Shown: positions 1 through 64,000 of the stretch, piece by piece
Numbering within the stretch: the stretch's first letter is position 1
How the letters are laid out: the number at the start of each line of letters is the position of its first letter
Assembly (NCBI RefSeq): GCF_030814715.1
Contig: NZ_JAUSVO010000001.1
Coordinates: forward strand, 310,001-374,000
Direction: 5' to 3'
Source of the DNA: Kaistia dalseonensis
GTDB taxonomy: Bacteria > Pseudomonadota > Alphaproteobacteria > Rhizobiales > Kaistiaceae
DNA length: 64,000 bases
Position numbers and translations under genes: made by a program
Notes under the pieces: model-generated
The model's input: the letters and a program-made list of their open reading frames with translations, nothing else
Database searches by the model: none
What the model was told of the DNA's origin: nothing

Positions 1-1411
1 AGATCGCGACGCGGCTGCACAGCTGCAGCAGCTCCGGGGCCTCTGATGAGCACACCAGCACCGCGCCGCCTGCGGCGGCGAAGTCGCGCAGGAGCTGATA
101 GATCTCCTGCTTGGCGCCCTCATCGATCCCGCGTGTCGGCTCGTCACAGATCAGGACGCGCGGCTCCGAGGCGAGGCAGCGCGCAATCACGACCTTCTGC
201 TGGTTGCCGCCGCTCAGAGATCCGACGTTGAGGCGATCGCTTGCGGCGCGCACGGCGAGGTGCTTCATCATGCGGGCGCTGAGGGCCCTCTCGCGGCCCT
301 GGCGCACGATGCCGAGCCTTGCAAGACGGCCGAGGATCGACAGCGAGATGTTGTGGCGGATCGGAGCTCCCAGCACGAGACCGGAGTCCTTCCGGTCTTC
401 GGTGATCATCGCCAGGCCGCGCTTGATCGCAACCTTCGGCCGCAGCGGCGGCAGCATGGCGCCGCACAGGGTAACGACTCCGCTGCTGCGCGGGCCGATG
501 CCGTAAACGCCATTCAGGAATTCGCTACGGCCCGAGCCCATCAGCCCGTAGATGCCAAGGATATCGCCCTGCTTCAGCGACATCGAAATGTCCTGAAACT
601 GCTTGCCGTGAGAAAGCCCCTGAATGTCCAGGAGAATTTCAGCGTCGGATTGTCCGACATTTGCCGGGCGTCTTTGGTGGGCGACTTCGTGGCCGACGAT
701 CTGGTGGACCAGACGGGCGCGATCGATGGTCTTCATGGGACCGGTCTCGACGAAGCGCCCGTCCCGGAACACCGTATAGCGATCCGCAAGCTCGAAGAGC
801 TCTTCGAGCCGATGGCTGACATAGATGACGCCGACGCCGCCTGCGGTCAGTCTGCGAATGGCGGAGAAGAGCACCAGCGTCTCATGCTCGCCGATCGCCG
901 AGGTGGGCTCGTCCATGATCAGGATGCGCGCATTCTGGCTGATGGCGCGCGCGATCTCGACGAGCTGGATCTGCGCCAGCGAAAGCTGGCTCATTTTCCG
1001 CGTCGCCTCGACCTCGAAATGCAGTTCGTCCAGCAGCTGTCTCGCCTGTCGCACGATCGCCACGTGATCGACCAGACCGGGCAGGCGCCGGGGCTCGCGG
1101 CCGAGAAAGATGTTCTCGGCCACGGTCATGTCACGGATGGGCGACAGTTCCTGCGTGATGATGGCGATCCGCTCGGCCAAGGCATCCGAAGGCGATTTGA
1201 AGTGAACCTCCTTGCCATGCACCCGTATGGTGCCGGCATCGCGCTGCAGCAGGCCCATGAGGATATTGAGGAACGTCGACTTGCCCGCGCCGTTGCCTCC
1301 GCACAGCGCGTGCACCTCGCCGGCTGCCAGCAGGAGCTCGCCATGGAGCAGTGCCGGCACGCCATCGAAGGATTTGGCGACGCCGGTCGCCTCGACCAGT
1401 AGTTCGGCCAT
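1..1411 (-). CDS. Sugar-type ABC importer ATPase with two nucleotide-binding domains, partial
   Basis: This is the ATPase of a ribose/galactose-type (RbsA/MglA family) importer. About 470 codons lie in the window and the C-terminus runs off the left edge. The first domain has a clear Walker A, GGNGAGKST, at residues 38-46 and a Walker B with ILIMDEPTSA. Its signature is degenerate (LSLAQ). The second domain has the reduced P-loop typical of the family (GLMGSGRSE) and an intact signature LSGGNQQK followed by a Walker B ending CDEPTRG. It starts 37 bases after the stop of the upstream SDR, so the two are probably one operon under the sigma-54 promoter at 2291-2305. Permease and binding-protein genes probably lie beyond the edge. 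The substrate is unknown; a sugar or sugar alcohol is the family expectation. Confidence 0.93.
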   Translation of the reverse strand, partial: MAELLVEATGVAKSFDGVPALLHGELLLAAGEVHALCGGNGAGKSTFLNILMGLLQRDAGTIRVHGKEVHFKSPSDALAERIAIITQELSPIRDMTVAENIFLGREPRRLPGLVDHVAIVRQARQLLDELHFEVEATRKMSQLSLAQIQLVEIARAISQNARILIMDEPTSAIGEHETLVLFSAIRRLTAGGVGVIYVSHRLEELFELADRYTVFRDGRFVETGPMKTIDRARLVHQIVGHEVAHQRRPANVGQSDAEILLDIQGLSHGKQFQDISMSLKQGDILGIYGLMGSGRSEFLNGVYGIGPRSSGVVTLCGAMLPPLRPKVAIKRGLAMITEDRKDSGLVLGAPIRHNISLSILGRLARLGIVRQGRERALSARMMKHLAVRAASDRLNVGSLSGGNQQKVVIARCLASEPRVLICDEPTRGIDEGAKQEIYQLLRDFAAAGGAVLVCSSEAPELLQLCSRVAI

Positions 1412-1448
1412 CTCTGCCTCGTCGGTTGGATGGAAGCAGGATGGCTGT

Positions 1449-2237
1449 TCAGGTGGCGAGATAGCCGCCGTCCATGACCAGCTCGCTGCCGGTCATGTAG
1501 GCGGACTCGTCGGACGCCAGGAAAAGCACGCCGTTGGCGATCTCTTCCGCCTGGGCCGGCCGTCCCAGCAGCGATGGACCGAGCAGTGCCTTCGTCGCCA
1601 CCGGGTCGTTGACGATGTCCTTCGACAGATGCGTGATCGTCAGGCTCGGATGGACCGAGTTGACGCGAATCCCGTCCTTGGCGACCTCGGACGCGGTTGC
1701 CTTGGTCAAGAGGCGGACGGCACCCTTGGACGCCACATAGGCGGCTGCATCGGGGAAGCCGACGATGCCCCAATTTGAACTGATATTGATGATCGAACCG
1801 CCGCCGCCCTTGCGCATCAGCGGGATCAGGGCGCGCGAACCGAGAAACACACCCTTTGCATTGATGGCGAAGGTCTTGTCCCAGGCCGCGCTGTCGGTTC
1901 TCTCGGTCGTGCCGGCGAGATAGATTCCGGCATTGTTGACGAGGATATCAGCCTTGCCGTAGGTCCTCTCGACCAGGTCCGCCAGCTTCGTCCACGCTTC
2001 TTCGCAGGCGACGTCAAGTTCGACGAACTGCGCACGACCGCCCTTCGCTTCGATCTCGGCCACGACCTTGTGGCCCTCGTCGGCATTGATGTCCGAGACG
2101 ACGACGGCGGCGCCTTCTTCCGCCAGCCGGAGCGAGAAGGCGCGACCCATGCCTAGGGCGCCACCGGTCACGACGGCGATCTTGCCGTTGACGCGGCCGT
2201 GGCTGGTTGCGCTGGCGGAATTCTCTTGGGTGGACAT
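1449..2237 (-). CDS. Short-chain dehydrogenase/reductase (classical SDR)
   Basis: This is an NAD(P)-dependent alcohol/ketone oxidoreductase of 262 residues. It has the cofactor glycine motif TGGALGMGRA, the NNAG motif (LVNNAGIY) and the catalytic Tyr-Lys pair in YVASKGAV, preceded by a serine in the NISSNWG stretch. The C-terminus reads SELVMDGGYLAT, a common SDR ending. The ATG at 2237 is chosen because GGGAGAG lies just upstream; an in-frame ATG further upstream would overlap the promoter. Its start is about 54 bases downstream of a -24/-12 sigma-54 promoter. It sits first in a unit with the ABC ATPase, which suggests it oxidises the imported compound. The exact substrate cannot be read from sequence. 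Confidence 0.93.
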   Translation of the reverse strand: MSTQENSASATSHGRVNGKIAVVTGGALGMGRAFSLRLAEEGAAVVVSDINADEGHKVVAEIEAKGGRAQFVELDVACEEAWTKLADLVERTYGKADILVNNAGIYLAGTTERTDSAAWDKTFAINAKGVFLGSRALIPLMRKGGGGSIINISSNWGIVGFPDAAAYVASKGAVRLLTKATASEVAKDGIRVNSVHPSLTITHLSKDIVNDPVATKALLGPSLLGRPAQAEEIANGVLFLASDESAYMTGSELVMDGGYLAT

Positions 2238-2290
2238 ATCGATCTCTCTCCCTTGCAGCCGTCTATCGATCCGGCGATGCAGGAATGAGA

Positions 2291-2305
2291 GCAGATTGCG
2301 TGCCA
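2291..2305 (-). promoter_or_regulatory. Sigma-54 (-24/-12) promoter of the SDR/ABC unit
   Basis: On the minus strand the sequence is TGGCACGCAATCTGC. It matches the RpoN consensus TGGCACGNNNNTTGC at every fixed base except one (C for T before the -12 TGC), with exact GG-to-GC spacing. The enhancer-binding regulator gene and its candidate binding sites lie directly upstream. The twin promoter at 4523-4537 has the same substitution. Confidence 0.85.
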
Positions 2306-2350
2306 CTCCAAAAAATATAGTAAAATCAGCAATTTATGGCGAATTGACCG

Positions 2351-2398
2351 TGTCGCAACGCTGGAGGTGAGCGACAGGTGCGTGTCGCAATTGCGACA
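2351..2398. promoter_or_regulatory. Paired upstream activator palindromes (left array)
   Basis: Two palindromes with the same half-site lie here. The proximal one (2351-2376) is TGTCGC-N14-GCGACA. The distal one (2383-2398) is TGTCGCAATTGCGACA, extended to a perfect 20-base palindrome at 2381-2400. Their lengths, 26 and 16, differ by 10 bases, one helical turn, and their centres are 27 bases apart. A matching array lies at 4433-4480. These are inferred binding sites for the sigma-54 activator encoded at 2425-4326. A looser copy, GTGTCG-N4-CGACAC, is at 2432-2447 inside the end of that gene. Confidence 0.75.
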
Positions 2399-2424
2399 CG
2401 TGGGCTCGCCACATTCGAAGCCGG

Positions 2425-4326
2425 CTAGTGAGTGTCGCCGACGACACGAGCGAGACCGAAAGCCGAGATGCGTCGATGCAGCGTGGCACGGGATACTCCG
2501 AGCCGCTGCGCCGCGAGCTTCACGTTCCAGCCAGTTTGCTGCAGTGCCAGCTCGACCGCTTGGCGTTCGCCATCCGTCGTCTGCGCGGCGCCCCGCGATG
2601 CCGGCGACAGCGGGGTAGGGAGATCGTCGACGGTAATGACGGCGCCCTCGGCCAGCGTCGTTGCAAAGCGGGCAACATGGCGCAGTTCCCGCATATTGCC
2701 CGGCCATGAATAGGCGAACAGCAGCTTGCGTGCTGCGGGGTCGAGTTGGACCTCCGTCAGACGCGTTTCCGTCGCTTCCTCCTTGAAAACTCGTTCAATC
2801 ACCGCATGCCGATCGGCCCGTTCGCGCAGAGGCGGCATCGCCAGGCTTGCGCCGTTGAGGCGGAAGTAGAGATCTTGCCTGAAGCGGCCCAGTGCGACCA
2901 GGGCGGGAATATCGTGCAGGCTTGCCGAGATCAGCGCGAACTCGACCCGTGTCTGCTCGGTCGCGCCGATGGCGACGAACTCGCCGTCAGAAAGGACTTG
3001 CAGGAGCCGCGTCTGCAGCGCGAGCGGCATGTCCCCGATCTCGTCCAGAAACAGGGTGCCACCATGCGCCTCCGCGATCCGGCCCTTGGATCCGCTCTTC
3101 GAGGCGCCGGTAAAAGCGCCTGGACGATAGCCGAATAGCTCGCTCTCGATCAGTTCCGCCGGTATTGCCGCGCAATTGATCGAAACGAAGGGGCCATCGG
3201 CGTGATCGCTCGCCGCGTGCAAAGCCTTGGCGAGCGCCGTCTTTCCGGCGCCGGTTTCTCCCTGGAGCAGGATCGGCAGCCGTCGGTTGACCAGCTTCTG
3301 AACGCGTCCCACCAGCGCACTCATCGTCGGGTCGTCGCCGACCAGGAGGCGTGTATCGGGTGCTTGCGGGCGAGCCCGCGGCAACGCGCGCGCCTTCTGC
3401 GCGGCACTGAACTTCGCGGGCGCGGGACCCGTACGCTTGAGAAAGAGCCGGTTGCCATGAACCGTCAGGGAAACGACGCCGTCCGCGAAGATATCATCCC
3501 GCTCGAGTTCGCCGACATCCGACAGCGGACGGCCCAGCACGGGCATGTTCGGCCGTGACATCAGGCGTAGCGCATCCGGCGTGGCGTCCAGCACCTTGCC
3601 GGACGAGTCGAGAGCGATGCTCATCTCCACGCCCGCATCGCAGAAGTCTTCGTAGCGCGAGACGCGCAGCATTTCTCGGCCCGCATATCGGCGTGCGAAG
3701 AACCGGTTTTCGATGCGCCGCGCAGATCTGCGGACGACCTCTCGGACAATCGACTGCGTCGCATGATCGCTGTTGGCAGATGTGCTCACATTGAGCGCCG
3801 CGGCGAGCTTGCCACCGCCGCCGAAGATGGGCGCGACCGCGCAGCTGAAGTCGATGAGGCGTGGATCGAAATGATTGTCCATGACGATCGAGATCGGCCG
3901 AGCCTCCTTGATGCAGGTGCCGATGCCATTGGTGCCCTGCAGTTCCTCCGACCAAATCGCGCCGAGTTGCAGACCCGACGTCGTGCATTTAACGGCGAAC
4001 GGGTCCTGCGAGCGAAAGAGGACCGTCACGCCGTTCTCATCCGTCATGGAGACAATGTAGTCATGCTCCACGAAGCGTTCGAATAGGCGCTCCACCTCGG
4101 GCATGGCGAGCGCGATCAGGTCTTCTATGGGAGCACGGTAGTTGTTCAGCTCGTTCCTTGTGACGATCGTCGGGTACGCGACCTTGTAGGGTTCGAGACC
4201 GTATTTCTCGACGCAGCGCTGCCAGGACGCAATGACGCTCGCCTGGCGCTCCTTATTCGGAACGCCTTCCTCCGATCTGCGACCGACGGCCGACATGATC
4301 GTGTCGGCATGGCTTCTTGCGCTCAT
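2425..4326 (-). CDS. Sigma-54-dependent enhancer-binding regulator, AcoR-like
   Basis: This is a 633-residue activator. An N-terminal GAF-type sensor region occupies about residues 60-230, a central AAA+ domain about 310-545, and a Fis-type helix-turn-helix the C-terminus. Visible AAA+ motifs are Walker A GETGAGKTA, the sigma-54 contact loop GAFTGA and Walker B GGTLFLDEIGDM. The C-terminal helix-turn-helix reads LAAQRLGVSRATLHRR. The ATG at 4326 follows AGGAGGAG; an in-frame ATG 42 bases upstream has no such site. Domain order resembles AcoR, which senses a small molecule through the N-terminal region. The gene lies between two transcription units that both have -24/-12 promoters and matching palindromes, so it very probably controls both and may regulate itself from the array at 4433-4480. 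The inducer is unknown. Confidence 0.93.
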   Translation of the reverse strand: MSARSHADTIMSAVGRRSEEGVPNKERQASVIASWQRCVEKYGLEPYKVAYPTIVTRNELNNYRAPIEDLIALAMPEVERLFERFVEHDYIVSMTDENGVTVLFRSQDPFAVKCTTSGLQLGAIWSEELQGTNGIGTCIKEARPISIVMDNHFDPRLIDFSCAVAPIFGGGGKLAAALNVSTSANSDHATQSIVREVVRRSARRIENRFFARRYAGREMLRVSRYEDFCDAGVEMSIALDSSGKVLDATPDALRLMSRPNMPVLGRPLSDVGELERDDIFADGVVSLTVHGNRLFLKRTGPAPAKFSAAQKARALPRARPQAPDTRLLVGDDPTMSALVGRVQKLVNRRLPILLQGETGAGKTALAKALHAASDHADGPFVSINCAAIPAELIESELFGYRPGAFTGASKSGSKGRIAEAHGGTLFLDEIGDMPLALQTRLLQVLSDGEFVAIGATEQTRVEFALISASLHDIPALVALGRFRQDLYFRLNGASLAMPPLRERADRHAVIERVFKEEATETRLTEVQLDPAARKLLFAYSWPGNMRELRHVARFATTLAEGAVITVDDLPTPLSPASRGAAQTTDGERQAVELALQQTGWNVKLAAQRLGVSRATLHRRISAFGLARVVGDTH

Positions 4327-4432
4327 GACTCCTCCTGTCGGTCGCGCACCGTCACTTGGGCACAGCATCTGTGCGCAGGCGAACCGCCATTTTTAACATG
4401 TGCTTAGCCAGCCTGTCATCAGGCGCGGCATG

Positions 4433-4480
4433 TGTTGCAGATGCGACAGTCCACTGTCTCACTGGCGAAACATTGCGACA
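4433..4480. promoter_or_regulatory. Paired upstream activator palindromes (right array)
   Basis: The distal site (4433-4448) is TGTTGCAGATGCGACA, a near-perfect 16-base palindrome. The proximal site (4455-4480) is TGTCTC-N14-GCGACA, 26 bases. Site lengths, the 27-base centre-to-centre distance and the order relative to the promoter (wide site proximal, tight site distal) are the same as in the array at 2351-2398. The gap to the -24 element is 42 bases here and 45 there. The array also lies just upstream of the regulator's own start, so autoregulation is possible. Confidence 0.72.
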
Positions 4481-4522
4481 GTGATGCAGCCGCAAATGCC
4501 CGGATTCTGCGCCGCCTTGCGC

Positions 4523-4537
4523 TGGCACGATACCTGC
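4523..4537 (+). promoter_or_regulatory. Sigma-54 (-24/-12) promoter of the reductase/cupin unit
   Basis: The sequence is TGGCACGATACCTGC, matching TGGCACGNNNNTTGC except for C in place of T before the -12 TGC, with correct spacing. Transcription would begin near 4549, leaving a leader of about 45 bases before the ATG at 4594. Confidence 0.85.
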
Positions 4538-4593
4538 GACAGGCGCTTCGCGGCTTTCAATACTGCCGCAAGCTAAAGGCAAGGTAGGGCGGA

Positions 4594-5667
4594 ATGGCTT
4601 TCAAGAAGGCTTTGGTTGTCGGCGCATCCGGCGTCATCGGGCATGGCATCATGCGCCATTTGGAGAACCTCGCCGGTTGGAGTGTCGTCGGCATGAGCCG
4701 CGGCCTCGCGCCGCGATCGATGGCGGCCATGCCGTGGATCACGGTCGATATCAACGACGCGCGCGCGCTCGAATTGCATCGCGACATGCTGGCGGACGTC
4801 ACGCATGTCTTCTACGCCGCCTATGTGCCCGACGCCGATCTGGCGCGCGAAGCCGAGGTCAATGCCGCGATGCTGCGGGGGCTGCTGGATGGGCTGCAAA
4901 GCTGCAGGTCGCCGCTGCAACGCGTCGTGCTGTTCCAGGGCGGCAAGGTCTATGGCCTGCATCTCGGTCCGGTCAAGACGCCAATGCGCGAGAGCGACCC
5001 GCGCCATATGCCGCCCAACTTCTATTACGATCTCGAGGATCTCCTTGTTGAGCGATCGTCGATGAGCGACTGGACCTACACACTGCTGCGTCCGGATATC
5101 GTTCTCGGTGCCATACCCGGCCAGCCCCTCAATCTGGCGATGGTGATCGGTGCCTATGCGGCGTTCTGCAAGGCATTGCGCGTGCCCTTCCGTTTTCCGG
5201 GAAGTCAGGCAGGCTACCGCGTGCTGATGCAGGCTACGGATGCCGATCTGCTGGCGCGCGTCAGCGTCTGGGCGGCGGAGGCGTCCATTGCCGCTGGACA
5301 GGCGTACAACGTCACGAACGGCGATCTGTTCCGCTGGGAGAATCTCTGGCCGGCGCTCGCCGATCATCTCGGCCTCGACGTGGGGCCGCCGATGTCGATC
5401 CGGCTCGTCGATCACATGAAGGACAAGGGAGAGCTGTGGGCCGACTTCGCCCGGCGCTTCGGCCTCGTGACGCAGGACTATCGACAGGCCATCGGGTGGG
5501 CCTTTGGCGACTGGGTGTTCCACACCGGGTTCGATGTCGTGTCCGATCTGACGAAGCTCAGATTGCATGGCTGCCACGAATTGAGGTCGACCGACGAAGT
5601 GCTTGTCGAAAAGCTGGGGCAGTTGCAGGCGCGGCGTCTGATCCCGCCGCTGCACGACGTGGCGTGA
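4594..5667 (+). CDS. NAD(P)-dependent reductase of the extended SDR type, PRISE-like
   Basis: The 357-residue protein begins with a Rossmann motif (GASGVIG, residues 10-16), as in extended SDRs. Near residue 142 it has NFYYDLEDLL. This resembles the NFYY motif of the PRISE family (progesterone 5-beta-reductase/iridoid synthase-like), where the tyrosine replaces the classical YxxxK arrangement. PRISE enzymes reduce activated C=C bonds of enones or act on sugar-like substrates; the bacterial members are mostly uncharacterised. The ATG follows a weak purine-rich site. It is the first gene after the sigma-54 promoter at 4523 and is followed after 29 bases by a cupin gene, so they form one unit. 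The family call is from motif recognition only. Confidence 0.85.
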   Translation: MAFKKALVVGASGVIGHGIMRHLENLAGWSVVGMSRGLAPRSMAAMPWITVDINDARALELHRDMLADVTHVFYAAYVPDADLAREAEVNAAMLRGLLDGLQSCRSPLQRVVLFQGGKVYGLHLGPVKTPMRESDPRHMPPNFYYDLEDLLVERSSMSDWTYTLLRPDIVLGAIPGQPLNLAMVIGAYAAFCKALRVPFRFPGSQAGYRVLMQATDADLLARVSVWAAEASIAAGQAYNVTNGDLFRWENLWPALADHLGLDVGPPMSIRLVDHMKDKGELWADFARRFGLVTQDYRQAIGWAFGDWVFHTGFDVVSDLTKLRLHGCHELRSTDEVLVEKLGQLQARRLIPPLHDVA

Positions 5668-5696
5668 ACGATAAAGCGAAAGGGAGATTGAATAAT

Positions 5697-6113
5697 ATGA
5701 CGTCGCATTCGGGAACGGAGCGGCCCGCAGCCTTCATCGACTGGGCCGATGATCGCTACGCCGAGCTTCTCGCCAATCAGCGGAACGGGCGCGTTGGCAG
5801 CCTCCTGGTTTCAGAGACGGATCGGGTCCGGGTGTGGCACCTGAGCGTCGCCCCAGGCGAGCGTTTGCCGTTTCATCGGCATGTGCTGGACTACTTCTGG
5901 ACGACGCTCACCGCCGGCCGCTCCCGCAGCCATTATGGCGACGGACGCATTCTCGAAACTGCCTATGCCGCCGGCGACACAAAACACTTCACGTTCGGCC
6001 GAGACGAGTACATGCTTCACGATCTCGAGAACATCGGCGATGACATTCTGGTGTTCGTGACGGTGGAGTTGAAGCAGGGTGCCAATGAGCCACTGGAGCT
6101 GGCCACCAGCTGA
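5697..6113 (+). CDS. Small cupin-domain protein
   Basis: The 138-residue protein is a single-domain cupin. The first cupin motif is recognisable in APGERLPFHRHVLDYFW, with two histidines available as metal ligands. The second half carries GDTKHFTFGRDEYMLHDLENIGDD, with another histidine in the expected strand. Such proteins are isomerases, dioxygenases or small-molecule sensors. The start at 5697 is preceded by AAAGGGAG at a suitable distance. It is the second gene of the sigma-54-controlled unit and presumably acts in the same pathway as the PRISE-like reductase. The specific reaction is unknown. Confidence 0.82.
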   Translation: MTSHSGTERPAAFIDWADDRYAELLANQRNGRVGSLLVSETDRVRVWHLSVAPGERLPFHRHVLDYFWTTLTAGRSRSHYGDGRILETAYAAGDTKHFTFGRDEYMLHDLENIGDDILVFVTVELKQGANEPLELATS

Positions 6114-6202
6114 GTCAAGCAACAGGGAAGTTCGCGACGGCACTTTCCTCCTGGGGGCAGGATCTAGAACGGGCTATTCTGCCTTCTCTCAGACTTATAC
6201 CC

Positions 6203-6585
6203 AAGATGCGATCGACCGGCTGATCTTGGCTGCAAATATCAGCGACACGACGAGCAACCGGATCTTCACCTGCGATCTGGCCGGCAATATGCTGACCAAT
6301 TCGGCGGTCGGCACCCCGAGCTATCCCTCGCAGGGCTATGGCGTTGTCAGACCTCATGCGCCGCTCGGCGTGGGCGGCGTCGCGCAGAGCTACAATGGCG
6401 ATCTTACCGTCGAGGGCGGCCGGACGCTGAGTGGAGCCTGCCCTCCGACTTGATCGGAGGGACGGCGAGAACCGGCTGATCTCGGTCGTCACCGCGACCG
6501 GCAGCACGAGCTATGCCTATGGCCCGGACGGCGGACGGGCGAAGACTGTCTCCACCGTCGGTGCCAATCCGGCGACGACGACATG
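6203..6585 (+). pseudogene. Rhs/YD-repeat gene fragment (copy 1)
   Basis: This fragment is clearly homologous to 23211-23594 of the broken Rhs gene. It encodes YD-repeat text such as DLAGNMLTNSAVG and PSQGYGVVRPHAPL, then a 28-base interval where one codon is expected, and then ENRLISVVTATGSTSYAYGPDGG in another frame. It begins and ends abruptly, has no start, and is interrupted by the palindrome at 6441-6461 that is also present in copy 2. The flanks (6114-6202 and 6586-6757) contain no recognisable gene. The piece looks like a duplicated or recombined Rhs segment that no longer codes for anything. Confidence 0.85.
6441..6461. repeat. REP-like palindrome inside the Rhs fragment
   Basis: The arms CCCTCCGA and TCGGAGGG pair perfectly around the loop CTTGA. 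Reading-frame comparison shows it sits within about 28 extra bases that break the Rhs frame. The identical element is at 23454-23474. Confidence 0.8.
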
Positions 6586-6757
6586 ACGAGCAACCGGATG
6601 AGGGGCATCCGAGGGCGGGCTGATATATGCGCTGAAATCGCGCAAAACCTTGGCCATCCGTCGTCCCTACGCTTTGCCGTCGCGCCGGATGGGAGAGCGT
6701 GGCTCCTGGCCGCCCGCGGCGCTCCCAGCCCGCTTCGCTCGCAAGATCGGCGATGGC

Positions 6758-7474
6758 TCAGGACGATATCCCACTGAGCGGATTGACGAACAGGCCAGTC
6801 GGATCATGACGACGGACGATCGCCTGCAAACGTGCCCGTGCCTCGGGCGCAAAGCATTTGGTTAGGCGGTCGGGGCGGTGGGTCCAGTCGGTCTCGTTGA
6901 TGAGCGCACCTTTCTCATATTGTTCCAGCCTGGCCAGCGCGTCATCCATCCAGCGCTGGTTCGGCGCGTCGTCACTCTCGGCGTGCCAAGCCGCATCGAG
7001 GAAGAGAAAGACGCTCCCGGCGACCGAGCTGGCGAGATTATCGGTGGGCGGTTGTTTCCGACGCACCGCTATGTCGATGAGGCTTAGCGGGGACGGCGCA
7101 TTCGAGTTCGGCATCGAACGCCGCCACGCGGACACCAGGCTGGACAGATCCCGAAAGGCCGACCGGATCGACATCCGCCGATATCAGCCGGGACAGATCG
7201 AGCAGGACTCTATCGTCCTGAACGGCATGCCCGATATGGCTGTGGCCGCCAGCCACGATGGAGACGAGGCGCCCCTCCGAGCGCGCATAGTAGAGCGCCT
7301 CGACAATGTCGCTGTCCGATTGCGCCGTCCAGATCACGTGGGGGTGCCGATCCGGCTTCATCGCCTGCCAGACGAGCGACCGGCGACGCGGCTCGAAGGT
7401 CACATCCCCATTGCGGCAGATCGGAGGGCCAGTGTTGTATCCACGGATGTCTCGCTGGACAGGCTTTGGAACAG
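6758..7474 (-). pseudogene. FAD-binding oxidoreductase (PCMH/BBE type) with internal deletion
   Basis: Two frames on the minus strand encode the two ends of a berberine-bridge-type flavoprotein. The frame ending near 7090 carries the N-terminal FAD domain (WTAQSDSDIVEALYYARS, then VAGGHSHIGHAV with the histidine region, then LLDLSRL). The frame from about 7080 down to 6758 carries the C-terminal substrate-domain end (LFLDAAWHAE, then VRRHDPTGLFVNPLSG). The middle of the usual roughly 450 residues is missing and the frames do not join, so the gene is dead. No convincing start is visible upstream. It lies at the end of the deaminase/monooxygenase/reductase unit and may once have belonged to it. 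Confidence 0.8.
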
Positions 7475-7497
7475 GCGGGCCGAATGTATGCCTCGCG

Positions 7498-8523
7498 TCA
7501 GTCTTCGCTCGACCGCTGCCAGAGATTGATCCCAAGATCGACGGCATGGCGATCGATCTCGGCGAGTTCCGCTGCGTCGAACGACGTCTTGCCCGCTGCC
7601 GCCAGGTTTTCCTCAAGTTGGCGGACGCTGGATGCGCCGATGAGTGCCGAGGTCACCTTGTCGTTTCGTAACGACCAGGACAGAGCGAGCTGCGCCAGGG
7701 TCTGGCCGCGCGCCGAGGCGATCTTGTCCAGTTCGCGGATGCGGCCGATCGTTTCGTCCGAAAGAAATTCCGGCCGGAGCGATCCCTGCTTCGCGCCGCG
7801 CGAATCCGCTGGCACGCCGTTCAGATAGCGGGTGGTCAGCAGGCCCTGGGCCAGAGGAGAGAAGGCGATGATGCCGACGCCGAGCTCGCCGGCCGTATCG
7901 ATCAGCTCCTTCTCGATCCAGCGATTGAACATCGAATAGGACGGCTGGTGGATCAGAAGCAGCGTGCCAAGCCGCTTCAGGATGTCTGCCGCTTCGCGGG
8001 TACGTCGCGGCGAATAGCTGGAAATGCCGGCATAGAGCGCCTTGCCGGAGACGACGGCCTGGTGCAGCGCGCCCATGGTCTCCTCAAGCGGCGTCGAGGG
8101 GTCGAAGCGGTGCGAATAGAAGATGTCGACGTAGTCGATATTCATCCGCTTCAGCGACTGGTCGAGGCTCGCCAGCACATGTTTGCGCGATCCCCATTCG
8201 CCATAGGGACCTTTCCACATATTGTATCCGGCCTTCGTCGAGACGATCAGTTCATCCCGATGCGCCTTGAGATCGTCGCCGAGAATCCGGCCGAAATTGA
8301 TCTCGGCGCTGCCGGGGGGCGGGCCGTAATTGTTGGCTAGGTCGAAATGGGTGACGCCGAGATCGAAGGCGCGGCGGACAATGCCGCGCTGCGTTTCGAG
8401 CGGCACGTCGTCGCCGAAATTCTGCCAGAGGCCGAGCGAAATAGCGGGCAAGCACAGGCCGCTGCGCCCGACGCGCCGGTAGGGCTGCTGTTCATATCGT
8501 TCGCTGGAAGGCTGGTAGGTCAT
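7498..8523 (-). CDS. Aldo-keto reductase, L-glyceraldehyde 3-phosphate reductase-like
   Basis: The protein has 341 residues and belongs to the YghZ/GPR-like group of aldo-keto reductases. The opening YRRVGRSGLCLPAISLGLWQNFG, the THFDLANNYG segment with the catalytic Asp and Tyr, and VSTKAGYNMW with the catalytic Lys are all present. DYVDIFYSHRFDP and the C-terminal ALIGASSVRQLEENL complete the family pattern. These enzymes reduce small aldehydes with NADPH. The ATG at 8523 is 54 bases after the flavin reductase stop, so it is probably the last gene of that unit. A role in reducing an aldehyde released by the monooxygenase is a plausible inference. The neighbour downstream is a broken flavoprotein gene. 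Confidence 0.9.
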   Translation of the reverse strand: MTYQPSSERYEQQPYRRVGRSGLCLPAISLGLWQNFGDDVPLETQRGIVRRAFDLGVTHFDLANNYGPPPGSAEINFGRILGDDLKAHRDELIVSTKAGYNMWKGPYGEWGSRKHVLASLDQSLKRMNIDYVDIFYSHRFDPSTPLEETMGALHQAVVSGKALYAGISSYSPRRTREAADILKRLGTLLLIHQPSYSMFNRWIEKELIDTAGELGVGIIAFSPLAQGLLTTRYLNGVPADSRGAKQGSLRPEFLSDETIGRIRELDKIASARGQTLAQLALSWSLRNDKVTSALIGASSVRQLEENLAAAGKTSFDAAELAEIDRHAVDLGINLWQRSSED

Positions 8524-8577
8524 CGGATGCCTGTCGTGAAGGTTCGAGGAGTGGCGGCGACTTCGACAGCGGCGACG

Positions 8578-9096
8578 TCAGAGGCCGGCTTCGGGAAGCT
8601 GCAACTGGAGAAAGGCGGAACGGTAGAAGACGAGCGGTCGGAGGTTGGGGTCCGCCCCGACCCGGCGCACTTGCAGGAGGGCAACCATGTGGTCGCCGGC
8701 TGGGAATTCTCCGGCAAAGCTCGCTTCGAACCAGACCGGAGCCCCGGCAATGAACCGCGCCGACGAACCGGTATGGCGGAGTGGCACGTCAGTGAAACGC
8801 TCGGCGACGTTTGGCGATGCAATCTGGCGGGCCAGCGCGCCGTGGTCCTCGGCCAGGACCGATATTCCCAGCCTCGCCGCCTGCTTGATCTGCGGCCAGG
8901 TCGACGAGGTCTTTTGGATAGCGCAGGAGACGAGCGGTGGATCGATCGAGACGCCAACCGTGAACGACGATGCGATCATGCCCTTCGGCTCGCCGTCGAT
9001 CTCCGCGAGCAGGGCGATGACGCCCGAGGGAAAGCAGGAGAACATTTCTCGAAGGTGCTTGGGATCGCCTTCGTAATGGGGGAGGTTCGCCTCCAT
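8578..9096 (-). CDS. Flavin reductase (FMN-binding split-barrel type)
   Basis: The 172-residue protein is the NAD(P)H:flavin reductase partner of two-component monooxygenases. Family features are FSCFPSGVIALLAEIDGEPKGMIASSFTVGV near the N-terminus, DPPLVSCAIQKTSSTW, and the loop GDHMVALLQVRRVG with the conserved GDH. The start overlaps the stop of the FMN monooxygenase by one base (TGATG), which implies translational coupling. It should supply reduced FMN to that oxygenase. The protein ends soon after LRPLVFYRSAFLQL, in keeping with the usual length. Confidence 0.92.
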   Translation of the reverse strand: MEANLPHYEGDPKHLREMFSCFPSGVIALLAEIDGEPKGMIASSFTVGVSIDPPLVSCAIQKTSSTWPQIKQAARLGISVLAEDHGALARQIASPNVAERFTDVPLRHTGSSARFIAGAPVWFEASFAGEFPAGDHMVALLQVRRVGADPNLRPLVFYRSAFLQLQLPEAGL

Positions 9097-10472
9097 CAGA
9101 CGACGTTCCGCATCGGGGTTGCCATGGCGCCCACACGCTGGCGCGCCGCCGGGTGCGTCTCGGGCAGGCGTGCTTGGCCTGCGCCGAACAGCCTTTCGCG
9201 GAATGTCGAAGGACTGCGCGTGCTGCGCATCAGGCCAATCCGCTGAAGCTCCGGCACCACATGGTCGATGAGATCCGTGTAGGATCCAGGCGTGACGAAG
9301 GGCGTGAAGTTGAAGCCGTCCAGATCGGTTTCCTCGACGATGGCGCGGATCTCTTCGGCGGCCTCCGATGGCGTGCCGACCACGATCAGTTCCCGCATGC
9401 CGCGACGGATGAAATCGGCCGAGGCGTCGCGCACGGATACGTCTGAATACCGTTCGACCTGCGTCCGGCTGCCTTCGGTCTTGACCGTGGAGAAGGATGC
9501 GTTCGGGTCGAGCTTCGCGAGATCGACGCCGGTCATCATGGCGTAATAGGCGCGCGCCGCGTCGGCGTTGACCCAGGAAAGATACTCCTCGAGCTTGTCC
9601 TCGGCCTCGCTTCGGGACGCTGCGGTGACGACTGAGAGGCCGGACACCGCCTTCAGCGATTCGGCCTCTCGTCCGGAAGAAACGGCGCGGCTCCTCAGAT
9701 CGTCGACCTGACTGCGGAGCATCTTGGCGTCCTTGCCTTGCACGAACACCACTTCGACATTCGCCGCCGCAAAAGCCCTTCCCGTTGCCGAAGCCCCAGC
9801 CTGCACCAGCACGGGCGTGCGCTGCGGCGAAGGCTCGCTGTTGAAATAGCCATGCGAGGTGAAGTAGGGGCCCTCATGCGAGATCGGGTGGATGCGGCGC
9901 GGGTCGGCATAGAGACGACGCGCCTTGTCGACGACGACTGCGCCATCCTCCCATGAGCCTTCGAACAGCTTGTAGCTCAGGTCGAGAAAGTCCTGCGCCA
10001 TCGCGTAGCGTTCGTCATGGGGCAATTGCCGCGTGCCGAGGAGCTCCGAGACGACGGCGCTGCTCGTGGTGACGATGTTCCAGGCGATCCGCCCCTGCGT
10101 CAGATGATCCAAAGTCGCGAAACGGCGAGCATTGGCATAGGGCTGTTCGCAGGTCGTGGACGTCGTGACAATGAAGTTCAGATCGCTCGTGGCGGCGGCG
10201 AGCGCCGGAATCAGGAGCATCGGATCGTTCTTCGGAAGCTCCACCGCCTGTTCGAAGGTGACGTCTGGGGTCTCCCCGGAAAGGAGCGGGTATCCGAAGG
10301 AATCGGCCAGGAACAGAAAATCGAAATAGCCGCGCTCGAGAAGCTGGGCCAGATCCGTCCAGTAGGACAGTTCCTTGTAGCGATAGGTCGTCTGCTCCGG
10401 ATGAGCCCACAGCCCCTGGCTCGTCAGGTTGACCTGGTTGATCTCGAAGGCACCCAGGATGATCGTCTTCAT
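9096..10472 (-). CDS. FMN-dependent monooxygenase, NtaA/DmoA family
   Basis: This 458-residue luciferase-like oxygenase has the family marks of NtaA-type enzymes. These are YFDFLFLADSFG near residue 50, LDHLTQGRIAWNIVTTSS around residues 125-140, DERYAMAQDFLDLSYKLFEGSWEDGA, and HEGPYFTSHGYFNSEPSPQRTPVLVQAG. Such enzymes use FMNH2 and O2 to oxidise amines, sulfur compounds or heterocycles. The gene overlaps the deaminase-like gene by four bases (ATGA) and the flavin reductase by one base, so the three are translated together. A deaminase plus oxygenase suggests breakdown of an aminated ring compound; this is inference. The start follows the overlap directly. Confidence 0.92.
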   Translation of the reverse strand: MKTIILGAFEINQVNLTSQGLWAHPEQTTYRYKELSYWTDLAQLLERGYFDFLFLADSFGYPLLSGETPDVTFEQAVELPKNDPMLLIPALAAATSDLNFIVTTSTTCEQPYANARRFATLDHLTQGRIAWNIVTTSSAVVSELLGTRQLPHDERYAMAQDFLDLSYKLFEGSWEDGAVVVDKARRLYADPRRIHPISHEGPYFTSHGYFNSEPSPQRTPVLVQAGASATGRAFAAANVEVVFVQGKDAKMLRSQVDDLRSRAVSSGREAESLKAVSGLSVVTAASRSEAEDKLEEYLSWVNADAARAYYAMMTGVDLAKLDPNASFSTVKTEGSRTQVERYSDVSVRDASADFIRRGMRELIVVGTPSEAAEEIRAIVEETDLDGFNFTPFVTPGSYTDLIDHVVPELQRIGLMRSTRSPSTFRERLFGAGQARLPETHPAARQRVGAMATPMRNVV

Positions 10473-11491
10473 GGTTCATTCCCCTTGTCGAGCCACGCGT
10501 TGACGCCGCCCAGCAGCCGGTCCCGCGTCCCCATGCTCATTCCGGCAGCTAGCGCCCCTGCCTGGGCGAACGAGGCAATCGCCGTATCCGGGAGGCCCCA
10601 GACGCTTCGGGCGATCTCGTACTGATCGGTGATGCCGGCCGAGAACCACAGCGGATCGTCGGCATTCAGCGTGATCGGCACGCCGGCTGCCTGAAGCCGT
10701 GGAGCTGGATGGCGTGCGAGATCGGCGACCACGCCGAGCCTGACATTGGATACCGGACACATGTCGCAGCAGATGCGTCCCTCGGCGAGTCGATCGACCA
10801 GATCGGAACATTCGATGGCGCGGAAGCCGTGGGAGATGCGCGTGGCGCCGAGTTCATCCAGGGCCTCGCGGATGCTGTCAGCACCTCCCGTCTGCCCGGC
10901 ATGGCTGACGACAGGCAGCCCCACGGCCTGCGCGATCCGAGCCGAACTGCGATAGCGCCCGAGATTGCCCGGCTCGACGAAGCCGGCTGTTCCAAGTCCC
11001 GTCACGCCGCGGCCGGCGTGGTTCGCCGCGATGCGGGCCAGGTCCTCGGCGATCTCGAAGTTCTCGTCGGTATTGATCGTAAGCAGCGCGCCGACTTCGA
11101 TGCCAGTGTCCCGGGAAGCTTCCGCGAAGGCGTTCAGGATCGTCAGCGTCACTTGCTCCAGCGAGCCGATCCGCGGAGCATAAAGCTGAGGTTCGATGGC
11201 CGGTTCGAGATAGATGACGCCTTCGGCAGCTTCGGCATGAACGAGCGCCCGGCAGAGACCGGCCAGATCCTCGTGGCTCTCGACCAGAGCCGGCACGGTC
11301 GAATAGGCGTCAAAGAAGGTCCAGACGTCCGGAAAGTCCTGTGGCACGCTGAAAGGAACACCACGCCGTCGGGCCAGCGCCTCAACCGCATAGAACGGAT
11401 ATGAGCCGTCGAGATGAACGTGCAGATGGGCCTTCGGAAGCCGCCTAAGCGAGCGCGGTTCGCGGGGTGTCAGAGGAATAGCGTCCGTCAT
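10469..11491 (-). CDS. Adenosine deaminase family amidohydrolase
   Basis: The 340-residue metal-dependent deaminase has the zinc-binding HLHVHLDGS motif near residue 22. VVSHAGQ contains the third metal histidine, and ISHGFRA and the C-terminal NADDPLWF contain the catalytic histidine and metal aspartates. Family members deaminate adenosine, adenine or related aminopurines. The start MTDAIPL at 11491 is preferred over a longer frame because family similarity begins right after it. It is the first gene of the unit with the monooxygenase and flavin reductase, and is divergent from a LysR gene with a box at 11635 between them. Its true substrate may be an unusual aminated heterocycle rather than adenosine. 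Confidence 0.9.
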   Translation of the reverse strand: MTDAIPLTPREPRSLRRLPKAHLHVHLDGSYPFYAVEALARRRGVPFSVPQDFPDVWTFFDAYSTVPALVESHEDLAGLCRALVHAEAAEGVIYLEPAIEPQLYAPRIGSLEQVTLTILNAFAEASRDTGIEVGALLTINTDENFEIAEDLARIAANHAGRGVTGLGTAGFVEPGNLGRYRSSARIAQAVGLPVVSHAGQTGGADSIREALDELGATRISHGFRAIECSDLVDRLAEGRICCDMCPVSNVRLGVVADLARHPAPRLQAAGVPITLNADDPLWFSAGITDQYEIARSVWGLPDTAIASFAQAGALAAGMSMGTRDRLLGGVNAWLDKGNEP

Positions 11492-11634
11492 CCGATCCTT
11501 GTCCAGTTCGCAAGCGACTGCCGAGGCGCGCTGCGGCCGAAGCCGCCGCTCTGCCTGAGGGCTCTTTTTTCGTGGGTGGCTGAGGAATGTTAGGTTGACA
11601 GGTCGCCACAATCGAGCACTGTCTCGATCGAAAC

Positions 11635-11653
11635 TTATAAGCGCTCGTTATAA
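11635..11653. promoter_or_regulatory. LysR-type operator between deaminase unit and lysR
   Basis: The sequence TTATAAGCGCTCGTTATAA contains ATAA-N7-TTAT, a T-N11-A box, as dyad symmetry with TATAA/TTATA arms. It lies 18 bases before the LysR start and in the divergent promoter region. The same arms and the same N7 spacing recur at 16647-16663 upstream of the polyamine-type importer. Confidence 0.7.
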
Positions 11654-11671
11654 CCTGGCTGGAGGCGCCTG

Positions 11672-12559
11672 TTGCGGGACCTTGATCTTCGGCTGCTTCG
11701 TTATTTCATCGCGATCGCCGAACATGCGAGCTTCAGCGCGGCAGCCGATGCGCTCGGCGTATCGCAGCCAGCGCTCAGTCAGGGGCTCCGCCGGCTGGAA
11801 GATGTGGTCGGTACGCCCCTGATCCGACGGGCGCCGCGGGGGTCGCCAAAGGCGCTCGCTCTGACCAAGGTGGGCGAGGGGCTGCTGGAGGATTCGCGAA
11901 GCCTGCTCGCGCATGCAAGCCGTGTCCTGAAACGCGTCGCAGACCATGCCGACAAAACGAAGATTCGGATCGGGTTCGGAACCAGCACGCCGCAGATACT
12001 CACCCGCGATATCCTCAGGCGGGCCGGAGAGCTGGGCAATACCGAAGTGTCGCTGGAGTTCGTCAGTTGGGGCGACGAAGTGGGGAGCCTTGAACGCGGC
12101 GATGTCGACATCATCGTCCTACAGGCGCGCGACCGCTTCCTAGACCCGCGACTACTGGTCATTCCCCTCATGACCGTCCAGCGCGTTGCGATCTTTCATG
12201 TCGATCATGCTCTCGCCGCCCGGTCCAGCGTCGCGATGCGGGATCTCGACGACGTGCCCATCATCGATGCGGCATCCGATCGCGACTACTGGATCGTCAA
12301 TCCGAGACCAACAGGCCGTGCGCCGGTCACGGTCGGGCCGGCCGCGCGCACGGTAGACGAGATGCTGACCTTCGTATCCGCCGGGCGGGGCATGGCCATC
12401 ACCAGCGCCACGGTGGCCGAGAAGCACAACTGGCCGGATCTCAGGTTCATACCGATCGCTGATCTCGAACCGGCGACCGTGTTTCTGGCGGGGCTCCAGT
12501 CGGAGCGGCGCCGCGAAATCCGAACCTTGATCGAGAGCTTCGCGAAACCAAAGCTCTAG
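11672..12559 (+). CDS. LysR-family transcriptional regulator
   Basis: The protein of 295 residues begins with a winged helix-turn-helix (LRYFIAIAEHASFSAAADALGVSQPALSQGLRRLEDVVG), followed by a periplasmic-binding-like effector domain that ends near REIRTLIESF. The start codon is TTG at 11672, chosen because GGAGG lies 7 bases upstream and similarity to LysR proteins begins at the next residues. The gene is divergent from the deaminase/monooxygenase unit and shares its intergenic region with a LysR-type box. The potA-potB-potC-potD unit lies on its other side and has the same box upstream. It is probably the regulator of both. The effector is unknown. Confidence 0.92.
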   Translation: MRDLDLRLLRYFIAIAEHASFSAAADALGVSQPALSQGLRRLEDVVGTPLIRRAPRGSPKALALTKVGEGLLEDSRSLLAHASRVLKRVADHADKTKIRIGFGTSTPQILTRDILRRAGELGNTEVSLEFVSWGDEVGSLERGDVDIIVLQARDRFLDPRLLVIPLMTVQRVAIFHVDHALAARSSVAMRDLDDVPIIDAASDRDYWIVNPRPTGRAPVTVGPAARTVDEMLTFVSAGRGMAITSATVAEKHNWPDLRFIPIADLEPATVFLAGLQSERRREIRTLIESFAKPKL

Positions 12560-12578
12560 CCGAAGCCAACTTTCGTGG

Positions 12579-12607
12579 TGGCTCCGCGCCTTTGGTGCGC
12601 AGAGCCA
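12579..12607. terminator. Stem-loop between convergent lysR and potD-like genes
   Basis: An imperfect hairpin has TGGCTC and AGCCA outer arms and CGCGC/GCGC inner pairing around CTTTGGT. It sits between two convergent genes. There is no clear T-run, so intrinsic termination is only suggested. Confidence 0.4.
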
Positions 12608-12627
12608 GGGGAGTTTCGGATCGATTT

Positions 12628-13695
12628 CTATCCGCGAACCTTGGTCCAGATCCGGTCATAGGCCCGCGTTGCCGCCTCCGGGCAGACATGCCCGAAGGAA
12701 ATCTTTTCGTCCTTCGGCGGATTGATTTCCGGCGCTTCCGCCAAGGCCTTGGTCATGAAGGCGGAACTGCCCGTGATCCCGTTTTGCGAGCCGGTGAAGT
12801 TGGAGAGCATCGCCGCGTTTTCGGGCTGGAGAAGGAAGTTCAGGAACGCCTTCGCGTTCTCGGGATGCTGGGCGGTCTTCGGCACGACGGCATTGTCGGC
12901 CCAGCCATAGACGCCCTCCTTGCCATAGATGTAGTGCAGGCTCGCGCGCTGCTGTCGGGCCTGGTAGGCGGCGCCGCTCCAGGTTTGCGAGGCCACCAGT
13001 TCGCCGGCGCCGAGGCGTTCGGCGACACCCGCTGCGTCATAGACCTTCACGAATGGCTTCTGCGCTTCGAGCAGGGCGGACAGAGCCTTCAAATCTTCCT
13101 TCTCGCTCGTGCATTGCGGCTTGCCGAGATAGACCAGCGCGAGCGATATGACCTCGCTCATCGCGCCCGACATGCCGATCTTGCCCTGGAGTTCGGCCGG
13201 CGGATTGAAGAGCAGCCCGAGGGAATCCGTCGGGCCTTTGTAGACGGCCGTATCGACGACCGCCGAGGTCGTTCCCCAGTTCCAGACGATCGAGTAGTGG
13301 TTGCCCGGATCCCACTCGCGCGTCTTCCATTCCGGCGCGAGATGCTCGTAGTTCTTGAAGGTCGATGCGTCGATCGGCTGGATCAGGCCCTGCTCGATCA
13401 TGATCGGAACGAAGTCGGAGGACGCTACCGCGATGTCGTAACCCGAGGAGCCGGCTGAGAGCTTGGCGAGCAAGGTCTCGTTGCTGTCATAAGTGTCGAT
13501 GGACACCTTGATGCCAGTCTCCCTTTCGAATTTCTCGATCATGTCGGGGGCCGTGTAGCTCGACCAGTTATAGATCCTCAGTTCCTTCCCTTCCTCAGCA
13601 TGCGCCGCCGTGGCGGCAGACGATGCCGCGGCGAGCGAGAGGAGGGCTACGGCGACGCCGTGGGACCGTCGTGTGGGGAGACGATGGGTCTTCAT
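12628..13695 (-). CDS. Polyamine-type ABC importer substrate-binding protein (PotD/PotF-like)
   Basis: The 355-residue periplasmic protein has a signal peptide (hydrophobic stretch VAVALLSLAAASSAATAAHA, cleavage near AHA-EE). It is followed by the PotD/PotF hallmark KELRIYNWSSYTAPDMIEKFERETG. Other family segments are LAKLSAGSSGYDIAVASSDFV and YSIVWNWGTT. It belongs to the spermidine/putrescine-binding class, but ligand residues cannot be compared without an alignment, and neighbours point to a ligand handled by a deaminase and an FMN oxygenase. It is the last gene of the four-gene importer unit, starting 80 bases after the second permease gene. Confidence 0.92.
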   Translation of the reverse strand: MKTHRLPTRRSHGVAVALLSLAAASSAATAAHAEEGKELRIYNWSSYTAPDMIEKFERETGIKVSIDTYDSNETLLAKLSAGSSGYDIAVASSDFVPIMIEQGLIQPIDASTFKNYEHLAPEWKTREWDPGNHYSIVWNWGTTSAVVDTAVYKGPTDSLGLLFNPPAELQGKIGMSGAMSEVISLALVYLGKPQCTSEKEDLKALSALLEAQKPFVKVYDAAGVAERLGAGELVASQTWSGAAYQARQQRASLHYIYGKEGVYGWADNAVVPKTAQHPENAKAFLNFLLQPENAAMLSNFTGSQNGITGSSAFMTKALAEAPEINPPKDEKISFGHVCPEAATRAYDRIWTKVRG

Positions 13696-13775
13696 GGTTT
13701 TCCCTGTGGAATGACAAGCTCTGGTTGGATCGCGGAGGCGCGGCTCGTCGTTCGAGCCCCCGCTTGGGGCGCGAC

Positions 13776-14570
13776 TCAGGCGGAGTTGCGGGGGCGGTTC
13801 AGATATTGCGCGATGCCGGCGAGCAGCAGCGAGACGGCAAGGAGGATGGTCGATGCTGCGTTCACCTCGGGCGTGATCCCGCGTCGGATCATGCCGTAGA
13901 CATAGACCGGCAAGGTCGTCGTGCCGGCATCGCCGACCATGGCGCTCAGGACGAAATCGTCGAGCGAGACGACGAAGGCGAGCACCGCGCCGCTGACGAT
14001 GCCCGGGCTCAGCAAGGGCAGCGTGACCCGGAGGAAGACCTTGATGGGCGGCGCATACAGATCACGTGCCGCATTTTCGAGTTGGTCGCCCATGCCCCGC
14101 AACCGCGCCCGGATGGGCATCATGGCGAAGGCGATGCAGAACACCGTGTGCGCGATGACGAGATTGCTGATGCCCCAGCGCAGATGGATGCTCGAAAAGA
14201 ACACCAGCGTCGTCACCGCAGTCACGATCTCCGGGACGAGCAGCGGCAGGGCGAACAGGGCGGCGAACGGACCCGCCCACCTCGAAGGCCCGCGCTCCAG
14301 CCCAATCGCAGCAAAGGTGGCAATGATCGTGGCGAGGGCTGTCGCCGAGGCGGCCACGATCAGGCTGTTGAGGGCTGCCTCCTGGATGTCGCCATTGGCC
14401 GCCGCGATGGCGAACCATTGGAAGCTGAAGCCGGCCCAGACTGTCACCAGGCTTCCAGCATTGAAGGAATAGGCCACCAGCACAAAAAGCGGAGCATAGA
14501 GAAAGACGAGGATGAGGGCGGTATAGGGGCCCAGTCCCGGCGTCTTGCGCCAATCGAAATGGCTCTTCAC
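13776..14570 (-). CDS. ABC importer permease, PotC-like
   Basis: The 264-residue inner-membrane permease has six predicted membrane segments. The first is GPYTALILVFLYAPLFVLVAYSF. The cytoplasmic EAA-type loop is ENAARDLYAPPIKVFLRVTLPLLSPGI, which contacts the ATPase. The arrangement matches PotC/YdcV in polyamine-type importers. Its start overlaps the stop of the preceding permease gene by four bases, so the two are coupled. Together with the PotB-like partner it forms the channel. Confidence 0.92.
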   Translation of the reverse strand: MKSHFDWRKTPGLGPYTALILVFLYAPLFVLVAYSFNAGSLVTVWAGFSFQWFAIAAANGDIQEAALNSLIVAASATALATIIATFAAIGLERGPSRWAGPFAALFALPLLVPEIVTAVTTLVFFSSIHLRWGISNLVIAHTVFCIAFAMMPIRARLRGMGDQLENAARDLYAPPIKVFLRVTLPLLSPGIVSGAVLAFVVSLDDFVLSAMVGDAGTTTLPVYVYGMIRRGITPEVNAASTILLAVSLLLAGIAQYLNRPRNSA

Positions 14571-15460
14571 AGCTGGTCCCCCACAATGTCGCTGAGCTTG
14601 CGCCGCTTGCCGCGCATAGCGCCGATCATGAGGACGAGCATGACGGCTCCGGTGACGAGGACCGAAAGCGCTGCCCCGAAGGGCCAGTTGCGACCGCTCG
14701 TGAATTCGATCTGGATCAGATTGCCGATCATCAGGTTGCGGCCGCCGCCGAGCAGATCGGGCACGAGGAAATAGCCAAGCGCAGGGGCGAAGACCAGGAG
14801 GGCGCCGGCCTTCAGGCCGGGGAGGGCAAGCGGAATAATGATCCGCGAAAAGACCTTCGCCCGGGTCGCGTAGAGATCATGCGCCGCCTCGATCAGGCGC
14901 GGATCGAGCCGTTCCAGGGCGGCATAGATCGGCAGCACCATGAAGGGGAGGAAATTATAGACGAGGCCAAGGAGGGTCGCCCCGTCATTGTACATGAGGC
15001 CGATGGGGCCGGAGGTCAGCCCGCTCTTCTGCAGGGCGAGATTGATCAGTCCCTGGTCGCGGAGCAGCAGCACCCAGCAATAGGTGCGGATCAGGCTGTT
15101 GACCCAGAAAGGCAATGTGACGACGAACACCAGCCAGGTGCGCCACTTCGCCGGCTGGCACGCGATGAACCAGGCGACCGGCAGTCCGAGCACCGCGCAG
15201 AGGATCGCCGCCGCGGAAGCCAGAACCACCGAGCGAAAGATGATCGCCAGATAGGTGGTCGTGAAATAGAGGCTTTCGTCGAAATCACGCTGGAAGAGTA
15301 CCTGCTGGTACCCTTCGAACGTGAAGGGCAGCTGGGCGCCGCCATAGGGGCTCGCCGTCAGGAACGAATAGGCGACGCCATAGCCGAGCGGCACCAGCAT
15401 GAAGATGCCGATGACCAGGAGGGCCGGCAGCGTGAGGAGGAGCGGCGAGGCGCGATGCAT
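14567..15460 (-). CDS. ABC importer permease, PotB-like
   Basis: This 297-residue permease has an N-terminal membrane helix (LLLTLPALLVIGIFMLVPLGYGVAYSF), a periplasmic loop and further helices. The EAA-type loop is IEAAHDLYATRAKVFSRIIIPLALPGL. The pattern is that of PotB/YdcU. It begins 3 bases after the ATPase gene ends and overlaps the next permease by four bases, which makes a tight four-gene unit: ATPase, permease, permease, binding protein. It should form the translocation pore with the PotC-like subunit. Confidence 0.92.
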   Translation of the reverse strand: MHRASPLLLTLPALLVIGIFMLVPLGYGVAYSFLTASPYGGAQLPFTFEGYQQVLFQRDFDESLYFTTTYLAIIFRSVVLASAAAILCAVLGLPVAWFIACQPAKWRTWLVFVVTLPFWVNSLIRTYCWVLLLRDQGLINLALQKSGLTSGPIGLMYNDGATLLGLVYNFLPFMVLPIYAALERLDPRLIEAAHDLYATRAKVFSRIIIPLALPGLKAGALLVFAPALGYFLVPDLLGGGRNLMIGNLIQIEFTSGRNWPFGAALSVLVTGAVMLVLMIGAMRGKRRKLSDIVGDQL

Positions 15461-15463
15461 CGC

Positions 15464-16498
15464 TCAACCCTCCAATACGCGTTCGGCCCTGTCCGGCCAG
15501 ACGAGCCCGACCCGGCGACCTACCGCCTGGCCATGGTTCAGCACCGCGGCGGCGCCGGCCGACCGTGTCCGGATCGCGTTGCCAGCGTCGGTGACGACAG
15601 TTAACTCGACCGTTCCGCCCAGGAAGCGCATGTCGGAGATCGTTCCGCGGACGCGGGCAGCGTCGGATTCGGGGGCGATGGCGATGTCTTCGGGCCGCAC
15701 CATCACCAGCCCGGCTACACCGGCCCGGCCAAGCGCGGACGCCTGGATCAGATTGGCCTCGCCGATGAAATCGGCGACGAAAGTGTCGCTGGGCTCGCGA
15801 TAGATCACCTCGGGCGAGCCGATCTGACGGACCCGACCATCCTTCATGACGGCGATCCTGTCGGAAAGGGTCAGCGCCTCTTCTTGGTCGTGCGTCACCA
15901 GAACGAAGGTGATGCCGGCTTCGCGGTGCAGGCGTTTCAATTCCTGCTGGGTTTCTTTCCTGAGCTTCAGATCCAGCGCCGACATCGGTTCGTCGAGCAG
16001 AAGCACCCGCGGCCGGGGCGCCAGCGCACGGGCGAGCGCCACGCGCTGCTGTTGTCCGCCGGAAAGCTGTTCCGTCCGCCGCTCGCCGTAGCTTGAGAGG
16101 CCGACCAGCGACAGAACCTCGGGGATCCGCTTCTGGATGGCTGCTGCTTGCCAGCGCAGCATTTCCAGCCCGAAGGCAACATTGCGCGCGACGGTCAGAT
16201 GCGGGAACAGCGCGTAGCTCTGAAAGACCGTGTTCACCGGCCGCCGGTGTGGCGGAACGCCGGTGATGTCCTGACCGTCGAGCCGGATATGACCCGATGT
16301 CGGAATCTGCAATCCGGCCAATAACCGAAGCAGACTGGTCTTGCCGCATCCCGAAGGGCCGAGCAGGGTAAAGAATTCGCCAGCGCGGATATTGATGTTG
16401 ACGTCATCGAGAGCTGTCGTTGCTCCGAAGCGCAGTGTTATCTTCGAAAGCTCGAGGATCGAATCGACCTGCCCTGATCCGTCAGTTCCACTCGCCAT
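15464..16498 (-). CDS. Polyamine-type ABC importer ATPase (PotA-like)
   Basis: This 344-residue ATPase has Walker [10 protein letters not shown] near residue 38, the Q-loop region [24 protein letters not shown], signature [19 protein letters not shown] and Walker [14 protein letters not shown]-terminal OB-fold extension of the TOBE_2 type (MVRPEDIAI, then [10 protein letters not shown]) is typical of PotA. The ATG at 16498 is taken as the start, since a longer GTG start at 16528 has no better ribosome site. It is the first gene of the importer unit; a LysR-type box lies about 150 bases upstream. It energises uptake of the substrate bound by the PotD-like protein. Confidence 0.93.
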
Positions 16499-16646
16499 TT
16501 TCAAACGACAATCCCCGCTGATGCACACACATCGATTTGTCTCCCGGAAGGCTCGCTGAATTTTGCATTCACGCCGTTTTCGGCTGCGATGAGAGCGAAA
16601 GTAAATTGCCGCAGCGCAACAATCGAGGCTTGTTTGCTAGGCATGT

Positions 16647-16663
16647 TATAATTGCCGCTTATA
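16647..16663. promoter_or_regulatory. LysR-type operator upstream of the polyamine-type importer
   Basis: TATAATTGCCGCTTATA has the same TATAA-N7-TTATA dyad as the site at 11636-11652. It lies in the 316-base intergenic stretch 16499-16813, which holds no gene. The importer ATPase starts at 16498 on the minus strand, so the box is in promoter range. The shared arms and spacing suggest control by the LysR protein at 11672. Confidence 0.62.
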
Positions 16664-16813
16664 GCTTGGAGCGGCTCGCTAACAGGCCTGTGGCTGATGC
16701 CATGGCAGGCCGGACAAAGAAACCAAGCCTGCCTCGGAGGGGCGTCCTGGCTTCCGCCGTCGGGGGAAGTCGGCGCCCGGCAAGCCATTAACGCTTGCCT
16801 CATCTGTTCTTCC

Positions 16814-17704
16814 CTAAGGCTCGGGTGGAAAACCCGCAGCCAGATGATCGATCAGCGCCCGTACGGCGGGAGGCAGACCTCGCCGCGTCGTGAAGACCAG
16901 ATGGACGATCCCCTGCAGACCATGCCACTCTGGGAGAATCCGCACGAGCCGCCCCGCCTCGAGTGCCTCGCGGCAGACATGATCGGGCAGGAGCGCCACG
17001 CCCAGGCCATCCACGGCCGCGTCTCGAACCGCCGCCATATCCTCGCATCCCAGTCTCGGCTCGACTCGAACGACTTGCCTTCTGCCGTCGCCGGCTTCGA
17101 GGTGCCATTCCAAATCATCGGCTGCGTCGTTGGTCGCGAGAGCCGGCAGGGAACGCAACTGCTCGATCCCCGTGATCATGCCGCCGAGCTGAGGGCTGGC
17201 AACGAGTATCCTTGTTGATCGCCCGAGCGATCGCATCGTCAGTGCGGCGTCGCTTGTGAGACTGGTTCGAATACGCAGCGCCACATCGATCCGCTCATCG
17301 ATCAGGTCGACGGCGCGATCTGTCGCCAGGAGTTGCAGCCTCACTTTCGGATAGCGGAGCAGAAAGGAGGAGACCAGATCGGATATGGGCTGCAACATGC
17401 CCGTCGGACAGCTGAAACGGATACGTCCGTGTGGCTCGGCCTGCGCGTTCACCACCAACGCCTCGGCCAGTTCAGCTTCCGCCAGCATCGCGCGACATCG
17501 CTCGTAAAAGGCCAGGCCAGTATCCGTCACACGGAACCGACGGCTGGACCGCTCGATCAATCGCAAGCCCAACCGGTTCTCCAATGCTGCGACACGCCGG
17601 CTGAGCTTCGACTTCGGTTCGCGTAGTGCCCGGCCCGCCGCGGCAAACCCGCCATGGGCGACAACCTCGGCGAAGTAGGCGAGATCGTTCAGATCGGTCC
17701 GCAT
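16814..17704 (-). CDS. LysR-family transcriptional regulator (CrgA/DsdC-like group)
   Basis: The protein of about 296 residues starts MRTDLNDLAYFAEVVAHGGFAAAGRALREPKSKLSRRVAALENRLGLRLIER, a classic LysR helix-turn-helix. A co-inducer domain with GRIRFSCPTGMLQP and IDVALRIRTSL follows. There are two consecutive ATG codons at 17707 and 17704; the second leaves 7 bases after GGAGG and is preferred. The gene is divergent from an SDR and a SnoaL-like gene, which it probably regulates. A 7-base inverted repeat at 17721-17763 lies in the shared promoter region. Confidence 0.92.
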   Translation of the reverse strand: MRTDLNDLAYFAEVVAHGGFAAAGRALREPKSKLSRRVAALENRLGLRLIERSSRRFRVTDTGLAFYERCRAMLAEAELAEALVVNAQAEPHGRIRFSCPTGMLQPISDLVSSFLLRYPKVRLQLLATDRAVDLIDERIDVALRIRTSLTSDAALTMRSLGRSTRILVASPQLGGMITGIEQLRSLPALATNDAADDLEWHLEAGDGRRQVVRVEPRLGCEDMAAVRDAAVDGLGVALLPDHVCREALEAGRLVRILPEWHGLQGIVHLVFTTRRGLPPAVRALIDHLAAGFPPEP

Positions 17705-17720
17705 CATCGTTCCTCCCATA

Positions 17721-17763
17721 GAACGCTAAGTGCCATATCCGTCAACTACACGCATCAGCGTTC
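17721..17763. promoter_or_regulatory. Inverted repeat in the divergent lysR/SDR promoter region
   Basis: GAACGCT and AGCGTTC are perfect inverted arms separated by 29 bases. The position, between the divergent LysR and SDR genes, fits an operator read by a LysR tetramer. No sequence match to a known site is claimed. Confidence 0.4.
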
Positions 17764-17819
17764 TCATCGCATCTACATTGCCCATGGCGCTTCGCCGTGG
17801 CGCAAACAGGAGACGGACG

Positions 17820-18572
17820 ATGACGGACCGGTTCAACAACAAGGTCGTGGTGGTGACGGGCGGGACGAGCGGAATCGGGCTTGCAACCGCCAAGGCGTTT
17901 GCGGCTGAGGGCGCATCGGTATTCATCACGGGACGACGCCAGGATGCGCTCGACGCCGCATTGAAGCAGATCGGCGGCCAGGTCACGGGCATTCGTGGGG
18001 ATATGGCCAAGCTCGCCGACATCGACCGGCTCTACGATACCGTCCAACAGAAGCATGCCCAGATCGATGTCGTCTTCGCCAATGCGGGCGGCGGCGAGAT
18101 GACGGCGCTCGGTGCGATCACCGAGGAGCATTACACGCGCACCTTCGATACGAATGTGAAGGGCGTGCTCTTCACCGTTCAGAAGGCGTTGCCGCTCCTG
18201 AAGGACGGCGCTTCGGTGATCCTCACCGGCTCGACGACAAGCATTTCGGGAACGCCGGCGTTCAGCGTCTATTCCGCAACCAAGGCAGCGATTCGCAACT
18301 TCGCTCGCAGTTGGATACTCGATCTCAAAGACCGCCATATCCGGGTCAACACGATCAGCCCTGGCGTCACCGACACCGCCGGATTGAACGAACTATTTGG
18401 CGGCGGTGCGCAGGCGCAGAACACCCGGGACTATCTCGCAAGCCTTATTCCCGCCGGTCGCGTCGGCCAGCCGGAGGAGATCGCGAAAGCCGTCTTGTTC
18501 CTCGCGTCCGATGAGGCCAGCTTCGTGAATGGCGTCGAACTGTTTGTGGATGGCGGCCAAACGCAAATCTGA
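17820..18572 (+). CDS. Short-chain dehydrogenase/reductase
   Basis: The 250-residue classical SDR has the cofactor motif TGGTSGIGLA, the FANAGGG motif, a catalytic serine in ILTGSTTSISG and the Tyr-Lys pair in YSATKAAIR. The end ELFVDGGQTQI is typical. The ATG at 17820 follows AGGAGA; an upstream in-frame ATG at 17730 would place 30 unrelated residues in front of the family start. It is divergent from a LysR gene and is followed after 89 bases by a SnoaL-like gene, the likely second member of the unit. LysR-SDR pairs of this kind often respond to reactive or xenobiotic compounds, but the substrate is not known. Confidence 0.92.
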   Translation: MTDRFNNKVVVVTGGTSGIGLATAKAFAAEGASVFITGRRQDALDAALKQIGGQVTGIRGDMAKLADIDRLYDTVQQKHAQIDVVFANAGGGEMTALGAITEEHYTRTFDTNVKGVLFTVQKALPLLKDGASVILTGSTTSISGTPAFSVYSATKAAIRNFARSWILDLKDRHIRVNTISPGVTDTAGLNELFGGGAQAQNTRDYLASLIPAGRVGQPEEIAKAVLFLASDEASFVNGVELFVDGGQTQI

Positions 18573-18661
18573 ACATCGACAACAGATCCGGGGCCGGATC
18601 GCGATCGAACGCGTCGCGTGCCCCGGCTCCAGCGATCCCTATTCCTCAGAAGGAGAACCGA

Positions 18662-19072
18662 ATGATTCAGCAATCGGAATCTGCGGAGCGCATCCGCGAA
18701 CTGCTCACCCGCAATCTTCAGGAAGTCTTCGGTGAAGCAGACGAGAACCGCCGACGCGCGGCACTGGAAGAGCTCTGGGCCGCCGACGGAGTCCTCCACG
18801 TGCCGCCGGGCTCGGTCGTCGGCCACGAGGCGATCAGCAAGGTCGCAGGCGATCTTCGGGCAACCCATCCGAACTTCGTCTACACGCCGAGCGGCAAGCC
18901 GCAGGTCGTGCAAAATGCCGGCCGCTTTGCGTGGGGATCGGGCCCGCGCGGCGAGGCGCCTGCTTATACAGGCTGGGACGTGGCTATCGTCAGGGATGGG
19001 AAGATCGCGGCTCTCTATGTCTTCCTGGATGAAACTTCAGGAGAGTTTCATCGCGTCACCGCCCAGTCCTAG
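18662..19072 (+). CDS. SnoaL/NTF2-like small protein
   Basis: This 136-residue protein has the features of a nuclear transport factor 2-like fold. A long N-terminal helix (SAERIRELLTRNLQEVFGEADENRRRAALEELWAADGVLHVP) leads into GHEAISKVAGDL and ends with IAALYVFLDE. It resembles the polyketide-cyclase/isomerase-like SnoaL group, which includes enzymes and ligand-binding proteins. AAGGAG lies 8 bases upstream of the ATG. It follows the SDR at 17820 and is probably co-transcribed. No catalytic residue can be assigned with confidence. Confidence 0.85.
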   Translation: MIQQSESAERIRELLTRNLQEVFGEADENRRRAALEELWAADGVLHVPPGSVVGHEAISKVAGDLRATHPNFVYTPSGKPQVVQNAGRFAWGSGPRGEAPAYTGWDVAIVRDGKIAALYVFLDETSGEFHRVTAQS

Positions 19073-19912
19073 GGTTGGCTGTCATCACGTCGCCGCGATG
19101 TTGGCTTGGCTCTCTTGGCGTGGCCGTGGAAAATACGTCCCTCTCACGCCATCGAGACGAAGATCTGAACGTCACCGGGCTCGCGTCTGTCGAATGGACC
19201 GCTTCGAACTGGACGCCGACTTGTCGCCGCTCGCCATCGGCGACATGCCAGAACCAGCATTGCTGAGGCGAGCCGCCGCCGCAGCCCCATGACATCGTCA
19301 TCGACGCAACGAAGGGCCACGGTTCCTCGGGCCGATCGGCGAAGAGGATGGGGCTAGGGCGAAAGAGACGATCGCGTTCTGCGAGACGCTGCTGATGCAG
19401 GATGTTCTCGACAAGCGATCCACCACCGGCTCAGCGGCGAGCCCCTGACCGAGCCCGGTTCGGCGATACTGCTGTTCTACGCCCTGCAACAGAGCATCCG
19501 GCCGCGGCTGCGGCTATCCGATACCGAGATACTCCTGCGCTCGATAAAGTGCGAGGTATGGCCGAAGCGCCGGCTTCTCAAGGTCCTGCATCAGGCCTGG
19601 CACGACCTGGGGAAGCCCATGCCCCGCGGCACCGTCATGTCAAATCTCGGCGCTACCCGAAAGCGCCTCGCCTTTCTGGTTGACCTCGCCATCGCCACCA
19701 GCGGGGAAAGGATCGACATGGATGCCGAGGTCTCGATCGGCGCCGACAATTGCCCCGAGTGTATTCAAAACTTATGATGAAAGTTAGATAGTTGGGTCGA
19801 TCTAGGCTAAGACTGGTATTCCGCGCCTGTTCACCGCTCGGCTGCACTTTGGCGACAGCCGTTGCACAGCAAAGGCTTCTCGCTTGGGCGAGACGAGTGC
19901 CGCAAACTCGAC
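19073..19912. other. Remnant region with a broken unidentified frame
   Basis: No intact gene is visible. Two consecutive plus-strand frames look protein-like. About 19310-19452 includes RFLGPIGEEDG and IAFCETLLMQDVLD. About 19409-19779 includes GSAILLFYALQQSIRP and LLKVLHQAWHDLGKPMPRG, and ends at a TGA near 19777. They lack a start and a ribosome site, and the switch near 19440 looks like a frameshift. I do not recognise the family. It is probably a decayed gene next to the frameshifted carboxypeptidase. Confidence 0.35.
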
Positions 19913-21504
19913 CTAATAACCCTGTTGAATGGCGACAGCGACGGCGGCGACGTCCGCCCGCGCGGCGTTGTAGTCTTCCAGCGATGGGAACGGTACGTTG
20001 TTGACCATTACGCTGTAGGCGAGCCGGCGCCCGCTCCTGGCGTCGATATAGCCGGTCTGGGTGGTGGCCAGCGCGACGAGCTTCCCGGCGGCGCTCCCCG
20101 CGACGATGTCGCCGTCCTTGATCCGGACATGGCCTGCCGCTGGGGTTCCGACGCCGTTTGGCGCCTGCGAGCCGTCAACGCCGAGCACAGCCATGCCATC
20201 GTGAATAGCAGCTCCCCAGCGGGTGGGCGCGATCTCGCGCAGGAATGTCGCAAGGTCCGACGGCGTCGTTCTGTTGTTGTTGCTTGTCCCCGCGCCATCA
20301 AAGATATAGGTGCCGGTTGGCGACATGCCGTGCTCGGCGAGGAGCTTCGAGACTTCATGCAGCCCCTTGCCGCAATCGCGGCTTCCAGCCTTCACCGCGG
20401 CGAGACAGACCATGAGGTCGGCGCCGCGGTTGTAGCTTACCTTCAGGATAATCTTGACGAATTCCGACAGCGGCGGCGAGACATATTCCGCCACCCGACT
20501 GGCGTCACCGTAGTCAGCTGCGTTTGGAAGTCCGCCGGGGGCACCGAGTGGCGCTGCCGCGACCTTGATGCCGGCCCGGACCAGCGCCTCGATGAAGGCG
20601 GTACGTGCGAAGGCGGTGGGATCGGCGATTTGGGAGATCGTCAGAATAGGGGGCTGTCCGAGACAATCTTGCCGTTGACTTGGATCACGCCCGGGCGGGG
20701 TGACGTGACTTCGAGCGCCCCGGCCGGCCCGTCGATCGTGGTGACATCGTTCTCGACGCTTATGGCTGCGCTCTTCGGACGCCAGTCGATCTCGGCTTTC
20801 TCGCCGGCCTTGGTCGGCGTCACCAGGATATCGATGTTGTTCTCGTTGACCCAGATGGGCGCAATGGCTCCGGCGGAAAACCCCAGGTGAGTCTCGAAAA
20901 GCCGATCGTCGATCGCTACGTTGCCGGCGATTTCGTCGATGCCCTCCGCCTTCATCTGGGCCGCCAATGCATCGAGCGCCACGAGCGGGTCGCTGTTCTT
21001 GACATAAGCCCCGCCGGGGAAGCCGGTATAGGTCGTGTTGTGATCGACCTCCGGCAGGCTGTTGAAGCCAAGGGTGCCGTCCGGCTGGGTTCGGAGCCCG
21101 AAGTTGAAATCGCCCGAGGCGACGAGCACGAGGTCGCCGGCAAGGACGTGATCCTTGACCTCCCCGAGCCTGTACACCGGCGTGCGGAAGCGATAGTTGG
21201 CGCCATAGTCATGGAGTGCGGTCGCGACGCTGTAGATCTTCATGACGGAGGCCGGCAGCAGAGATTTTTCGCCCGCCTCGTCGATCAGCACGTCACCCGT
21301 GGCGATATCTACCAGGTGAATGCCCCAACTGCTATGGGCGAACACCGCCTTGGCCTGAATATTCCGTATGGCGTCGGCAACGGAAGCCGGAATAGCCCTG
21401 GACACCTCCGCCCCGCTGGCGGCAGTCACAGCACTTCCAAACCCCAGCAGGAGGGTGAGAGCCAGCCCGGCGCCTCCGAACTTTGTCGATGCGGGAATGG
21501 TCAT
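19913..21504 (-). pseudogene. D-Ala-D-Ala carboxypeptidase/endopeptidase (PBP4/DacB type), frameshifted
   Basis: The gene encodes a peptidoglycan-processing enzyme of the S13 family but is split by a one-base frameshift near 20650. The first frame (21504 to 20641) has a signal peptide, the catalytic SxxK motif in LLPASVMKIYSVATALHDYG, and ends DSPLF-stop. The second frame resumes with PPILTISQIADPTAFA and carries the second motif in VSYNRGADL. The expected KTG reads KDG in HVRIKDGDIVAG. Adding one C to the five-C run at the junction would restore the frame, so a recent mutation, phase variation or sequencing error are all possible. The ATG at 21504 follows AAGGAAGG. The gene is divergent from the hydrolase at 21623. 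Confidence 0.88.
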
Positions 21505-21622
21505 GCGATGCCCTTCCTTGCGGAATAGGCGCAATCTTCGCATGCTTGTTGCTGCAAGTCGAAGGTGTTCGATGTTCCTTCCGAACACTGGATCTTGCTA
21601 TTGCACCGGGGAGGTACGGCCG

Positions 21623-22567
21623 ATGTTGCGTCGCCATTCTCTGTTTGTCGCAATTGTTCTCGCCGCGTCCTCTGCCGTGTGGCCGGCTGAAGCACGGAGC
21701 AGCGATATTGACGGCCGCTTCGAAATTGGCGGTGGGCGCAAAATGTACCTCGAATGCCGGGGTATGGGGGTGCCGGTCGTCGTCGTCGTGGCGGGCATGC
21801 GGGCGTCCGCCGAGGATTGGACCAAGGCCGAGCCGGGGAAGTTGGATGTCTTCTCGGAACTGGCCGGATTCACGCGGGTCTGCGCCTATGACAGGCCGGG
21901 AACGCCGGTGGGCGACGCGCCCAGCCGCAGCGACCCGGTTCCGCAGCCCGTCACCGCGGGCGATGCCGTGGCAGATCTCCATGCGTTGCTGGCCGCTGGT
22001 GGCATCACGGCGCCGTTCGTTATGGTTGCGCACTCCTATGGCGGTCTGATCGCCCGATTATACGCGATGAACTACCCGGAGCAGGTCAAAGGGATGGTTC
22101 TTGTCCATACTCTATCCGAGGGTCTTCAGGATGCGGAGACGCCGGAAGAGTGGGTGATCCAACGCGCCCTCCTGAATGGTGATCTGACGGAGGCGTTGAG
22201 GCTCTATCCTCCGATCGAGCGGGCGGATGCCGAACGCAGCTTTGATCAAATCCGCGCTGCCCGACCGCTCAGGCCAATGCCGCTGATCGTCCTTAGCGCC
22301 GACCGGCCCTGGGGGCCGCTGATCCCCAAGCTCATCGCCGACGGCGTACTGCCGGCGAGTACGCCTCCTGACTTCGGCTACGTGACCGACAGGGCGCAAA
22401 GGTTGGCGCAGGCAAAGCTCGCTGCGCTGGTCCCCGGCGCACGGCATGTGACGAACACGGATAGCGGTCACGAGATTCATAAGGACCAGCCACAATTGGT
22501 CGTCGACTCGATCCGTGAGGTTGTCGAGGCAGTTCGACGTGGCAAGGCAAGCCTGGATCGCCAATAG
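21623..22567 (+). CDS. Secreted alpha/beta hydrolase
   Basis: The 314-residue protein has an N-terminal signal peptide (LRRHSLFVAIVLAASSAVWPAEA) and an alpha/beta hydrolase fold. The nucleophile elbow is VAHSYGG near residue 140. An acidic residue lies in LIVLSADRPW and the catalytic histidine in TDSGHEIHKDQP. The oxyanion region is VVVVVAGMRASAEDW. GGGGAGG precedes the ATG. It is an exported or periplasmic esterase/lactonase-like enzyme, close in length to the family norm. It is divergent from the frameshifted carboxypeptidase gene and followed by Rhs debris, and has no obvious pathway partner here. Confidence 0.88.
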   Translation: MLRRHSLFVAIVLAASSAVWPAEARSSDIDGRFEIGGGRKMYLECRGMGVPVVVVVAGMRASAEDWTKAEPGKLDVFSELAGFTRVCAYDRPGTPVGDAPSRSDPVPQPVTAGDAVADLHALLAAGGITAPFVMVAHSYGGLIARLYAMNYPEQVKGMVLVHTLSEGLQDAETPEEWVIQRALLNGDLTEALRLYPPIERADAERSFDQIRAARPLRPMPLIVLSADRPWGPLIPKLIADGVLPASTPPDFGYVTDRAQRLAQAKLAALVPGARHVTNTDSGHEIHKDQPQLVVDSIREVVEAVRRGKASLDRQ

Positions 22568-22745
22568 GATGAATCGAATATCGTACGTCGGCTAAGTTCC
22601 CCTGTGGGACAGGACCTGGCAGCGTCTGGGCCATGCAGGCGTTGCGATCGGCTAGGTCTGATTGACAGGGTCGAGCGGCGGCGCCCAAATCCATCCCGGA
22701 TAGTCCGGCCCCGGCAAACGGACCGCGGGATGGGGGCTAGGATGG

Positions 22746-24613
22746 TTGAATCGCATTCGCGCTTTGCGGGCGGTCTTTTTGGTCTCGGCGGCTACCGTCC
22801 TGCTCGTCAATCTGGGATTGACCGCGATCCCGTGTACCGCCGCAGCAACCGAGGATGGCGGGAGCGGTGTTGCCGGCCAGCTCGCGAAATGGTCGCTCGG
22901 GCAGGCGGGCGGCTTGGTCGACCGGCTCATCCTCTGCGCCCTGGACCTATGATATGGCCGGGCGGCTTGAATCCATTCCCGGTCTGATCACGTCGATCCG
23001 CGACAATCCGGCCGGTCAGGTGATCGCGATCGACTATGCCAACGGCGTCACGACGGAGAACAGCTACAACGCCGCGCGCGACTGGCTGATGAGCGTCACG
23101 ACCAAGAAGGGCGCGACGGTGCTGCAGAGCATCAGCTACACGCGCGACGCCACCGGCCGGATCACCGGCATGACGACGAGCCCGGCCGGTGAGAACTGGA
23201 GCTACAGCTATGACGAGATCGATCGCCTGATCCAGGCGACGAACACGGGCGACACGACGAGCAGCCGCAGCTTCAGCTATGACATGGCCGGCAACATGCT
23301 GACCAATTCGGCGGTCGGCACCCTGAGCTATCCCTCGCAGGGCTATGGCGTGGCCAGACCTCATGCGCCGCTCAGTGTGGGCGGCGTCGCGCAGAGCTAC
23401 GACGCCAATGGCAATCTCACCACCGGTGGCGGCCGGGCGCTGAGCGGAGCCTGCCCTCCGACTTGATCGGAGGGACGGCGAAAACCGGCTCGTCTCCGTC
23501 GTCACCGCGACCGGCAGCACCCAATATGCCTATGGCCCGGATGGCGGACGGGTGAAGACTGTCTCCACCGTCGGCACCAATCCATCGACGACGACATGGC
23601 TGCTCGGCGGTACCGAGATCGACGATGCCGGGGTCTATACCAAGATCCCGCATCCCGATGTGCGCGTGGTCGGCGCGACCAACTGCTTCGTCCATCGAGA
23701 CCATCTCGCCACCGTCAAGATGGAGACCACGAGCACGGGAGCGGCGGCGATGACACAGCGCTTCGCACCCTATGGCGAGCGCATCCCGGTCTCCTCCACC
23801 GCCTGCGGATCAGAGGCCCGCGGCTTCATCGGCGAGCGGCGCGACGACAATACCGGGCTGATCGATCTGAATGCCCGCTGGTACGACCCCAAGCTCGGCC
23901 GTTTCATCACGCCCGACGATTACGACCCGATCGACGCCGCTCAGGCCCTCGCCGGAAATCCCATCGGCTGGCTGAACAACCCCGTCGGAACCAACAAATA
24001 CGCCTATGCCGGAAATGATCCGGTCAATAAGAGCGATCGGAACGGGCATCAGGTAACAACCGCGGTTGAAATGAAGGCCGCGGAAACTGCGACTAGCACT
24101 TTCTCTAAAGCCATCGGAAACGCCATCAGTCAGTGGACGAGCACATTTGCTAGCGCTGGGACGTATGCCGGCAGCGCGGCAGTTGCCGTAGGCACCCGGG
24201 CAATCCCTGTCGCCGGCACCTTATTGGCTATGACGAGCTCGACAGCGGCTGATGACCAGCCTTACGCCAATGACTCCGACGTCGCCAAGAATTCGAAGAG
24301 CGGCGTGAAGGAAAAAACTGACGCAGAGAACAGCAACGAGAGCTCTGGGCAAAGGCGAAAGAACCGTATCCCTGATCGCGGCTCGCCCGGAACAGTCGAA
24401 AGCAATGACCCTGACACGACGAGAAAGAAGTATGGTGAAGACGGTTGGGTTCAAAAGGAATGGAATAAAGGTCATGGGCATAATGCGCCTGTTGGTGAGC
24501 AAGAGGACCACGTCCACGACCACAATCCCAATCCGAATCATCCGGAAGGCCGGCCTAATAGGCAGCCTGGTCGACAGCCGACTGCGGATGACCTAAAAGA
24601 TTTTGGGTTCTAG
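22746..24613 (+). pseudogene. Rhs/YD-repeat toxin gene, internally deleted and frameshifted, with intact core and C-terminal tip
   Basis: The 5' end (ATG 22746) encodes a signal-like leader, RAVFLVSAATVLLVNLGL. After about 60 codons the frame shifts into YD repeats (WTYDMAGRLESI, YTRDATGRITGM, YSYDEIDRLIQATN). Most of a normal Rhs repeat region is missing. The frame stops at 23466 because of a palindromic insertion. A second open frame, from 23444 to 24613, carries the Rhs core (HRDHLATVKMETTSTG, RRDDNTGLIDLNARWYDPKLGRFI, NKYAYAGNDPVN). It ends in a variable tip of about 190 residues after DRNGH. The tip includes an alanine-rich stretch and a His-rich end (HGHNAPVGEQEDHVHDHNPN), which resembles a polymorphic toxin domain but is not identified. 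An immunity candidate follows 10 bases later. Length and domain loss make delivery of this toxin unlikely. Confidence 0.85.
23454..23474. repeat. REP-like palindrome inside the Rhs gene
   Basis: It is the same perfect 8-base-arm hairpin as at 6441-6461 (CCCTCCGA, loop CTTGA, TCGGAGGG). It interrupts the frame between the codons for GGRALS and DGENRLVSVV. Confidence 0.8.
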
Positions 24614-24623
24614 GGCAAAAAAA

Positions 24624-24989
24624 ATGAGCATCTTGAAACGAAATAGCGAAGCAGTAATTTTTCTAAGCGGAGAGAATAGTCTCCTTGATGCAAGTGTCAC
24701 TTCGATCAATTGTTCTCGCGACGACGATCAGGTTACGGTTTCAATAAAAGCATTGGCAAGACCAAACGCCACCTTCAAGACGTTGACGCTGGATTTTATG
24801 CGCGTTATAGAGTATGGTTTTTATTATAGAAATGATTATAATTTTGGGACGGTAGAGCGATTTAAATTTCTGGAAATTGACCGAGATAAGTATTATATAT
24901 CGCTGGATCCTGATGAGGCTATTTTTGGTAAATCTAACAAGGATCAGGATTTCATCTTATCGCATTCTGTCCAGCTGATTGCTATCTAG
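24624..24989 (+). CDS. Candidate immunity protein for the Rhs tip
   Basis: The small protein of 121 residues starts MSILKRNSEAVIFLSG. It begins 10 bases after the Rhs stop, with a short AGGG upstream. The gene is clearly AT-richer than its surroundings; for example the stretch around 24790-24900 is dominated by A and T. This is common for toxin-immunity cassettes acquired by transfer. No family is recognised. Segments such as NATFKTLTLDFMRVIEYGFYYRNDYNFG and FKFLEIDRDKYYISLDPDE look like a compact alpha/beta protein without a signal peptide. The immunity role is inferred from position, size and composition only. It could instead be an unrelated hypothetical gene. Confidence 0.65.
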   Translation: MSILKRNSEAVIFLSGENSLLDASVTSINCSRDDDQVTVSIKALARPNATFKTLTLDFMRVIEYGFYYRNDYNFGTVERFKFLEIDRDKYYISLDPDEAIFGKSNKDQDFILSHSVQLIAI

Positions 24990-25049
24990 TTCTGCAGAAT
25001 AATTCTGACCGAAGCTCTCTTTGGCTCTGCAGAGCGCGAAGCGACACCT

Positions 25050-25741
25050 TGGTTGTCACATCGACCGGTAGCACGAGCTATGCCTATGGTCCGGACGGCA
25101 GCCGGATGAAGACGGTGTCGATCGTCGGCACCAATCCGGCGACGACCAGCTTCCTGCTCGGCAAGACCGAGATCGACAATGCCGGGGTCATGACCAAGGT
25201 CCCGCATCCCGACATCCGCCGCGTCGGTGCGGCCAATTGCTTCCTCCATCGCGACCATCTCGCCACCGTCAAGATGGAGACCACGAGCACCGGCACGGGC
25301 GCCTTCTGTCATACCTGGCTTCCGATCGAGTGGGCGGCACAGCGCCAGACGCTCGGGTTCGAATGGCTGGGCGATGACAGCGCAGCGACAGGATCATGGA
25401 TCGCCGTTGGATCCTGTCGTCGAGGCTCACTGATTCCCGATCCAGCCCAATTCCAGGCAGGCGCGCTCAAGACTATCGCGGGCATCACAGCTGCCGCCGT
25501 TCACACCGCTCCGGCAGCGCTGTTGATTGCGATCCGAAACCAATGTCTGCCCGATCCCACGAGAGTGCCGGACCACTGTCTTCCTGTGCCTCGCCCGCCC
25601 AGACCGGCCAGCACGCAGTCTGCGAAACGCTCAGTCCCGGTCCGACCGAGCTTTGGTACTGCCAGCCGGCGGGGAGGCACGGCCGAGAAAGCGGCGCAGA
25701 ATCGGCGGGGAAAAGGTCTCTCCAAACCCCACCGAAGATGA
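25050..25741 (+). pseudogene. Orphan Rhs core fragment with divergent tail (copy 3)
   Basis: From 25050 to about 25308 the sequence encodes the same Rhs core text as 23504-23745 (GSTSYAYGPDG, TEIDNAGVMTKVPHPDI, HRDHLATVKMETTSTG) and then diverges completely. The frame stays open to 25741 but its continuation, rich in Pro, Arg and Ser, has no recognised domain and another frame is open beside it. There is no start codon for a full protein. It looks like a displaced Rhs C-terminal cassette, as is common at Rhs loci where alternative tips are stored downstream. The rest of 24990-25813 holds no other gene. Confidence 0.7.
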
Positions 25742-25813
25742 AGCCGCCGCAATGACGGACTATTCCTAGCGTCAAAAGACAAAAAGAATAACTATATCAA
25801 ATAGATTGGTTAG

Positions 25814-25906
25814 TGGCGGAGAGGAAGGGATTCGAACCCTCGAGACGGTTTTAAGCCGTCTACTCCCTTAGCAGGGGAGCGCCTTCGGCCACTCGGCCAC
25901 CTCTCC
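25814..25906 (-). tRNA. tRNA-Ser (anticodon GCU)
   Basis: On the minus strand the acceptor stem GGAGAGG pairs with CCTCTCC and the gene encodes its own CCA end. The anticodon stem CTCCC/GGGAG encloses CTGCTAA, giving anticodon GCT, which reads AGC/AGU serine codons. A long variable arm (GACGG...CCGTC) and the T-loop GGTTCGAATCC are present, as expected for tRNA-Ser. The 3' end faces the Rhs accessory region. Confidence 0.96.
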
Positions 25907-26082
25907 GCTGCCGGGTCTAATGGAGAGAAGCGCGGCAAACAAGGGGTTTCTGAGCCCATCCGGACAATCTCCCCAGCCGTGAGGCGATCATGTGCCGCCG
26001 TTCACCATGCGGTCAGCCCGGCAGGCGGCGGCAGGAGACAGGCCATGGCCGATCGAATATGGTTCGGCGAAGGAGATTCATC

Positions 26083-26463
26083 ATGTTCAAACCGCTCTTT
26101 GTGATCGCATTGCTCGCCGGTACCGGCATCGCCCATGCTTCCGATGATCCGGCCGTGACGGCCTGCGAAATCGCCGTCGAATCCGTGATGCAGACGCCCG
26201 CCACCTATGCGCGGATCGGCGTCACGATCGAGAAGAACATCGTCAAGCTGACCTATGATTCGCATGACAGCGCCGGCGCGCTGGTGCGCGACCGGGCCGA
26301 ATGCACCTTCACCTCGTCGAATGGCAGCTTCCAGATGACCGGGCTGTTCGTGAACGGCAAGAATCTGGAGCGTGAGATCTTTTCCGCGGTCGCACAGCCG
26401 CAATGGCAAGCTGCCGGCGTCGACCAGATCGCGCCCGATTTCAGCCAGCTCTCCGACCCCTGA
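26083..26463 (+). CDS. Small exported protein of unknown function
   Basis: The 126-residue protein starts MFKPLFVIALLAGTGIAHASDDP, a clear signal peptide with cleavage after AHA. The mature part contains two cysteines (TACEIA and AECTFT) that could form a disulfide, and a predominantly beta pattern (VTIEKNIVKLTYDSHDSAG, FQMTGLFVNGKNL). The ATG at 26083 is preceded by AAGGAG; a longer upstream frame has no signal-like start. I do not recognise a family. It stands alone between tRNA-Ser and the convergent GH42 gene and shows no operon link. Confidence 0.8.
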   Translation: MFKPLFVIALLAGTGIAHASDDPAVTACEIAVESVMQTPATYARIGVTIEKNIVKLTYDSHDSAGALVRDRAECTFTSSNGSFQMTGLFVNGKNLEREIFSAVAQPQWQAAGVDQIAPDFSQLSDP

Positions 26464-26533
26464 TCAGGCTTCGCGGCCGGCGCGGTCCTGTCGCTTTGGC
26501 CGGTCGCCGGTTCGTTCCAGCCGTCTTGCGGCC

Positions 26534-28489
26534 TCAGGACAGCTGATCCGTCCAGCATGCGAGATCGCGCGGCGGGATTTCGGCCGCGCCGATGCGGAGG
26601 GCTGGACCGGCCGCCGGGATCGGCCAGGGTTCCGTGCCGTAATTGAAGGCGAAGACCAGATCGCCGCGCCGGCGCAGGCGGATGTGATCGGGCAGGTCTA
26701 TGACGTCCAGCCCGGCTTCGACGAGCAGCGAGCGGGCGAAGCGGCGCAGTGTTTCGCCCTCGATCCAGGCGCCGAGATAGAGGCGCCGGCCATCGCGGAC
26801 GAGCACGGGCTCGCCGGCATCGTCAACGGCCGCAGGCGCGAGCGCGGTCTCGATCGTCTCGATCCACCGCCCGCCCGTTCCCGAGACTGCGCCGGAAAGG
26901 CCGAATGCGAGGCCGGGTCGCAGCGATGAGACCTCGGCGACCTTGAGCGCGATCAATTCCTGCAGCGGGCCGGGCGGCTGGTTTTCGGGAATGGCGTAGT
27001 GGCGGGTCTTCGAGCCGCTGCGTGGGCCGAATAGTATAATGCCGTCAAAGGCCTGGAAGGCGGCAAGCGCTGCCGGCGAGACATGCGGCAGGGTGGGCAC
27101 GATGACGAGCGCATAGCCGGCGAGCGACGCGCCCGGCGCGACGAAATCGATGTCGACGCCGCAGCGGCGCAGCGCCTCGTACCAGTTATGGACGAGGACG
27201 GAATAGTTGAAATCCTGGCCTTGTGGCTGGATCTTCAGGATCCAGGACGCTTCATAGTCGAAGACGATCGCGACTTTGGCTTGCTGCGAGGCGGGCAAGG
27301 CGCAGAAATCCGCGATCTCCTGGGCGACCCGGCGCGCTTCCCGGCCGCCCGGCGAGATCTGCCCGTCCGGCCGGTGCAGGCCGGAATGCATCTGCTCCTG
27401 CGCCACGCCGAACTGGCGCCAGCGGAAATAGCTGACCGTCTCGGCGCCATGGGCGAAGGCTTCCCAACTCCAGAGCCGCACCATGCCCGGCGCGGGCGCC
27501 GGGTTCCACTTGCCCCAATTTACCGGGCCCGGCTGCTGTTCCATGACCCAGAACGAATTGCCGGCCATGCCGCGGAAGAGATCGTGGTGCAGCGCCGACA
27601 TGTCGGGATGCGAGGTCCGCGCCCAGCGGATGCGCTCGTCGTCGCTGAACGGGAAGCTCTCGACCTTGCCGAGCGGATAGGAGTCCCAGCTCGCGAAATC
27701 CAGGCTTTCGGCCATTTTGAAATGGTCGAAATCGTGGAACAGGCTCATGAAATTATGAGTGACGAACCGTCCGGGCGACAGGCGGCGGATGATGGCCGCC
27801 TGCATGGCGCAATATTCGGCGAAACGGTCGGAGAAATAGCGGCGATAGTCGAGCCGTGCCGATGGATTGGCCTCGCCGACCGTCCCGACCGGCGCGCCGA
27901 CATCGTCGAAGCTCGAAACCTCCATCGACCAGAAGACATTACTCCAGGCCTCGTTCAGCGCCTCGGGCGTCTGGTAGCGACCGCGCAGCCAGCGGCGGAA
28001 TCCAGCAATATCTTCAGGACCATAGGAGAGGATCGAGTCATTGTCGCCGAACTCGTTGTCGATCTGCCAGCCGACGACCTTGGGATGGTCGCCATAGCGC
28101 GCCGCCATCGACTCGACGATGCGCGCGCTCTCGCGCCAGTAGGTATCGCTCGAGGCTGTATAATGGCGCCGCGAGCCGAAGCCGCGGACATGGCCCTTCT
28201 CGTCATGGGGGAGAATGTCGGGATGGCGGTCAACGAGCCATTTCGGCGGGCTCGCGGTCGGTGTGCCCAGCACGATGTCGAGGCCAGCTTCGGCCAGCGT
28301 CCGGATCGCGCGGTCGAGCCATGACCAGTCATGAATGCCGGGCTCCGGCTCCATCCGTCCCCAGGCGAACTCGCCGATGCGGACGTAACGAATGCCGAAT
28401 TCGCGCATCGCAGCCGCGTCTTCGGCCCAGCGCGCCTCGGGCCAATGCTCGGGATAATAGCAGACGCCGAGGGCGGGGCCGGTGGTCAT
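26534..28489 (-). CDS. GH42 beta-galactosidase
   Basis: The enzyme of 651 residues has the full GH42 pattern. It starts LGVCYYPEHWPEARWAEDAAAM and continues with YVRIGEFAWGRMEPEPG. The acid/base glutamate lies in VVGWQIDNEFGDND (near residue 146). The nucleophile glutamate lies in FWVMEQQPGPVNW (near residue 316). A C-terminal trimerisation/beta domain follows. There is no signal peptide, so it is intracellular and cleaves imported galactosides or possibly alpha-L-arabinopyranosides. The start at 28489 is chosen because family similarity begins there, although its ribosome site is weak; 28528 is an alternative. It is the last gene downstream of the Liv-type importer and GH127 gene, separated from the latter by 250 bases with palindromic repeats. 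Confidence 0.93.
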   Translation of the reverse strand: MTTGPALGVCYYPEHWPEARWAEDAAAMREFGIRYVRIGEFAWGRMEPEPGIHDWSWLDRAIRTLAEAGLDIVLGTPTASPPKWLVDRHPDILPHDEKGHVRGFGSRRHYTASSDTYWRESARIVESMAARYGDHPKVVGWQIDNEFGDNDSILSYGPEDIAGFRRWLRGRYQTPEALNEAWSNVFWSMEVSSFDDVGAPVGTVGEANPSARLDYRRYFSDRFAEYCAMQAAIIRRLSPGRFVTHNFMSLFHDFDHFKMAESLDFASWDSYPLGKVESFPFSDDERIRWARTSHPDMSALHHDLFRGMAGNSFWVMEQQPGPVNWGKWNPAPAPGMVRLWSWEAFAHGAETVSYFRWRQFGVAQEQMHSGLHRPDGQISPGGREARRVAQEIADFCALPASQQAKVAIVFDYEASWILKIQPQGQDFNYSVLVHNWYEALRRCGVDIDFVAPGASLAGYALVIVPTLPHVSPAALAAFQAFDGIILFGPRSGSKTRHYAIPENQPPGPLQELIALKVAEVSSLRPGLAFGLSGAVSGTGGRWIETIETALAPAAVDDAGEPVLVRDGRRLYLGAWIEGETLRRFARSLLVEAGLDVIDLPDHIRLRRRGDLVFAFNYGTEPWPIPAAGPALRIGAAEIPPRDLACWTDQLS

Positions 28490-28522
28490 GGGGAGGTTTC
28501 CAAAGGGGAGGTTTTCAACGGT

Positions 28523-28690
28523 TGTCATTGCCGGGGGCGAGCCCGGCGGTGACAGAGGCCTGTCGTCGGGCGGGACGGCGCGCAGCGCTGTCATCCCGGG
28601 CGGAGCGCAGTTGAGACACGGGATCCATTTAGCCGTGAAGCCAGTCGCGACGAACGCTCCGGCTGCATGGATCCCCGCTTTCGCGGGGAT
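28523..28690. repeat. Cluster of three REP-like palindromes
   Basis: Three units of the TGTCAT...GATGAC type lie here. These are 28523-28554 (CCGGGGGCGAGCCCGG core), about 28588-28625 (CATCCCGGG...ACGGGATCC), and a perfect ATCCCCGC-TTTC-GCGGGGAT hairpin at 28671-28690. They fill the 250-base gap between the GH42 and GH127 genes. They could end or attenuate transcription between the two glycosidases. Confidence 0.7.
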
Positions 28691-28739
28691 GACGCAATTT
28701 TTGAGGGCGCTGATCGGACTGCCGACGTCGATACACGGC

Positions 28740-30473
28740 CTAATAGAGCGAGGGGGCGTGAAGGTCGAAATAAACCCAATAGGGCCAGTCCTTTGGGAAG
28801 GAATAGAGCGGCACGAGATAGCGTGTGTGGCGCTCCGGCACGGCGTTGGTGATGCGGAAGCGCGGGCCATCGCCATCCTTGATCAGCCGGGTTTCAAGTG
28901 CGGTATCCGGCGCGATGGTCAGTGGACGGCGGCAGCAGGCCTCGTCCTGGGCCAGCACGATCGGGCCGTACATCATGGCGACGCGGTCGGGGTGCTGCTC
29001 GTCGATGGGTACGGCGCGGAGCGCCATCGGGATGGTGATGGTCACGCTGTCGGAGGGCATCCAGAGCCGGTCGATCACGGCCCAGTCGCCGGGCCGGGCG
29101 GCGACGGGGACCCGCTCGCCATTGACCGCGATCACGGCACCCTTGGCCCAGCCGGGAATGCGGAAGCGCAGCGCGAACTCGGCCGCTTCCGCCATGTCGA
29201 AACGCAGGGTCGAGCTGTCACGCTCCGGATAGAGCGTCTCCTGCGTCACCGTGATCGTCTGGCCGCCATGGGTCCAGCTCAGCTGAGACGGCAGATAGAG
29301 ATTGACGTAGAGCCCGGCCGCATCCTTGAAGAAGACGAGATTGTGGTATTCGGCCATGTCCTGGATGTAGGTTCCTGAACAGCACGGCCATTGCTGCCAG
29401 TAATATTCCTTAGCGCCCGCCGATATACGATAATCGCCATAATAGAACGCGGTGCCGTCCTGCTGGACGGGGAGGGCGCTGCCAATTGCATTATAGAGCA
29501 GCGTCTCGATCCAGTCGCCATAGCGCGCTTCACCGGTGAAGCTCATTAGATAGCGCGAGAGCTTGAAGCCGGCCCAGGAACCGCATGGCACCTCGGCGTG
29601 ATAGGCGCAGCATTCGAGCGAACGGCCGAGGCTGCCATTGGGCGGCATCAGCCGCTCGTCGGGACCATAGGCACCCGTAGCGTAGACCTGCGTCTTCTGA
29701 ATGAAATCATAGCCATGGACGCAAATGTCGAGATAGCGCTTCTCGCCGGTGACGGCATAGGCCATGGCCGCGCTCGAAAAGGCGTTCACATGGCTATAGG
29801 CGTGGACGGCTTCAACCGTTTCGGGCGCCTTCCCTTCAGCGAAGGGCGCCCAATAGTCCTCATAGAGCCAGAGGTCGGCGAACTCCTTGAAAACGCTGTC
29901 GTTTGTCGCCTGGTATATGCGATAGAACGCCTCCGGCAGGATGTACCATTCCGAGGTGTCACCCGGGCCGGCGCCCCAGAAATCATGCGTATTGGCGAGC
30001 GGGCGGGTGCGATCGAAGGTGCGCTCCGCCCAGCCGGTGGTGGCGCGGAGCGCGGGCAGGGCGCTTTCGACTTGGGCGAGCAGATGCAGGTCGATCAGGC
30101 CCTGCGCCAGCTTCTCCCAATCATAGAGGCGCATCCTGGCGTTGCCATCGGCGGGCAGGGTGGCGAGCCAGCCCTCGTGCAGGGAAATCGCTTTGTCGAC
30201 AAGGGCTTGGTTGTGGGTGGCGCGGCCGAGGCGGACCATGCCGGAGACGAGCTGGCCGAAAATCACGGCGCTGTTGGCGGCGCACCAGCCACCCATGGCG
30301 TCGCCCGGCGCGTCCTGGCCGGACTGGGCGCGGAAGCCTTTCAGGATCGAATCGTTGGAGAGCGCGCCATAGGTCGCGGCCGCCTCGTCGACCTGGGTGC
30401 GGAAACGGCCGGGCAGGAGCGTGACGCTGCCGAAGCCGAACTCTTCGAGGAGGACCTTGCCGCCTGCCGTCAT
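28740..30473 (-). CDS. GH127-family beta-L-arabinofuranosidase-like glycoside hydrolase
   Basis: The 577-residue protein resembles GH127 (HypBA1-type) enzymes. The (alpha/alpha)6 catalytic region includes ECCAYHAEVPCGSW near residue 287 and WPCCSGTYIQDM near residue 362. A Glu and a Cys in the first segment and the CC pair in the second match the zinc-and-cysteine active site of the family, in which a cysteine is the nucleophile. The C-terminal half is beta-rich. It has no signal peptide. The ATG at 30473 follows AGGGAAG; the gene starts 78 bases after livF on the same strand. Known HypBA1 releases L-arabinose from hydroxyproline-linked beta-L-arabinofuranosides of plant extensin. Related families (GH121, GH146) differ and would need an alignment to exclude. 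Confidence 0.88.
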   Translation of the reverse strand: MTAGGKVLLEEFGFGSVTLLPGRFRTQVDEAAATYGALSNDSILKGFRAQSGQDAPGDAMGGWCAANSAVIFGQLVSGMVRLGRATHNQALVDKAISLHEGWLATLPADGNARMRLYDWEKLAQGLIDLHLLAQVESALPALRATTGWAERTFDRTRPLANTHDFWGAGPGDTSEWYILPEAFYRIYQATNDSVFKEFADLWLYEDYWAPFAEGKAPETVEAVHAYSHVNAFSSAAMAYAVTGEKRYLDICVHGYDFIQKTQVYATGAYGPDERLMPPNGSLGRSLECCAYHAEVPCGSWAGFKLSRYLMSFTGEARYGDWIETLLYNAIGSALPVQQDGTAFYYGDYRISAGAKEYYWQQWPCCSGTYIQDMAEYHNLVFFKDAAGLYVNLYLPSQLSWTHGGQTITVTQETLYPERDSSTLRFDMAEAAEFALRFRIPGWAKGAVIAVNGERVPVAARPGDWAVIDRLWMPSDSVTITIPMALRAVPIDEQHPDRVAMMYGPIVLAQDEACCRRPLTIAPDTALETRLIKDGDGPRFRITNAVPERHTRYLVPLYSFPKDWPYWVYFDLHAPSLY

Positions 30474-30551
30474 CGCCGTTCTTCCCTTTGATCGTGCCGT
30501 TTTCTTGTTGCCGTTCGTTAGCTTTGGCATTGCCTGTGTTGCCTTTGCCGT

Positions 30552-31307
30552 TCAGGCCGCGCTCTTCTTGCCGCCGCCGAGATAGAGACGGATCACTTCC
30601 GGATCGTCGATCATCGCAGCACCCGTTCCTTCGAGTCGGTTGCGGCCCTGTTCCAGCACATAGCCATAATCGGCGATGGCGAGACACTGGCGCGCTCGCT
30701 GCTCCACCATCAGGATCGAAACGCCGAGGGCGTTGATCTCGCGCGTCTTGCTGAAGATCTCTTCCTGCACCATCGGGGCGAGGCCGGCCGAGGGCTCGTC
30801 GAGGAGCAGCAGGCTCGGATCCGACATCAGCGCGCGGCCGAAGGCAACCATCTGGCGCTGGCCGCCGGAGAGGGTGGCGGCGCGCTTCGACAGCATGCCC
30901 TTGATCAGGGGCAGGGCATCGAGCACCCGCTCGTAGCGCTCGGCATATTTGTGCCGCGCGGGGAGGGAGCCCATCTGCAGGTTTTCAAGAACGGTCATGT
31001 CGGCGAAGACATTGGCGAGCTGCGGCACCATGTTCATGCCGAGCGCGGTGATCGCGTTGGAGCGCTTGCCGACCAGCGAGACCGGCTTCTCCTCGGCGTC
31101 GAAAAGGGTGACGCTGCCGCCGCGGATCGAGACCAGGCCATAGATGCTCTTCAGCAGCGTCGACTTGCCGGAGCCGTTCGGGCCGATGATCGCGACGATC
31201 GACCGGCGCGGCACGCGGATCGAGATGCCGTGCAGGATGTTCTCCTCACCATAGCCCGCCTTGAGGCCTTCGACCTTGAGGACGTCGCTTCTCGCGTCAA
31301 TATTCAT
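30552..31307 (-). CDS. livF: Liv-type ABC importer ATPase, LivF-like
   Basis: The ATPase of 251 residues has Walker A GPNGSGKST near residue 41, signature LSGGQRQMVAFGRALMSDP and Walker B LLLDEPSAGLAP. The short C-terminus without an extra domain is typical of LivF. Its start overlaps the LivG-like stop by four bases. It couples ATP hydrolysis to uptake by the LivH/LivM pore. The placement directly upstream of two glycosidases raises the possibility that the substrate is not a branched-chain amino acid. Confidence 0.93.
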   Translation of the reverse strand: MNIDARSDVLKVEGLKAGYGEENILHGISIRVPRRSIVAIIGPNGSGKSTLLKSIYGLVSIRGGSVTLFDAEEKPVSLVGKRSNAITALGMNMVPQLANVFADMTVLENLQMGSLPARHKYAERYERVLDALPLIKGMLSKRAATLSGGQRQMVAFGRALMSDPSLLLLDEPSAGLAPMVQEEIFSKTREINALGVSILMVEQRARQCLAIADYGYVLEQGRNRLEGTGAAMIDDPEVIRLYLGGGKKSAA

Positions 31308-32077
31308 GCGGCGGCTCCCGCGTTGCGGCCGAGATAGGCCGTGATGACCCGCTCATTGGCCTGGATCGCGTCGGGCGGGCCGTCGGCGATGACGCGGCCC
31401 TCATCCATGACGATGACGCGGTCGCTGATCGACATGACGAGGTCGATGTCGTGCTCGATGATCAGGACGGTGATGCCGGCCTTCTCGCGCAATTCCTTGA
31501 TGTGCTCCATCAATTGCTCGCCCAGCACTGGCGCGACGCCGGCCATCGGCTCGTCGAGCAGGATCATCTTGGGCTGAACCATCAGCGCGCGGGCGAGCTC
31601 GAGCAGCTTGCGCTGGCCGCCGGAAAGCGCGCCGGCGCGCTCATGGGTGAGGTGGGTCAGGCGCACGAGCGCCAGCCGCTCCTCGGCCTCGCGGCGGATC
31701 TCCCGCTCGCGCCGGGACGTGCGGCCGGGCATCAGCCAAGCCGCGCCGAACTTTTCGCCGGGCTGGTGGCGGGCGGCGATCAGGAGGTTTTCGAGCACGG
31801 TCATCTGCGTGAACACGCGCGCGGTCTGGAACACGCGGACGAGGCCGTGCCGGGCAACCGTGTGGCCCGAGAGCCGCTCGGTGCGACGGCCGTCGAACTG
31901 GATGGTGCCTTCATCCGGCCGCATGAAGCCCGAGACCAGGTTGAAGGCAGTGGTCTTGCCGGCGCCGTTCGGCCCGATCAGTGCGGTGATCGAGCCCTCC
32001 TTGACGTCGAAGCTCGCACCCTGCACGGCCTTGACGCCGCCGAACGCCTTGGTGATGCCGTCGACTTTCAGCAGCAT
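31304..32077 (-). CDS. livG: Liv-type ABC importer ATPase, LivG-like
   Basis: The 257-residue ATPase has Walker A GPNGAGKTTAFNLVSG, a LivG-typical insertion (RHQPGEKFGAAWLMPGRTSRREREIRREAEERL), signature LSGGQRKLLELARALM and Walker B ILLDEPMAGVAP. It starts one base after livM ends and overlaps livF by four bases. The LivG class pairs with LivF as a heterodimer under the LivHM permease. Confidence 0.93.
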   Translation of the reverse strand: MLLKVDGITKAFGGVKAVQGASFDVKEGSITALIGPNGAGKTTAFNLVSGFMRPDEGTIQFDGRRTERLSGHTVARHGLVRVFQTARVFTQMTVLENLLIAARHQPGEKFGAAWLMPGRTSRREREIRREAEERLALVRLTHLTHERAGALSGGQRKLLELARALMVQPKMILLDEPMAGVAPVLGEQLMEHIKELREKAGITVLIIEHDIDLVMSISDRVIVMDEGRVIADGPPDAIQANERVITAYLGRNAGAAA

Positions 32078-32078
32078 C

Positions 32079-33056
32079 TCACTTCTCCAGGATCTGGCGG
32101 CGGTCGCCGAAGATGCCCTGCGGGCGGAACGCCAGGAAGAGCACCAGCAGCAGCCCGACGAGGAACAGGCGGAGATAGGCGCGCTCGCCGGAGTCGAACA
32201 GCGTCAGCGGATAGACGTTCAGGAAGCGCGTGCCGGTATAGAGCAGCGTGAACAGGATCGCGCCGACGGGCACCGACCAGATCCGGTTCATGCCGCCCAA
32301 GATGATGATCAGATAGGCATAGAAGGTGATGGTCGGCTGGTAGTCGTCCGGGCTGAACACGCCGATCTGCAGCGCGAGCAGCATGCCCGAAACGGCGCCG
32401 AGCAGCGCGCCGATGATGAGCGCCTGCATCTTGAAGCCGACAACGTTCTTGCCGATCGCGGCCACGGCCGTGTCGTCCTCGCGAATGCCCTGCATGACGC
32501 GGCCCCAGGGCGAACGCTCCATGCGCCAGAGCACGAGGATCGCGGCGAAGGCGAACACCCAGACGACGATCGCCATGGCCGTATCGGGGCGGCCATATTT
32601 GCCGAAGATGGGTTTCAGATAGAAGGCGATATCGCCCATGAAGACCTGCCAGCTGCCGTTGAAGGTCGCGATCTTGCCGGGGCCGAGCAGGCCGATCGAG
32701 CCGATCGGACCGCCGGTCAGGCCCTGCAGGTTCATGGCGAGATAGCGCACGATCTCGCCGCCGGCGACCGTCGCGATCGCGAGATAATCGGCACGGAGGC
32801 GCAGCGCCGGGACGCCGACCAGGATCGCCAGGATCACCGCGGCGACGAGGCCGCCGAGAATGCCGACCGGCAGCGGCAGGCCGTAGCGGGCGACGAGGAT
32901 CGCCATCGCATAGGCCGCGACCGCCATGAAGGCGACGTGACCGAAATTCGGCAGGCCGGCGAGCGAGAACTGCACATAGAGGCCGAGCGCCATGATGGTG
33001 TAGATGCCGCCGGTCGTGGCGACGAAGATCCAGAAGACGGGATTGAAGATATCCAT
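32079..33056 (-). CDS. livM: Liv-type ABC importer permease, LivM-like
   Basis: The integral membrane protein of 325 residues has about nine hydrophobic segments. The LivM marker region reads FGHVAFMAVAAYAMAILVARYGLPLPVGILGG, with GLTGGPIGS in the loop and the cytoplasmic coupling segment GRVMQGIREDDTAVAAIGKNV. It overlaps livH by one base (TGATG). It forms the pore with the LivH-like subunit. Confidence 0.93.
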   Translation of the reverse strand: MDIFNPVFWIFVATTGGIYTIMALGLYVQFSLAGLPNFGHVAFMAVAAYAMAILVARYGLPLPVGILGGLVAAVILAILVGVPALRLRADYLAIATVAGGEIVRYLAMNLQGLTGGPIGSIGLLGPGKIATFNGSWQVFMGDIAFYLKPIFGKYGRPDTAMAIVVWVFAFAAILVLWRMERSPWGRVMQGIREDDTAVAAIGKNVVGFKMQALIIGALLGAVSGMLLALQIGVFSPDDYQPTITFYAYLIIILGGMNRIWSVPVGAILFTLLYTGTRFLNVYPLTLFDSGERAYLRLFLVGLLLVLFLAFRPQGIFGDRRQILEK

Positions 33057-33943
33057 CAGAGCACCCGCTCCTTGCCGAAGAGGCCCTGCGGCCGATAGAG
33101 GAGCAGGAGGATCAGCACGACGAAGGCGAGCACGGATTTGAACCGTGGCTCCAGCCCGCCGGCGAACCCTTCCCAGGTCGAAAGCTCCATGACGAGACCG
33201 AGCACCACGCCGCCGATCAGCGCGCCATAGGCATTGCCGATGCCGCCGAGCACGATGGTGGTGAAGATCAGGAACAGGATCTGTGTGCCGAGGTTCGGGT
33301 TGAATGTGCCCTGCACGATGGCGAGCATGACGCCGCCAATGCCGGCGAGCGCCCCGGCAAGCAGCCAGACATAGGTGCCGATCCGCTCGACATCGATGCC
33401 GGTCACGGCGGCGAGATCGCGATTATCGGCGACGGCGCGCATCGACTTGCCGATCGTGGTGCGGGAGAGAAAGAGCGCGACGGCCGGGGCCACGACGATT
33501 GCAATGCCGATCGCCAGCGCCTGGCCGGGCGAAATGCGGATGAGGCCGAGATCGAACACGCGCGTCTGGTCGATGTCGAGCGAGCGGATCTGCGGGCCGG
33601 CGACGAGAAAGATGACGTTCCGGAGCATCATGCCGAGGCCGACTGTGATCAGCGACATGGCGACGAGGCCGCGACCGCGCAACGGCTTCAGCACGAGGAA
33701 ATGCAGGAGAAGCGCGAGCAGCGCGCCGCCCGCCATCGCCAGCAACGCGGACGAGACGAGGTCGAGCCCGAAGACGACATTGGCGATGAAAGCAATATAG
33801 GCCGCCGTCGTCAGATATTCGCCATAGGCGAAATTGGCCAGGCGCTGGATGCCGAAGACGAGGGTCAGGCCGACGCCGGTCAGGCCGAGGATCGTGCCGG
33901 TGATCAGGCCGTTTATCGTGAGCTGGGCGAGTTGTTGCAGCAT
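33056..33943 (-). CDS. livH: Liv-type ABC importer permease, LivH-like
   Basis: The 295-residue permease starts MLQQLAQLTINGLITGTILGLTGVGLTLVFG, a LivH hallmark, and continues with NFAYGEYLTTAAYIAF and the coupling segment GKSMRAVADNRDLAAVTGIDVERIG. The ATG at 33943 is taken because the upstream open frame (to 34117) is made of palindromic-repeat sequence and carries no family similarity. It is the first gene of the livH-livM-livG-livF run; the binding-protein gene lies just upstream on the same strand. Confidence 0.92.
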   Translation of the reverse strand: MLQQLAQLTINGLITGTILGLTGVGLTLVFGIQRLANFAYGEYLTTAAYIAFIANVVFGLDLVSSALLAMAGGALLALLLHFLVLKPLRGRGLVAMSLITVGLGMMLRNVIFLVAGPQIRSLDIDQTRVFDLGLIRISPGQALAIGIAIVVAPAVALFLSRTTIGKSMRAVADNRDLAAVTGIDVERIGTYVWLLAGALAGIGGVMLAIVQGTFNPNLGTQILFLIFTTIVLGGIGNAYGALIGGVVLGLVMELSTWEGFAGGLEPRFKSVLAFVVLILLLLYRPQGLFGKERVL

Positions 33944-33977
33944 GGACTCTGTCAATCGTGGCCAAGCGCGGCCTGTT

Positions 33978-34094
33978 CCCTCTCCCCGAAAGGGGGGAGG
34001 GCTAGGGAGGGGCCCAACGCTCGAAGGGTATGTCAATGGAAAGGAGGGAGCCTCAGGAAGCCCACACTCCAACTCTCCCCGCTTCGCGGGAGAG
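33978..34094. repeat. Two hairpins in the livK-livH gap
   Basis: 33978-34001 is CCCTCTCCCC-GAAA-GGGGGGAGGG with one mismatch. 34073-34094 is CTCTCCCCGC-TTC-GCGGGAGAG. Both belong to the common alphaproteobacterial GC-rich intergenic type. They may stabilise the binding-protein mRNA relative to the permease genes, a usual arrangement for importer operons. Confidence 0.65.
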
Positions 34095-34124
34095 AGGCTT
34101 GTCCGGACCCGGTCCACTCAAGCC

Positions 34125-35387
34125 TTACGGCTTGAACGCGATCGTCTCGATCACGGTCGCGGGCGCATTGTCGGGCTGGTGCTGCCAGACGTCGAAGAGC
34201 GAGGCGTTGACGCGGCCGTCGGGGCCGAAGTTCAGCGGGCCGCTCGCGCCCATATAATGGATCTTCTCGCCCTTCAGCACTGCCTTGATGGCGTCGTCGA
34301 TCTGCTCGTAGGTGTAGGGCGTGCCGGGATCGTTGGTCACGTTCTGGACGTGGTTGGCGATCTCGGTCGGGTCGGAGGACTTGGCTTCGAGAGCCGCCAG
34401 GAACACGACGAAGGTGCTGTCGAAGGGCTGCGCCATGGTCGATTCAAAGGGAATGCCCTTGTCGACCTTCTCGGCGAAGAGCTTCTGGAAGGCGCCGAAC
34501 GAGGTGCCGCCGGCCGCGCTCGCCTGGGTCGCACGGAAGCCCGGATAGCTCTTGCCGCCCTGGCGCGCGCACTGGGCGAGCGAGTCGGCGCCGAAAGACT
34601 TGGCCGGATCCCACTTGCCGGTGCGGCCGAGCGGCAGCGCCAGCTTCTCGAAGGTCGGGCAGAAATCGATGAACAGCCAGCCATCCGGCGCGCCGTCCAC
34701 GAGCTGCTGCGCCTCGGTGTCGAGGGTCGGCTGCTCGGGATTATAGAGCACTTCCTTCGGCACGGTGCCGCCGCCGGCCTTCCAGGCCGTGGTGAACACT
34801 TCGGCGAGCGCGGTGCCATAGGCGTCGTTGCGGGCCGCGACGTTGATCTTGGCGTTGGCGCCGAACTCCTTGGCGATGATCTGCGCCAGCACCTTGCCCT
34901 GGAGGTCATCGGCCGGCACCGGCTGCCACAGCATGGCCGGCGTCGACGTATTGAGCTTGGAGAGCGCCGGGCTGGTGCCGCCGGTGAAGATCAGCTTGCC
35001 GTTCGGCATGGTGACGGCGGTGGCGACGGCGCTGGTGATCGAGGAATAGAAATCGCCGACGATTACGTCGACATTGTCGATCTGCACCAGCTTCTGGGCG
35101 CCCTCGACGCCGGCGGCGGGCGAGCCCTGGCTGTCCTGGCTGTCGGTCAGTTCCAGCGTGATGCCCTCGAGGCCGAGGCGATCGATCGAGGCCTTGATCT
35201 GGTCGATGCCGAGCTTGGTCGCGGCATTCCAGGCCTGGCCGGCGGGCGCCGATTCACCCGTCAGGCTGACGAGCACGCCATATTTGAGATCGAAGGAGAC
35301 ATCGTCCGCGGCCAGCGCCGGGGCGAGGGTGGCGATGAGGGCGATCGAGCCCAGCAGGCCACGAATGGTCGAGCGGTTGAAGCGCAT
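34125..35387 (-). CDS. Liv-type ABC importer substrate-binding protein
   Basis: The 420-residue periplasmic protein has a signal peptide (RGLLGSIALIATLAPALAADD) and the type I fold of the LivK/Leu-Ile-Val-binding family. Family segments include KYGVLVSLTGESAPAGQAWNAATKLGIDQIK, VDVIVGDFYSSITSAVA and PMGAKI-like equivalents in the distal half (FVVFLAALEAKSS). At about 420 residues it is longer than classical LivK and closer to the wider ligand class (amides, aromatics, glycosylated compounds). The ATG at 35387 is preceded by GGGG at a suitable distance. A sigma-70-like promoter candidate lies at 35438-35466. It should feed the permease genes 181 bases downstream. Confidence 0.92.
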   Translation of the reverse strand: MRFNRSTIRGLLGSIALIATLAPALAADDVSFDLKYGVLVSLTGESAPAGQAWNAATKLGIDQIKASIDRLGLEGITLELTDSQDSQGSPAAGVEGAQKLVQIDNVDVIVGDFYSSITSAVATAVTMPNGKLIFTGGTSPALSKLNTSTPAMLWQPVPADDLQGKVLAQIIAKEFGANAKINVAARNDAYGTALAEVFTTAWKAGGGTVPKEVLYNPEQPTLDTEAQQLVDGAPDGWLFIDFCPTFEKLALPLGRTGKWDPAKSFGADSLAQCARQGGKSYPGFRATQASAAGGTSFGAFQKLFAEKVDKGIPFESTMAQPFDSTFVVFLAALEAKSSDPTEIANHVQNVTNDPGTPYTYEQIDDAIKAVLKGEKIHYMGASGPLNFGPDGRVNASLFDVWQHQPDNAPATVIETIAFKP

Positions 35388-35437
35388 GGGAACCCCTGTT
35401 TGTCTGGATATCGCCCCTTTGGGGTCTTGTTGTCGAC

Positions 35438-35466
35438 AGTTTGGATACGGAGAGAGAATGTGTCAA
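35438..35466 (-). promoter_or_regulatory. Possible sigma-70-type promoter of the Liv operon
   Basis: On the minus strand a perfect TTGACA (35466-35461) is followed after 17 bases by CAAACT (35443-35438), a weak -10. It lies in the 309-base divergent gap 35388-35696, which contains no gene. The -35 is strong and the -10 is not, so this is a suggestion. Confidence 0.4.
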
Positions 35467-35696
35467 CTGCGTTGCACCATTCGGGCTATAACGAGTTGTG
35501 CGTAGCAGCATGACGCGTGTTTTGCCGGAGCGGGGAGGGACTGGCCCAAACGGCGATGAACCGCGCGCCGAACGGTCTCGATGGCACCGGTCCAGTTGCG
35601 GTTTGCCGCATTCTTGGTCAAACTGATGTCGTCGCGACCATTCCGTGCGACCCGGTTTTCCGGCTCCGTCAGCCGACGCTTGCCCCGACGTTCCCG

Positions 35697-36602
35697 ATGA
35701 CATCCTTCGCCAATAATGCCCGCGGCATCATCATGATGACGCTCTCCAACCTCGTCTTCATCTTCAACGATACGCTGATCAAGATCGCGGCCGAGCGGCT
35801 GGCCGTCGGCCAGATCCTCGTTCTGCGCGGCGCCATGGCCTTGGTCGTGATCGGCATCCTGCTCTATGCGACGGGCGGCTATCGGGCTTGGCGCATGGCG
35901 CTCAACCGGCTCGTGGCCTGGCGCACGGTGGGCGAGGTCGGCGCGGCCGTGCTCTATCTTTATGCATTGTTCCGCATGCCGATCGCCAATGTCTCGGCGA
36001 TCGGGCAGGTGGTGCCGCTGATGACGACGGCGGCGGCGGCGATCTTTCTCGGCGAGGCCGTGGGCTGGCGTCGCTGGACGGCTGTCGGCATCGGGTTCAT
36101 CGGCGTGATGCTGATCATGCGGCCGGGCGTCGCCGGATTCGATATCTATTCGGTCGCGGCGCTCGCCTCGATGGGCTTCATCACCATGCGCGATCTGGTG
36201 ACGCGGCGCTTCGAACCCGGCATTCCGACGCTGCTGGTGATCGCAGTTACCGCCGCGGCCGTGATGCTGTCCGGCCTGGTTGTGGCCGCCGGCGAGACAT
36301 GGCCGGCGCCGACGGGGACGGAATGGCTGATGCTGCTCGGCGCCTCGACCATGCTGCTGGCCGGCTATGGCACCTCGATCCTCGCCATGCGCTATGGCGA
36401 GATGTCGGTCGTGGCGCCGTTCCGCTATAGCGGCATCGTCTTCGCCATCATCATCGGCTACGTGATCTGGAGCGACGTGCCCGACATCTTCACGATCGCC
36501 GGAACGCTCATCGTCGTCGCGACGGGCATCTACACCTTCAATCGCGAGCGGCGGATCGCGCAGGCTAAGCGGGCGGAAATCGTCAGCCCGTCCAGCGCGT
36601 GA
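35697..36602 (+). CDS. EamA/DMT-superfamily transporter
   Basis: The 301-residue protein has ten hydrophobic segments in two EamA repeats. The first begins MTLSNLVFIFNDTLIK and the second near GFDIYSVAALASMGFITMRDLVTRR. RGAMALVVIGILLYATGG and NVSAIGQVVPLMTTAAAAIFLGEAVGWRRWTAV match drug/metabolite exporter repeats. The ATG at 35697 begins the first repeat; upstream frame has no membrane features. The stop overlaps the convergent nitroreductase gene by 20 bases. Members export amino acids, metabolites or drugs; the substrate here is not known. Confidence 0.92.
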   Translation: MTSFANNARGIIMMTLSNLVFIFNDTLIKIAAERLAVGQILVLRGAMALVVIGILLYATGGYRAWRMALNRLVAWRTVGEVGAAVLYLYALFRMPIANVSAIGQVVPLMTTAAAAIFLGEAVGWRRWTAVGIGFIGVMLIMRPGVAGFDIYSVAALASMGFITMRDLVTRRFEPGIPTLLVIAVTAAAVMLSGLVVAAGETWPAPTGTEWLMLLGASTMLLAGYGTSILAMRYGEMSVVAPFRYSGIVFAIIIGYVIWSDVPDIFTIAGTLIVVATGIYTFNRERRIAQAKRAEIVSPSSA

Positions 36603-37281
36603 CGACGGTCGCGAGGTCCGGGCGGATCCGGTCGGCCGGCTTTTCCGTCTGCCGGCCGAGATGGATGAAGCCCGCCACGCGCTCGCCCGGCTGAACGCCG
36701 ACCAGCGCTGCCGCCTCGCCATCGCGCCCCGGCCATTTCAGCAGCCATTGCGCGGCATAGCCGAGCGCGGTGGCGCCGTGGATCAGGTTCATGCCGGCCG
36801 CGCCCGCGCTCAGCATCTGGTCCCATTCCGGGATCTTGGAGGCGGGGTCGGTGCGGCTCACCACTACGACCGTGACCGGCGCGCGCAGCATATAGAGCGT
36901 CCAGATATCCTTCTTCGACGGGTCGAGGCCGGGATTGCGCGCGGCATAGAGCGCATCGAAGCGCTCGCCGGCGACCCGCCGCGCATCGCCCTCGATGACG
37001 ATGAACCGCCAGGGCACGAGGCGCCCGTGATCGGGCGAGCGCGCCGCGATCTTCAGCATGCGATCGAGCTCGACGGCGGGAATCGGCGCCGGGTCGAAGG
37101 CGCGCATCGGCACCGAGCGGCGCATGTCGAGCTTGGCCAGCATGTCCGGCGCGATCTGGAGTTCGAACGCATCATAGTAGATCGGCTCGGGAGCAGGGGC
37201 AGGCGCGCCGTGATGGGTCGAGCCGTGGGACTGACTGCCCTGATGATTCGGTGTGCCCTGATGATTCATGACGTGGTTCAT
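36583..37281 (-). CDS. Nitroreductase family protein, YdjA-like, with His-rich leader
   Basis: The 232-residue protein belongs to the small FMN nitroreductase group. The core has RRSVPMRAFDPAPIPAVELDRMLKIAARSPDHGRLVPWRFIVIEG, with the FMN-contact SPDHGRLVPWRF typical of YdjA. AAGMNLIHGATALGYAAQWLLKWPG is the second conserved block. The first 35 residues are odd: they contain many His, Gln, Gly and Pro residues (MNHVMNHQGTPNHQGSQSHG) before the fold starts near YYDAFELQIAPDM. The ATG at 37281 is assumed; a start at 37269 is equally possible. The gene converges with the DMT exporter. A metal-binding or disordered role for the leader is speculation. Confidence 0.88.
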   Translation of the reverse strand: MNHVMNHQGTPNHQGSQSHGSTHHGAPAPAPEPIYYDAFELQIAPDMLAKLDMRRSVPMRAFDPAPIPAVELDRMLKIAARSPDHGRLVPWRFIVIEGDARRVAGERFDALYAARNPGLDPSKKDIWTLYMLRAPVTVVVVSRTDPASKIPEWDQMLSAGAAGMNLIHGATALGYAAQWLLKWPGRDGEAAALVGVQPGERVAGFIHLGRQTEKPADRIRPDLATVVTRWTG

Positions 37282-37601
37282 GGCGCAGGCCTTCGGAATT
37301 CGGGCGCGGTGACGGCGGAGATGTGCGCCCGAGGCCGTGATTTTGCAAGCCGGCCGGGATCGCCCCCGCGTTTCGTTGGGGGGAATGGCTGTTGCATTTG
37401 TGTCAGCGGACAGTCGAAAGTGCCGCGCTTGCCGTCGGGGAAGTGGACGAATGGGCGGCGGAGTTCGATAATCGTCTTGAATATTGCCGCATGGGGGGCG
37501 ATGCGAGATCAGGACGGGACGGTCGCCATGGCCGCCGGCCTCGGTTCGTCCTGTTGCCCATGATCGGCGAGCGTGAAATTTCGTGCCGGGGGGCATTCTC
37601 G

Positions 37602-40600
37602 ATGTCGGTGTATCGTGTGGTTCCAGGTCGCGGCGGCGTGAGCGCCACGCGACAGCAGGCATCGCGCTCGGTCTCCGGGCGGCCCGCTCTCTGGCGCCGG
37701 CTCCTGGCGACATCGGCGCTGGTTCCGGCCGCCGCCTCCTGTGGCCTGCTGCTCTCCGCGCTCGCGGCAAGCCCCGCGGCTGCGGCCTGCAATGTCACGG
37801 GCACCACGACCATCTCCACGTGTGACGCATCCTCCGTCGGCGTGACCATGATACCGGGCACGGGCTCGCTGACCGTCAGCGACATGACCACAGGCTCGGT
37901 CGGCTATGCCTCGCCGACGACGACGGGCATTTACGATCAGTCCGTCCTGCTGACGGGCGACCTCGTTCTCAATCGGCCGGATTACAGCGCGCTGATCATG
38001 CAGTTCGGCACGAATTCGTCGGCGGAGACGATCCCCGTCACGGTGAATGTCGACATCACGATCGACAGCACGGTCAAGGCCACGGCGAGCGCGGGCTTCG
38101 GCACGATCTGGGTCCGCAATGATTATGCCGGCACGATCTCGATCGACAATGCCGGCACGATCGACTGGAAGGGACCGACCTCCTATCCCGGCAGTGCGGC
38201 GATCGATGCTTCCACGCATCTCGGCGGGATCACAGTCGTCAATGCCGGCATCGTGACGTCGAACGCCCGCGGCATCTATGCCGACGGCAATTTCTACGGC
38301 GCCGACGCTGGCGAGCGGCAGACCGTCTCGGTGACCAACACCGGATCTGTCACCGCCACCACGGCCGGCATCCGCGTGATCGACTATTACGGCCTGGCCA
38401 AGATCGTGAATGAGGGCACCGTCCAGGCGACGCTGCAGCACGGGCTCACCGCCTGGTCGGCCGATGGCGATGCTAGCATCACCAATTCCGGCACCGTCAC
38501 CTCGGGCAATGACAACGCCATATTTGCCGCGACGGAAATGGGCGCCGCCACCGTCTACAATAGCGGCACCGTCACGGCCGAGGGCGACCCGGCGCTGGAC
38601 GACGCCCATGCCGCGCTCAAGGCGGCGCAAGGCTATAATGGCCTCCGCGCGAACGCCTACATCTCTGGCGACGTGGCGATCACCAATACCGCAACCGGCG
38701 TGGTCACCGCCAATCGCGACGCCGGCATCCTGGCCGAGACGCCCAAGGGCGACATCACGATCATCAATGACGGCAAGGTGACCGCGAAAATCGGTATCGC
38801 CGCCGATAGCGGCGCGACGACGGGCTATAATGGCGCGGTCGTCGGCATGGTCGATGGCGCGGTCTCGATCACCAATAATGGTAGTGTCACGGCCACGGAA
38901 CTGGCCGTGCGCATGGATGGCAAGACCAACGGCCTGGTGAACACCGGAACACTCGCCACGATCGACGCCACGGCCGTCAGGATCGGCGACGGCGATACGA
39001 CGGTCTATAATGCTGGCACGATTTCCGCTGGTTCCGCCGCCGGTACGGCGATCGCGATGGGCGGCGGCAACAATCGCCTCGTGATCGCGGACACGTCCGT
39101 CCTCGTCGGCAAGGTGACGAATGAAAGCGCCGGCAACGCGCTGGAACTGACCGGCACGGGCAGCGGCACGCTCGACCTCGGCAGCGTCAGCGACACCGGC
39201 GCCTATCAGGGCTTCTCCAACCTGACCAAGTCCGGCTCCGGCCTCTGGGTGCTGAGCGGTTCCGGCGGCAGCCTGACCGGGCCGACCACGATTGACGCGG
39301 GCATGCTGCAACTTGCCTATGGCGCCTCGTCGGCCTCGGTCTTCACGGTCAATGGTGGCACGCTCGGCGGAACGGGCTCGATCGGCGGGCTGGTGGTCAA
39401 TGCCGGCGGCACGGTCGCGCCCGGCTATTCGCCGGGCACGCTGACCGTCAACGGCAATGTCGCCTTCGCCAGCGGCTCGACCTATCTGGTCGATATCGCG
39501 ACCTCCGGCGCCAATGATCTGATCACCGCGACGGGAACGGCGACGATCTCCGGCGGCACCGTGCAGGTTGCGGCTGAGACCGGCTATGCCGACCCGCTCG
39601 CGACCTACACCATCCTGACGGCCTCGAGCGGCGTCAGCGGCACGTTCGACAGCGCGACGACCGATTATGCCTTCCTGACGCCGGTGCTCGGCTATGACGC
39701 GAAGGACGTCTATCTGACGATCGCCCGCAACGACATCCGCTTCGCCGCCATGGCCCAGACGCCGAACGAGCGCGCCGCAGCCGTCGCGGCCGAATCGCTC
39801 GGGCTCGGCAATCCGGTCTATAATTCCGTGCTGCAATTGACCGCCCTGCAGGCGCCGGGCGCCTTCAACGCACTGTCCGGCGAGGCCTATGCGAGCGCTG
39901 TCTCGGTCATCGGGCAGGATTCGATCTATCTGCGCCAGGCGGTTGGCGCGCGTGTCTGGCAGGGTCTCGGCGCCGATGCCGCGCCTGCGGCCGACGGGCC
40001 GGCCACGGCCAAGCTCGGCACCGGCCTGACCGTCTGGGGCCAGGGCTATGGCGCCTGGGGCAATATTGACGGCGACGGCAACGCGGCGTCGGTCTCGCGC
40101 GACATTGGCGGCTTCTTCGCCGGCGTCGATGGCGCCGTCGCCGATGGCGTCCGCCTCGGCGTTGTCGGCGGCTATGGCCGCTCGAGCTTCCAGATCGATG
40201 ATCGCGCCTCGTCCGGCGACATCGATACCTATGATCTCGGCGCCTATGGCGGCGCGCGGATCGGCGCCCTCGGCCTGCTCGGCGCCGCGACCTACAGCTG
40301 GAACGATGTCTCGGTCAGCCGCACGGTCGCCTTCCCCGGCTATCTCGGCGCCAATAATGCGAGCTTCGATGTCGGCACGACGCAGATCTTCGGCGAGGCC
40401 AACTGGCGCTTCGACCTGACCGCGCCCGGCAGCGAGCCGGCCTATGGCAAGGCCTGGCTCGAACCCTTCGTGAGCCCGGCCTATGTCAATCTCGGCTCGG
40501 GCGACATTGCCGAGACCGGCTCGAGCTCGGCGCTGACCGGTTCGACGGATGGCGAGGATCTGTTCTATGTGACGCTCGGCGCGCGGGTCGCGACCACGAT

Positions 40601-40877
40601 CAAGCTCGCCAATGATGCGAGCCTGACGCCGCGCCTCAGCCTCGGCTGGCAGCACGCCTTTGGCGACGTGAACCCGAGCGCCAGCCTCGCCTTTGCGAGC
40701 GGCGGACTGCCCTTCGCCGTCAGCGGCGTACCGATCGCGCAGAACACCGCCGTGATCGGCGCCGGCGTCGATTACGGCTTCAACCAGACCGTCTCCGCCG
40801 GAATCTCCTATAGCGGCCAGTTCGGCGACGGCCTGCAGGACAACGCCGTCAAGGGAACCCTCAACGTCAAGTTCTGA
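37602..40877 (+). CDS. Autotransporter (type V secretion) with beta-helix passenger
   Basis: The 1091-residue protein has an extended signal region, with a hydrophobic stretch LLATSALVPAAASCGLLLSALAASPAAAA near residues 35-62. A long passenger follows with irregular repeats of 20-25 residues built on N-G-T-V-T units, for example NTGSVTATTAGI, NSGTVTSGNDNAI, NSGTVTAEGDP and NNGSVTATELAV. GGTLGGTGSIGGLVVNAGGTVAPGYSPGTL is the classic PATR segment before the linker. The C-terminal barrel starts near LTVWGQGYGAWG and ends GTLNVKF with the terminal aromatic residue. The ATG at 37602 is chosen for the basic leader that follows; an upstream ATG at 37560 is possible. It is likely a surface adhesin; no enzyme motif is visible. 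Confidence 0.92.
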   Translation: MSVYRVVPGRGGVSATRQQASRSVSGRPALWRRLLATSALVPAAASCGLLLSALAASPAAAACNVTGTTTISTCDASSVGVTMIPGTGSLTVSDMTTGSVGYASPTTTGIYDQSVLLTGDLVLNRPDYSALIMQFGTNSSAETIPVTVNVDITIDSTVKATASAGFGTIWVRNDYAGTISIDNAGTIDWKGPTSYPGSAAIDASTHLGGITVVNAGIVTSNARGIYADGNFYGADAGERQTVSVTNTGSVTATTAGIRVIDYYGLAKIVNEGTVQATLQHGLTAWSADGDASITNSGTVTSGNDNAIFAATEMGAATVYNSGTVTAEGDPALDDAHAALKAAQGYNGLRANAYISGDVAITNTATGVVTANRDAGILAETPKGDITIINDGKVTAKIGIAADSGATTGYNGAVVGMVDGAVSITNNGSVTATELAVRMDGKTNGLVNTGTLATIDATAVRIGDGDTTVYNAGTISAGSAAGTAIAMGGGNNRLVIADTSVLVGKVTNESAGNALELTGTGSGTLDLGSVSDTGAYQGFSNLTKSGSGLWVLSGSGGSLTGPTTIDAGMLQLAYGASSASVFTVNGGTLGGTGSIGGLVVNAGGTVAPGYSPGTLTVNGNVAFASGSTYLVDIATSGANDLITATGTATISGGTVQVAAETGYADPLATYTILTASSGVSGTFDSATTDYAFLTPVLGYDAKDVYLTIARNDIRFAAMAQTPNERAAAVAAESLGLGNPVYNSVLQLTALQAPGAFNALSGEAYASAVSVIGQDSIYLRQAVGARVWQGLGADAAPAADGPATAKLGTGLTVWGQGYGAWGNIDGDGNAASVSRDIGGFFAGVDGAVADGVRLGVVGGYGRSSFQIDDRASSGDIDTYDLGAYGGARIGALGLLGAATYSWNDVSVSRTVAFPGYLGANNASFDVGTTQIFGEANWRFDLTAPGSEPAYGKAWLEPFVSPAYVNLGSGDIAETGSSSALTGSTDGEDLFYVTLGARVATTIKLANDASLTPRLSLGWQHAFGDVNPSASLAFASGGLPFAVSGVPIAQNTAVIGAGVDYGFNQTVSAGISYSGQFGDGLQDNAVKGTLNVKF

Positions 40878-40884
40878 CCGCTGC

Positions 40885-40905
40885 TCGCGGCCCGATCGGC
40901 CGCGA
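40885..40905 (+). terminator. Hairpin after the autotransporter gene
   Basis: A perfect 8-base stem TCGCGGCC/GGCCGCGA with a five-base loop begins 8 bases after the stop. There is no strong T-run, so intrinsic termination is likely but not certain. The rest of 40906-41093 holds no gene. Confidence 0.5.
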
Positions 40906-41093
40906 CCAGCCTTTGTCTCGATCGGGCAGAGCCTTTCATCGGTTCAGAGAAGCCGTTGAAGGCGCGCATCCTATGTCCGGTTGTGCGCAGTTTCGCGCCG
41001 GACTTGAGGAGTGACGGGGCCACGAGGCGCCTCGTCGAAGGCAGTCGGCCGCGTGCGACCTCAATCGTGAGCCTCGATCAGGGTTGGCGGGCC

Positions 41094-41885
41094 TTATGCC
41101 GCCCGCGATTCGAGCGCCTGGTCGGCGGTCAGCGCCGTCTCCGGCGTGCCGGAGACGATCAGTTCGAGCACTTCCTGCTCGGTCGTGTGCGCGATGTAGC
41201 GATCGCCGACATTCTGCCCGCGCTTCATCACCATGATCCGGTCGCCGACCTCGAAAATGTCGGTCAGGCGGTGCGAGATGATGATCTGCGCCACACCCTG
41301 CTTCTTCAGTTCGCTCATGGTTTCGAGCAGCCGTTCGGTGGCCATGACGGAAAGATTGGCGGTCGGCTCGTCGAGGACGACGACCTTGGGGTCGAACGAG
41401 ATCGCGCGGGCGATGGCGACTGATTGCTGCCGCCCGCCCGAGAGGCTCTCGACCTTCTGGAACACGGAATTCACATCGACCTTGAGGCGCTTCAGCACCT
41501 GGTCGGCTTCCTCATACATGCGCCTGCGATCGACGAAGAGGCCGCGCCGGGGCCAGCGGCCGAGGAAGATGTTCTGCGCGATGTCCATGTTCCCGCAGAG
41601 CGCGAAGTCTTGGTAGATCATCTCGATACCGTCGACGCGGCTCTCATGCGGGCTCTTGAAATGGGTCTCGCGGCCATTGACGAGCACATCGCCGCTGTCG
41701 CGCTGATAGGCGCCGGTCATCACCTTCATCAGCGTCGACTTGCCGGCCGAATTGTCGCCGACCAGCCCGAGGATTTCGCCGGGCGCCAGCGTCAGGTTGA
41801 TGTCGCGCAGCGCCTGCACGGGGCCGAACGCCTTGGAGATGTTGCGCATCTCGATGAACGGTGTGGGGCGGCTATGATCAGACAT
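41094..41885 (-). CDS. Single-domain sugar ABC importer ATPase, FrcA-like
   Basis: The ATPase of 263 residues has Walker A GDNSAGKST near residue 41, signature LSGGRQQSVAIARAISFDP and Walker B VVVLDEPTANL. Unlike RbsA it has one domain only, as in the fructose importer FrcA of rhizobia, so it must work as a homodimer. The start at 41885 overlaps the permease gene by eight bases. It is the last gene of a binding protein/permease/ATPase unit. Confidence 0.92.
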   Translation of the reverse strand: MSDHSRPTPFIEMRNISKAFGPVQALRDINLTLAPGEILGLVGDNSAGKSTLMKVMTGAYQRDSGDVLVNGRETHFKSPHESRVDGIEMIYQDFALCGNMDIAQNIFLGRWPRRGLFVDRRRMYEEADQVLKRLKVDVNSVFQKVESLSGGRQQSVAIARAISFDPKVVVLDEPTANLSVMATERLLETMSELKKQGVAQIIISHRLTDIFEVGDRIMVMKRGQNVGDRYIAHTTEQEVLELIVSGTPETALTADQALESRAA

Positions 41886-44166
41886 GGCGGGCGGCTCCAT
41901 GGGCCGGGGCACGGCGGGAGAAGAAGCGTCGGCGGATGGTCCCGGCGAGATCGCCCTGTCGGAGCCAGATGTCGCCGACCACGGCAACGATCAGGATGAG
42001 ACCGATGAAGACGTTGACCCAATGCTGCGGCATCACGAAGGATTGGCCGTTCGAGAGGATCAGTTGCAGCGAGAGCAGCGCGCGGATGAGCGCAATCACG
42101 GCGGCGCCGGCGAGCGCGCCGAGCACGGTGCCATAGCCGCCGAAGATCGAGCCGCCGCCGATGATCACCGCCGCGATCGCATCGAGCTCGCGCAACTGAC
42201 CGGCCGAGGGGTTGAAGCTCCGCAGGAAGGCGACATAGATCACGCCGGCGCAGGCGGCGCAGAGCGCGGAGAAGACGAGGCTGATCGCGCGCACCCGGCC
42301 GGAATTGATGCCGGCATATTCGGCCGCGCGGCGGTTGCCGCCGGTCGCATAGACCATCTGGCCGAAGGGCGTCTTGGCGAGCACGATGCCGGCCAGGATC
42401 GCCACCACGATCATGAAGATGGTCTGCACGCTGAGCGCGGCGGCGATGTCGTAGACGAGGGTCCCCCGCGCCGGCGCGATGCCGAAATAGGTCAGCGCGT
42501 CGATCAGCTTGCGGCCGAGCAGGTTGAAGGTCTCGGAGAAGGAGGAGAGCTGGCGCCCCGCCGTCATCCAGGCGCCGATGCCGCGCGCCATATAGAACAT
42601 GCCGAGCGTGGCGACGAAGGCGGGCAGGCCGAAGCCGACCGTCAGGAGCGCATTGACGAGACCGGCCGCCGCGCCCGCCATCAGCGCGATGAAGACGGCG
42701 GTCCAGGGATCGAAGCCCATCTGCTTCATCAGGAAGGCGCAGGTGGCGGCCGAAAGCGCCAGCACCGAGCCGACCGAAAGGTCGATGTCGCCATTGGCGA
42801 TGACATAGGTCATGCCGATCGAGAGCAGGCCGACCTCGGTGAAGGACAGCATCAGGTTGAACGAATTGTCGATCGAGCCCCAGAAATCGGGCCTGAGGTA
42901 GAGGCCGACGCACCAGAGCAGAATAGCGAGCACGATCGCGGCCGCATCGCGCCGGGCGAGGAAATGGCCGATCGGCCCGCGCGCCCGCATCGCGCTGTCG
43001 GAGGCCGAGGAACCCTTGGTCTGCGCGCCCTCGATGGCGACCCCGCCGACTTCGATGATCGGCGGCAGCGGCCGGCCGGTGAGGCGAGCCCAGAGGCGGG
43101 GGAAGACGTTGCGGCGGATGATCCACGGCTCGATCAGCACGGCGATGAGCAGGATCAGGCCGAGAAAGGCCGGGACGGCGCCGGGTGGCAATTGCGCCAT
43201 GCCCTGCACCTGCATGTCGACGCCGCCGACCTTGACGGTGCGAGTCATCGGGATGCCCTCGCGCAGCACCTTGTCGATCAGCACCACGAGGATCGCGCCA
43301 AGCGCGCCGCCGAGCAGCCGCCCACGCCCGCCGAGGATCGAGGCGCCGCCGACGATGACGGCCGCGATCACGATCAGTTCCGCGCCCTGGCCATATTGCG
43401 AGGTGATGCCCTTGTCCTGCGCGACGTTCATGAGGCCGGCCAGCGTCGCGCAGAGTGCGGAGAGCACATAGCCGCGCATGCGCACGCGCCGCGTGGGGAT
43501 GCCGGCATAGATCGAGGCCATCTCGTTGCCGCCGGTCGCATAGGTCTCATAGCCCCAGCGCGTCTTGGCGAGCACGATCATGCCGACGATGGTAACGGCG
43601 AGGAAGATCAGAATCTGGTTGTTGAAGCCGAGGGCGTTGGTCTCGCCGATCTGGAAGAACCACGGCGCCTCCAGCGCCTTCTCGCTATAGGAGATCGTCT
43701 TGCCGCCGGTGAGCCCGAGCACGAAGCCGCGGCCGATGAACAGCATGGTCAACGTCGTGATGAAGGAGGGGACGCGGAGCACCGTCACGAAGAAGCCGTT
43801 GACGAGCCCGACGCCGAGGCCGACCAGCACCGCCGCAATCACCGACGGTCCGATGCCGAGATCGTAATAGGATTTGGAAAAGCAGATCGAGAACACGGTC
43901 GCGACCAGGCCGAGCGTCGAGCCGACCGAGAGGTCGAGATCCTTGTTGATGATGACGAAAGTCATCCCCGCCGCCATGACGCCATAGCGCGCCGTATCGC
44001 GCAGGATCGCCGAGAAGGCGTCGGTCTGGCCGAAGAATTTCGGGTTGATGAAGACGCCGGCGATGTAGAGCAGCACCATGAAGACGATGAGGCCCACCTC
44101 CCAGCCGCCGATCAGCTGGAGCGGCAGGCGTCTGCGGGCGGGCGCGGCAAGGGTCGTTGCGGTCAT
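41878..44166 (-). CDS. Fused double permease of a sugar ABC importer
   Basis: The chain of 762 residues contains two complete RbsC/FrcC-type permease units, each normally a separate protein of about 330-360 residues. The first has MTFVIINKDLDLSVGSTLGLVATV and YATGGNEMASIYAGIPTRRVRMRGYVLSALCATLAGLMN. The second repeats the same elements: MTYVIANGDIDLSVGSVLALSAAT and YATGGNRRAAEYAGINSGRVRAISLVFSALCAACAGV. A linker of about 60 residues around residues 340-400 joins them. This should give both halves of the pore from one polypeptide, which pairs with a homodimeric single-domain ATPase. The stop overlaps the ATPase start. No stop or frameshift separates the halves, so the fusion appears real. Confidence 0.92.
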   Translation of the reverse strand: MTATTLAAPARRRLPLQLIGGWEVGLIVFMVLLYIAGVFINPKFFGQTDAFSAILRDTARYGVMAAGMTFVIINKDLDLSVGSTLGLVATVFSICFSKSYYDLGIGPSVIAAVLVGLGVGLVNGFFVTVLRVPSFITTLTMLFIGRGFVLGLTGGKTISYSEKALEAPWFFQIGETNALGFNNQILIFLAVTIVGMIVLAKTRWGYETYATGGNEMASIYAGIPTRRVRMRGYVLSALCATLAGLMNVAQDKGITSQYGQGAELIVIAAVIVGGASILGGRGRLLGGALGAILVVLIDKVLREGIPMTRTVKVGGVDMQVQGMAQLPPGAVPAFLGLILLIAVLIEPWIIRRNVFPRLWARLTGRPLPPIIEVGGVAIEGAQTKGSSASDSAMRARGPIGHFLARRDAAAIVLAILLWCVGLYLRPDFWGSIDNSFNLMLSFTEVGLLSIGMTYVIANGDIDLSVGSVLALSAATCAFLMKQMGFDPWTAVFIALMAGAAAGLVNALLTVGFGLPAFVATLGMFYMARGIGAWMTAGRQLSSFSETFNLLGRKLIDALTYFGIAPARGTLVYDIAAALSVQTIFMIVVAILAGIVLAKTPFGQMVYATGGNRRAAEYAGINSGRVRAISLVFSALCAACAGVIYVAFLRSFNPSAGQLRELDAIAAVIIGGGSIFGGYGTVLGALAGAAVIALIRALLSLQLILSNGQSFVMPQHWVNVFIGLILIVAVVGDIWLRQGDLAGTIRRRFFSRRAPAHGAARHV

Positions 44167-44210
44167 CGACAGGGTCTTTGGGTTCAGGGCGTTGCCGAGG
44201 GCCAGGCACC

Positions 44211-44290
44211 GTCATCCCACGCAGGCGGGACCCGTGAAGGGCGGAACGAGTCCGGCCCTCACGAGTTCCGGGGCAAGCCCGGGATGGCGG
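44211..44290. repeat. REP-like palindromes between permease and binding-protein genes
   Basis: GTCATCCCACGCAGGCGGGA and GTTCCGGGGCAAGCCCGGGATGGCGG flank a second inverted pair, GGGCGGAACGAGTCCGGCCC. They fill most of the 184-base gap. Such elements often lower expression of the downstream permease relative to the binding protein. Confidence 0.6.
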
Positions 44291-44350
44291 CAGCATGTGG
44301 GGGCACGTCGCGCCTCATGAAGAGTGGCGACGTGCCCGATCGGGTTTGGC

Positions 44351-45433
44351 TCAGTTCTCGAAGCGCTTTCCGACGAGATCGACCGTATCCTTCGTCACGA
44401 GCTGCGCGCTGGTGTCGAGATTGGCGGCGGAGATGCCGCGGTCGATCTGGAGGTAGAGCTGCGCGACGGGCCAGAAGCCCTGCAGGAACGGCTGCTGGCC
44501 GAGCGAGCCGGTCAGCGCGCCGGTGCGGATCTGCTCCTGCTGCTTCGGACCGAGGTCGAAGCCGAAGGCGCAGACCTTGCCGTTGAGCTTGAGCTGGGCC
44601 ACCGCATCGCCGAGCGCCGGCGTCACGAAGCCATTGGCGGCAAACGCGCCGACGACGTCGCCGCGCGATTCGATCAGCGACACGACCGAATTGGTGATGT
44701 CGTCCTTGTTGACGTCGATGCCGATATTCTCCGGGCCGGCATCGACCTTGAAGTCGGCCAGGCGGCCGGCATCGTTCAGCCCCTTGACGGTGGCCTCGAA
44801 GGCGGCCGTCACGCGGCGGTTGACCTCTTCATTGCCGAGCGTCGTCGTCGACGGGAAGATGATCGAGCCGCCCTTGGCGCCGCTCGCGAGCACGCATTTG
44901 GCGAGCGCCTCGCCGCCGATCGCCGCGGCCTGCGACTGCTGGCCGGTATGGCTGATCTGCGAGCGGTTGGCGATCTTCGGATCGAACGAATTGGTCGTCG
45001 CGACCGGAATGCCGTTGGCGAAGGCCTTCTTGACGATGTCGTCATAGGCGCCGGATTGCGGCGTGGTCAGGATCAGCCCGTCGATCGTCGGATCGTTGAT
45101 GACCTGGTTCAGGATCTCGATCTCGCGCGGAATATCGTCGACCGGGGCTTCCGAGCCGAGCTTGATCAGGTTGATGCCGAAGGCGTTGGCGGCCACCTGC
45201 GCGCCGACATAGGTCGGGTCGAAGAAGCCGTTGCCGGCGGTGTGGGTGATGATCGCGAAGGTCAGCTTGCCGTCCTTGGAGTGGAAATCCTTGGTCGTCG
45301 GCGCTTCCTTGGCGGCGTCCTCGAACGAATAGCCGCCGACGGCCTTGTCGAGCGTGCCGGACTGGGCATGGGCATAGCTGGCGATGACCGAGACGGCGGC
45401 GCCGAACGCCAGCGTCTTCATGAGCGTTTTCAT
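44351..45433 (-). CDS. Sugar ABC importer substrate-binding protein (RbsB/FrcB-like)
   Basis: This 360-residue periplasmic protein has a signal peptide (TLAFGAAVSVIASYAHAQ) and the type I sugar-binding fold. Family segments are KLTFAIITHTAGNGFFDPTYVGAQVAANAFG, INDPTIDGLILTTPQSGAYDDIVKKAFANGIPVATTNSFDP and QQPFLQGFWPVAQLYLQI. It is the first gene of the fused-permease importer. GGGAGGATAG precedes the ATG. The sugar cannot be stated; fructose- or ribose-type importers are the closest by arrangement. Confidence 0.92.
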   Translation of the reverse strand: MKTLMKTLAFGAAVSVIASYAHAQSGTLDKAVGGYSFEDAAKEAPTTKDFHSKDGKLTFAIITHTAGNGFFDPTYVGAQVAANAFGINLIKLGSEAPVDDIPREIEILNQVINDPTIDGLILTTPQSGAYDDIVKKAFANGIPVATTNSFDPKIANRSQISHTGQQSQAAAIGGEALAKCVLASGAKGGSIIFPSTTTLGNEEVNRRVTAAFEATVKGLNDAGRLADFKVDAGPENIGIDVNKDDITNSVVSLIESRGDVVGAFAANGFVTPALGDAVAQLKLNGKVCAFGFDLGPKQQEQIRTGALTGSLGQQPFLQGFWPVAQLYLQIDRGISAANLDTSAQLVTKDTVDLVGKRFEN

Positions 45434-45776
45434 ACTATCCTCCCAAATAGCTGATCCCGGACTTCTTTGAAATCGATCCAGGTGGCGGCAGCATATTGAA
45501 CGGGATCGAGGGTCGCAACGACTCGATGATGTGTTGAAGCGGATTTTGAGGTTCGCTCTTCAAAGTATCGGTCATTGAATACAGGCTGAAAATTCTGATG
45601 CACTGCACACATCATTTCACATCATAACGACAAGTCTTCGGTCAATGATGCTGCAACGCGATATTGATTGGAGCGATCCTGCGGCAGTGCATGGCCGACT
45701 TTACGTCAGGACCGCCAGCCTGCGGGGCGCTCCCGGTGGACCGTTCAGGCTCGCGCGTGTCGGCATCCGGTTGCGG
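45434..45776. promoter_or_regulatory. Upstream region of the sugar importer, with a direct repeat and a short frame
   Basis: The 343-base gap carries a direct repeat, CACATCA-TTT-CACATCA, at 45608-45624, which could be an operator. A 46-codon frame on the minus strand begins ATG ACC GAT ACT TTG near 45570 and stops just before the importer ribosome site (end near 45437). It might be a leader peptide, but there is no family match and it could be chance. No other gene was seen. Confidence 0.35.
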
Positions 45777-46403
45777 TCAGCTGATGCCCATGTAGCGGCC
45801 GGGCTTGTGGTTCATCGCCAGGATCAGGTTGAGCACGGCGGCGCCGATCATCGACAGGATGACCTTGTCGATCGGCAGCACCATCAGCGCGCAGGCGAGG
45901 ATCACGCCGTCGACGGCGAGCTGGAAATAGCCGGCGCGGATGCCGTGATGGTCCTGCAGGTAGAGCGCGAGGATGTTGATGCCGCCGAGGCCCGCGCGGT
46001 GGCGGAACAGCATCAAGAGGCCGATGCCGGAGAGCGCGCCGCCGATGATCGCCGCATAGAGATCGTCGAGCCGGGCGAAGGAGACCCAGCCGGGCGTCAG
46101 CCGCGAGAAGAGCGAGACGAGGGCGACGGCGATGAAGGTCTTGAGCGTGAAGCGCCAGCCCATGCGGCGGAAGGCGAGAATGTAGAAGGGGAGGTTGATG
46201 ACGAAGAAGATCGCGCCGAAGGAAAATCGGCTGACATAGGAGACGAGCAGGGCGATGCCGGCGGTGCTGCCGGTCAGCAGCATCGCCTTGGTATAGAAGG
46301 TGACGCCGAGCGCGACGAGCAGCGTGCCGAGCAGCATCGCCAGCGCATCTTCATAGAGGCGGTGGCGATCATGGGGCGGCGGCACGCCGTCGTCGGTCGG
46401 CAT
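45777..46403 (-). CDS. YitT-family membrane protein
   Basis: The protein of 208 residues has about five to six hydrophobic segments and the YitT-type opening ALAMLLGTLLVALGVTFYTKAMLLTGSTAGIALLVSYVSRF. It continues with VINLPFYILAFRRMGWRFTLKTFIAVALVSL and GGALSGIGLLMLFRHRAGLGGINILALYLQ. The glycine-rich turn LGGINIL is typical. It lacks the C-terminal soluble DUF2179 domain found in many family members. Function is unknown in general. It starts 28 bases after the stop of the monooxygenase at 46431 and may be co-transcribed with it. Confidence 0.9.
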   Translation of the reverse strand: MPTDDGVPPPHDRHRLYEDALAMLLGTLLVALGVTFYTKAMLLTGSTAGIALLVSYVSRFSFGAIFFVINLPFYILAFRRMGWRFTLKTFIAVALVSLFSRLTPGWVSFARLDDLYAAIIGGALSGIGLLMLFRHRAGLGGINILALYLQDHHGIRAGYFQLAVDGVILACALMVLPIDKVILSMIGAAVLNLILAMNHKPGRYMGIS

Positions 46404-46430
46404 GGTTGCTGATGGGCCGGGCAGGGCGGC

Positions 46431-47738
46431 TCAGAACTCCTTCAGCGTCTGGCGCAGCGTCGGCTGCGTGTAGACGCTGCGGGTCAGGCCGCGGCGCTGC
46501 AGCGCGGGGATCAGCCCTTCCGTGACTTCGACCAGATATTTCCGGTTGATGCGGTGGAAGGGCGCGGTGATCAGGAAGCCGTCGCCGCCGACCGCCTCCA
46601 TGACCTCGCCCATCTGGTCGGCGACGCTGTCCGGCGTGCCGATCAGCTCGACCGAGCCCGACATGCCGCCATCGATCGCGAGCTGGCGCAGCGTCTTGCC
46701 CGAGCCCCATTGCTGGAACTTGTCGAGCGAACCCTGCTCGCCATTGGTGACGAGCTTTTCCGGCAGCGGCTTGTCGAGATCATAGACGGAGAAGTCGATA
46801 TCGGTGAACGAGCCAAAAAGGGCGAGCGCGCGCTTGACGTATTCGGTCGAGTTGACCGCGCGGTCGGTCTTGGCGCGAGCCTCCTCGATCGTATCGGCCA
46901 GGATGGGGGCGGCGAGGAACAGCACCTTGATGTCGTCCGGGTTGCGGCCGAGCGCCGCCGCGCGGGCGCGCACGTCGTCGCGATAGGCCTTCATCCCCTC
47001 GATGCCGTTCGCGGTCGCGATGATCGAATCGGCATATTTGGCGGCAAACTGCCGACCCTTGGGCGAGCCGCCGGCCTGCACATAGGCCGGGCGGCCCTGC
47101 GGCATCGGCGCGGTGTTGAGCGGGCCGCGCGAGGAGAAATACTTGCCCTTGAAATGGATCGGCCGAACCTTGTTGAAATCGGCATAGGTGTCCGTCTCGC
47201 GGTCCATGACGATCGCGTCGGGATCCCAGCTTTCGAACAATTGGCCGACGAGCTGGAGATATTCGTCCGCCATGTCGTAGCGCAGCTCGCGCGGCGGCAG
47301 CTTCTCGAGGCCGAAATTCTGCGCCGCCGTATCCTCGCCGCTGGTGACGATGTTCCAGCCGAAGCGGCCCTTGGCGATATGGTCCATGGTCGCCGCGAGG
47401 CGCGCGAGCAGGAAGGGCGGATAGGCCATGGTCGACATGGTCGTGACGACGCCGAGATTCTTGGTCGCCGCGCTGATCACGGCCGCGAGCGGCAGCGGAT
47501 CGTGCTTCGGCACCATGATGGCGGCCTTCAGATATTCCTCCGTCGTGCCGCCATAGGCTTCGGAGAGCATCAGCGTATCTTCGAACATGATGTAGTCGAA
47601 GCAGGCCCGCTCCAGCGCCTTCGCCATGTCGACATAGAACTCGCCATCCCAGGGCTGGCCGCCGGACGCGAACGGATCGTTCCATTCGTCGATGCCGAAG
47701 GTGGTGAACCAGCCGAGGTGAAAGCGTTTAGCCGCCAT
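46431..47738 (-). CDS. FMN-dependent monooxygenase, NtaA family (second copy)
   Basis: This 435-residue luciferase-like oxygenase has the family blocks ALERACFDYIMFEDTLM, MDHIAKGRFGWNIVTSGEDTAA and RPIHFKGKYFSSRGPLNTAPMPQGRPAYVQAGGSPKG. KYADSIIATANGIEGM and the C-terminal FHRINRKYLVEVTEGLIPALQRRG complete the pattern. It lacks an adjacent flavin reductase and must draw reduced FMN from elsewhere, perhaps the reductase at 8578. The ATG at 47738 follows GGAGA. Similar enzymes oxidise chelators, sulfonates or amines. Confidence 0.9.
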   Translation of the reverse strand: MAAKRFHLGWFTTFGIDEWNDPFASGGQPWDGEFYVDMAKALERACFDYIMFEDTLMLSEAYGGTTEEYLKAAIMVPKHDPLPLAAVISAATKNLGVVTTMSTMAYPPFLLARLAATMDHIAKGRFGWNIVTSGEDTAAQNFGLEKLPPRELRYDMADEYLQLVGQLFESWDPDAIVMDRETDTYADFNKVRPIHFKGKYFSSRGPLNTAPMPQGRPAYVQAGGSPKGRQFAAKYADSIIATANGIEGMKAYRDDVRARAAALGRNPDDIKVLFLAAPILADTIEEARAKTDRAVNSTEYVKRALALFGSFTDIDFSVYDLDKPLPEKLVTNGEQGSLDKFQQWGSGKTLRQLAIDGGMSGSVELIGTPDSVADQMGEVMEAVGGDGFLITAPFHRINRKYLVEVTEGLIPALQRRGLTRSVYTQPTLRQTLKEF

Positions 47739-48012
47739 ATCCGAAGTCTCCGCAACAAGATGCCCGTTCCGAGGAGCGAGGATGGAGGGTGGCTTAAGCG
47801 TTGCAAAGATTAGATATTCGCCAGATGCGCCATGAAAGAGGCAGCGACCTGCCGCAGATCGGCCCGCATGCGCGCAATGACGCCTGCAATGTGCGTGGCG
47901 GGCCGGCAGCTCTGTCGCGGCTCGACGGGAAAGGGGGGCTGTGCGATGGTCCGCCGACTGGCGCCCCGGCGCTTTCGGCGCCTCTTGGCGCATTTGGCTT
48001 ACGGAACATCAT

Positions 48013-48897
48013 ATGACGGATCTCGGTCTTCGCCCTCTTGTCCCGACGCTCTATCAGCTGGCCGAGAGCCCGGTCTATGACGACCGCAGTCACAGGCTGG
48101 TGTTCTGCGACATCGTCGACAATGCCGTCCACGCCGTCGATCTCGCGACTGGTGAAGATCGCGTCTGGCGCTTTCCTTCGCTCGTTGCCTCGCTTGGCCT
48201 CGCCGAAAGCGGCAAGATCGTCGTGGCGCTCAAGGACAGCGTCATTCTGTTCGATCCCGAGACCGGGACGAGCAAGACGCTCGCCTCCGTCGAGGCCGAC
48301 AAGCCATCGACGCGGTTGAACGACGGCAAGGTCGGGCCGGACGGCGCGTTCTGGGTCGGCACCATCAACGAAGCGGCCGATCGAGCGCCGATTGGCGGGC
48401 TCTACCGCGTCGATGCGGCCGGCCATGTCGAACTCAAGGTCGACGGCATCAAATGCTCGAACGGCCTCGCCTTTACGGCCGATGGCCGCACCATGTTCCA
48501 CACCGATACGCGCGGCCCCTGGATCGACCGCTGGGATTTCGATCCCGCGACGGGCGCGATTTCCGGCCGCACGCGGATCGCGACGCCTGATGACGCGACG
48601 GGGCGGCCCGATGGCGGGGCGGCGGATGTCGAGGGCTATTACTGGAGTTCCGGCGTCTCGGCCGCGCGCCTCAACCGCTACGCGCCGGATGGCACGCTGG
48701 TCGAGAGCTATCCGGTCCCGGCGGCGGCGCCGACCATGCCGGCCTTTGGCGGGCCCGACATGAAGACGCTCTTCGTCACCAGCCTGCGGCAGGGGCGCAG
48801 CGCCGAGCAACTGGCGCAATATCCGCTGAGCGGCAGCGTCTTCATCGGTGCGGCGCCGGTCGCGGGCGTCAAGGTCTCGCGCTTCCGCGATATCTGA
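48013..48897 (+). CDS. SMP-30/gluconolactonase family hydrolase
   Basis: The 294-residue six-bladed beta-propeller has the metal-binding residues of the family. The first glutamate lies in LAESPVYDD, an asparagine in STRLNDGKVGPDGAFWVGT, a second asparagine in KCSNGLAFTADGRTMFHTDT, and an aspartate in RPDGGAADVEGYYWSSG. It hydrolyses sugar lactones such as gluconolactone or L-arabinonolactone in the cytoplasm. The ATG at 48013 is where the family begins; the ribosome site is weak. It is divergent from the NtaA-type gene. A role in sugar-acid metabolism together with the sugar importers is plausible. Confidence 0.9.
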   Translation: MTDLGLRPLVPTLYQLAESPVYDDRSHRLVFCDIVDNAVHAVDLATGEDRVWRFPSLVASLGLAESGKIVVALKDSVILFDPETGTSKTLASVEADKPSTRLNDGKVGPDGAFWVGTINEAADRAPIGGLYRVDAAGHVELKVDGIKCSNGLAFTADGRTMFHTDTRGPWIDRWDFDPATGAISGRTRIATPDDATGRPDGGAADVEGYYWSSGVSAARLNRYAPDGTLVESYPVPAAAPTMPAFGGPDMKTLFVTSLRQGRSAEQLAQYPLSGSVFIGAAPVAGVKVSRFRDI

Positions 48898-48989
48898 GCC
48901 GTCCTGTTCGAGGGCGCGACCTCGCGACGGGCGAGCGCCCTCGGACATGAGCCGCCTAACTAAAACGGGCGCTGGCGAAACGGAGCTGA

Positions 48990-49260
48990 AAATAAAAAAG
49001 CAAGGCCCGTGAGAGCCTTGCTTCTTAGTTCGCGTCCTACCCCTCAAGCCGAGCTTTTCGCCCGATTGGCTTGATCGAGCTCATTAAACGAGCCCGGCGG
49101 CAGCAGCCTTACGGCGCGCCAGAGGGGTCTTCCTCCCAAGACTCAGACCGCGATGCCATTTGTTGGAACCGTGCTTGTTCGCCGGTTCCTTTCTTATGGG
49201 GACGGACGTTATCCAAGCTTCGAACGCTTGTCATCTATTTGTGCAGCCCCAGCACATTAT
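48990..49260 (-). ncRNA. Candidate small transcript ending at a strong terminator
   Basis: A minus-strand transcript is suggested by the terminator at 48998-49023 and by a promoter-like element near 49260 overlapping the palindrome at 49266-49282. Roughly 240-270 bases lie between. Two short frames could be translated: one of 41 codons beginning ATG ACA AGC GTT near 49235, and an ATG-less one with NKWHRGLSLGRKTPLARRKAAAAG before TAA near 49085. Neither has a clear ribosome site or a known family. A non-coding small RNA or a small basic protein are both possible. Confidence 0.35.
48998..49023 (-). terminator. Strong intrinsic terminator
   Basis: On the minus strand a perfect 9-base stem (AAGCAAGGC with GCCTTGCTT, loop of 8) is followed by TTTTTATTTT. 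It ends a transcript coming from the right. The plus-strand A-run on the other side means it may also serve the SMP-30 gene less well. Confidence 0.85.
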
Positions 49261-49265
49261 TTTTG

Positions 49266-49282
49266 CGTCAGTATGACTGACG
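49266..49282. promoter_or_regulatory. Perfect palindrome upstream of the candidate small transcript
   Basis: CGTCAGT-ATG-ACTGACG is an inverted repeat with 7-base arms. It lies beside AATAAT on the minus strand, a -10-like element, so it may be an operator for the small transcript. It is also 180 bases upstream of proS. Confidence 0.5.
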
Positions 49283-49461
49283 TGAATATGGAAATGACGG
49301 AATCGAGCCATAGCGAGGTTTGAACGTGCTTTATGCAGACTGCGCAGAATTGATGCAGCGGTCCGGACGTTCTGCGGCGATTGATCTCAAGCGCGCCCTT
49401 GTTTTTTCACTCGTCTATGGCTTGATGGCGGCCCATTCGACTCGTCCGGAGCCCCTGACTG

Positions 49462-50781
49462 ATGCGCCTTTCCCGGTCCTTCCTGCCGATCCTGCGCGAA
49501 ACGCCCAAAGAGGCCGAGATCGTCTCGCATCGGCTGATGCTGCGCGCGGGGCTGATACGCCAGCAAAGCGCCGGCATTTACTCCTGGCTGCCGCTCGGCA
49601 AGCGCGTGCTCGCCAATATCGAGCGAATCGTTCGCGAGGAGCAGGATCGCGCCGGCGCGATCGAGGTGTTGATGCCGACGCTGCAATCGGCCGATCTCTG
49701 GAAGGAGAGCGGGCGCTACGACGATTACGGCAAGGAGATGCTGCGCATCGAGGACCGGCACGAGCGCGCCATGCTCTACGGCCCGACGAATGAGGAGATG
49801 ATCACCGACATCTTCCGCAGCTATGTGCGCTCCTACAAGGAGCTGCCGCTCAATCTCTACCATATCCAGTGGAAGTTCCGCGACGAGGTCCGCCCCCGCT
49901 TCGGCGTGATGCGCGGCCGCGAATTCCTGATGAAGGACGCCTATTCCTTCGATATCGACGAGGCGGCGGCCCGCCGCGCCTATAACCGCATGTTCGTCGC
50001 CTATCTCAGGACCTTCGACCGCCTGGGCGTCAAGGCGATCCCGATGCGCGCCGATTCCGGCCCGATCGGCGGCGATGCGACGCATGAATTCATCGTGCTG
50101 GCCGCGACGGGTGAAAGCGCCGTCTTCCTCGACAAGGCCGCGCTCGATACGCCGATCCCGCCCGCCGACGTTGATTTCGACGGCGATCTCACGCCGATCG
50201 TCGCCGCCTGGACCGAGAAATACGCCGCGACCGAGGAAATGCACGACAAGGCCGTCTTCGAGGCCCTGCCAGAAGATCAGCGCATCGAGGCGCGCGGTAT
50301 CGAGGTCGGCCAGGTCTTCTATTTCGGCACGAAATATTCCGAGCCGATGGGCGCCAAGGTCACTGGCCCCGATGGTGTCGAGCACGCCGTCCATATGGGC
50401 TCCTACGGCATCGGCGTCTCGCGCCTCGTCGCCGCGATCATCGAGGCGAGCCATGACGAGGCCGGCATCATATGGCCGGAGAGCATCGCGCCCTACCGCG
50501 TCGGGCTCATCAACATGAAGGCCGGCGACGACGCGACCGACACGGTCTGCAACGCGATCTATGAGCGCCTTACGAATGCCGGAATCGAGGTCCTTTACGA
50601 TGATCTCGACCAGCGCGCCGGCGCCAAGTTCGCGACGATGGACCTGATCGGCCTGCCGTGGCAGCTGATCGTCGGTCCGCGTGGATTGGCGAATGGCGAA
50701 GTCGAATTGAAGCGACGCGCCACGGGCGAACGTGAGACACTGACGATCGACGCGGCAGTGAATCGGCTCATCGCGGGCTGA
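49462..50781 (+). CDS. proS: Prolyl-tRNA synthetase, short bacterial type
   Basis: The 439-residue class II aminoacyl-tRNA synthetase charges tRNA-Pro. Motif 1 surrounds [28 protein letters not shown], motif 2 is [32 protein letters not shown] and motif 3 is [17 protein letters not shown]. The anticodon-binding domain follows ([14 protein letters not shown] to the end). The long editing insertion of the E. coli enzyme is absent, as in alphaproteobacterial ProS of about 440 residues. It is followed by lolC and lolD, an order seen in Rhizobiales. Confidence 0.97.
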
Positions 50782-50823
50782 TCGGCTTTTGAACGGCGCG
50801 CTCGCGCCGCGGATAGGACAGGA

Positions 50824-52092
50824 ATGGCGGAGCCGACCGGCACCAAGCCTTTTTCAGCCTTCGAATGGATGCTGGCGCTGCGCTATCTTCGCGCGCGGCG
50901 CCGCGAGACGTTCATCTCGATCATTGCCGGCTTCTCCTTCATCGGCATCATGCTGGGCGTCGCGACGCTCATCATTGTCATGGCGGTGATGAATGGCTTT
51001 CGCGGTGAGCTGATCGGCAAGATCCTCGGCATTAACGGCCATGTGATCCTGCAGCCAATCGATACGCCACTGACAGATTTCGCCGATGTGAGCGCCCGGC
51101 TTGCGATGGTGAAGGGCGTCAAGGCGGCGATCCCCTTCGTCGAGGGCCAGGTGCTGGCCTCGGGCGCCTCGGCATCGAGCGGCGCGCTGGTGCGCGGCAT
51201 TCGCGCCGAGGATCTGCCGGCGATCCCCGGCGTCTCGAAGAATGTGAAGCTCGGCACGCTCGACAATTTCGACAGCGCCAATGGCGTGGCGATCGGAACG
51301 CGGCTCGCGACCTCGCTCGGCCTTTCGATCGGCGACAAGATCACGCTGGTCTCGCCGCGCGGCGCCGTGACTCCCATGGGGGTGACGCCGCGCGTGAAGG
51401 CCTATCCGATCGTGGCGATCTTCGAGATCGGCATGTCGGAATATGATTCCTCCTTCGTCTTCATGCCGTTCGCCGAGGCGCAGGCCTATTTCAACCAGGA
51501 CGACAAGGCGACTGCGATCGAGATCTATCTCGACGATGCCGACCAGACCGGGGCGATGCGCGATGAGCTCGAGAAGGCTGCGGGCCGGCCTGTGCTGCTG
51601 AGCGATTGGCGCCAGAGGAACATGACGTTCTTCTCCGCGCTGGAGGTCGAGCGCAACATGATGTTCATGATTCTGACCCTGATCGTGCTGGTCGCGGCCC
51701 TCAACATCATTTCCGGCCTCACCATGCTGGTGAAGGACAAGGGCCACGACATCGCGATCCTGCGCACCATGGGCGCGACGCGCGGCGCCATCCTGCGCGT
51801 GTTCTTCATCACCGGGGCGGCGATCGGCACCGTCGGCACCTTTGTCGGCGTGATCCTCGGCATGATCGTCTGCCTCAATATCGAATCGATCCGCCAGTTC
51901 GTCTCGTGGATCACGCGGACCGAGATCTTCTCGCCCGAGCTCTATTATCTCTCGCGCCTGCCCGCCGACATGAACGCCGGCGAGACGATCTCCATCGTCG
52001 TCATGGCGCTGGTGCTGTCCTATCTCGCGACGCTCTACCCGGCATGGCGGGCCGCCAGGCTCGATCCCGTCGAGGCATTGCGATACGAATGA
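50824..52092 (+). CDS. lolC: Lipoprotein-releasing ABC permease, LolC/LolE family
   Basis: The inner-membrane protein of 422 residues belongs to the LolC/E family that extracts lipoproteins for the Lol pathway. It has an N-terminal helix ([30 protein letters not shown]), a periplasmic MacB-like domain of about 200 residues, and three C-terminal FtsX helices ([40 protein letters not shown], then [20 protein letters not shown]). The stop overlaps lolD by four bases (ATGA). In most alphaproteobacteria one such protein (LolF-like) serves as both LolC and LolE, and no second copy is visible here. Confidence 0.95.
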
Positions 52093-52811
52093 GCGAACAG
52101 GCGAGCACCTTGTCGAGACCCACGGCTACGAAGCGCGTTCCCGTGCTGCGCCTTGCCGGCATAGAGCGCCATTACAAGGAAGGCGCGGGGCGGCTCAACA
52201 TATTGAGCGGCGCCAATCTCTCGGTCTATCCGGGCGAACTGGTCGCGCTCGTTGCGCCCTCTGGCGCCGGCAAGTCGACGCTGCTGCATGTGGCGGGCCT
52301 GCTCGAAAAGCCCGATGCCGGCGACGTCTTCATCGACGAGAAGCCGCTCGGCGAATTGAACGACGCCAACCGCACCATCATCCGCAGACTGCAGATCGGC
52401 TTCGTCTATCAGTTCCACCATCTGCTGCCGGAATTCTCGGCGCTGGAAAACGTGATGATGCCGCAACTGATCCGCGGCCTCTCCAAGGCCGAGGCGGCGA
52501 AGCGTGCGGCCGAACTGCTCTCCTATATGCGGCTCGGCGAGCGCAAGGATCACCGTCCGTCGGAGCTTTCCGGCGGCGAGCAACAGCGTGTCGCCATCGC
52601 GCGCGCGGTCGCCAATGCGCCGCGCATTCTTCTCGCCGACGAGCCGACCGGCAATCTCGATCCGACCACCGCCCATTACGTCTTCGACGCGCTCGCGGCG
52701 CTGGTGCGCGCCTCGGGACTCGCGGCGCTGATCGTCACCCACAATATGGACTTGGCGGAACGCATGGATCGCCGCATAACGCTGAACGCCGGCAAGATCG
52801 TCGAGTTCTAG
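52089..52811 (+). CDS. lolD: Lipoprotein-releasing ABC ATPase LolD
   Basis: The 240-residue ATPase powers lipoprotein release with LolC. Walker A is APSGAGKST, the LolD-type Q-loop region is [23 protein letters not shown], the signature is [19 protein letters not shown] and Walker B is [13 protein letters not shown]. The ATG at 52089 lies in the four-base overlap with lolC and is preferred to a much longer upstream frame. The gene order proS-lolC-lolD is common in the group. Confidence 0.96.
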
Positions 52812-52844
52812 GCCGACCACAAACGCCAATCCAGGAAGCATCGC

Positions 52845-53126
52845 ATGTCGCTGACCACGCAGGACAAGCTCCTCATCGAGCAGCGCGTGACGAATGAAGG
52901 CCCGAACATCGTCGTCGCCTATCTGTTCTGGCTCTTCCTCTGGTTCGTCTCGGCGCACCGCTTCTATCTCGGACGCCCCAAATCAGCAGTGCTGCAGATC
53001 CTGAGCTATTTCATCGTGATCGGCTTCGTCTGGATCCTCGTCGACATCTTCCTGATCCCCGGCATGATCCGCGAGCGCCAGCAGCAAATTCGCGACCGTC
53101 TGGCGTTCCAGATGCTGCAGGGCTGA
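52845..53126 (+). CDS. TM2-domain membrane protein
   Basis: The protein of 93 residues has two membrane helices. AYLFWLFLWFVSAHRFYLGRPKSAVLQ carries the TM2 marker (aromatic, HRFYLG) and SYFIVIGFVWILVDIFLIPGMI carries the DxFLIP ending. The family is widespread and its function is unknown. It starts 33 bases after lolD in the same direction and may be the last gene of that run. Confidence 0.88.
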   Translation: MSLTTQDKLLIEQRVTNEGPNIVVAYLFWLFLWFVSAHRFYLGRPKSAVLQILSYFIVIGFVWILVDIFLIPGMIRERQQQIRDRLAFQMLQG

Positions 53127-53291
53127 CGCCACGGCAGGATATCCGCTGATATGGTGCGCCGGTAGAACGACGATCCGCCCAGACGTCTGAAATGGGATTG
53201 TCGTTCCTCGAAGTCGCGGTTTTCGTTTGTTAGTTTGCCCGTCCAATCTGGTCGGAGGGTTCGTCCCTCTGCTTTTCGAACGGGGACGACG

Positions 53292-54299
53292 ATGCGCTCG
53301 ATTTCGATCCTGACGGCTGCGGCCGTCTTCGCCCTCGGCGGTTTCGCCACCGCCTCGGCCGAGGAACCCACCAAGATCCTCAACGCCTCCTATGACGTGT
53401 CGCGCGAGCTCTTCGTCGCGGTCGACAAGGCCTTCGTCGAGAAATACGCCAAGGACACCGGCAAGACGGTCACGATCGACCAGTCCCATGCCGGCTCCTC
53501 GAAGCAGGCGCGCTCGATCCTGGAAGGCCTCGACGCCGACGTCGTGACCTTCAACCAGACCACCGACGTGCAGGTGCTGGCCGACAAGGGCTTCGTCGCC
53601 GCCGACTGGCAGGCCAAGTTCCCGAACCACGCCTCGCCTTATTATTCGCTGCCCGTCTTCCTCGTCCGCGCCGGCAATCCCAAGAACATCAAGGATTGGG
53701 ACGATCTCGTCCGCGACGACGTCAAGCTCGTCTTCCCGAACCCCAAGACATCGGGCAATGCGCGCTACACCTATCTGGCCGCGATGGCCTATGCGAAGGA
53801 GAAGTTCGGCAACGACGACGCGAAGGTCGAGGCCTTCATGAAGAAGTTCCTGTCGAACGTCCCGGTGTTCGATACGGGCGGCCGCGCCGCCACGACGACC
53901 TTCGTCGAGCGTGAGGTCGGCGACGTGCTGATCACCTTCGAGACGGAGACCATGGGCATTCGCAAGGAGTTCGGGGACGACAAGTTCCAGACCGTCACCC
54001 CCTCCGTCAGCCTGCTGGCCGATTTCCCCGTCGCGGTTGTCGACAAGGTCGCCGACAAGCGCGGCTCGCGTCAGCTCGCCACCGACTACCTCAATTTCCT
54101 CTACACGCCGGAAGGCCAGACCATTCTGGCCGAGAACGGCAACCGGGTGCGCAACGAGGCCGTGGCGGCCAAGTTCGCCGACAGCTTCCCCAAGGTTCGT
54201 CTGGTGACGGTCGACGAGGTGTTCGGCAGCTGGGCCGACGTGACGAAGAAGCAGTTCGGCTCCGATGGCGTGCTGGATCGCCTGCTCGCCGGCACGTGA
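53292..54299 (+). CDS. Sulfate/thiosulfate-binding periplasmic protein
   Basis: The 335-residue protein has a signal peptide (ISILTAAAVFALGGFATASA) and the Sbp/CysP pattern. This includes ILNASYDVSRELF, the ligand loop IDQSHAGSSKQARSILEGLDADVVTFNQ, FPNPKTSGNARYTYLAA and DTGGRAATTTFVEREVGDVLITFETE. It binds sulfate in the periplasm for the CysTW permease. The ATG at 53292 begins the signal peptide. The gene overlaps cysT through GTGA. Confidence 0.94.
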   Translation: MRSISILTAAAVFALGGFATASAEEPTKILNASYDVSRELFVAVDKAFVEKYAKDTGKTVTIDQSHAGSSKQARSILEGLDADVVTFNQTTDVQVLADKGFVAADWQAKFPNHASPYYSLPVFLVRAGNPKNIKDWDDLVRDDVKLVFPNPKTSGNARYTYLAAMAYAKEKFGNDDAKVEAFMKKFLSNVPVFDTGGRAATTTFVEREVGDVLITFETETMGIRKEFGDDKFQTVTPSVSLLADFPVAVVDKVADKRGSRQLATDYLNFLYTPEGQTILAENGNRVRNEAVAAKFADSFPKVRLVTVDEVFGSWADVTKKQFGSDGVLDRLLAGT

Positions 54300-55180
54300 C
54301 CGTCCTCGATCAAGCCATAGGCCGGCCGCTCGCCGGCCCCGCAGCGAGCGCCGTCAAGCAAGGCCGGGTCGTTCCCGGCTTTCGCCTTTCGCTGGGCGTG
54401 ACGCTGGTCTATGCCGCGCTGGTCATCTGCCTGCCGCTGGCGACGCTGATCTTCGTCGGCGCCGGCCTCGGCTTTGCCGATTACTGGCAGGTCGTGACCT
54501 CGCCGCGCGCGCTGGCGAGCTATCGTGTGACGCTGCTGTCGGCGGCGCTCGCGACTGCCTTCAACACCGTCTACGGCTTCATGCTCGCTTGGGTGCTGGT
54601 GCGCTATGATTTTCCCGGCCGGCGCCTGCTCGACGCGATCGTCGATCTGCCATTCGCGCTGCCGACCGCCGTCGCCGGCATCGCGCTGACGGCATTGTTC
54701 GCGAAGAATGGCTGGTTCGGCGCGCCTCTGCTCGCGATGGGGATCAAGGTCGCCTATACGCCGATCGGCATCGCCGTCGCCATGGCCTTCACGAGCCTGC
54801 CCTTCATCGTGCGCACCTTACAGCCCGTGCTGGAGGAACTCGATTCCGCGGTCGAGGAGGCCGCGCGGACTCTCGGCGCCGGCGCGTTCACCGTCTTCCG
54901 CCGTGTCGTGCTGCCAATCCTCGTGCCTGCGCTGCTCGCCGGCGTGTCGCTCGCCTTCGCCCGCTCGCTCGGCGAATTCGGCGCGGTGATCTTCATCGCC
55001 GGCAACCAGCCCTATGTCTCCGAGATCACGGCGCTCGTCGCCTTCATCAAGATCGAGGAATATGACTATCCGGCCGCGGCGGCGATCGCGACCGTGATGC
55101 TCGGCACCGCCTTCATCATGCTCGTCGTCACCAATGCGCTGCAGGCCTATGCGCGCCGCCATGAGGGCGATCGCCGATGA
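54296..55180 (+). CDS. cysT: Sulfate/thiosulfate ABC permease CysT
   Basis: The 294-residue permease of the CysT (CysU) class has six membrane helices. The cytoplasmic coupling loop is LEELDSAVEEAARTLGAGAFTVFRRVVLPIL, and the family marker ARSLGEFGAVIFIAGN is present. It starts with GTG in a four-base overlap with the binding-protein stop and ends in a four-base overlap with cysW, so the three genes are translated together. Confidence 0.94.
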   Translation: MTVLDQAIGRPLAGPAASAVKQGRVVPGFRLSLGVTLVYAALVICLPLATLIFVGAGLGFADYWQVVTSPRALASYRVTLLSAALATAFNTVYGFMLAWVLVRYDFPGRRLLDAIVDLPFALPTAVAGIALTALFAKNGWFGAPLLAMGIKVAYTPIGIAVAMAFTSLPFIVRTLQPVLEELDSAVEEAARTLGAGAFTVFRRVVLPILVPALLAGVSLAFARSLGEFGAVIFIAGNQPYVSEITALVAFIKIEEYDYPAAAAIATVMLGTAFIMLVVTNALQAYARRHEGDRR

Positions 55181-56025
55181 GCATGGTGGCCCATTCCCCG
55201 CCGAGCGCCGGACCGGCGCGGCGCCTCGTCGATGGCCGCCGCCTGATCATCGGCATCGTCCTGCTCTTGACGGCGATCGTCATCATCGCACCGGTCGGCG
55301 TCATCCTGATCCAGGCCGGCAGCCAGGGGTTCGGCGCGTTCTTGGGCTCGCTGTCGACCTCCGATACCCGCGCCGCGATCGGGCTCAGCCTCGTCACGGC
55401 GCTGATCGTGGTGCCGATCAATACGCTGTTCGGCATCGCCGCCGCCTGGGCAATCGCCAAGTTCCGCTTCCCCGGACGCAAGCTGCTGCTCGCCATCGTC
55501 GAACTGCCCTTCTCGGTCTCGCCGATCGTCGCCGGCATTGCCTATCTGTTCGTCTATGGCGGGCAGGGGCTGCTCGGCCCGTTCCTCGACGCGCATGATC
55601 TGAAGATCATGTTCGCCCTTCCGGGCATCGTGCTGGCCTCGATGTTCGTCACCGCGCCCTTCGTCGCGCGCGAATTGATCCCGCTGATGACGCTGCAGGG
55701 CAATGACGATGAGGAGGTCGCGGCGACGCTCGGCGCGCATGGACGGCAGATCTTCTTCCGCGTGACGCTGCCCAATATTCGCTGGGGCCTGCTCTACGGC
55801 ATCGTGCTCTGCAATGCCCGCGTGCTGGGCGAGTTCGGCGCCGTCTCGATCGTCTCCGGCAGCATTCGCGGCGAGACCAACACGTTGCCGCTGCAGATCG
55901 AGCTGCTCTATCACGATTACAACACCGCCGGCGCCTTCGCGGCTGCCTCGGTGCTGACGCTGGTGGCGCTCGTTACGCTGGTGGTGAAGCTGATCCTCGA
56001 GGCGCGGATCGGCGAGGGCCACTGA
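55177..56025 (+). CDS. cysW: Sulfate/thiosulfate ABC permease CysW
   Basis: The 282-residue partner permease has the coupling loop GNDDEEVAATLGAHGRQIFFRVTLPNIRWG and the CysW marker NARVLGEFGAVSIVSGSIRGETNTLPLQIE, with helices on both sides. It overlaps cysT by four bases. No cysA ATPase follows; the next gene is an AraC regulator 191 bases away, so the ATPase must come from another locus. Confidence 0.94.
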   Translation: MSMVAHSPPSAGPARRLVDGRRLIIGIVLLLTAIVIIAPVGVILIQAGSQGFGAFLGSLSTSDTRAAIGLSLVTALIVVPINTLFGIAAAWAIAKFRFPGRKLLLAIVELPFSVSPIVAGIAYLFVYGGQGLLGPFLDAHDLKIMFALPGIVLASMFVTAPFVARELIPLMTLQGNDDEEVAATLGAHGRQIFFRVTLPNIRWGLLYGIVLCNARVLGEFGAVSIVSGSIRGETNTLPLQIELLYHDYNTAGAFAAASVLTLVALVTLVVKLILEARIGEGH

Positions 56026-56216
56026 CGCTTTTGCCGGCTGATCGTCGTCTCCCTGACGCATACGGATGCCGCAAACGGAACGGCGGCCCAAAACGGCCAT
56101 AATCTCCGGCTCATCACCACGGCGGGCAGTATGCGGCGTTCGCCGTCAGGGCGTGATGATGGCGGGCGGAATCCGGACAGGTTTCCAACCCGCGAGGAGG
56201 TTGGGGAAGTCCTTTC

Positions 56217-57245
56217 ATGACTGCCGACGCGGCACGGCCGCTCAATCCGATTCGCTTCAATTCGTCCGCCATTCCGAAGCACGATCAGTTCGATGCCTGG
56301 CGCACCTTTGTCGGCGGCGCGGCGGATATTTCGCTCGTCTCGGCGCCGGAGAGCGGCTTTGCCGCCGACCTGACGATCTGGGACCTGCAGAGCATGGCCT
56401 TCATGCGCGCGGAGCTGCCCGGCCAGGGCTATCTGCGCCGCTACCAGAACCGCCAGAAAGACCCGGTCGACCATTGGTGCCTGTTGCTGACGGGCCGATC
56501 CGAATCGACTGCAGGCGGGGCGGGGTCCTGGACGCTGCGGATGCGGCCCCTCGGCCTGCCGTTCGACCATGTCAGCGAAGACCCGGAAATGCTGCTGCTC
56601 TATGTGTGCCGGGATCTGTTCCCCGGTCTCGAGCAGGCCCTTGATTCCCTACCCGCCGATGTTCCCGATAGCGGGCTCGCCCGCATCGTCGCGGATTATA
56701 TGCAGATCCTCGCCCGCAACCTGCCGCGCGTGACGGCGGCGGAGCGGGGCGCGGTGACCGAGGCGACGCGGGTCTTGCTCGCAGCCCTCGCCGCGTCGAA
56801 TCCGGACGCGCTTGCCGAGGCGGAGCGGACGATCGACATGACGCTGCGCGCGCGCATCCGCCGCTATATCCGCCAGAATCTCGGCGCTCCCGATCTTTCT
56901 CCGGACGGTCTCTGCCGGGCTGTGGGCATTTCGCGTTCCCGGCTCTATCGGCTGTTCGAGGATCTGGGCGGCGTGGCCGCCTATATCCAGCGCCAGCGCC
57001 TGCTTGCAGCGCTTGCGGCGCTGTCGGAGCCCGATCCAACGCGGACGGTTTCCAGCGTCGCGCAGGCGCTCGCCTTCCGGGATCTTTCGAGCTTCAGCCG
57101 TTCGTTCAAGAACGTGTTCGGCTTCAGCCCGAGCGATGCGCGCCAGGCCGGCGCCGCCGGCCGGCCGTTGCTGCCATGGACGATGGGCGCCCTCGAACGG
57201 GAGCCCGATGATTTCGACATGCTGCTCCGGCGCCTGCAGGTCTGA
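56217..57245 (+). CDS. AraC-family transcriptional regulator
   Basis: The protein of 342 residues has an N-terminal AraC-binding-like domain (FDAWRTFVGGAADISLVSAPESGFAADLTIWDL...DHWCLLLTGRS). The C-terminal pair of helix-turn-helix motifs reads LSPDGLCRAVGISRSRLYRLFEDLGGVAAYIQRQRLLAAL and VAQALAFRDLSSFSRSFKNVFGFSPSDAR. A long acidic linker joins them. It begins with ATG 191 bases after cysW and converges with the DUF2950 gene, so its target is not obvious. The N-terminal half resembles the AraC_binding_2 group. Confidence 0.9.
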   Translation: MTADAARPLNPIRFNSSAIPKHDQFDAWRTFVGGAADISLVSAPESGFAADLTIWDLQSMAFMRAELPGQGYLRRYQNRQKDPVDHWCLLLTGRSESTAGGAGSWTLRMRPLGLPFDHVSEDPEMLLLYVCRDLFPGLEQALDSLPADVPDSGLARIVADYMQILARNLPRVTAAERGAVTEATRVLLAALAASNPDALAEAERTIDMTLRARIRRYIRQNLGAPDLSPDGLCRAVGISRSRLYRLFEDLGGVAAYIQRQRLLAALAALSEPDPTRTVSSVAQALAFRDLSSFSRSFKNVFGFSPSDARQAGAAGRPLLPWTMGALEREPDDFDMLLRRLQV

Positions 57246-57272
57246 GCGCGGTGTTTCCGGCCGGCAGCGTGC

Positions 57273-58187
57273 CTATTCCGGCACGACCTGCCAGTCGGGG
57301 CCGGGATTGAAGGCCCGGATCGCCGCAGCCGTCTTGGCCGTTGAAGGGCCGAGATTGCGCTCATAGACATTGCCGCGCTGGTCGCACAGGAACGTCATGA
57401 TACCGGTCTCGCCCCATTTCTCCGGATAAGCGACGAGCGCATAGCCGGCGAGCAGGCGGCCGTTCACCATGTAGTCATAGGCGCCGCCGGGCGCCTCCGG
57501 CCCCTGGCGCGTCAGGATGCGATAGAAATAGCCCTGATAGGAACGCGGCGCGCCCTCGGCCTCGCCGGTCCTGACCGTCGCGGCCGCGATCCTGTCGCCG
57601 AGCGGACTGCGATCGGCCTGCGTCTCTGGCTCCCAGAACAGGCCGTCATGCAGCCCGGGCGTGCTGATAAAGTGCTGAGCGTATTGCTGCACCGGCTCGT
57701 CATCATGGAGGGAACCGAAATACTCGTTCTGCGCGGCGACATAATCCGCGCAGGCGGCAATGGTCAGCAGTTCGTTGCGGCCGATTTCCCGGTCCGTGAC
57801 GGCCTGCCGGCCGGCGGCGAGATCGAAGGTCCAGCCCGACGGCCCCGATTTGAGCGGGATCGGGAACGACCACTGGTTCTGCCCGTAGGTCAGCAGCTTC
57901 TCCCCGTCCTTGCCGTCGATCACGGCCATGCCCCTGGAGGCGAGATCGAGAAAGGCCGAGAGGCGGTCACTGTCGACGGCGGGATCGCCGGAGGAGAGCA
58001 GGTCTTCGCCGCCCGGCCCGAAGATCTTGTCGAGCAGATGGTTGCCGGGCGCCTTGGCCGCCTCGACCAGCGCGGCGGAGGCCGCCTCGGGTGTTGGGAA
58101 GACCTGCTGCGCCAGGGCAGGGAAGGCGGCGAGCGAAAGTCCCGCCGCGATAAGGGCGCCGAGAAGCGAAGTGCGATCATTCATCAT
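57273..58187 (-). CDS. DUF2950-family exported protein
   Basis: The 304-residue protein has a signal peptide (LLGALIAAGLSLAAFPALA) and matches the DUF2950 pattern. This includes FPTPEAASAALVEAAKA near the mature start, GWTFDLAAGRQAVTDREIGRNELLTI and AYDYMVNGRLLAGYALVAYPEKWGETGIMTFLCDQRGNVYERNLG. Function is unknown. The start at 58187 gives a 7-base gap to GAGGAG, while 58193 would be too close. It follows the DUF3300 gene by 11 bases; the two families are usual partners, so a joint envelope role is likely. Confidence 0.85.
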   Translation of the reverse strand: MMNDRTSLLGALIAAGLSLAAFPALAQQVFPTPEAASAALVEAAKAPGNHLLDKIFGPGGEDLLSSGDPAVDSDRLSAFLDLASRGMAVIDGKDGEKLLTYGQNQWSFPIPLKSGPSGWTFDLAAGRQAVTDREIGRNELLTIAACADYVAAQNEYFGSLHDDEPVQQYAQHFISTPGLHDGLFWEPETQADRSPLGDRIAAATVRTGEAEGAPRSYQGYFYRILTRQGPEAPGGAYDYMVNGRLLAGYALVAYPEKWGETGIMTFLCDQRGNVYERNLGPSTAKTAAAIRAFNPGPDWQVVPE

Positions 58188-58198
58188 GGCCATTCTCC

Positions 58199-59626
58199 TC
58201 AACGCCTGCGTCCGCCGCCACCACCGCCGCCCATCTGCCGGCCGCCACCGCCGCGGTTCACGGCGGGCCTGTTGCCGCCTTGAGGCCGCGAGATCGATTG
58301 CCGGCTCGCCGCGCCGCGGTTCGACATCGCCCCGGAGGCGCGACCACCATAATCGGCGCCGCTGAAGGCGGTGTCGCGCGCCGGACGCTGCTGAGCCGCC
58401 GGTCGCTTGGCCGGGGCGGCGCTCTTCTTGGCTGCGGCAGCCTGCTTTTTCGGCGCGGCGGCCTGCTTCTTGGTCGTCACCTTGCCGCTCGTGGCCTGGC
58501 GATTGCCCGCGCCGGCCTCGGCGCGCGCACGGGCCTCGCCGCCGCCGACCTTGGCGCCGGCGCCGGCCGCGCCGAGCTTCGCGCCGCCCTCGCCACCGCC
58601 GATCCGCGGCACCGACCCGTCCGGACGGCCTGCGGCGCCGGGACGGGCGGCATTGCTGGTCCGTGAACCGGACGGCCGGTTGGCGAGCGCGGGCTTGCTG
58701 CCCTGTCCGGGACGATAGCGGTCATTGTCCGGCCGCCAGGGCCGCGTATTGCCGCTGCCTATATTGATCTCGTTGCCGATATTCACGTTGCCGCCGCCAT
58801 AGCCCGGGCGATAACCGGGATAGCCGGCCCAGCGCGGCGGATAGACCCAGCCGCGATTCCAGTCCCAGGGATTGTTGACGATGGCGCCGACGGCGACCCC
58901 GACGCCGAAGCCGATCACGCCGGCCGCGAGCGCGTCGCCACTGTCGTAATAGACCGTGGCCGGATCGTAGACGGGTACGTAGATCACGCCCGGATCAGCC
59001 GGCTCGATGACGACGTAATTCGTCCCGCCCTGATCCTGGACGCTGACTTTCTGCTGCTTGGTCGTCTTGAGGCTGCCCGCCTTCTGCGCCTCGCGGCGCA
59101 GGTCCTGGATCATGCTCGCCACGTCTTCCGGCTGGTTGACGAAGGCGTCGCCGAGATCGGTCGTCAGGTCCAGATCGTCGTTCAGCTTGGCGATGATGTC
59201 GGGGAAGCGCACGAGCGCCTTGACCGAGGGATCCCAGTTCTGCGTGTCGGCGCTGGAGAAATCGCCCTTGGCGACGGCCGCCTTGTTCTTGTCGATCCAG
59301 CGCGCGGCCTGGACGATGTCGACTGGATAGGCGCAGGCGGGCAGCAATTGCGCCAGCAGCGCGTCGGGATAGAGCGCGAAGGGCGCGAGCAGCTTGCGCA
59401 GCTCCGCCTGGGTGAAAAGGTCGGCTGCGGGCGCCGCAGCGGCGGCCTGGTCGGCCGGTGCCGCGTCGACGGGCGGCGCGGTTGGAACTGCCGGCGCCGT
59501 CTGCGCCGCGGGCGGCGGTGGAGTCTCGGCCGCGCGCCCGATCGACGACATCGTCGTCAAGGATGTGGCGGCAAGCAGAAAAAGTGCCAAACCGTGCGGG
59601 CTCTTGATGTTCAGCCGGCCGTACAT
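58199..59626 (-). CDS. DUF3300-family exported protein
   Basis: The 475-residue protein has a signal peptide (ALFLLAATSLTTMSSIGRA), a Pro/Ala-rich stretch, and the DUF3300 domain at about residues 70-260. The domain contains TQAELRKLLAPFALYPDALLAQLLPACAYP, ADTQNWDPSVKALVRFPDI and PADPGVIYVPVYDPATVYYDSG. The tail is low-complexity, with many Gly, Arg, Ala and Lys residues (KKQAAAPKKQAAAAKK, then glycine runs near the C-terminus), which suggests disorder. GGAGG lies 6 bases before the ATG. It forms a unit with DUF2950. Biochemical function is unknown. Confidence 0.87.
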   Translation of the reverse strand: MYGRLNIKSPHGLALFLLAATSLTTMSSIGRAAETPPPPAAQTAPAVPTAPPVDAAPADQAAAAAPAADLFTQAELRKLLAPFALYPDALLAQLLPACAYPVDIVQAARWIDKNKAAVAKGDFSSADTQNWDPSVKALVRFPDIIAKLNDDLDLTTDLGDAFVNQPEDVASMIQDLRREAQKAGSLKTTKQQKVSVQDQGGTNYVVIEPADPGVIYVPVYDPATVYYDSGDALAAGVIGFGVGVAVGAIVNNPWDWNRGWVYPPRWAGYPGYRPGYGGGNVNIGNEINIGSGNTRPWRPDNDRYRPGQGSKPALANRPSGSRTSNAARPGAAGRPDGSVPRIGGGEGGAKLGAAGAGAKVGGGEARARAEAGAGNRQATSGKVTTKKQAAAPKKQAAAAKKSAAPAKRPAAQQRPARDTAFSGADYGGRASGAMSNRGAASRQSISRPQGGNRPAVNRGGGGRQMGGGGGGGRRR

Positions 59627-60103
59627 TGGCGTCCTCCGATAATGTTTGCTGTCATGAGGCATCGTCATGACGTTCGGAACCATCGCCAGATTAGCAGGAA
59701 AGCTTGGCGGTACGAAAGAAAGTTCAGCGGTGAAGAAAGCGCGGCATGATGGCGCCGCCGAATTCATAAACTTGTCTCGCCTCGACAAGAATAGATGTCG
59801 GCCTCAACAAGCCATGGCCTGGCGTCGCGTTCCCTCGGAACCCGTCAGTGCTGAAGGCGGTCCGTGCGGGCGGCGAGGGATTCGATGGGTGTCCGGTCTG
59901 CGACAGCGGTGGAGACCCATCCAATATCTGCCGGAGCTTAGCGGTATTAGCCGGGACTAGCCGGATGACGCCGGACGAGCCCGGATTGGGCCGCTTGCGC
60001 GCATCAGCGTGTCGGGAGTTTCCCACTATTGCCTGTCGCTGGCGGGCTGAACGCGTGCCGAAAATTGCAGAATGCAGCGAGAGGGATTGGTCCAAAGATG
60101 CGC
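59627..60103. other. Intergenic stretch without a visible gene
   Basis: About 480 bases lie between the DUF3300 gene start and the end of the histidine-kinase gene. No frame here shows protein-like composition or a ribosome site. The part near 59627-59800 should hold the DUF3300 promoter. No terminator with a T-run is seen for the kinase gene. Confidence 0.6.
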
Positions 60104-63100
60104 TCATGCCGGCTTGCTTTGGGGATTGGGCGTCGGCCCGTTCGACGAGTAACCATCATCCGGGCCGCCGCCGACGTGCGACTCTTGGCGCTGCTCTGTG
60201 CTGGCCGGCACCGGCTCGACCGGCAATACGAAGACGAATTTCGCTCCGATCGGCGTGTTGGGTTCGACCCATAGCCTTCCGCCATGTGCCTCGACGATCG
60301 AACGGCAGATCGCGAGGCCCATGCCCATTCCGCTCGACTTCGTGGTGTAGAAGGGCTCGAAGACCTTCTCCGGATCAGCAAGCCCGGGGCCGAGATCGCT
60401 GATCTCGGTGTAAACCTGTTCGCCGACTCGGCGCGCGCGAATGCCGAGCGCGCGCTTGCCGTCTACGGTTTCCATTGCCTCGATAGCATTGCGGATCAAA
60501 TTGATCACGACCTGCTGCAACTGGACACGGTCGAGGGCCACCGGCGGAAGCCCGGCATCGACTTCGATGTCGATGCGGATACGGCTGCGCATCGCCTCCT
60601 CGGACATCAGATTGCAGGCTTCCCGGATGAAGCCGTCGAACGCTGTCGGATGTCTGACGACGCTCGATTGCCTGAACAGCGCCCGGATGCGGCTCACAAT
60701 GTCCGCGGCCCGATTGGCATCGCGAATGATCCGTTCCGCCGTAGTGACCGCGCGTTCGATGTTGGGCGGCGTGCCGGTCAGCCAGCGGTGGCAGGCATGC
60801 GAATTAGCAATGATCGCCGCAAGCGGCTGGTTCACTTCATGCGCGATCGAGGCCGAAAGCTCGGCCAGGCTGGCGGCCTGGCTGGCGCGGGACAATCGCT
60901 CGCGGGCAAGGCGGAGCGCTTCCTCGGCGTGGACCTCGCTGTCGATGTCGAGGCAGATGACGTTCCACTGCACGATGGTCCCCGCGGCGTCGCGCATCGG
61001 ACCGGCCCGCGTCTCGACCCAGCGATAGACGCCGTCGAAGCGGCGCAGACGATGCCTGCGCGCATAGGGTTCGCCGGTCGTCAGTGATTGGGCGTAGCGC
61101 TCCTTGACGCCGGCAAGGTCGTCGGGATGCACGCCGGCTTCGAGCGTGCCGGCCAGGCGGGATTTGCCCGTTCCGTCGAGTTCCTCGAGATTGTAGCCGA
61201 GGAATTCGCGCAATTGCTGGCTTCGATAGACGGGTTCGCCGTTGGGTGCTGCGCAATCGATCATGGCTGGCAGCGTCTCGACGAGTTGCCAAAGGAAACG
61301 CTCGCGTTCACGAAGCGCCTCCTGTGCGCGCATCTCGTCCTCGATGTCGATGGAAACGATGTACCACTGCACGATCGCGCCGGCTGGATCTCGCAAGGCT
61401 TGCGCTCGCGCTTCGATCCATCGGTAGAGACCGTCGCTGCACAACCGGCGAAAGCGATTGACGAAAGGCTCGCCCGTCGCAAAGCCGCTCAAGGCTCTGC
61501 GCAGCATGACCGGCAGGTCTTCAGGGTGCGCTATCTCCCGGGCGAGCGCCTCGAAGTCCTCCACGCGGGGCGCTCCGACCGTGTCGTGATAGCGTCGGCT
61601 GGCATAGGTGAGCCGGCCCGAGGGGGCAAAACTGAGAATGTTGATCGGCAGCGTGTCGATCATCTGCTCAAGCTGCTGCTTGCTCTGGTGCAGTGCCTCT
61701 TCTGCGCGCTTTCGTTCCGTCAGGTCCAGGATATAGGCGACGCCCCGCTGGGACTGCCCTTCGAAGCACGCCGCGCCGATCAGGACGGGAACGCGCGTCC
61801 CATCCTTTCGGAAGTACTCCTTCTCGCGAGCCAGCATCTTGCCCGTCCTCGCGAGTTCTTCGGCCTCTTCCTGGGCGTGAACCTCTTGCCAATCGGGCGG
61901 AGTCATATCGAACCAGTTTATCCCGCGCTCCACGTCCTCGCGGTCGTAGCGAACCATCTTGAGAAAGGCATCGTTGGCATCGATGAGCGTTCCATCCAGA
62001 TCCCAAATCACGATGCCGATGATGTCGGAATCGACCAGTCGCCGTATCCGAGCCTCACGCTCCGCAACGTCGCTGTAGAGACGCGTCTGTTCGTCGATAT
62101 CGTGGCAGAAACCGAACCACTGGACGATGTCGCCGCGTTCGTCGCGCAGTGGATCGGCGCCCGCGTCCATCCACCGGTAGACGCCGTCCGCACGGCGCAG
62201 CCGGAATTTCATCGAGAAGCGCTCGCCGGCCGCAATTGAGTGCTCGAACGCCGCGCTGACCTTGGCAGCGTCGTCAGAGTGAACCGAGTTTTCGATGAGC
62301 CCGGCGAGTCGATCGGTTTGTGGCTGATCGGCGTCGGACACGTCGTAGCCCAAAAACTCTGCGAGGCGTCGATTGAAGAAGTTTGGCTTGCCGCCGGCCG
62401 TCAGCCGCCAGAGATAGCTCGGCACCATATTGATCAGATGCGAAAGCTCTCCTTCCCGTCGACGGAGCGCCAGCTCTGTGGCCACCATGTCGTCGATGTC
62501 GACATTGGCCCCGTACCAGCGGATGATGCGGCCTGTTTCGTCGCGAAGCGGCTCCGCACGCCCCTCTGTCCAGCGATAGGTTCCGTCCCACCGCAAGTTG
62601 CGAAACTTCAGCTCGAACGGCTCGCCAGTGGCGAAGGAATGGCTGAGTGCGCCGAACAGGGCCTCCCTGTCCTCCGGATGCACAATCTTGTCGATCGCGC
62701 TCGGCAGTCCGCCTTCGGCCTCGAAGTCGCCGAGCTTGAGGCCGATATAGTTCGCCATGGTCTTGTTGATATAGGCGGGCTCACCTCCCGGTGTGACGCA
62801 CCAGATCTGGACCGGCACTGTATCAATCAGATGCTGGAGCTCGCGCTTCCCAAGACGGATCGACTCCTCCGCACGGATCTGGTCGTCGATGTCGTGAGAA
62901 AGGCCGTACCACTGGACGATATGCCCGGCCTCGTCGCGTAGCGGCTCCGCGCGGCTTGACATCCAGCGATATTGGCCATCGGAGCGCCGCAGGCGGCAGT
63001 TCAGCGAGAAGGTCTCGCCATTCGCCAGCGAGTCGCGGAGCGCCGCACTCACCCGCTCGACATCGTCGGGATGGACGATGACGCCGATCAGTTCGGACAG

Positions 63101-64000
63101 TCGACCGTCATTTGGCCGGTCGAGATCATCCACATCCAGGCCAATGAAATCGATCATGCGCCGATTGAAGAAGTTCGGTTCGCCCCGCTGGTCCAGGCGC
63201 CAGACATGGCTCGGTATCATGTAGACGAGCTGGGAGAGCTCACGCTCGCTGCGTTGCAGCGCCTGCTCCGCCTTCATTTGATCATCAATGTCGTGGCAGA
63301 GAGCGTACCATTGTACGATATTGCCTGCCTGATCACGCAACGGCTCGGCGCGACTGGACATCCATCGATAGACTCCGTCGGCGCGACGCAAGCGATAGCG
63401 CAGGGAGAATGGCTCGCCGGACATCAAGCTGTGCATCAACGCATCGCGGAGCGCCGGAGCATCCTCGGGATGCGCTGCTGCGATCAGAGCGTCGAGCCGC
63501 GCCCGGCCCGACGGGCCGAAATCCTCCAGCGTCATTCCGAGATAGTCGATCATGCGCTGGTTGAGAAAAGTCGGCTCGCCCTCGGCCGTCAGGCACCACA
63601 AATGGCTCGGAACCATGTTGACGAGCTGTGACAGCTCGCGTTCGCGTTCGCGCAAAGCGGCTTCGGTCCGCTTGTAGACATCGATATCGAGCGAGATGCC
63701 ATACCAGCCCGTGAGCCGTCCCTGGCTGTCATGTGTCGGACGAGCGCCGACGCGATGCCAGACATAGTCGCCATTGGCGCGCAGGATGCGGTATTCCACA
63801 TTCCACGCCGTTCCCGTCCGGAGCCCGTGGCGAAATTCGGTTGCCATCTGCTCATAGTCATCCGGATGGACGGTCCGCTTCCAGCCCTGCTCTCCACCGT
63901 CAATGAAGTCAGCTCCGCCCGTCGATCGATTGAGATCGTCGAGCGTCATGCCGATGGACGTCTGAGTCGTGGGGGTCGCGTAGGTGAACAGGCCACGCGC
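60104..64000 (-). CDS. Multi-PAS sensor histidine kinase, N-terminus outside the window
   Basis: The frame enters from the right edge (in-frame text before the first Met is GLFTYATPTTQTSIG) and gives at least 1298 residues. Eight PAS/PAC units can be counted, each with an HPDD- or PDW-type ridge and a W-Y/V-DID ending. Five share the template ERELSQLVNMVPSHLW, and the sixth differs (IGIVIWDLDGTLIDANDAFLKM). The kinase core has the phospho-accepting histidine in SASIAHEVNQPLAAI, N-box VVINLIRNAIEAM, G1 DLGPGLAD and FEPFYTTKSSGMGMGLAI. No transmembrane segment lies in the visible part, so it may be cytoplasmic. The HEVNQPL box places it with FixL/DctB-like kinases that lack a receiver. The partner is not in the window. 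Confidence 0.93.
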   Translation of the reverse strand, partial: ARGLFTYATPTTQTSIGMTLDDLNRSTGGADFIDGGEQGWKRTVHPDDYEQMATEFRHGLRTGTAWNVEYRILRANGDYVWHRVGARPTHDSQGRLTGWYGISLDIDVYKRTEAALRERERELSQLVNMVPSHLWCLTAEGEPTFLNQRMIDYLGMTLEDFGPSGRARLDALIAAAHPEDAPALRDALMHSLMSGEPFSLRYRLRRADGVYRWMSSRAEPLRDQAGNIVQWYALCHDIDDQMKAEQALQRSERELSQLVYMIPSHVWRLDQRGEPNFFNRRMIDFIGLDVDDLDRPNDGRLSELIGVIVHPDDVERVSAALRDSLANGETFSLNCRLRRSDGQYRWMSSRAEPLRDEAGHIVQWYGLSHDIDDQIRAEESIRLGKRELQHLIDTVPVQIWCVTPGGEPAYINKTMANYIGLKLGDFEAEGGLPSAIDKIVHPEDREALFGALSHSFATGEPFELKFRNLRWDGTYRWTEGRAEPLRDETGRIIRWYGANVDIDDMVATELALRRREGELSHLINMVPSYLWRLTAGGKPNFFNRRLAEFLGYDVSDADQPQTDRLAGLIENSVHSDDAAKVSAAFEHSIAAGERFSMKFRLRRADGVYRWMDAGADPLRDERGDIVQWFGFCHDIDEQTRLYSDVAEREARIRRLVDSDIIGIVIWDLDGTLIDANDAFLKMVRYDREDVERGINWFDMTPPDWQEVHAQEEAEELARTGKMLAREKEYFRKDGTRVPVLIGAACFEGQSQRGVAYILDLTERKRAEEALHQSKQQLEQMIDTLPINILSFAPSGRLTYASRRYHDTVGAPRVEDFEALAREIAHPEDLPVMLRRALSGFATGEPFVNRFRRLCSDGLYRWIEARAQALRDPAGAIVQWYIVSIDIEDEMRAQEALRERERFLWQLVETLPAMIDCAAPNGEPVYRSQQLREFLGYNLEELDGTGKSRLAGTLEAGVHPDDLAGVKERYAQSLTTGEPYARRHRLRRFDGVYRWVETRAGPMRDAAGTIVQWNVICLDIDSEVHAEEALRLARERLSRASQAASLAELSASIAHEVNQPLAAIIANSHACHRWLTGTPPNIERAVTTAERIIRDANRAADIVSRIRALFRQSSVVRHPTAFDGFIREACNLMSEEAMRSRIRIDIEVDAGLPPVALDRVQLQQVVINLIRNAIEAMETVDGKRALGIRARRVGEQVYTEISDLGPGLADPEKVFEPFYTTKSSGMGMGLAICRSIVEAHGGRLWVEPNTPIGAKFVFVLPVEPVPASTEQRQESHVGGGPDDGYSSNGPTPNPQSKPA

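Follow-up and report, generated by a model that had tools for sequence, protein, structure and literature searches.

The locus considered here lies in a stretch of Kaistia dalseonensis DNA of 64,000 nucleotides, hereafter the window. A gene for an AcoR/DhaR-like sigma-54 activator stands between two transcription units, each preceded by a -24/-12 promoter and by a cluster of TGTCGC-type half-sites, and the arrangement raises the question of which DNA sites this regulator reads and which genes it switches on.

The regulator and its flanking units

The regulator has an N-terminal GAF sensor domain, as in AcoR/DhaR-type proteins (PF01590, 31.8 bits against a Pfam cut-off of 22.4), an AAA+ Sigma54_activat domain (PF00158, 197.9 bits against 20.2), a further Pfam match to AAA_lid_14, and a C-terminal Fis-type HTH (HTH_8, residues 587-622). 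The GAFTGA loop is present in this protein and in the regulator of Shinella lacus described below, and is inexact in some members of the AcoR/DhaR family. Against the model for DhaR proper (NF008485) the longer open reading frame, 2425-4368, scores 261.2 bits, short of the equivalog cut-off of 551; judged by its sequence, the protein is similar to DhaR and is not DhaR itself. RpoN is encoded in the K. dalseonensis genome. The regulator start at 4326 was chosen by its ribosome-binding site, with GGAGGA upstream, and the start of the short-chain dehydrogenase (SDR) at 2237 is the ATG position with a purine-rich site close by; the start sites and operon structure of both units are predictions.

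The left unit, on the 3' side of the regulator gene, comprises in order the SDR, a CUT2-type ABC transporter ATPase, a permease, a binding protein and a second SDR, the last three of which lie beyond the window edge and are named by family matches. The binding protein has its closest PDB sequences among sugar binding proteins of the CUT2 family and related ones (4rsm, 4rs3, 5hko), structures solved with polyols. A polyol-like signal for the regulator, possibly a polyol or another sugar-like ligand, is on this basis a guess. The right unit is divergent from the regulator, on its 5' side, and begins with a reductase that matches the PRISE Rossmann domain PF22917 at 87.7 bits (gathering cut-off 27) and is predicted to have the corresponding activity; among sequences of solved structure, iridoid synthases and progesterone 5-beta-reductases come nearest to it, with PDB 5dbf, an iridoid synthase, at E 2.6e-46. 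The cupin-like protein encoded next to it gave no Pfam match at E 0.001; its gene adjoins the reductase gene in S. lacus too and, with 56% identity, at a further locus (L030). The neighbours of the activator include a bacterial protein related to plant iridoid synthase and a sugar-type importer.

Table 1. Features of the window discussed in the text. Half-site offsets are counted from the promoter-distal end of each array (f, forward; r, reverse).
Feature	Coordinates	Strand	Details
CUT2-type sugar ABC transporter ATPase	1..1411	-	ABC_tran (Pfam); gene cut by window edge
SDR dehydrogenase, left unit gene 1	1449..2237	-	Pfam adh_short_C2/adh_short on 1449-2240
Sigma-54-type promoter, SDR/ABC unit	2291..2305	-	TGGCACGCAATCTGC; S. 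lacus counterpart TGGCACGCTTCCTGC
Left array, promoter-proximal pair, 26-base palindrome	2351..2376	-	22f 2371-2376, 42r 2351-2356; forward-strand letters TGTCGC 2351, GCGACA 2371
Left array, promoter-distal pair, 16-base palindrome	2383..2398	-	0f 2393-2398, 10r 2383-2388; forward-strand letters TGTCGC 2383, GCGACA 2393
AcoR/DhaR-like sigma-54 activator	2425..4326	-	GAF, AAA+ with GAFTGA, Fis-type HTH; 633 aa
Right array, promoter-distal pair, 16-base palindrome	4433..4448	+	0f TGTTGC 4433, 10r GCGACA 4443
Right array, promoter-proximal pair, 26-base palindrome	4455..4480	+	22f TGTCTC 4455-4460, 42r GCGACA 4475-4480
Sigma-54-type promoter, reductase/cupin unit	4523..4537	+	TGGCACGATACCTGC; S. 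lacus counterpart TGGCATGGAAACTGC
PRISE-like (progesterone 5-beta-reductase/iridoid synthase-like) reductase	4594..5667	+	Pfam PF22917 and PDB match
Cupin-like protein, right unit gene 2	5697..6113	+	PDB 9u8n cupin, E 1.1e-8

Mirrored half-site arrays and their promoters

Each array consists of four TGTCGC-type half-sites at offsets 0f, 10r, 22f and 42r (Table 1), and the two arrays are mirrored around the regulator gene. The first-pass annotation had described a 26-base and a 16-base palindrome of one half-site on each side, 27 bases apart from centre to centre and separated from the promoters by gaps of 45 (left) and 42 (right) bases. These distances were reproduced exactly, and both palindromes are present in both arrays, with two of the eight half-sites off by one base (TGTTGC and TGTCTC); the left tight palindrome proved to be longer than the 16 bases assigned to it, which form the core of a perfect 20-base dyad, CGTGTCGCAATTGCGACACG, at 2381-2400. 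At 10.5 bases per turn, the offsets of 0, 10, 22 and 42 amount to 0, 0.95, 2.10 and 4.0 turns, and being near whole turns they place the four half-sites on one helix face. The earlier argument that both palindromes present their half-sites on the same face is thus arithmetically sound and extends to all four half-sites, without singling out a reading as two palindromes.

The right promoter-proximal pair also contains GCGAAA at offset 32, and the right array can alternatively be written as a 16-base site, TGTCTC-N4-GCGAAA, plus one single half-site. A hidden inner half-site that splits the wide palindrome is an inconsistent feature: offset 32 agrees with GCGACA at five of six positions in the right array only, and at 0, 2 and 3 of six in the remaining three arrays, counting those of S. 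lacus. A GTGTCG/CGACAC dyad at 2432-2447, at the end of the regulator gene, was also set aside, as the end of the S. lacus protein has no counterpart to it.

Both promoters have the form TGGCAC-N5-CTGC. A GG at -24 and a GC at -12, 10 bases apart, are found in the two window sites and in the two of S. lacus, and in all four the -12 element is CTGC, replacing TTGC; the single deviation from consensus that the annotation reported on both sides is this one. If the start of transcription (+1) is placed 12 bases past the GC of the -12 element, the array centres fall near -84 and -111 on the left and near -81 and -108 on the right. Between the array and the -24/-12 promoter of the SDR unit there is a sigma-70-like site, TCGCCA-17-TATATT (minus strand, 2342-2314), which agrees at 9 of 12 positions (shuffles 0.1 +/- 0.4), so that transcription independent of RpoN may be possible there; no such site was found on the reductase side.

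A template of the 24 fixed half-site bases was derived from the window. Its best scores are 24 in the left and 22 in the right intergenic region, and the maximum over 2000 dinucleotide shuffles of each region is 18. In the 5.18 Mb genome of K. dalseonensis the template, searched with up to three mismatches, has two matches, both flanking the regulator gene, and the reversed control has none. Since both matches stand beside the regulator, a search of this stringency predicts a regulon made up of the two neighbouring units. A search of 398 genomes from the phylum added one match in each of two further genomes, with three mismatches each; about 0.6 chance matches are expected if equal base use is assumed. 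The simple pattern TGTCGC-N2-16-GCGACA, present at 24 places in the genome compared with 8 for its reversed form, is nonspecific.

Conservation in Shinella lacus and comparison with the wider family

One orthologous locus was found, in Shinella lacus, whose regulator is 67% identical (residues 4-629; 61% over the N-terminal part); the conservation described here accordingly rests on two genomes. The gene order is that of the window: cupin, reductase, regulator, SDR (at 8063-8842 of the S. lacus locus sequence), ATPase, permease and binding protein. Of the two genomes, a second SDR past the binding protein was seen in that of K. dalseonensis only. As the template was drawn from the window, S. 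lacus provides an independent test of it. The SDR-side array there retains 23 of the 24 template bases at identical offsets, with a promoter gap of 44, and the reductase-side array retains 20 of 24, with a gap of 43; the loss is mostly in the outermost half-site, which is unrecognisable. Between the two species, 23/24 half-site bases and 13/24 spacer bases are kept on the SDR side (one-sided Fisher p 9e-4), compared with 18/24 and 8/24 on the reductase side (p 4e-3). The three half-sites at offsets 10, 22 and 42 can be recognised in all four arrays, and the promoter gap is 42-45 bases throughout. The annotation had proposed to look for the palindromes beside orthologous regulators, where their absence would have told against it; the one orthologue found has such sites on either side. 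When the S. lacus genome was searched with up to three mismatches, the SDR-side array alone was recovered, since the reductase-side array has four, and weaker members of the regulon could escape a genome search in the same way.

More distant regulators of the AcoR type, drawn from the order and from plasmids, are about 31-44% identical to this one (35-42% for those kept below). In a first survey of 30 loci, 21 had a sigma-54-like promoter in the 600 bases that follow the gene, of which the first was taken, and nine were left out; the 21 contain 82 TGTNGC half-sites before the promoter, compared with 11.9 +/- 3.6 in 500 shuffles (maximum 25). This enrichment ties the putative TGTNGC half-site type to the AcoR-type regulator, and half-sites of this type lie upstream of the promoters here as well. 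A second survey kept 27 of 48 regulators, namely those with a promoter preceded by at least two TGTNGC half-sites, and dropped 14 whose genes lack a nearby promoter-like site and seven with fewer than two half-sites; half-site numbers are inflated by the choice, at each locus, of the promoter with the most of them. The 27 loci resemble the present one in having a similar protein, an RpoN-type promoter and upstream TGTNGC half-sites, and differ from it in arrangement. The outward dyad GCNACA-N2-TGTNGC (reverse-forward offset 8) occurs in 23 of the 27 and in none of the four arrays of the window and S. lacus. The offsets of these arrays are 12 (reverse-forward) and 20 (forward-reverse), neither of which any of the 27 shows, and 10 (forward-reverse), which two of them show. 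All 27 have TTGC at -12 in the promoter chosen, in place of CTGC here, and the variable half-site base is mostly G or T, in place of C. The Kaistia/Shinella lineage seems, from these comparisons, to have an operator spacing and a half-site base of its own.

The variable base can be set against position 1 of the recognition helix. It is G in 47, T in 26 and C in 3 half-sites where that residue is D (22 loci), T in 18 and C in 9 where it is N (five loci, four of them from one genus), and C in 8, G in 1 and T in 1 where it is S, a class made up of the window, whose count takes in two half-sites outside the array, and its orthologue. Because the sequences are related, the possible base-to-helix rule is a suggestive lead and no proof. 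We consider it a speculative and rather unlikely reading that this branch re-spaced its operator, keeping TGTNGC in a fixed, in-phase 0/10/22/42 array instead of the outward 14-base dyad, with one type of dimer on two dyads whose lengths differ by one helical turn and with helix residue S, rather than D or N, paired with base C, rather than G or T. If true, it would provide a readable base-to-residue rule for the DNA-binding domains of bacterial enhancer binding proteins (bEBPs) of this kind. The surveys suggest that many AcoR-type activators share TGTNGC, with the spacing and one base differing from branch to branch, a pattern that could aid regulon prediction for unannotated bEBPs.

Several known systems have related sites. 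The upstream activating sequence of NifA is TGT-N10-ACA (cited in PMC6296734), a form that the tight site takes in three of the four arrays (both in the window and the SDR side of S. lacus); the present arrays differ in adding a wider TGT-N20-ACA, kept in all four, and in their longer half-site, TGTCGC. CbrB of Pseudomonas putida is reported to have three non-palindromic subsites on one face, with 20-25 bp between centres, and to occur mainly as a monomer in solution (PMC6296734). As in the present case, its sigma-54 promoter is preceded by multiple hexameric subsites that run in both orientations and share one helix face; its subsites are TGTTAC/GTAACA with variable spacing, whereas the spacing here is fixed and the dyads are perfect or nearly so, and it belongs to a two-component system, unlike the one-component type of regulator considered here (PMC6296734). 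Motifs of Desulfovibrio vulgaris enhancer binding proteins have the same outer letters, TGT and ACA, 9, 11 or 12 bp apart depending on the regulator, and the available portion of that report describes no 10-plus-20 combination as found here (PMC4641369). Neither a TGTCGC array nor the GCNACA-N2-TGTNGC dyad is described in the titles and abstract openings among the literature matches listed.

The pairing of half-sites into a tight and a wide palindrome is one of three readings. They may instead be read monomer by monomer, or with GCGACA-N6-TGTCGC as an outward dyad between outer half-sites; the operator would be the same and the stoichiometry would differ, and we give these alternatives a little under an even chance. 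The outward dyad has the polarity of the family core seen in 23 of the 27 loci. All four arrays contain a recognisable outward pair (offsets 10 and 22), neither half-site of which ever departs from the motif by more than one base, whereas one array has lost its tight pair; the outward offset here is 12, however, compared with 8 in the family. CbrB, with its three subsites on one face and its mainly monomeric state, is a precedent for monomer-wise reading (PMC6296734). The perfect 20-base dyad of the left tight site speaks against both, and of all pairs the wide one is best preserved, retaining 47 of 48 letters over the four arrays where the outward one retains 45 of 48. The tight-plus-wide reading agrees with the perfect dyads of the left array.

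The arrays as probable enhancers of the flanked regulator

Under any of these pairings, the arrays are very probably enhancers of the regulator for the SDR/CUT2-type ABC unit and the reductase/cupin unit, since they are unique in the genome at the stringency used and since S. lacus keeps them along with the promoters and the gene order. As the wider family arranges its sites differently, the identity of the operator rests on the half-site letters and on synteny. Our main reading, to which we assign a probability of nearly nine in ten, is that the arrays are the activator's own upstream activating sequences and that the ligand-switched activator drives both RpoN promoters, co-inducing the two units. 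The Fis-type HTH domains of the regulator would read the TGTCGC half-sites on one helix face, some 80 to 110 bases before the starts; on meeting a small-molecule signal at its GAF domain the regulator would oligomerise, and its AAA+ ring would remodel the RpoN holoenzyme so that both promoters open. The import/oxidation unit (SDR, CUT2-type ABC transporter, SDR) and the reductase/cupin unit would then be switched on together. Activation of two units by the regulator that they flank is ordinary bEBP logic; the site spacing is unusual and conserved. The operator and shared regulon that the annotation had predicted are, at the level of sequence comparison, well supported: the sites flank the sole orthologue found, RpoN is encoded and GAFTGA is present. 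The predicted operator, its two promoters and a regulon of two units offer, for this uncharacterised activator, a route to ligand and pathway.

It is improbable that an unlinked regulator binds the palindromes and that the AcoR-like gene lies between them by accident. The link from gene to site is drawn here from sequence, which leaves room for such a regulator, but a genome search with up to three mismatches gives no array outside this locus. The array recurs beside the orthologous gene in another genus, and it is built of half-sites that accompany AcoR-type genes where a promoter is present (21 of 30 loci). We regard it as very improbable that the palindromes act as RNA hairpins, that is, as terminators or attenuators. 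The left array follows the regulator stop codon and could fold as a hairpin, but terminator-like sites are absent from 4300-4620 and 2230-2480, the right array stands between two divergent gene starts and upstream of the reductase promoter, and the distance from array to promoter is constant at 42-45 bases in four arrays. Chance repetition of TGTCGC words in GC-rich DNA, to which the 24 genomic places of the simple pattern (8 reversed) might point, is scarcely credible given the template scores of 24 and 22 over a shuffle maximum of 18, the uniqueness of the arrays in the genome and their conservation in S. lacus.

The module is rare. At the E limit used, an orthologue of the regulator was found in one of 28 genomes of its own family (K. 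dalseonensis itself), in one of 21 of the S. lacus genus (S. lacus itself), and in none of 87 genomes of another family or of 394 of a family taken as Rhizobiaceae from the similarity of its rpoN to that of Sinorhizobium, the last two being sets that included no genome known to match. An order-wide search of 397 genomes returned 43 (own included) with a match at E <= 1e-105, and among the matches listed that of K. dalseonensis alone exceeds 44% identity; here and in the 394-genome search the best three candidates per genome were scored. All 231 plasmid records with a match fall under 60% identity. A collection-wide scan of genome contigs, which yielded the S. lacus locus as its one orthologue, used exact N-terminal peptide patterns, which reach close relatives only. 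A compact syntenic cluster common to two genera, apparently of different families, and lacking in the relatives searched would point to spread of the module by horizontal transfer. Beside the cupin gene, the S. lacus locus additionally carries a glucarate-dehydratase-like enolase, which scores under the curated cut-off, and a second ABC transporter.

An outward dyad at wider AcoR-type loci

Among 27 loci of wider AcoR-type regulators retained because their promoters carry at least two TGTNGC half-sites (from L046-L092), the outward dyad GCNACA-N2-TGTNGC recurs in 23, upstream of sigma-54-like promoters adjoining the AcoR-type genes. In the Alphaproteobacteria covered here, AcoR-type regulators apparently share this dyad as a common operator core.

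Array and promoter DNA in K. dalseonensis and Shinella lacus

On the SDR side, the DNA between array and promoter is AT-rich in both the window and the orthologous S. lacus locus (L005), and the two stretches share matching runs when aligned. This DNA is possibly a bend or an IHF-like site. In the window, the same interval, from the left array to the -24/-12 site, also contains a sigma-70-like site (TCGCCA-17-TATATT). On the reductase side of S. lacus, an additional half-site within the wide palindrome forms a 15-base dyad, TGTCGCAGTGCGACA.

Coordinates of features in the window and in related loci
Feature	Sequence	Positions	Strand
AT-rich stretch, SDR side	window	2306-2345	
AT-rich stretch, SDR side	L005	7950-7993	
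Sigma-70-like site	window	2314-2342	minus
15-base dyad, reductase side	L005	5780-5794	
Cupin gene	L030	2893-3279	
Out-of-frame stretches 3' of cupin gene	window	6115-6600	
Gene pieces in two overlapping frames	window	6758-7616	minus
Possible catabolic cluster	window	7498-10472	

The reductase-cupin pair and downstream genes

In another genome of the order (L030), a cupin with 56% identity to that of the window adjoins a PRISE-like reductase, and the regulator is absent from the stretch around them; the reductase-cupin pair thus also exists without the regulator.

Downstream of the window cupin gene, short out-of-frame stretches, which we take to resemble an RHS/YD-repeat protein, look like a gene remnant. 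Further on, pieces spread over two overlapping frames, presumably of a berberine-bridge-type FAD-linked oxidase, apparently represent a broken gene. An aldo-keto reductase (NF007388) and an NtaA/DmoA-type FMN monooxygenase (TIGR03860), each scoring above the model cut-off, are grouped with an ORF that we assume to be flavin reductase-like, and together these genes are a possible separate catabolic cluster.
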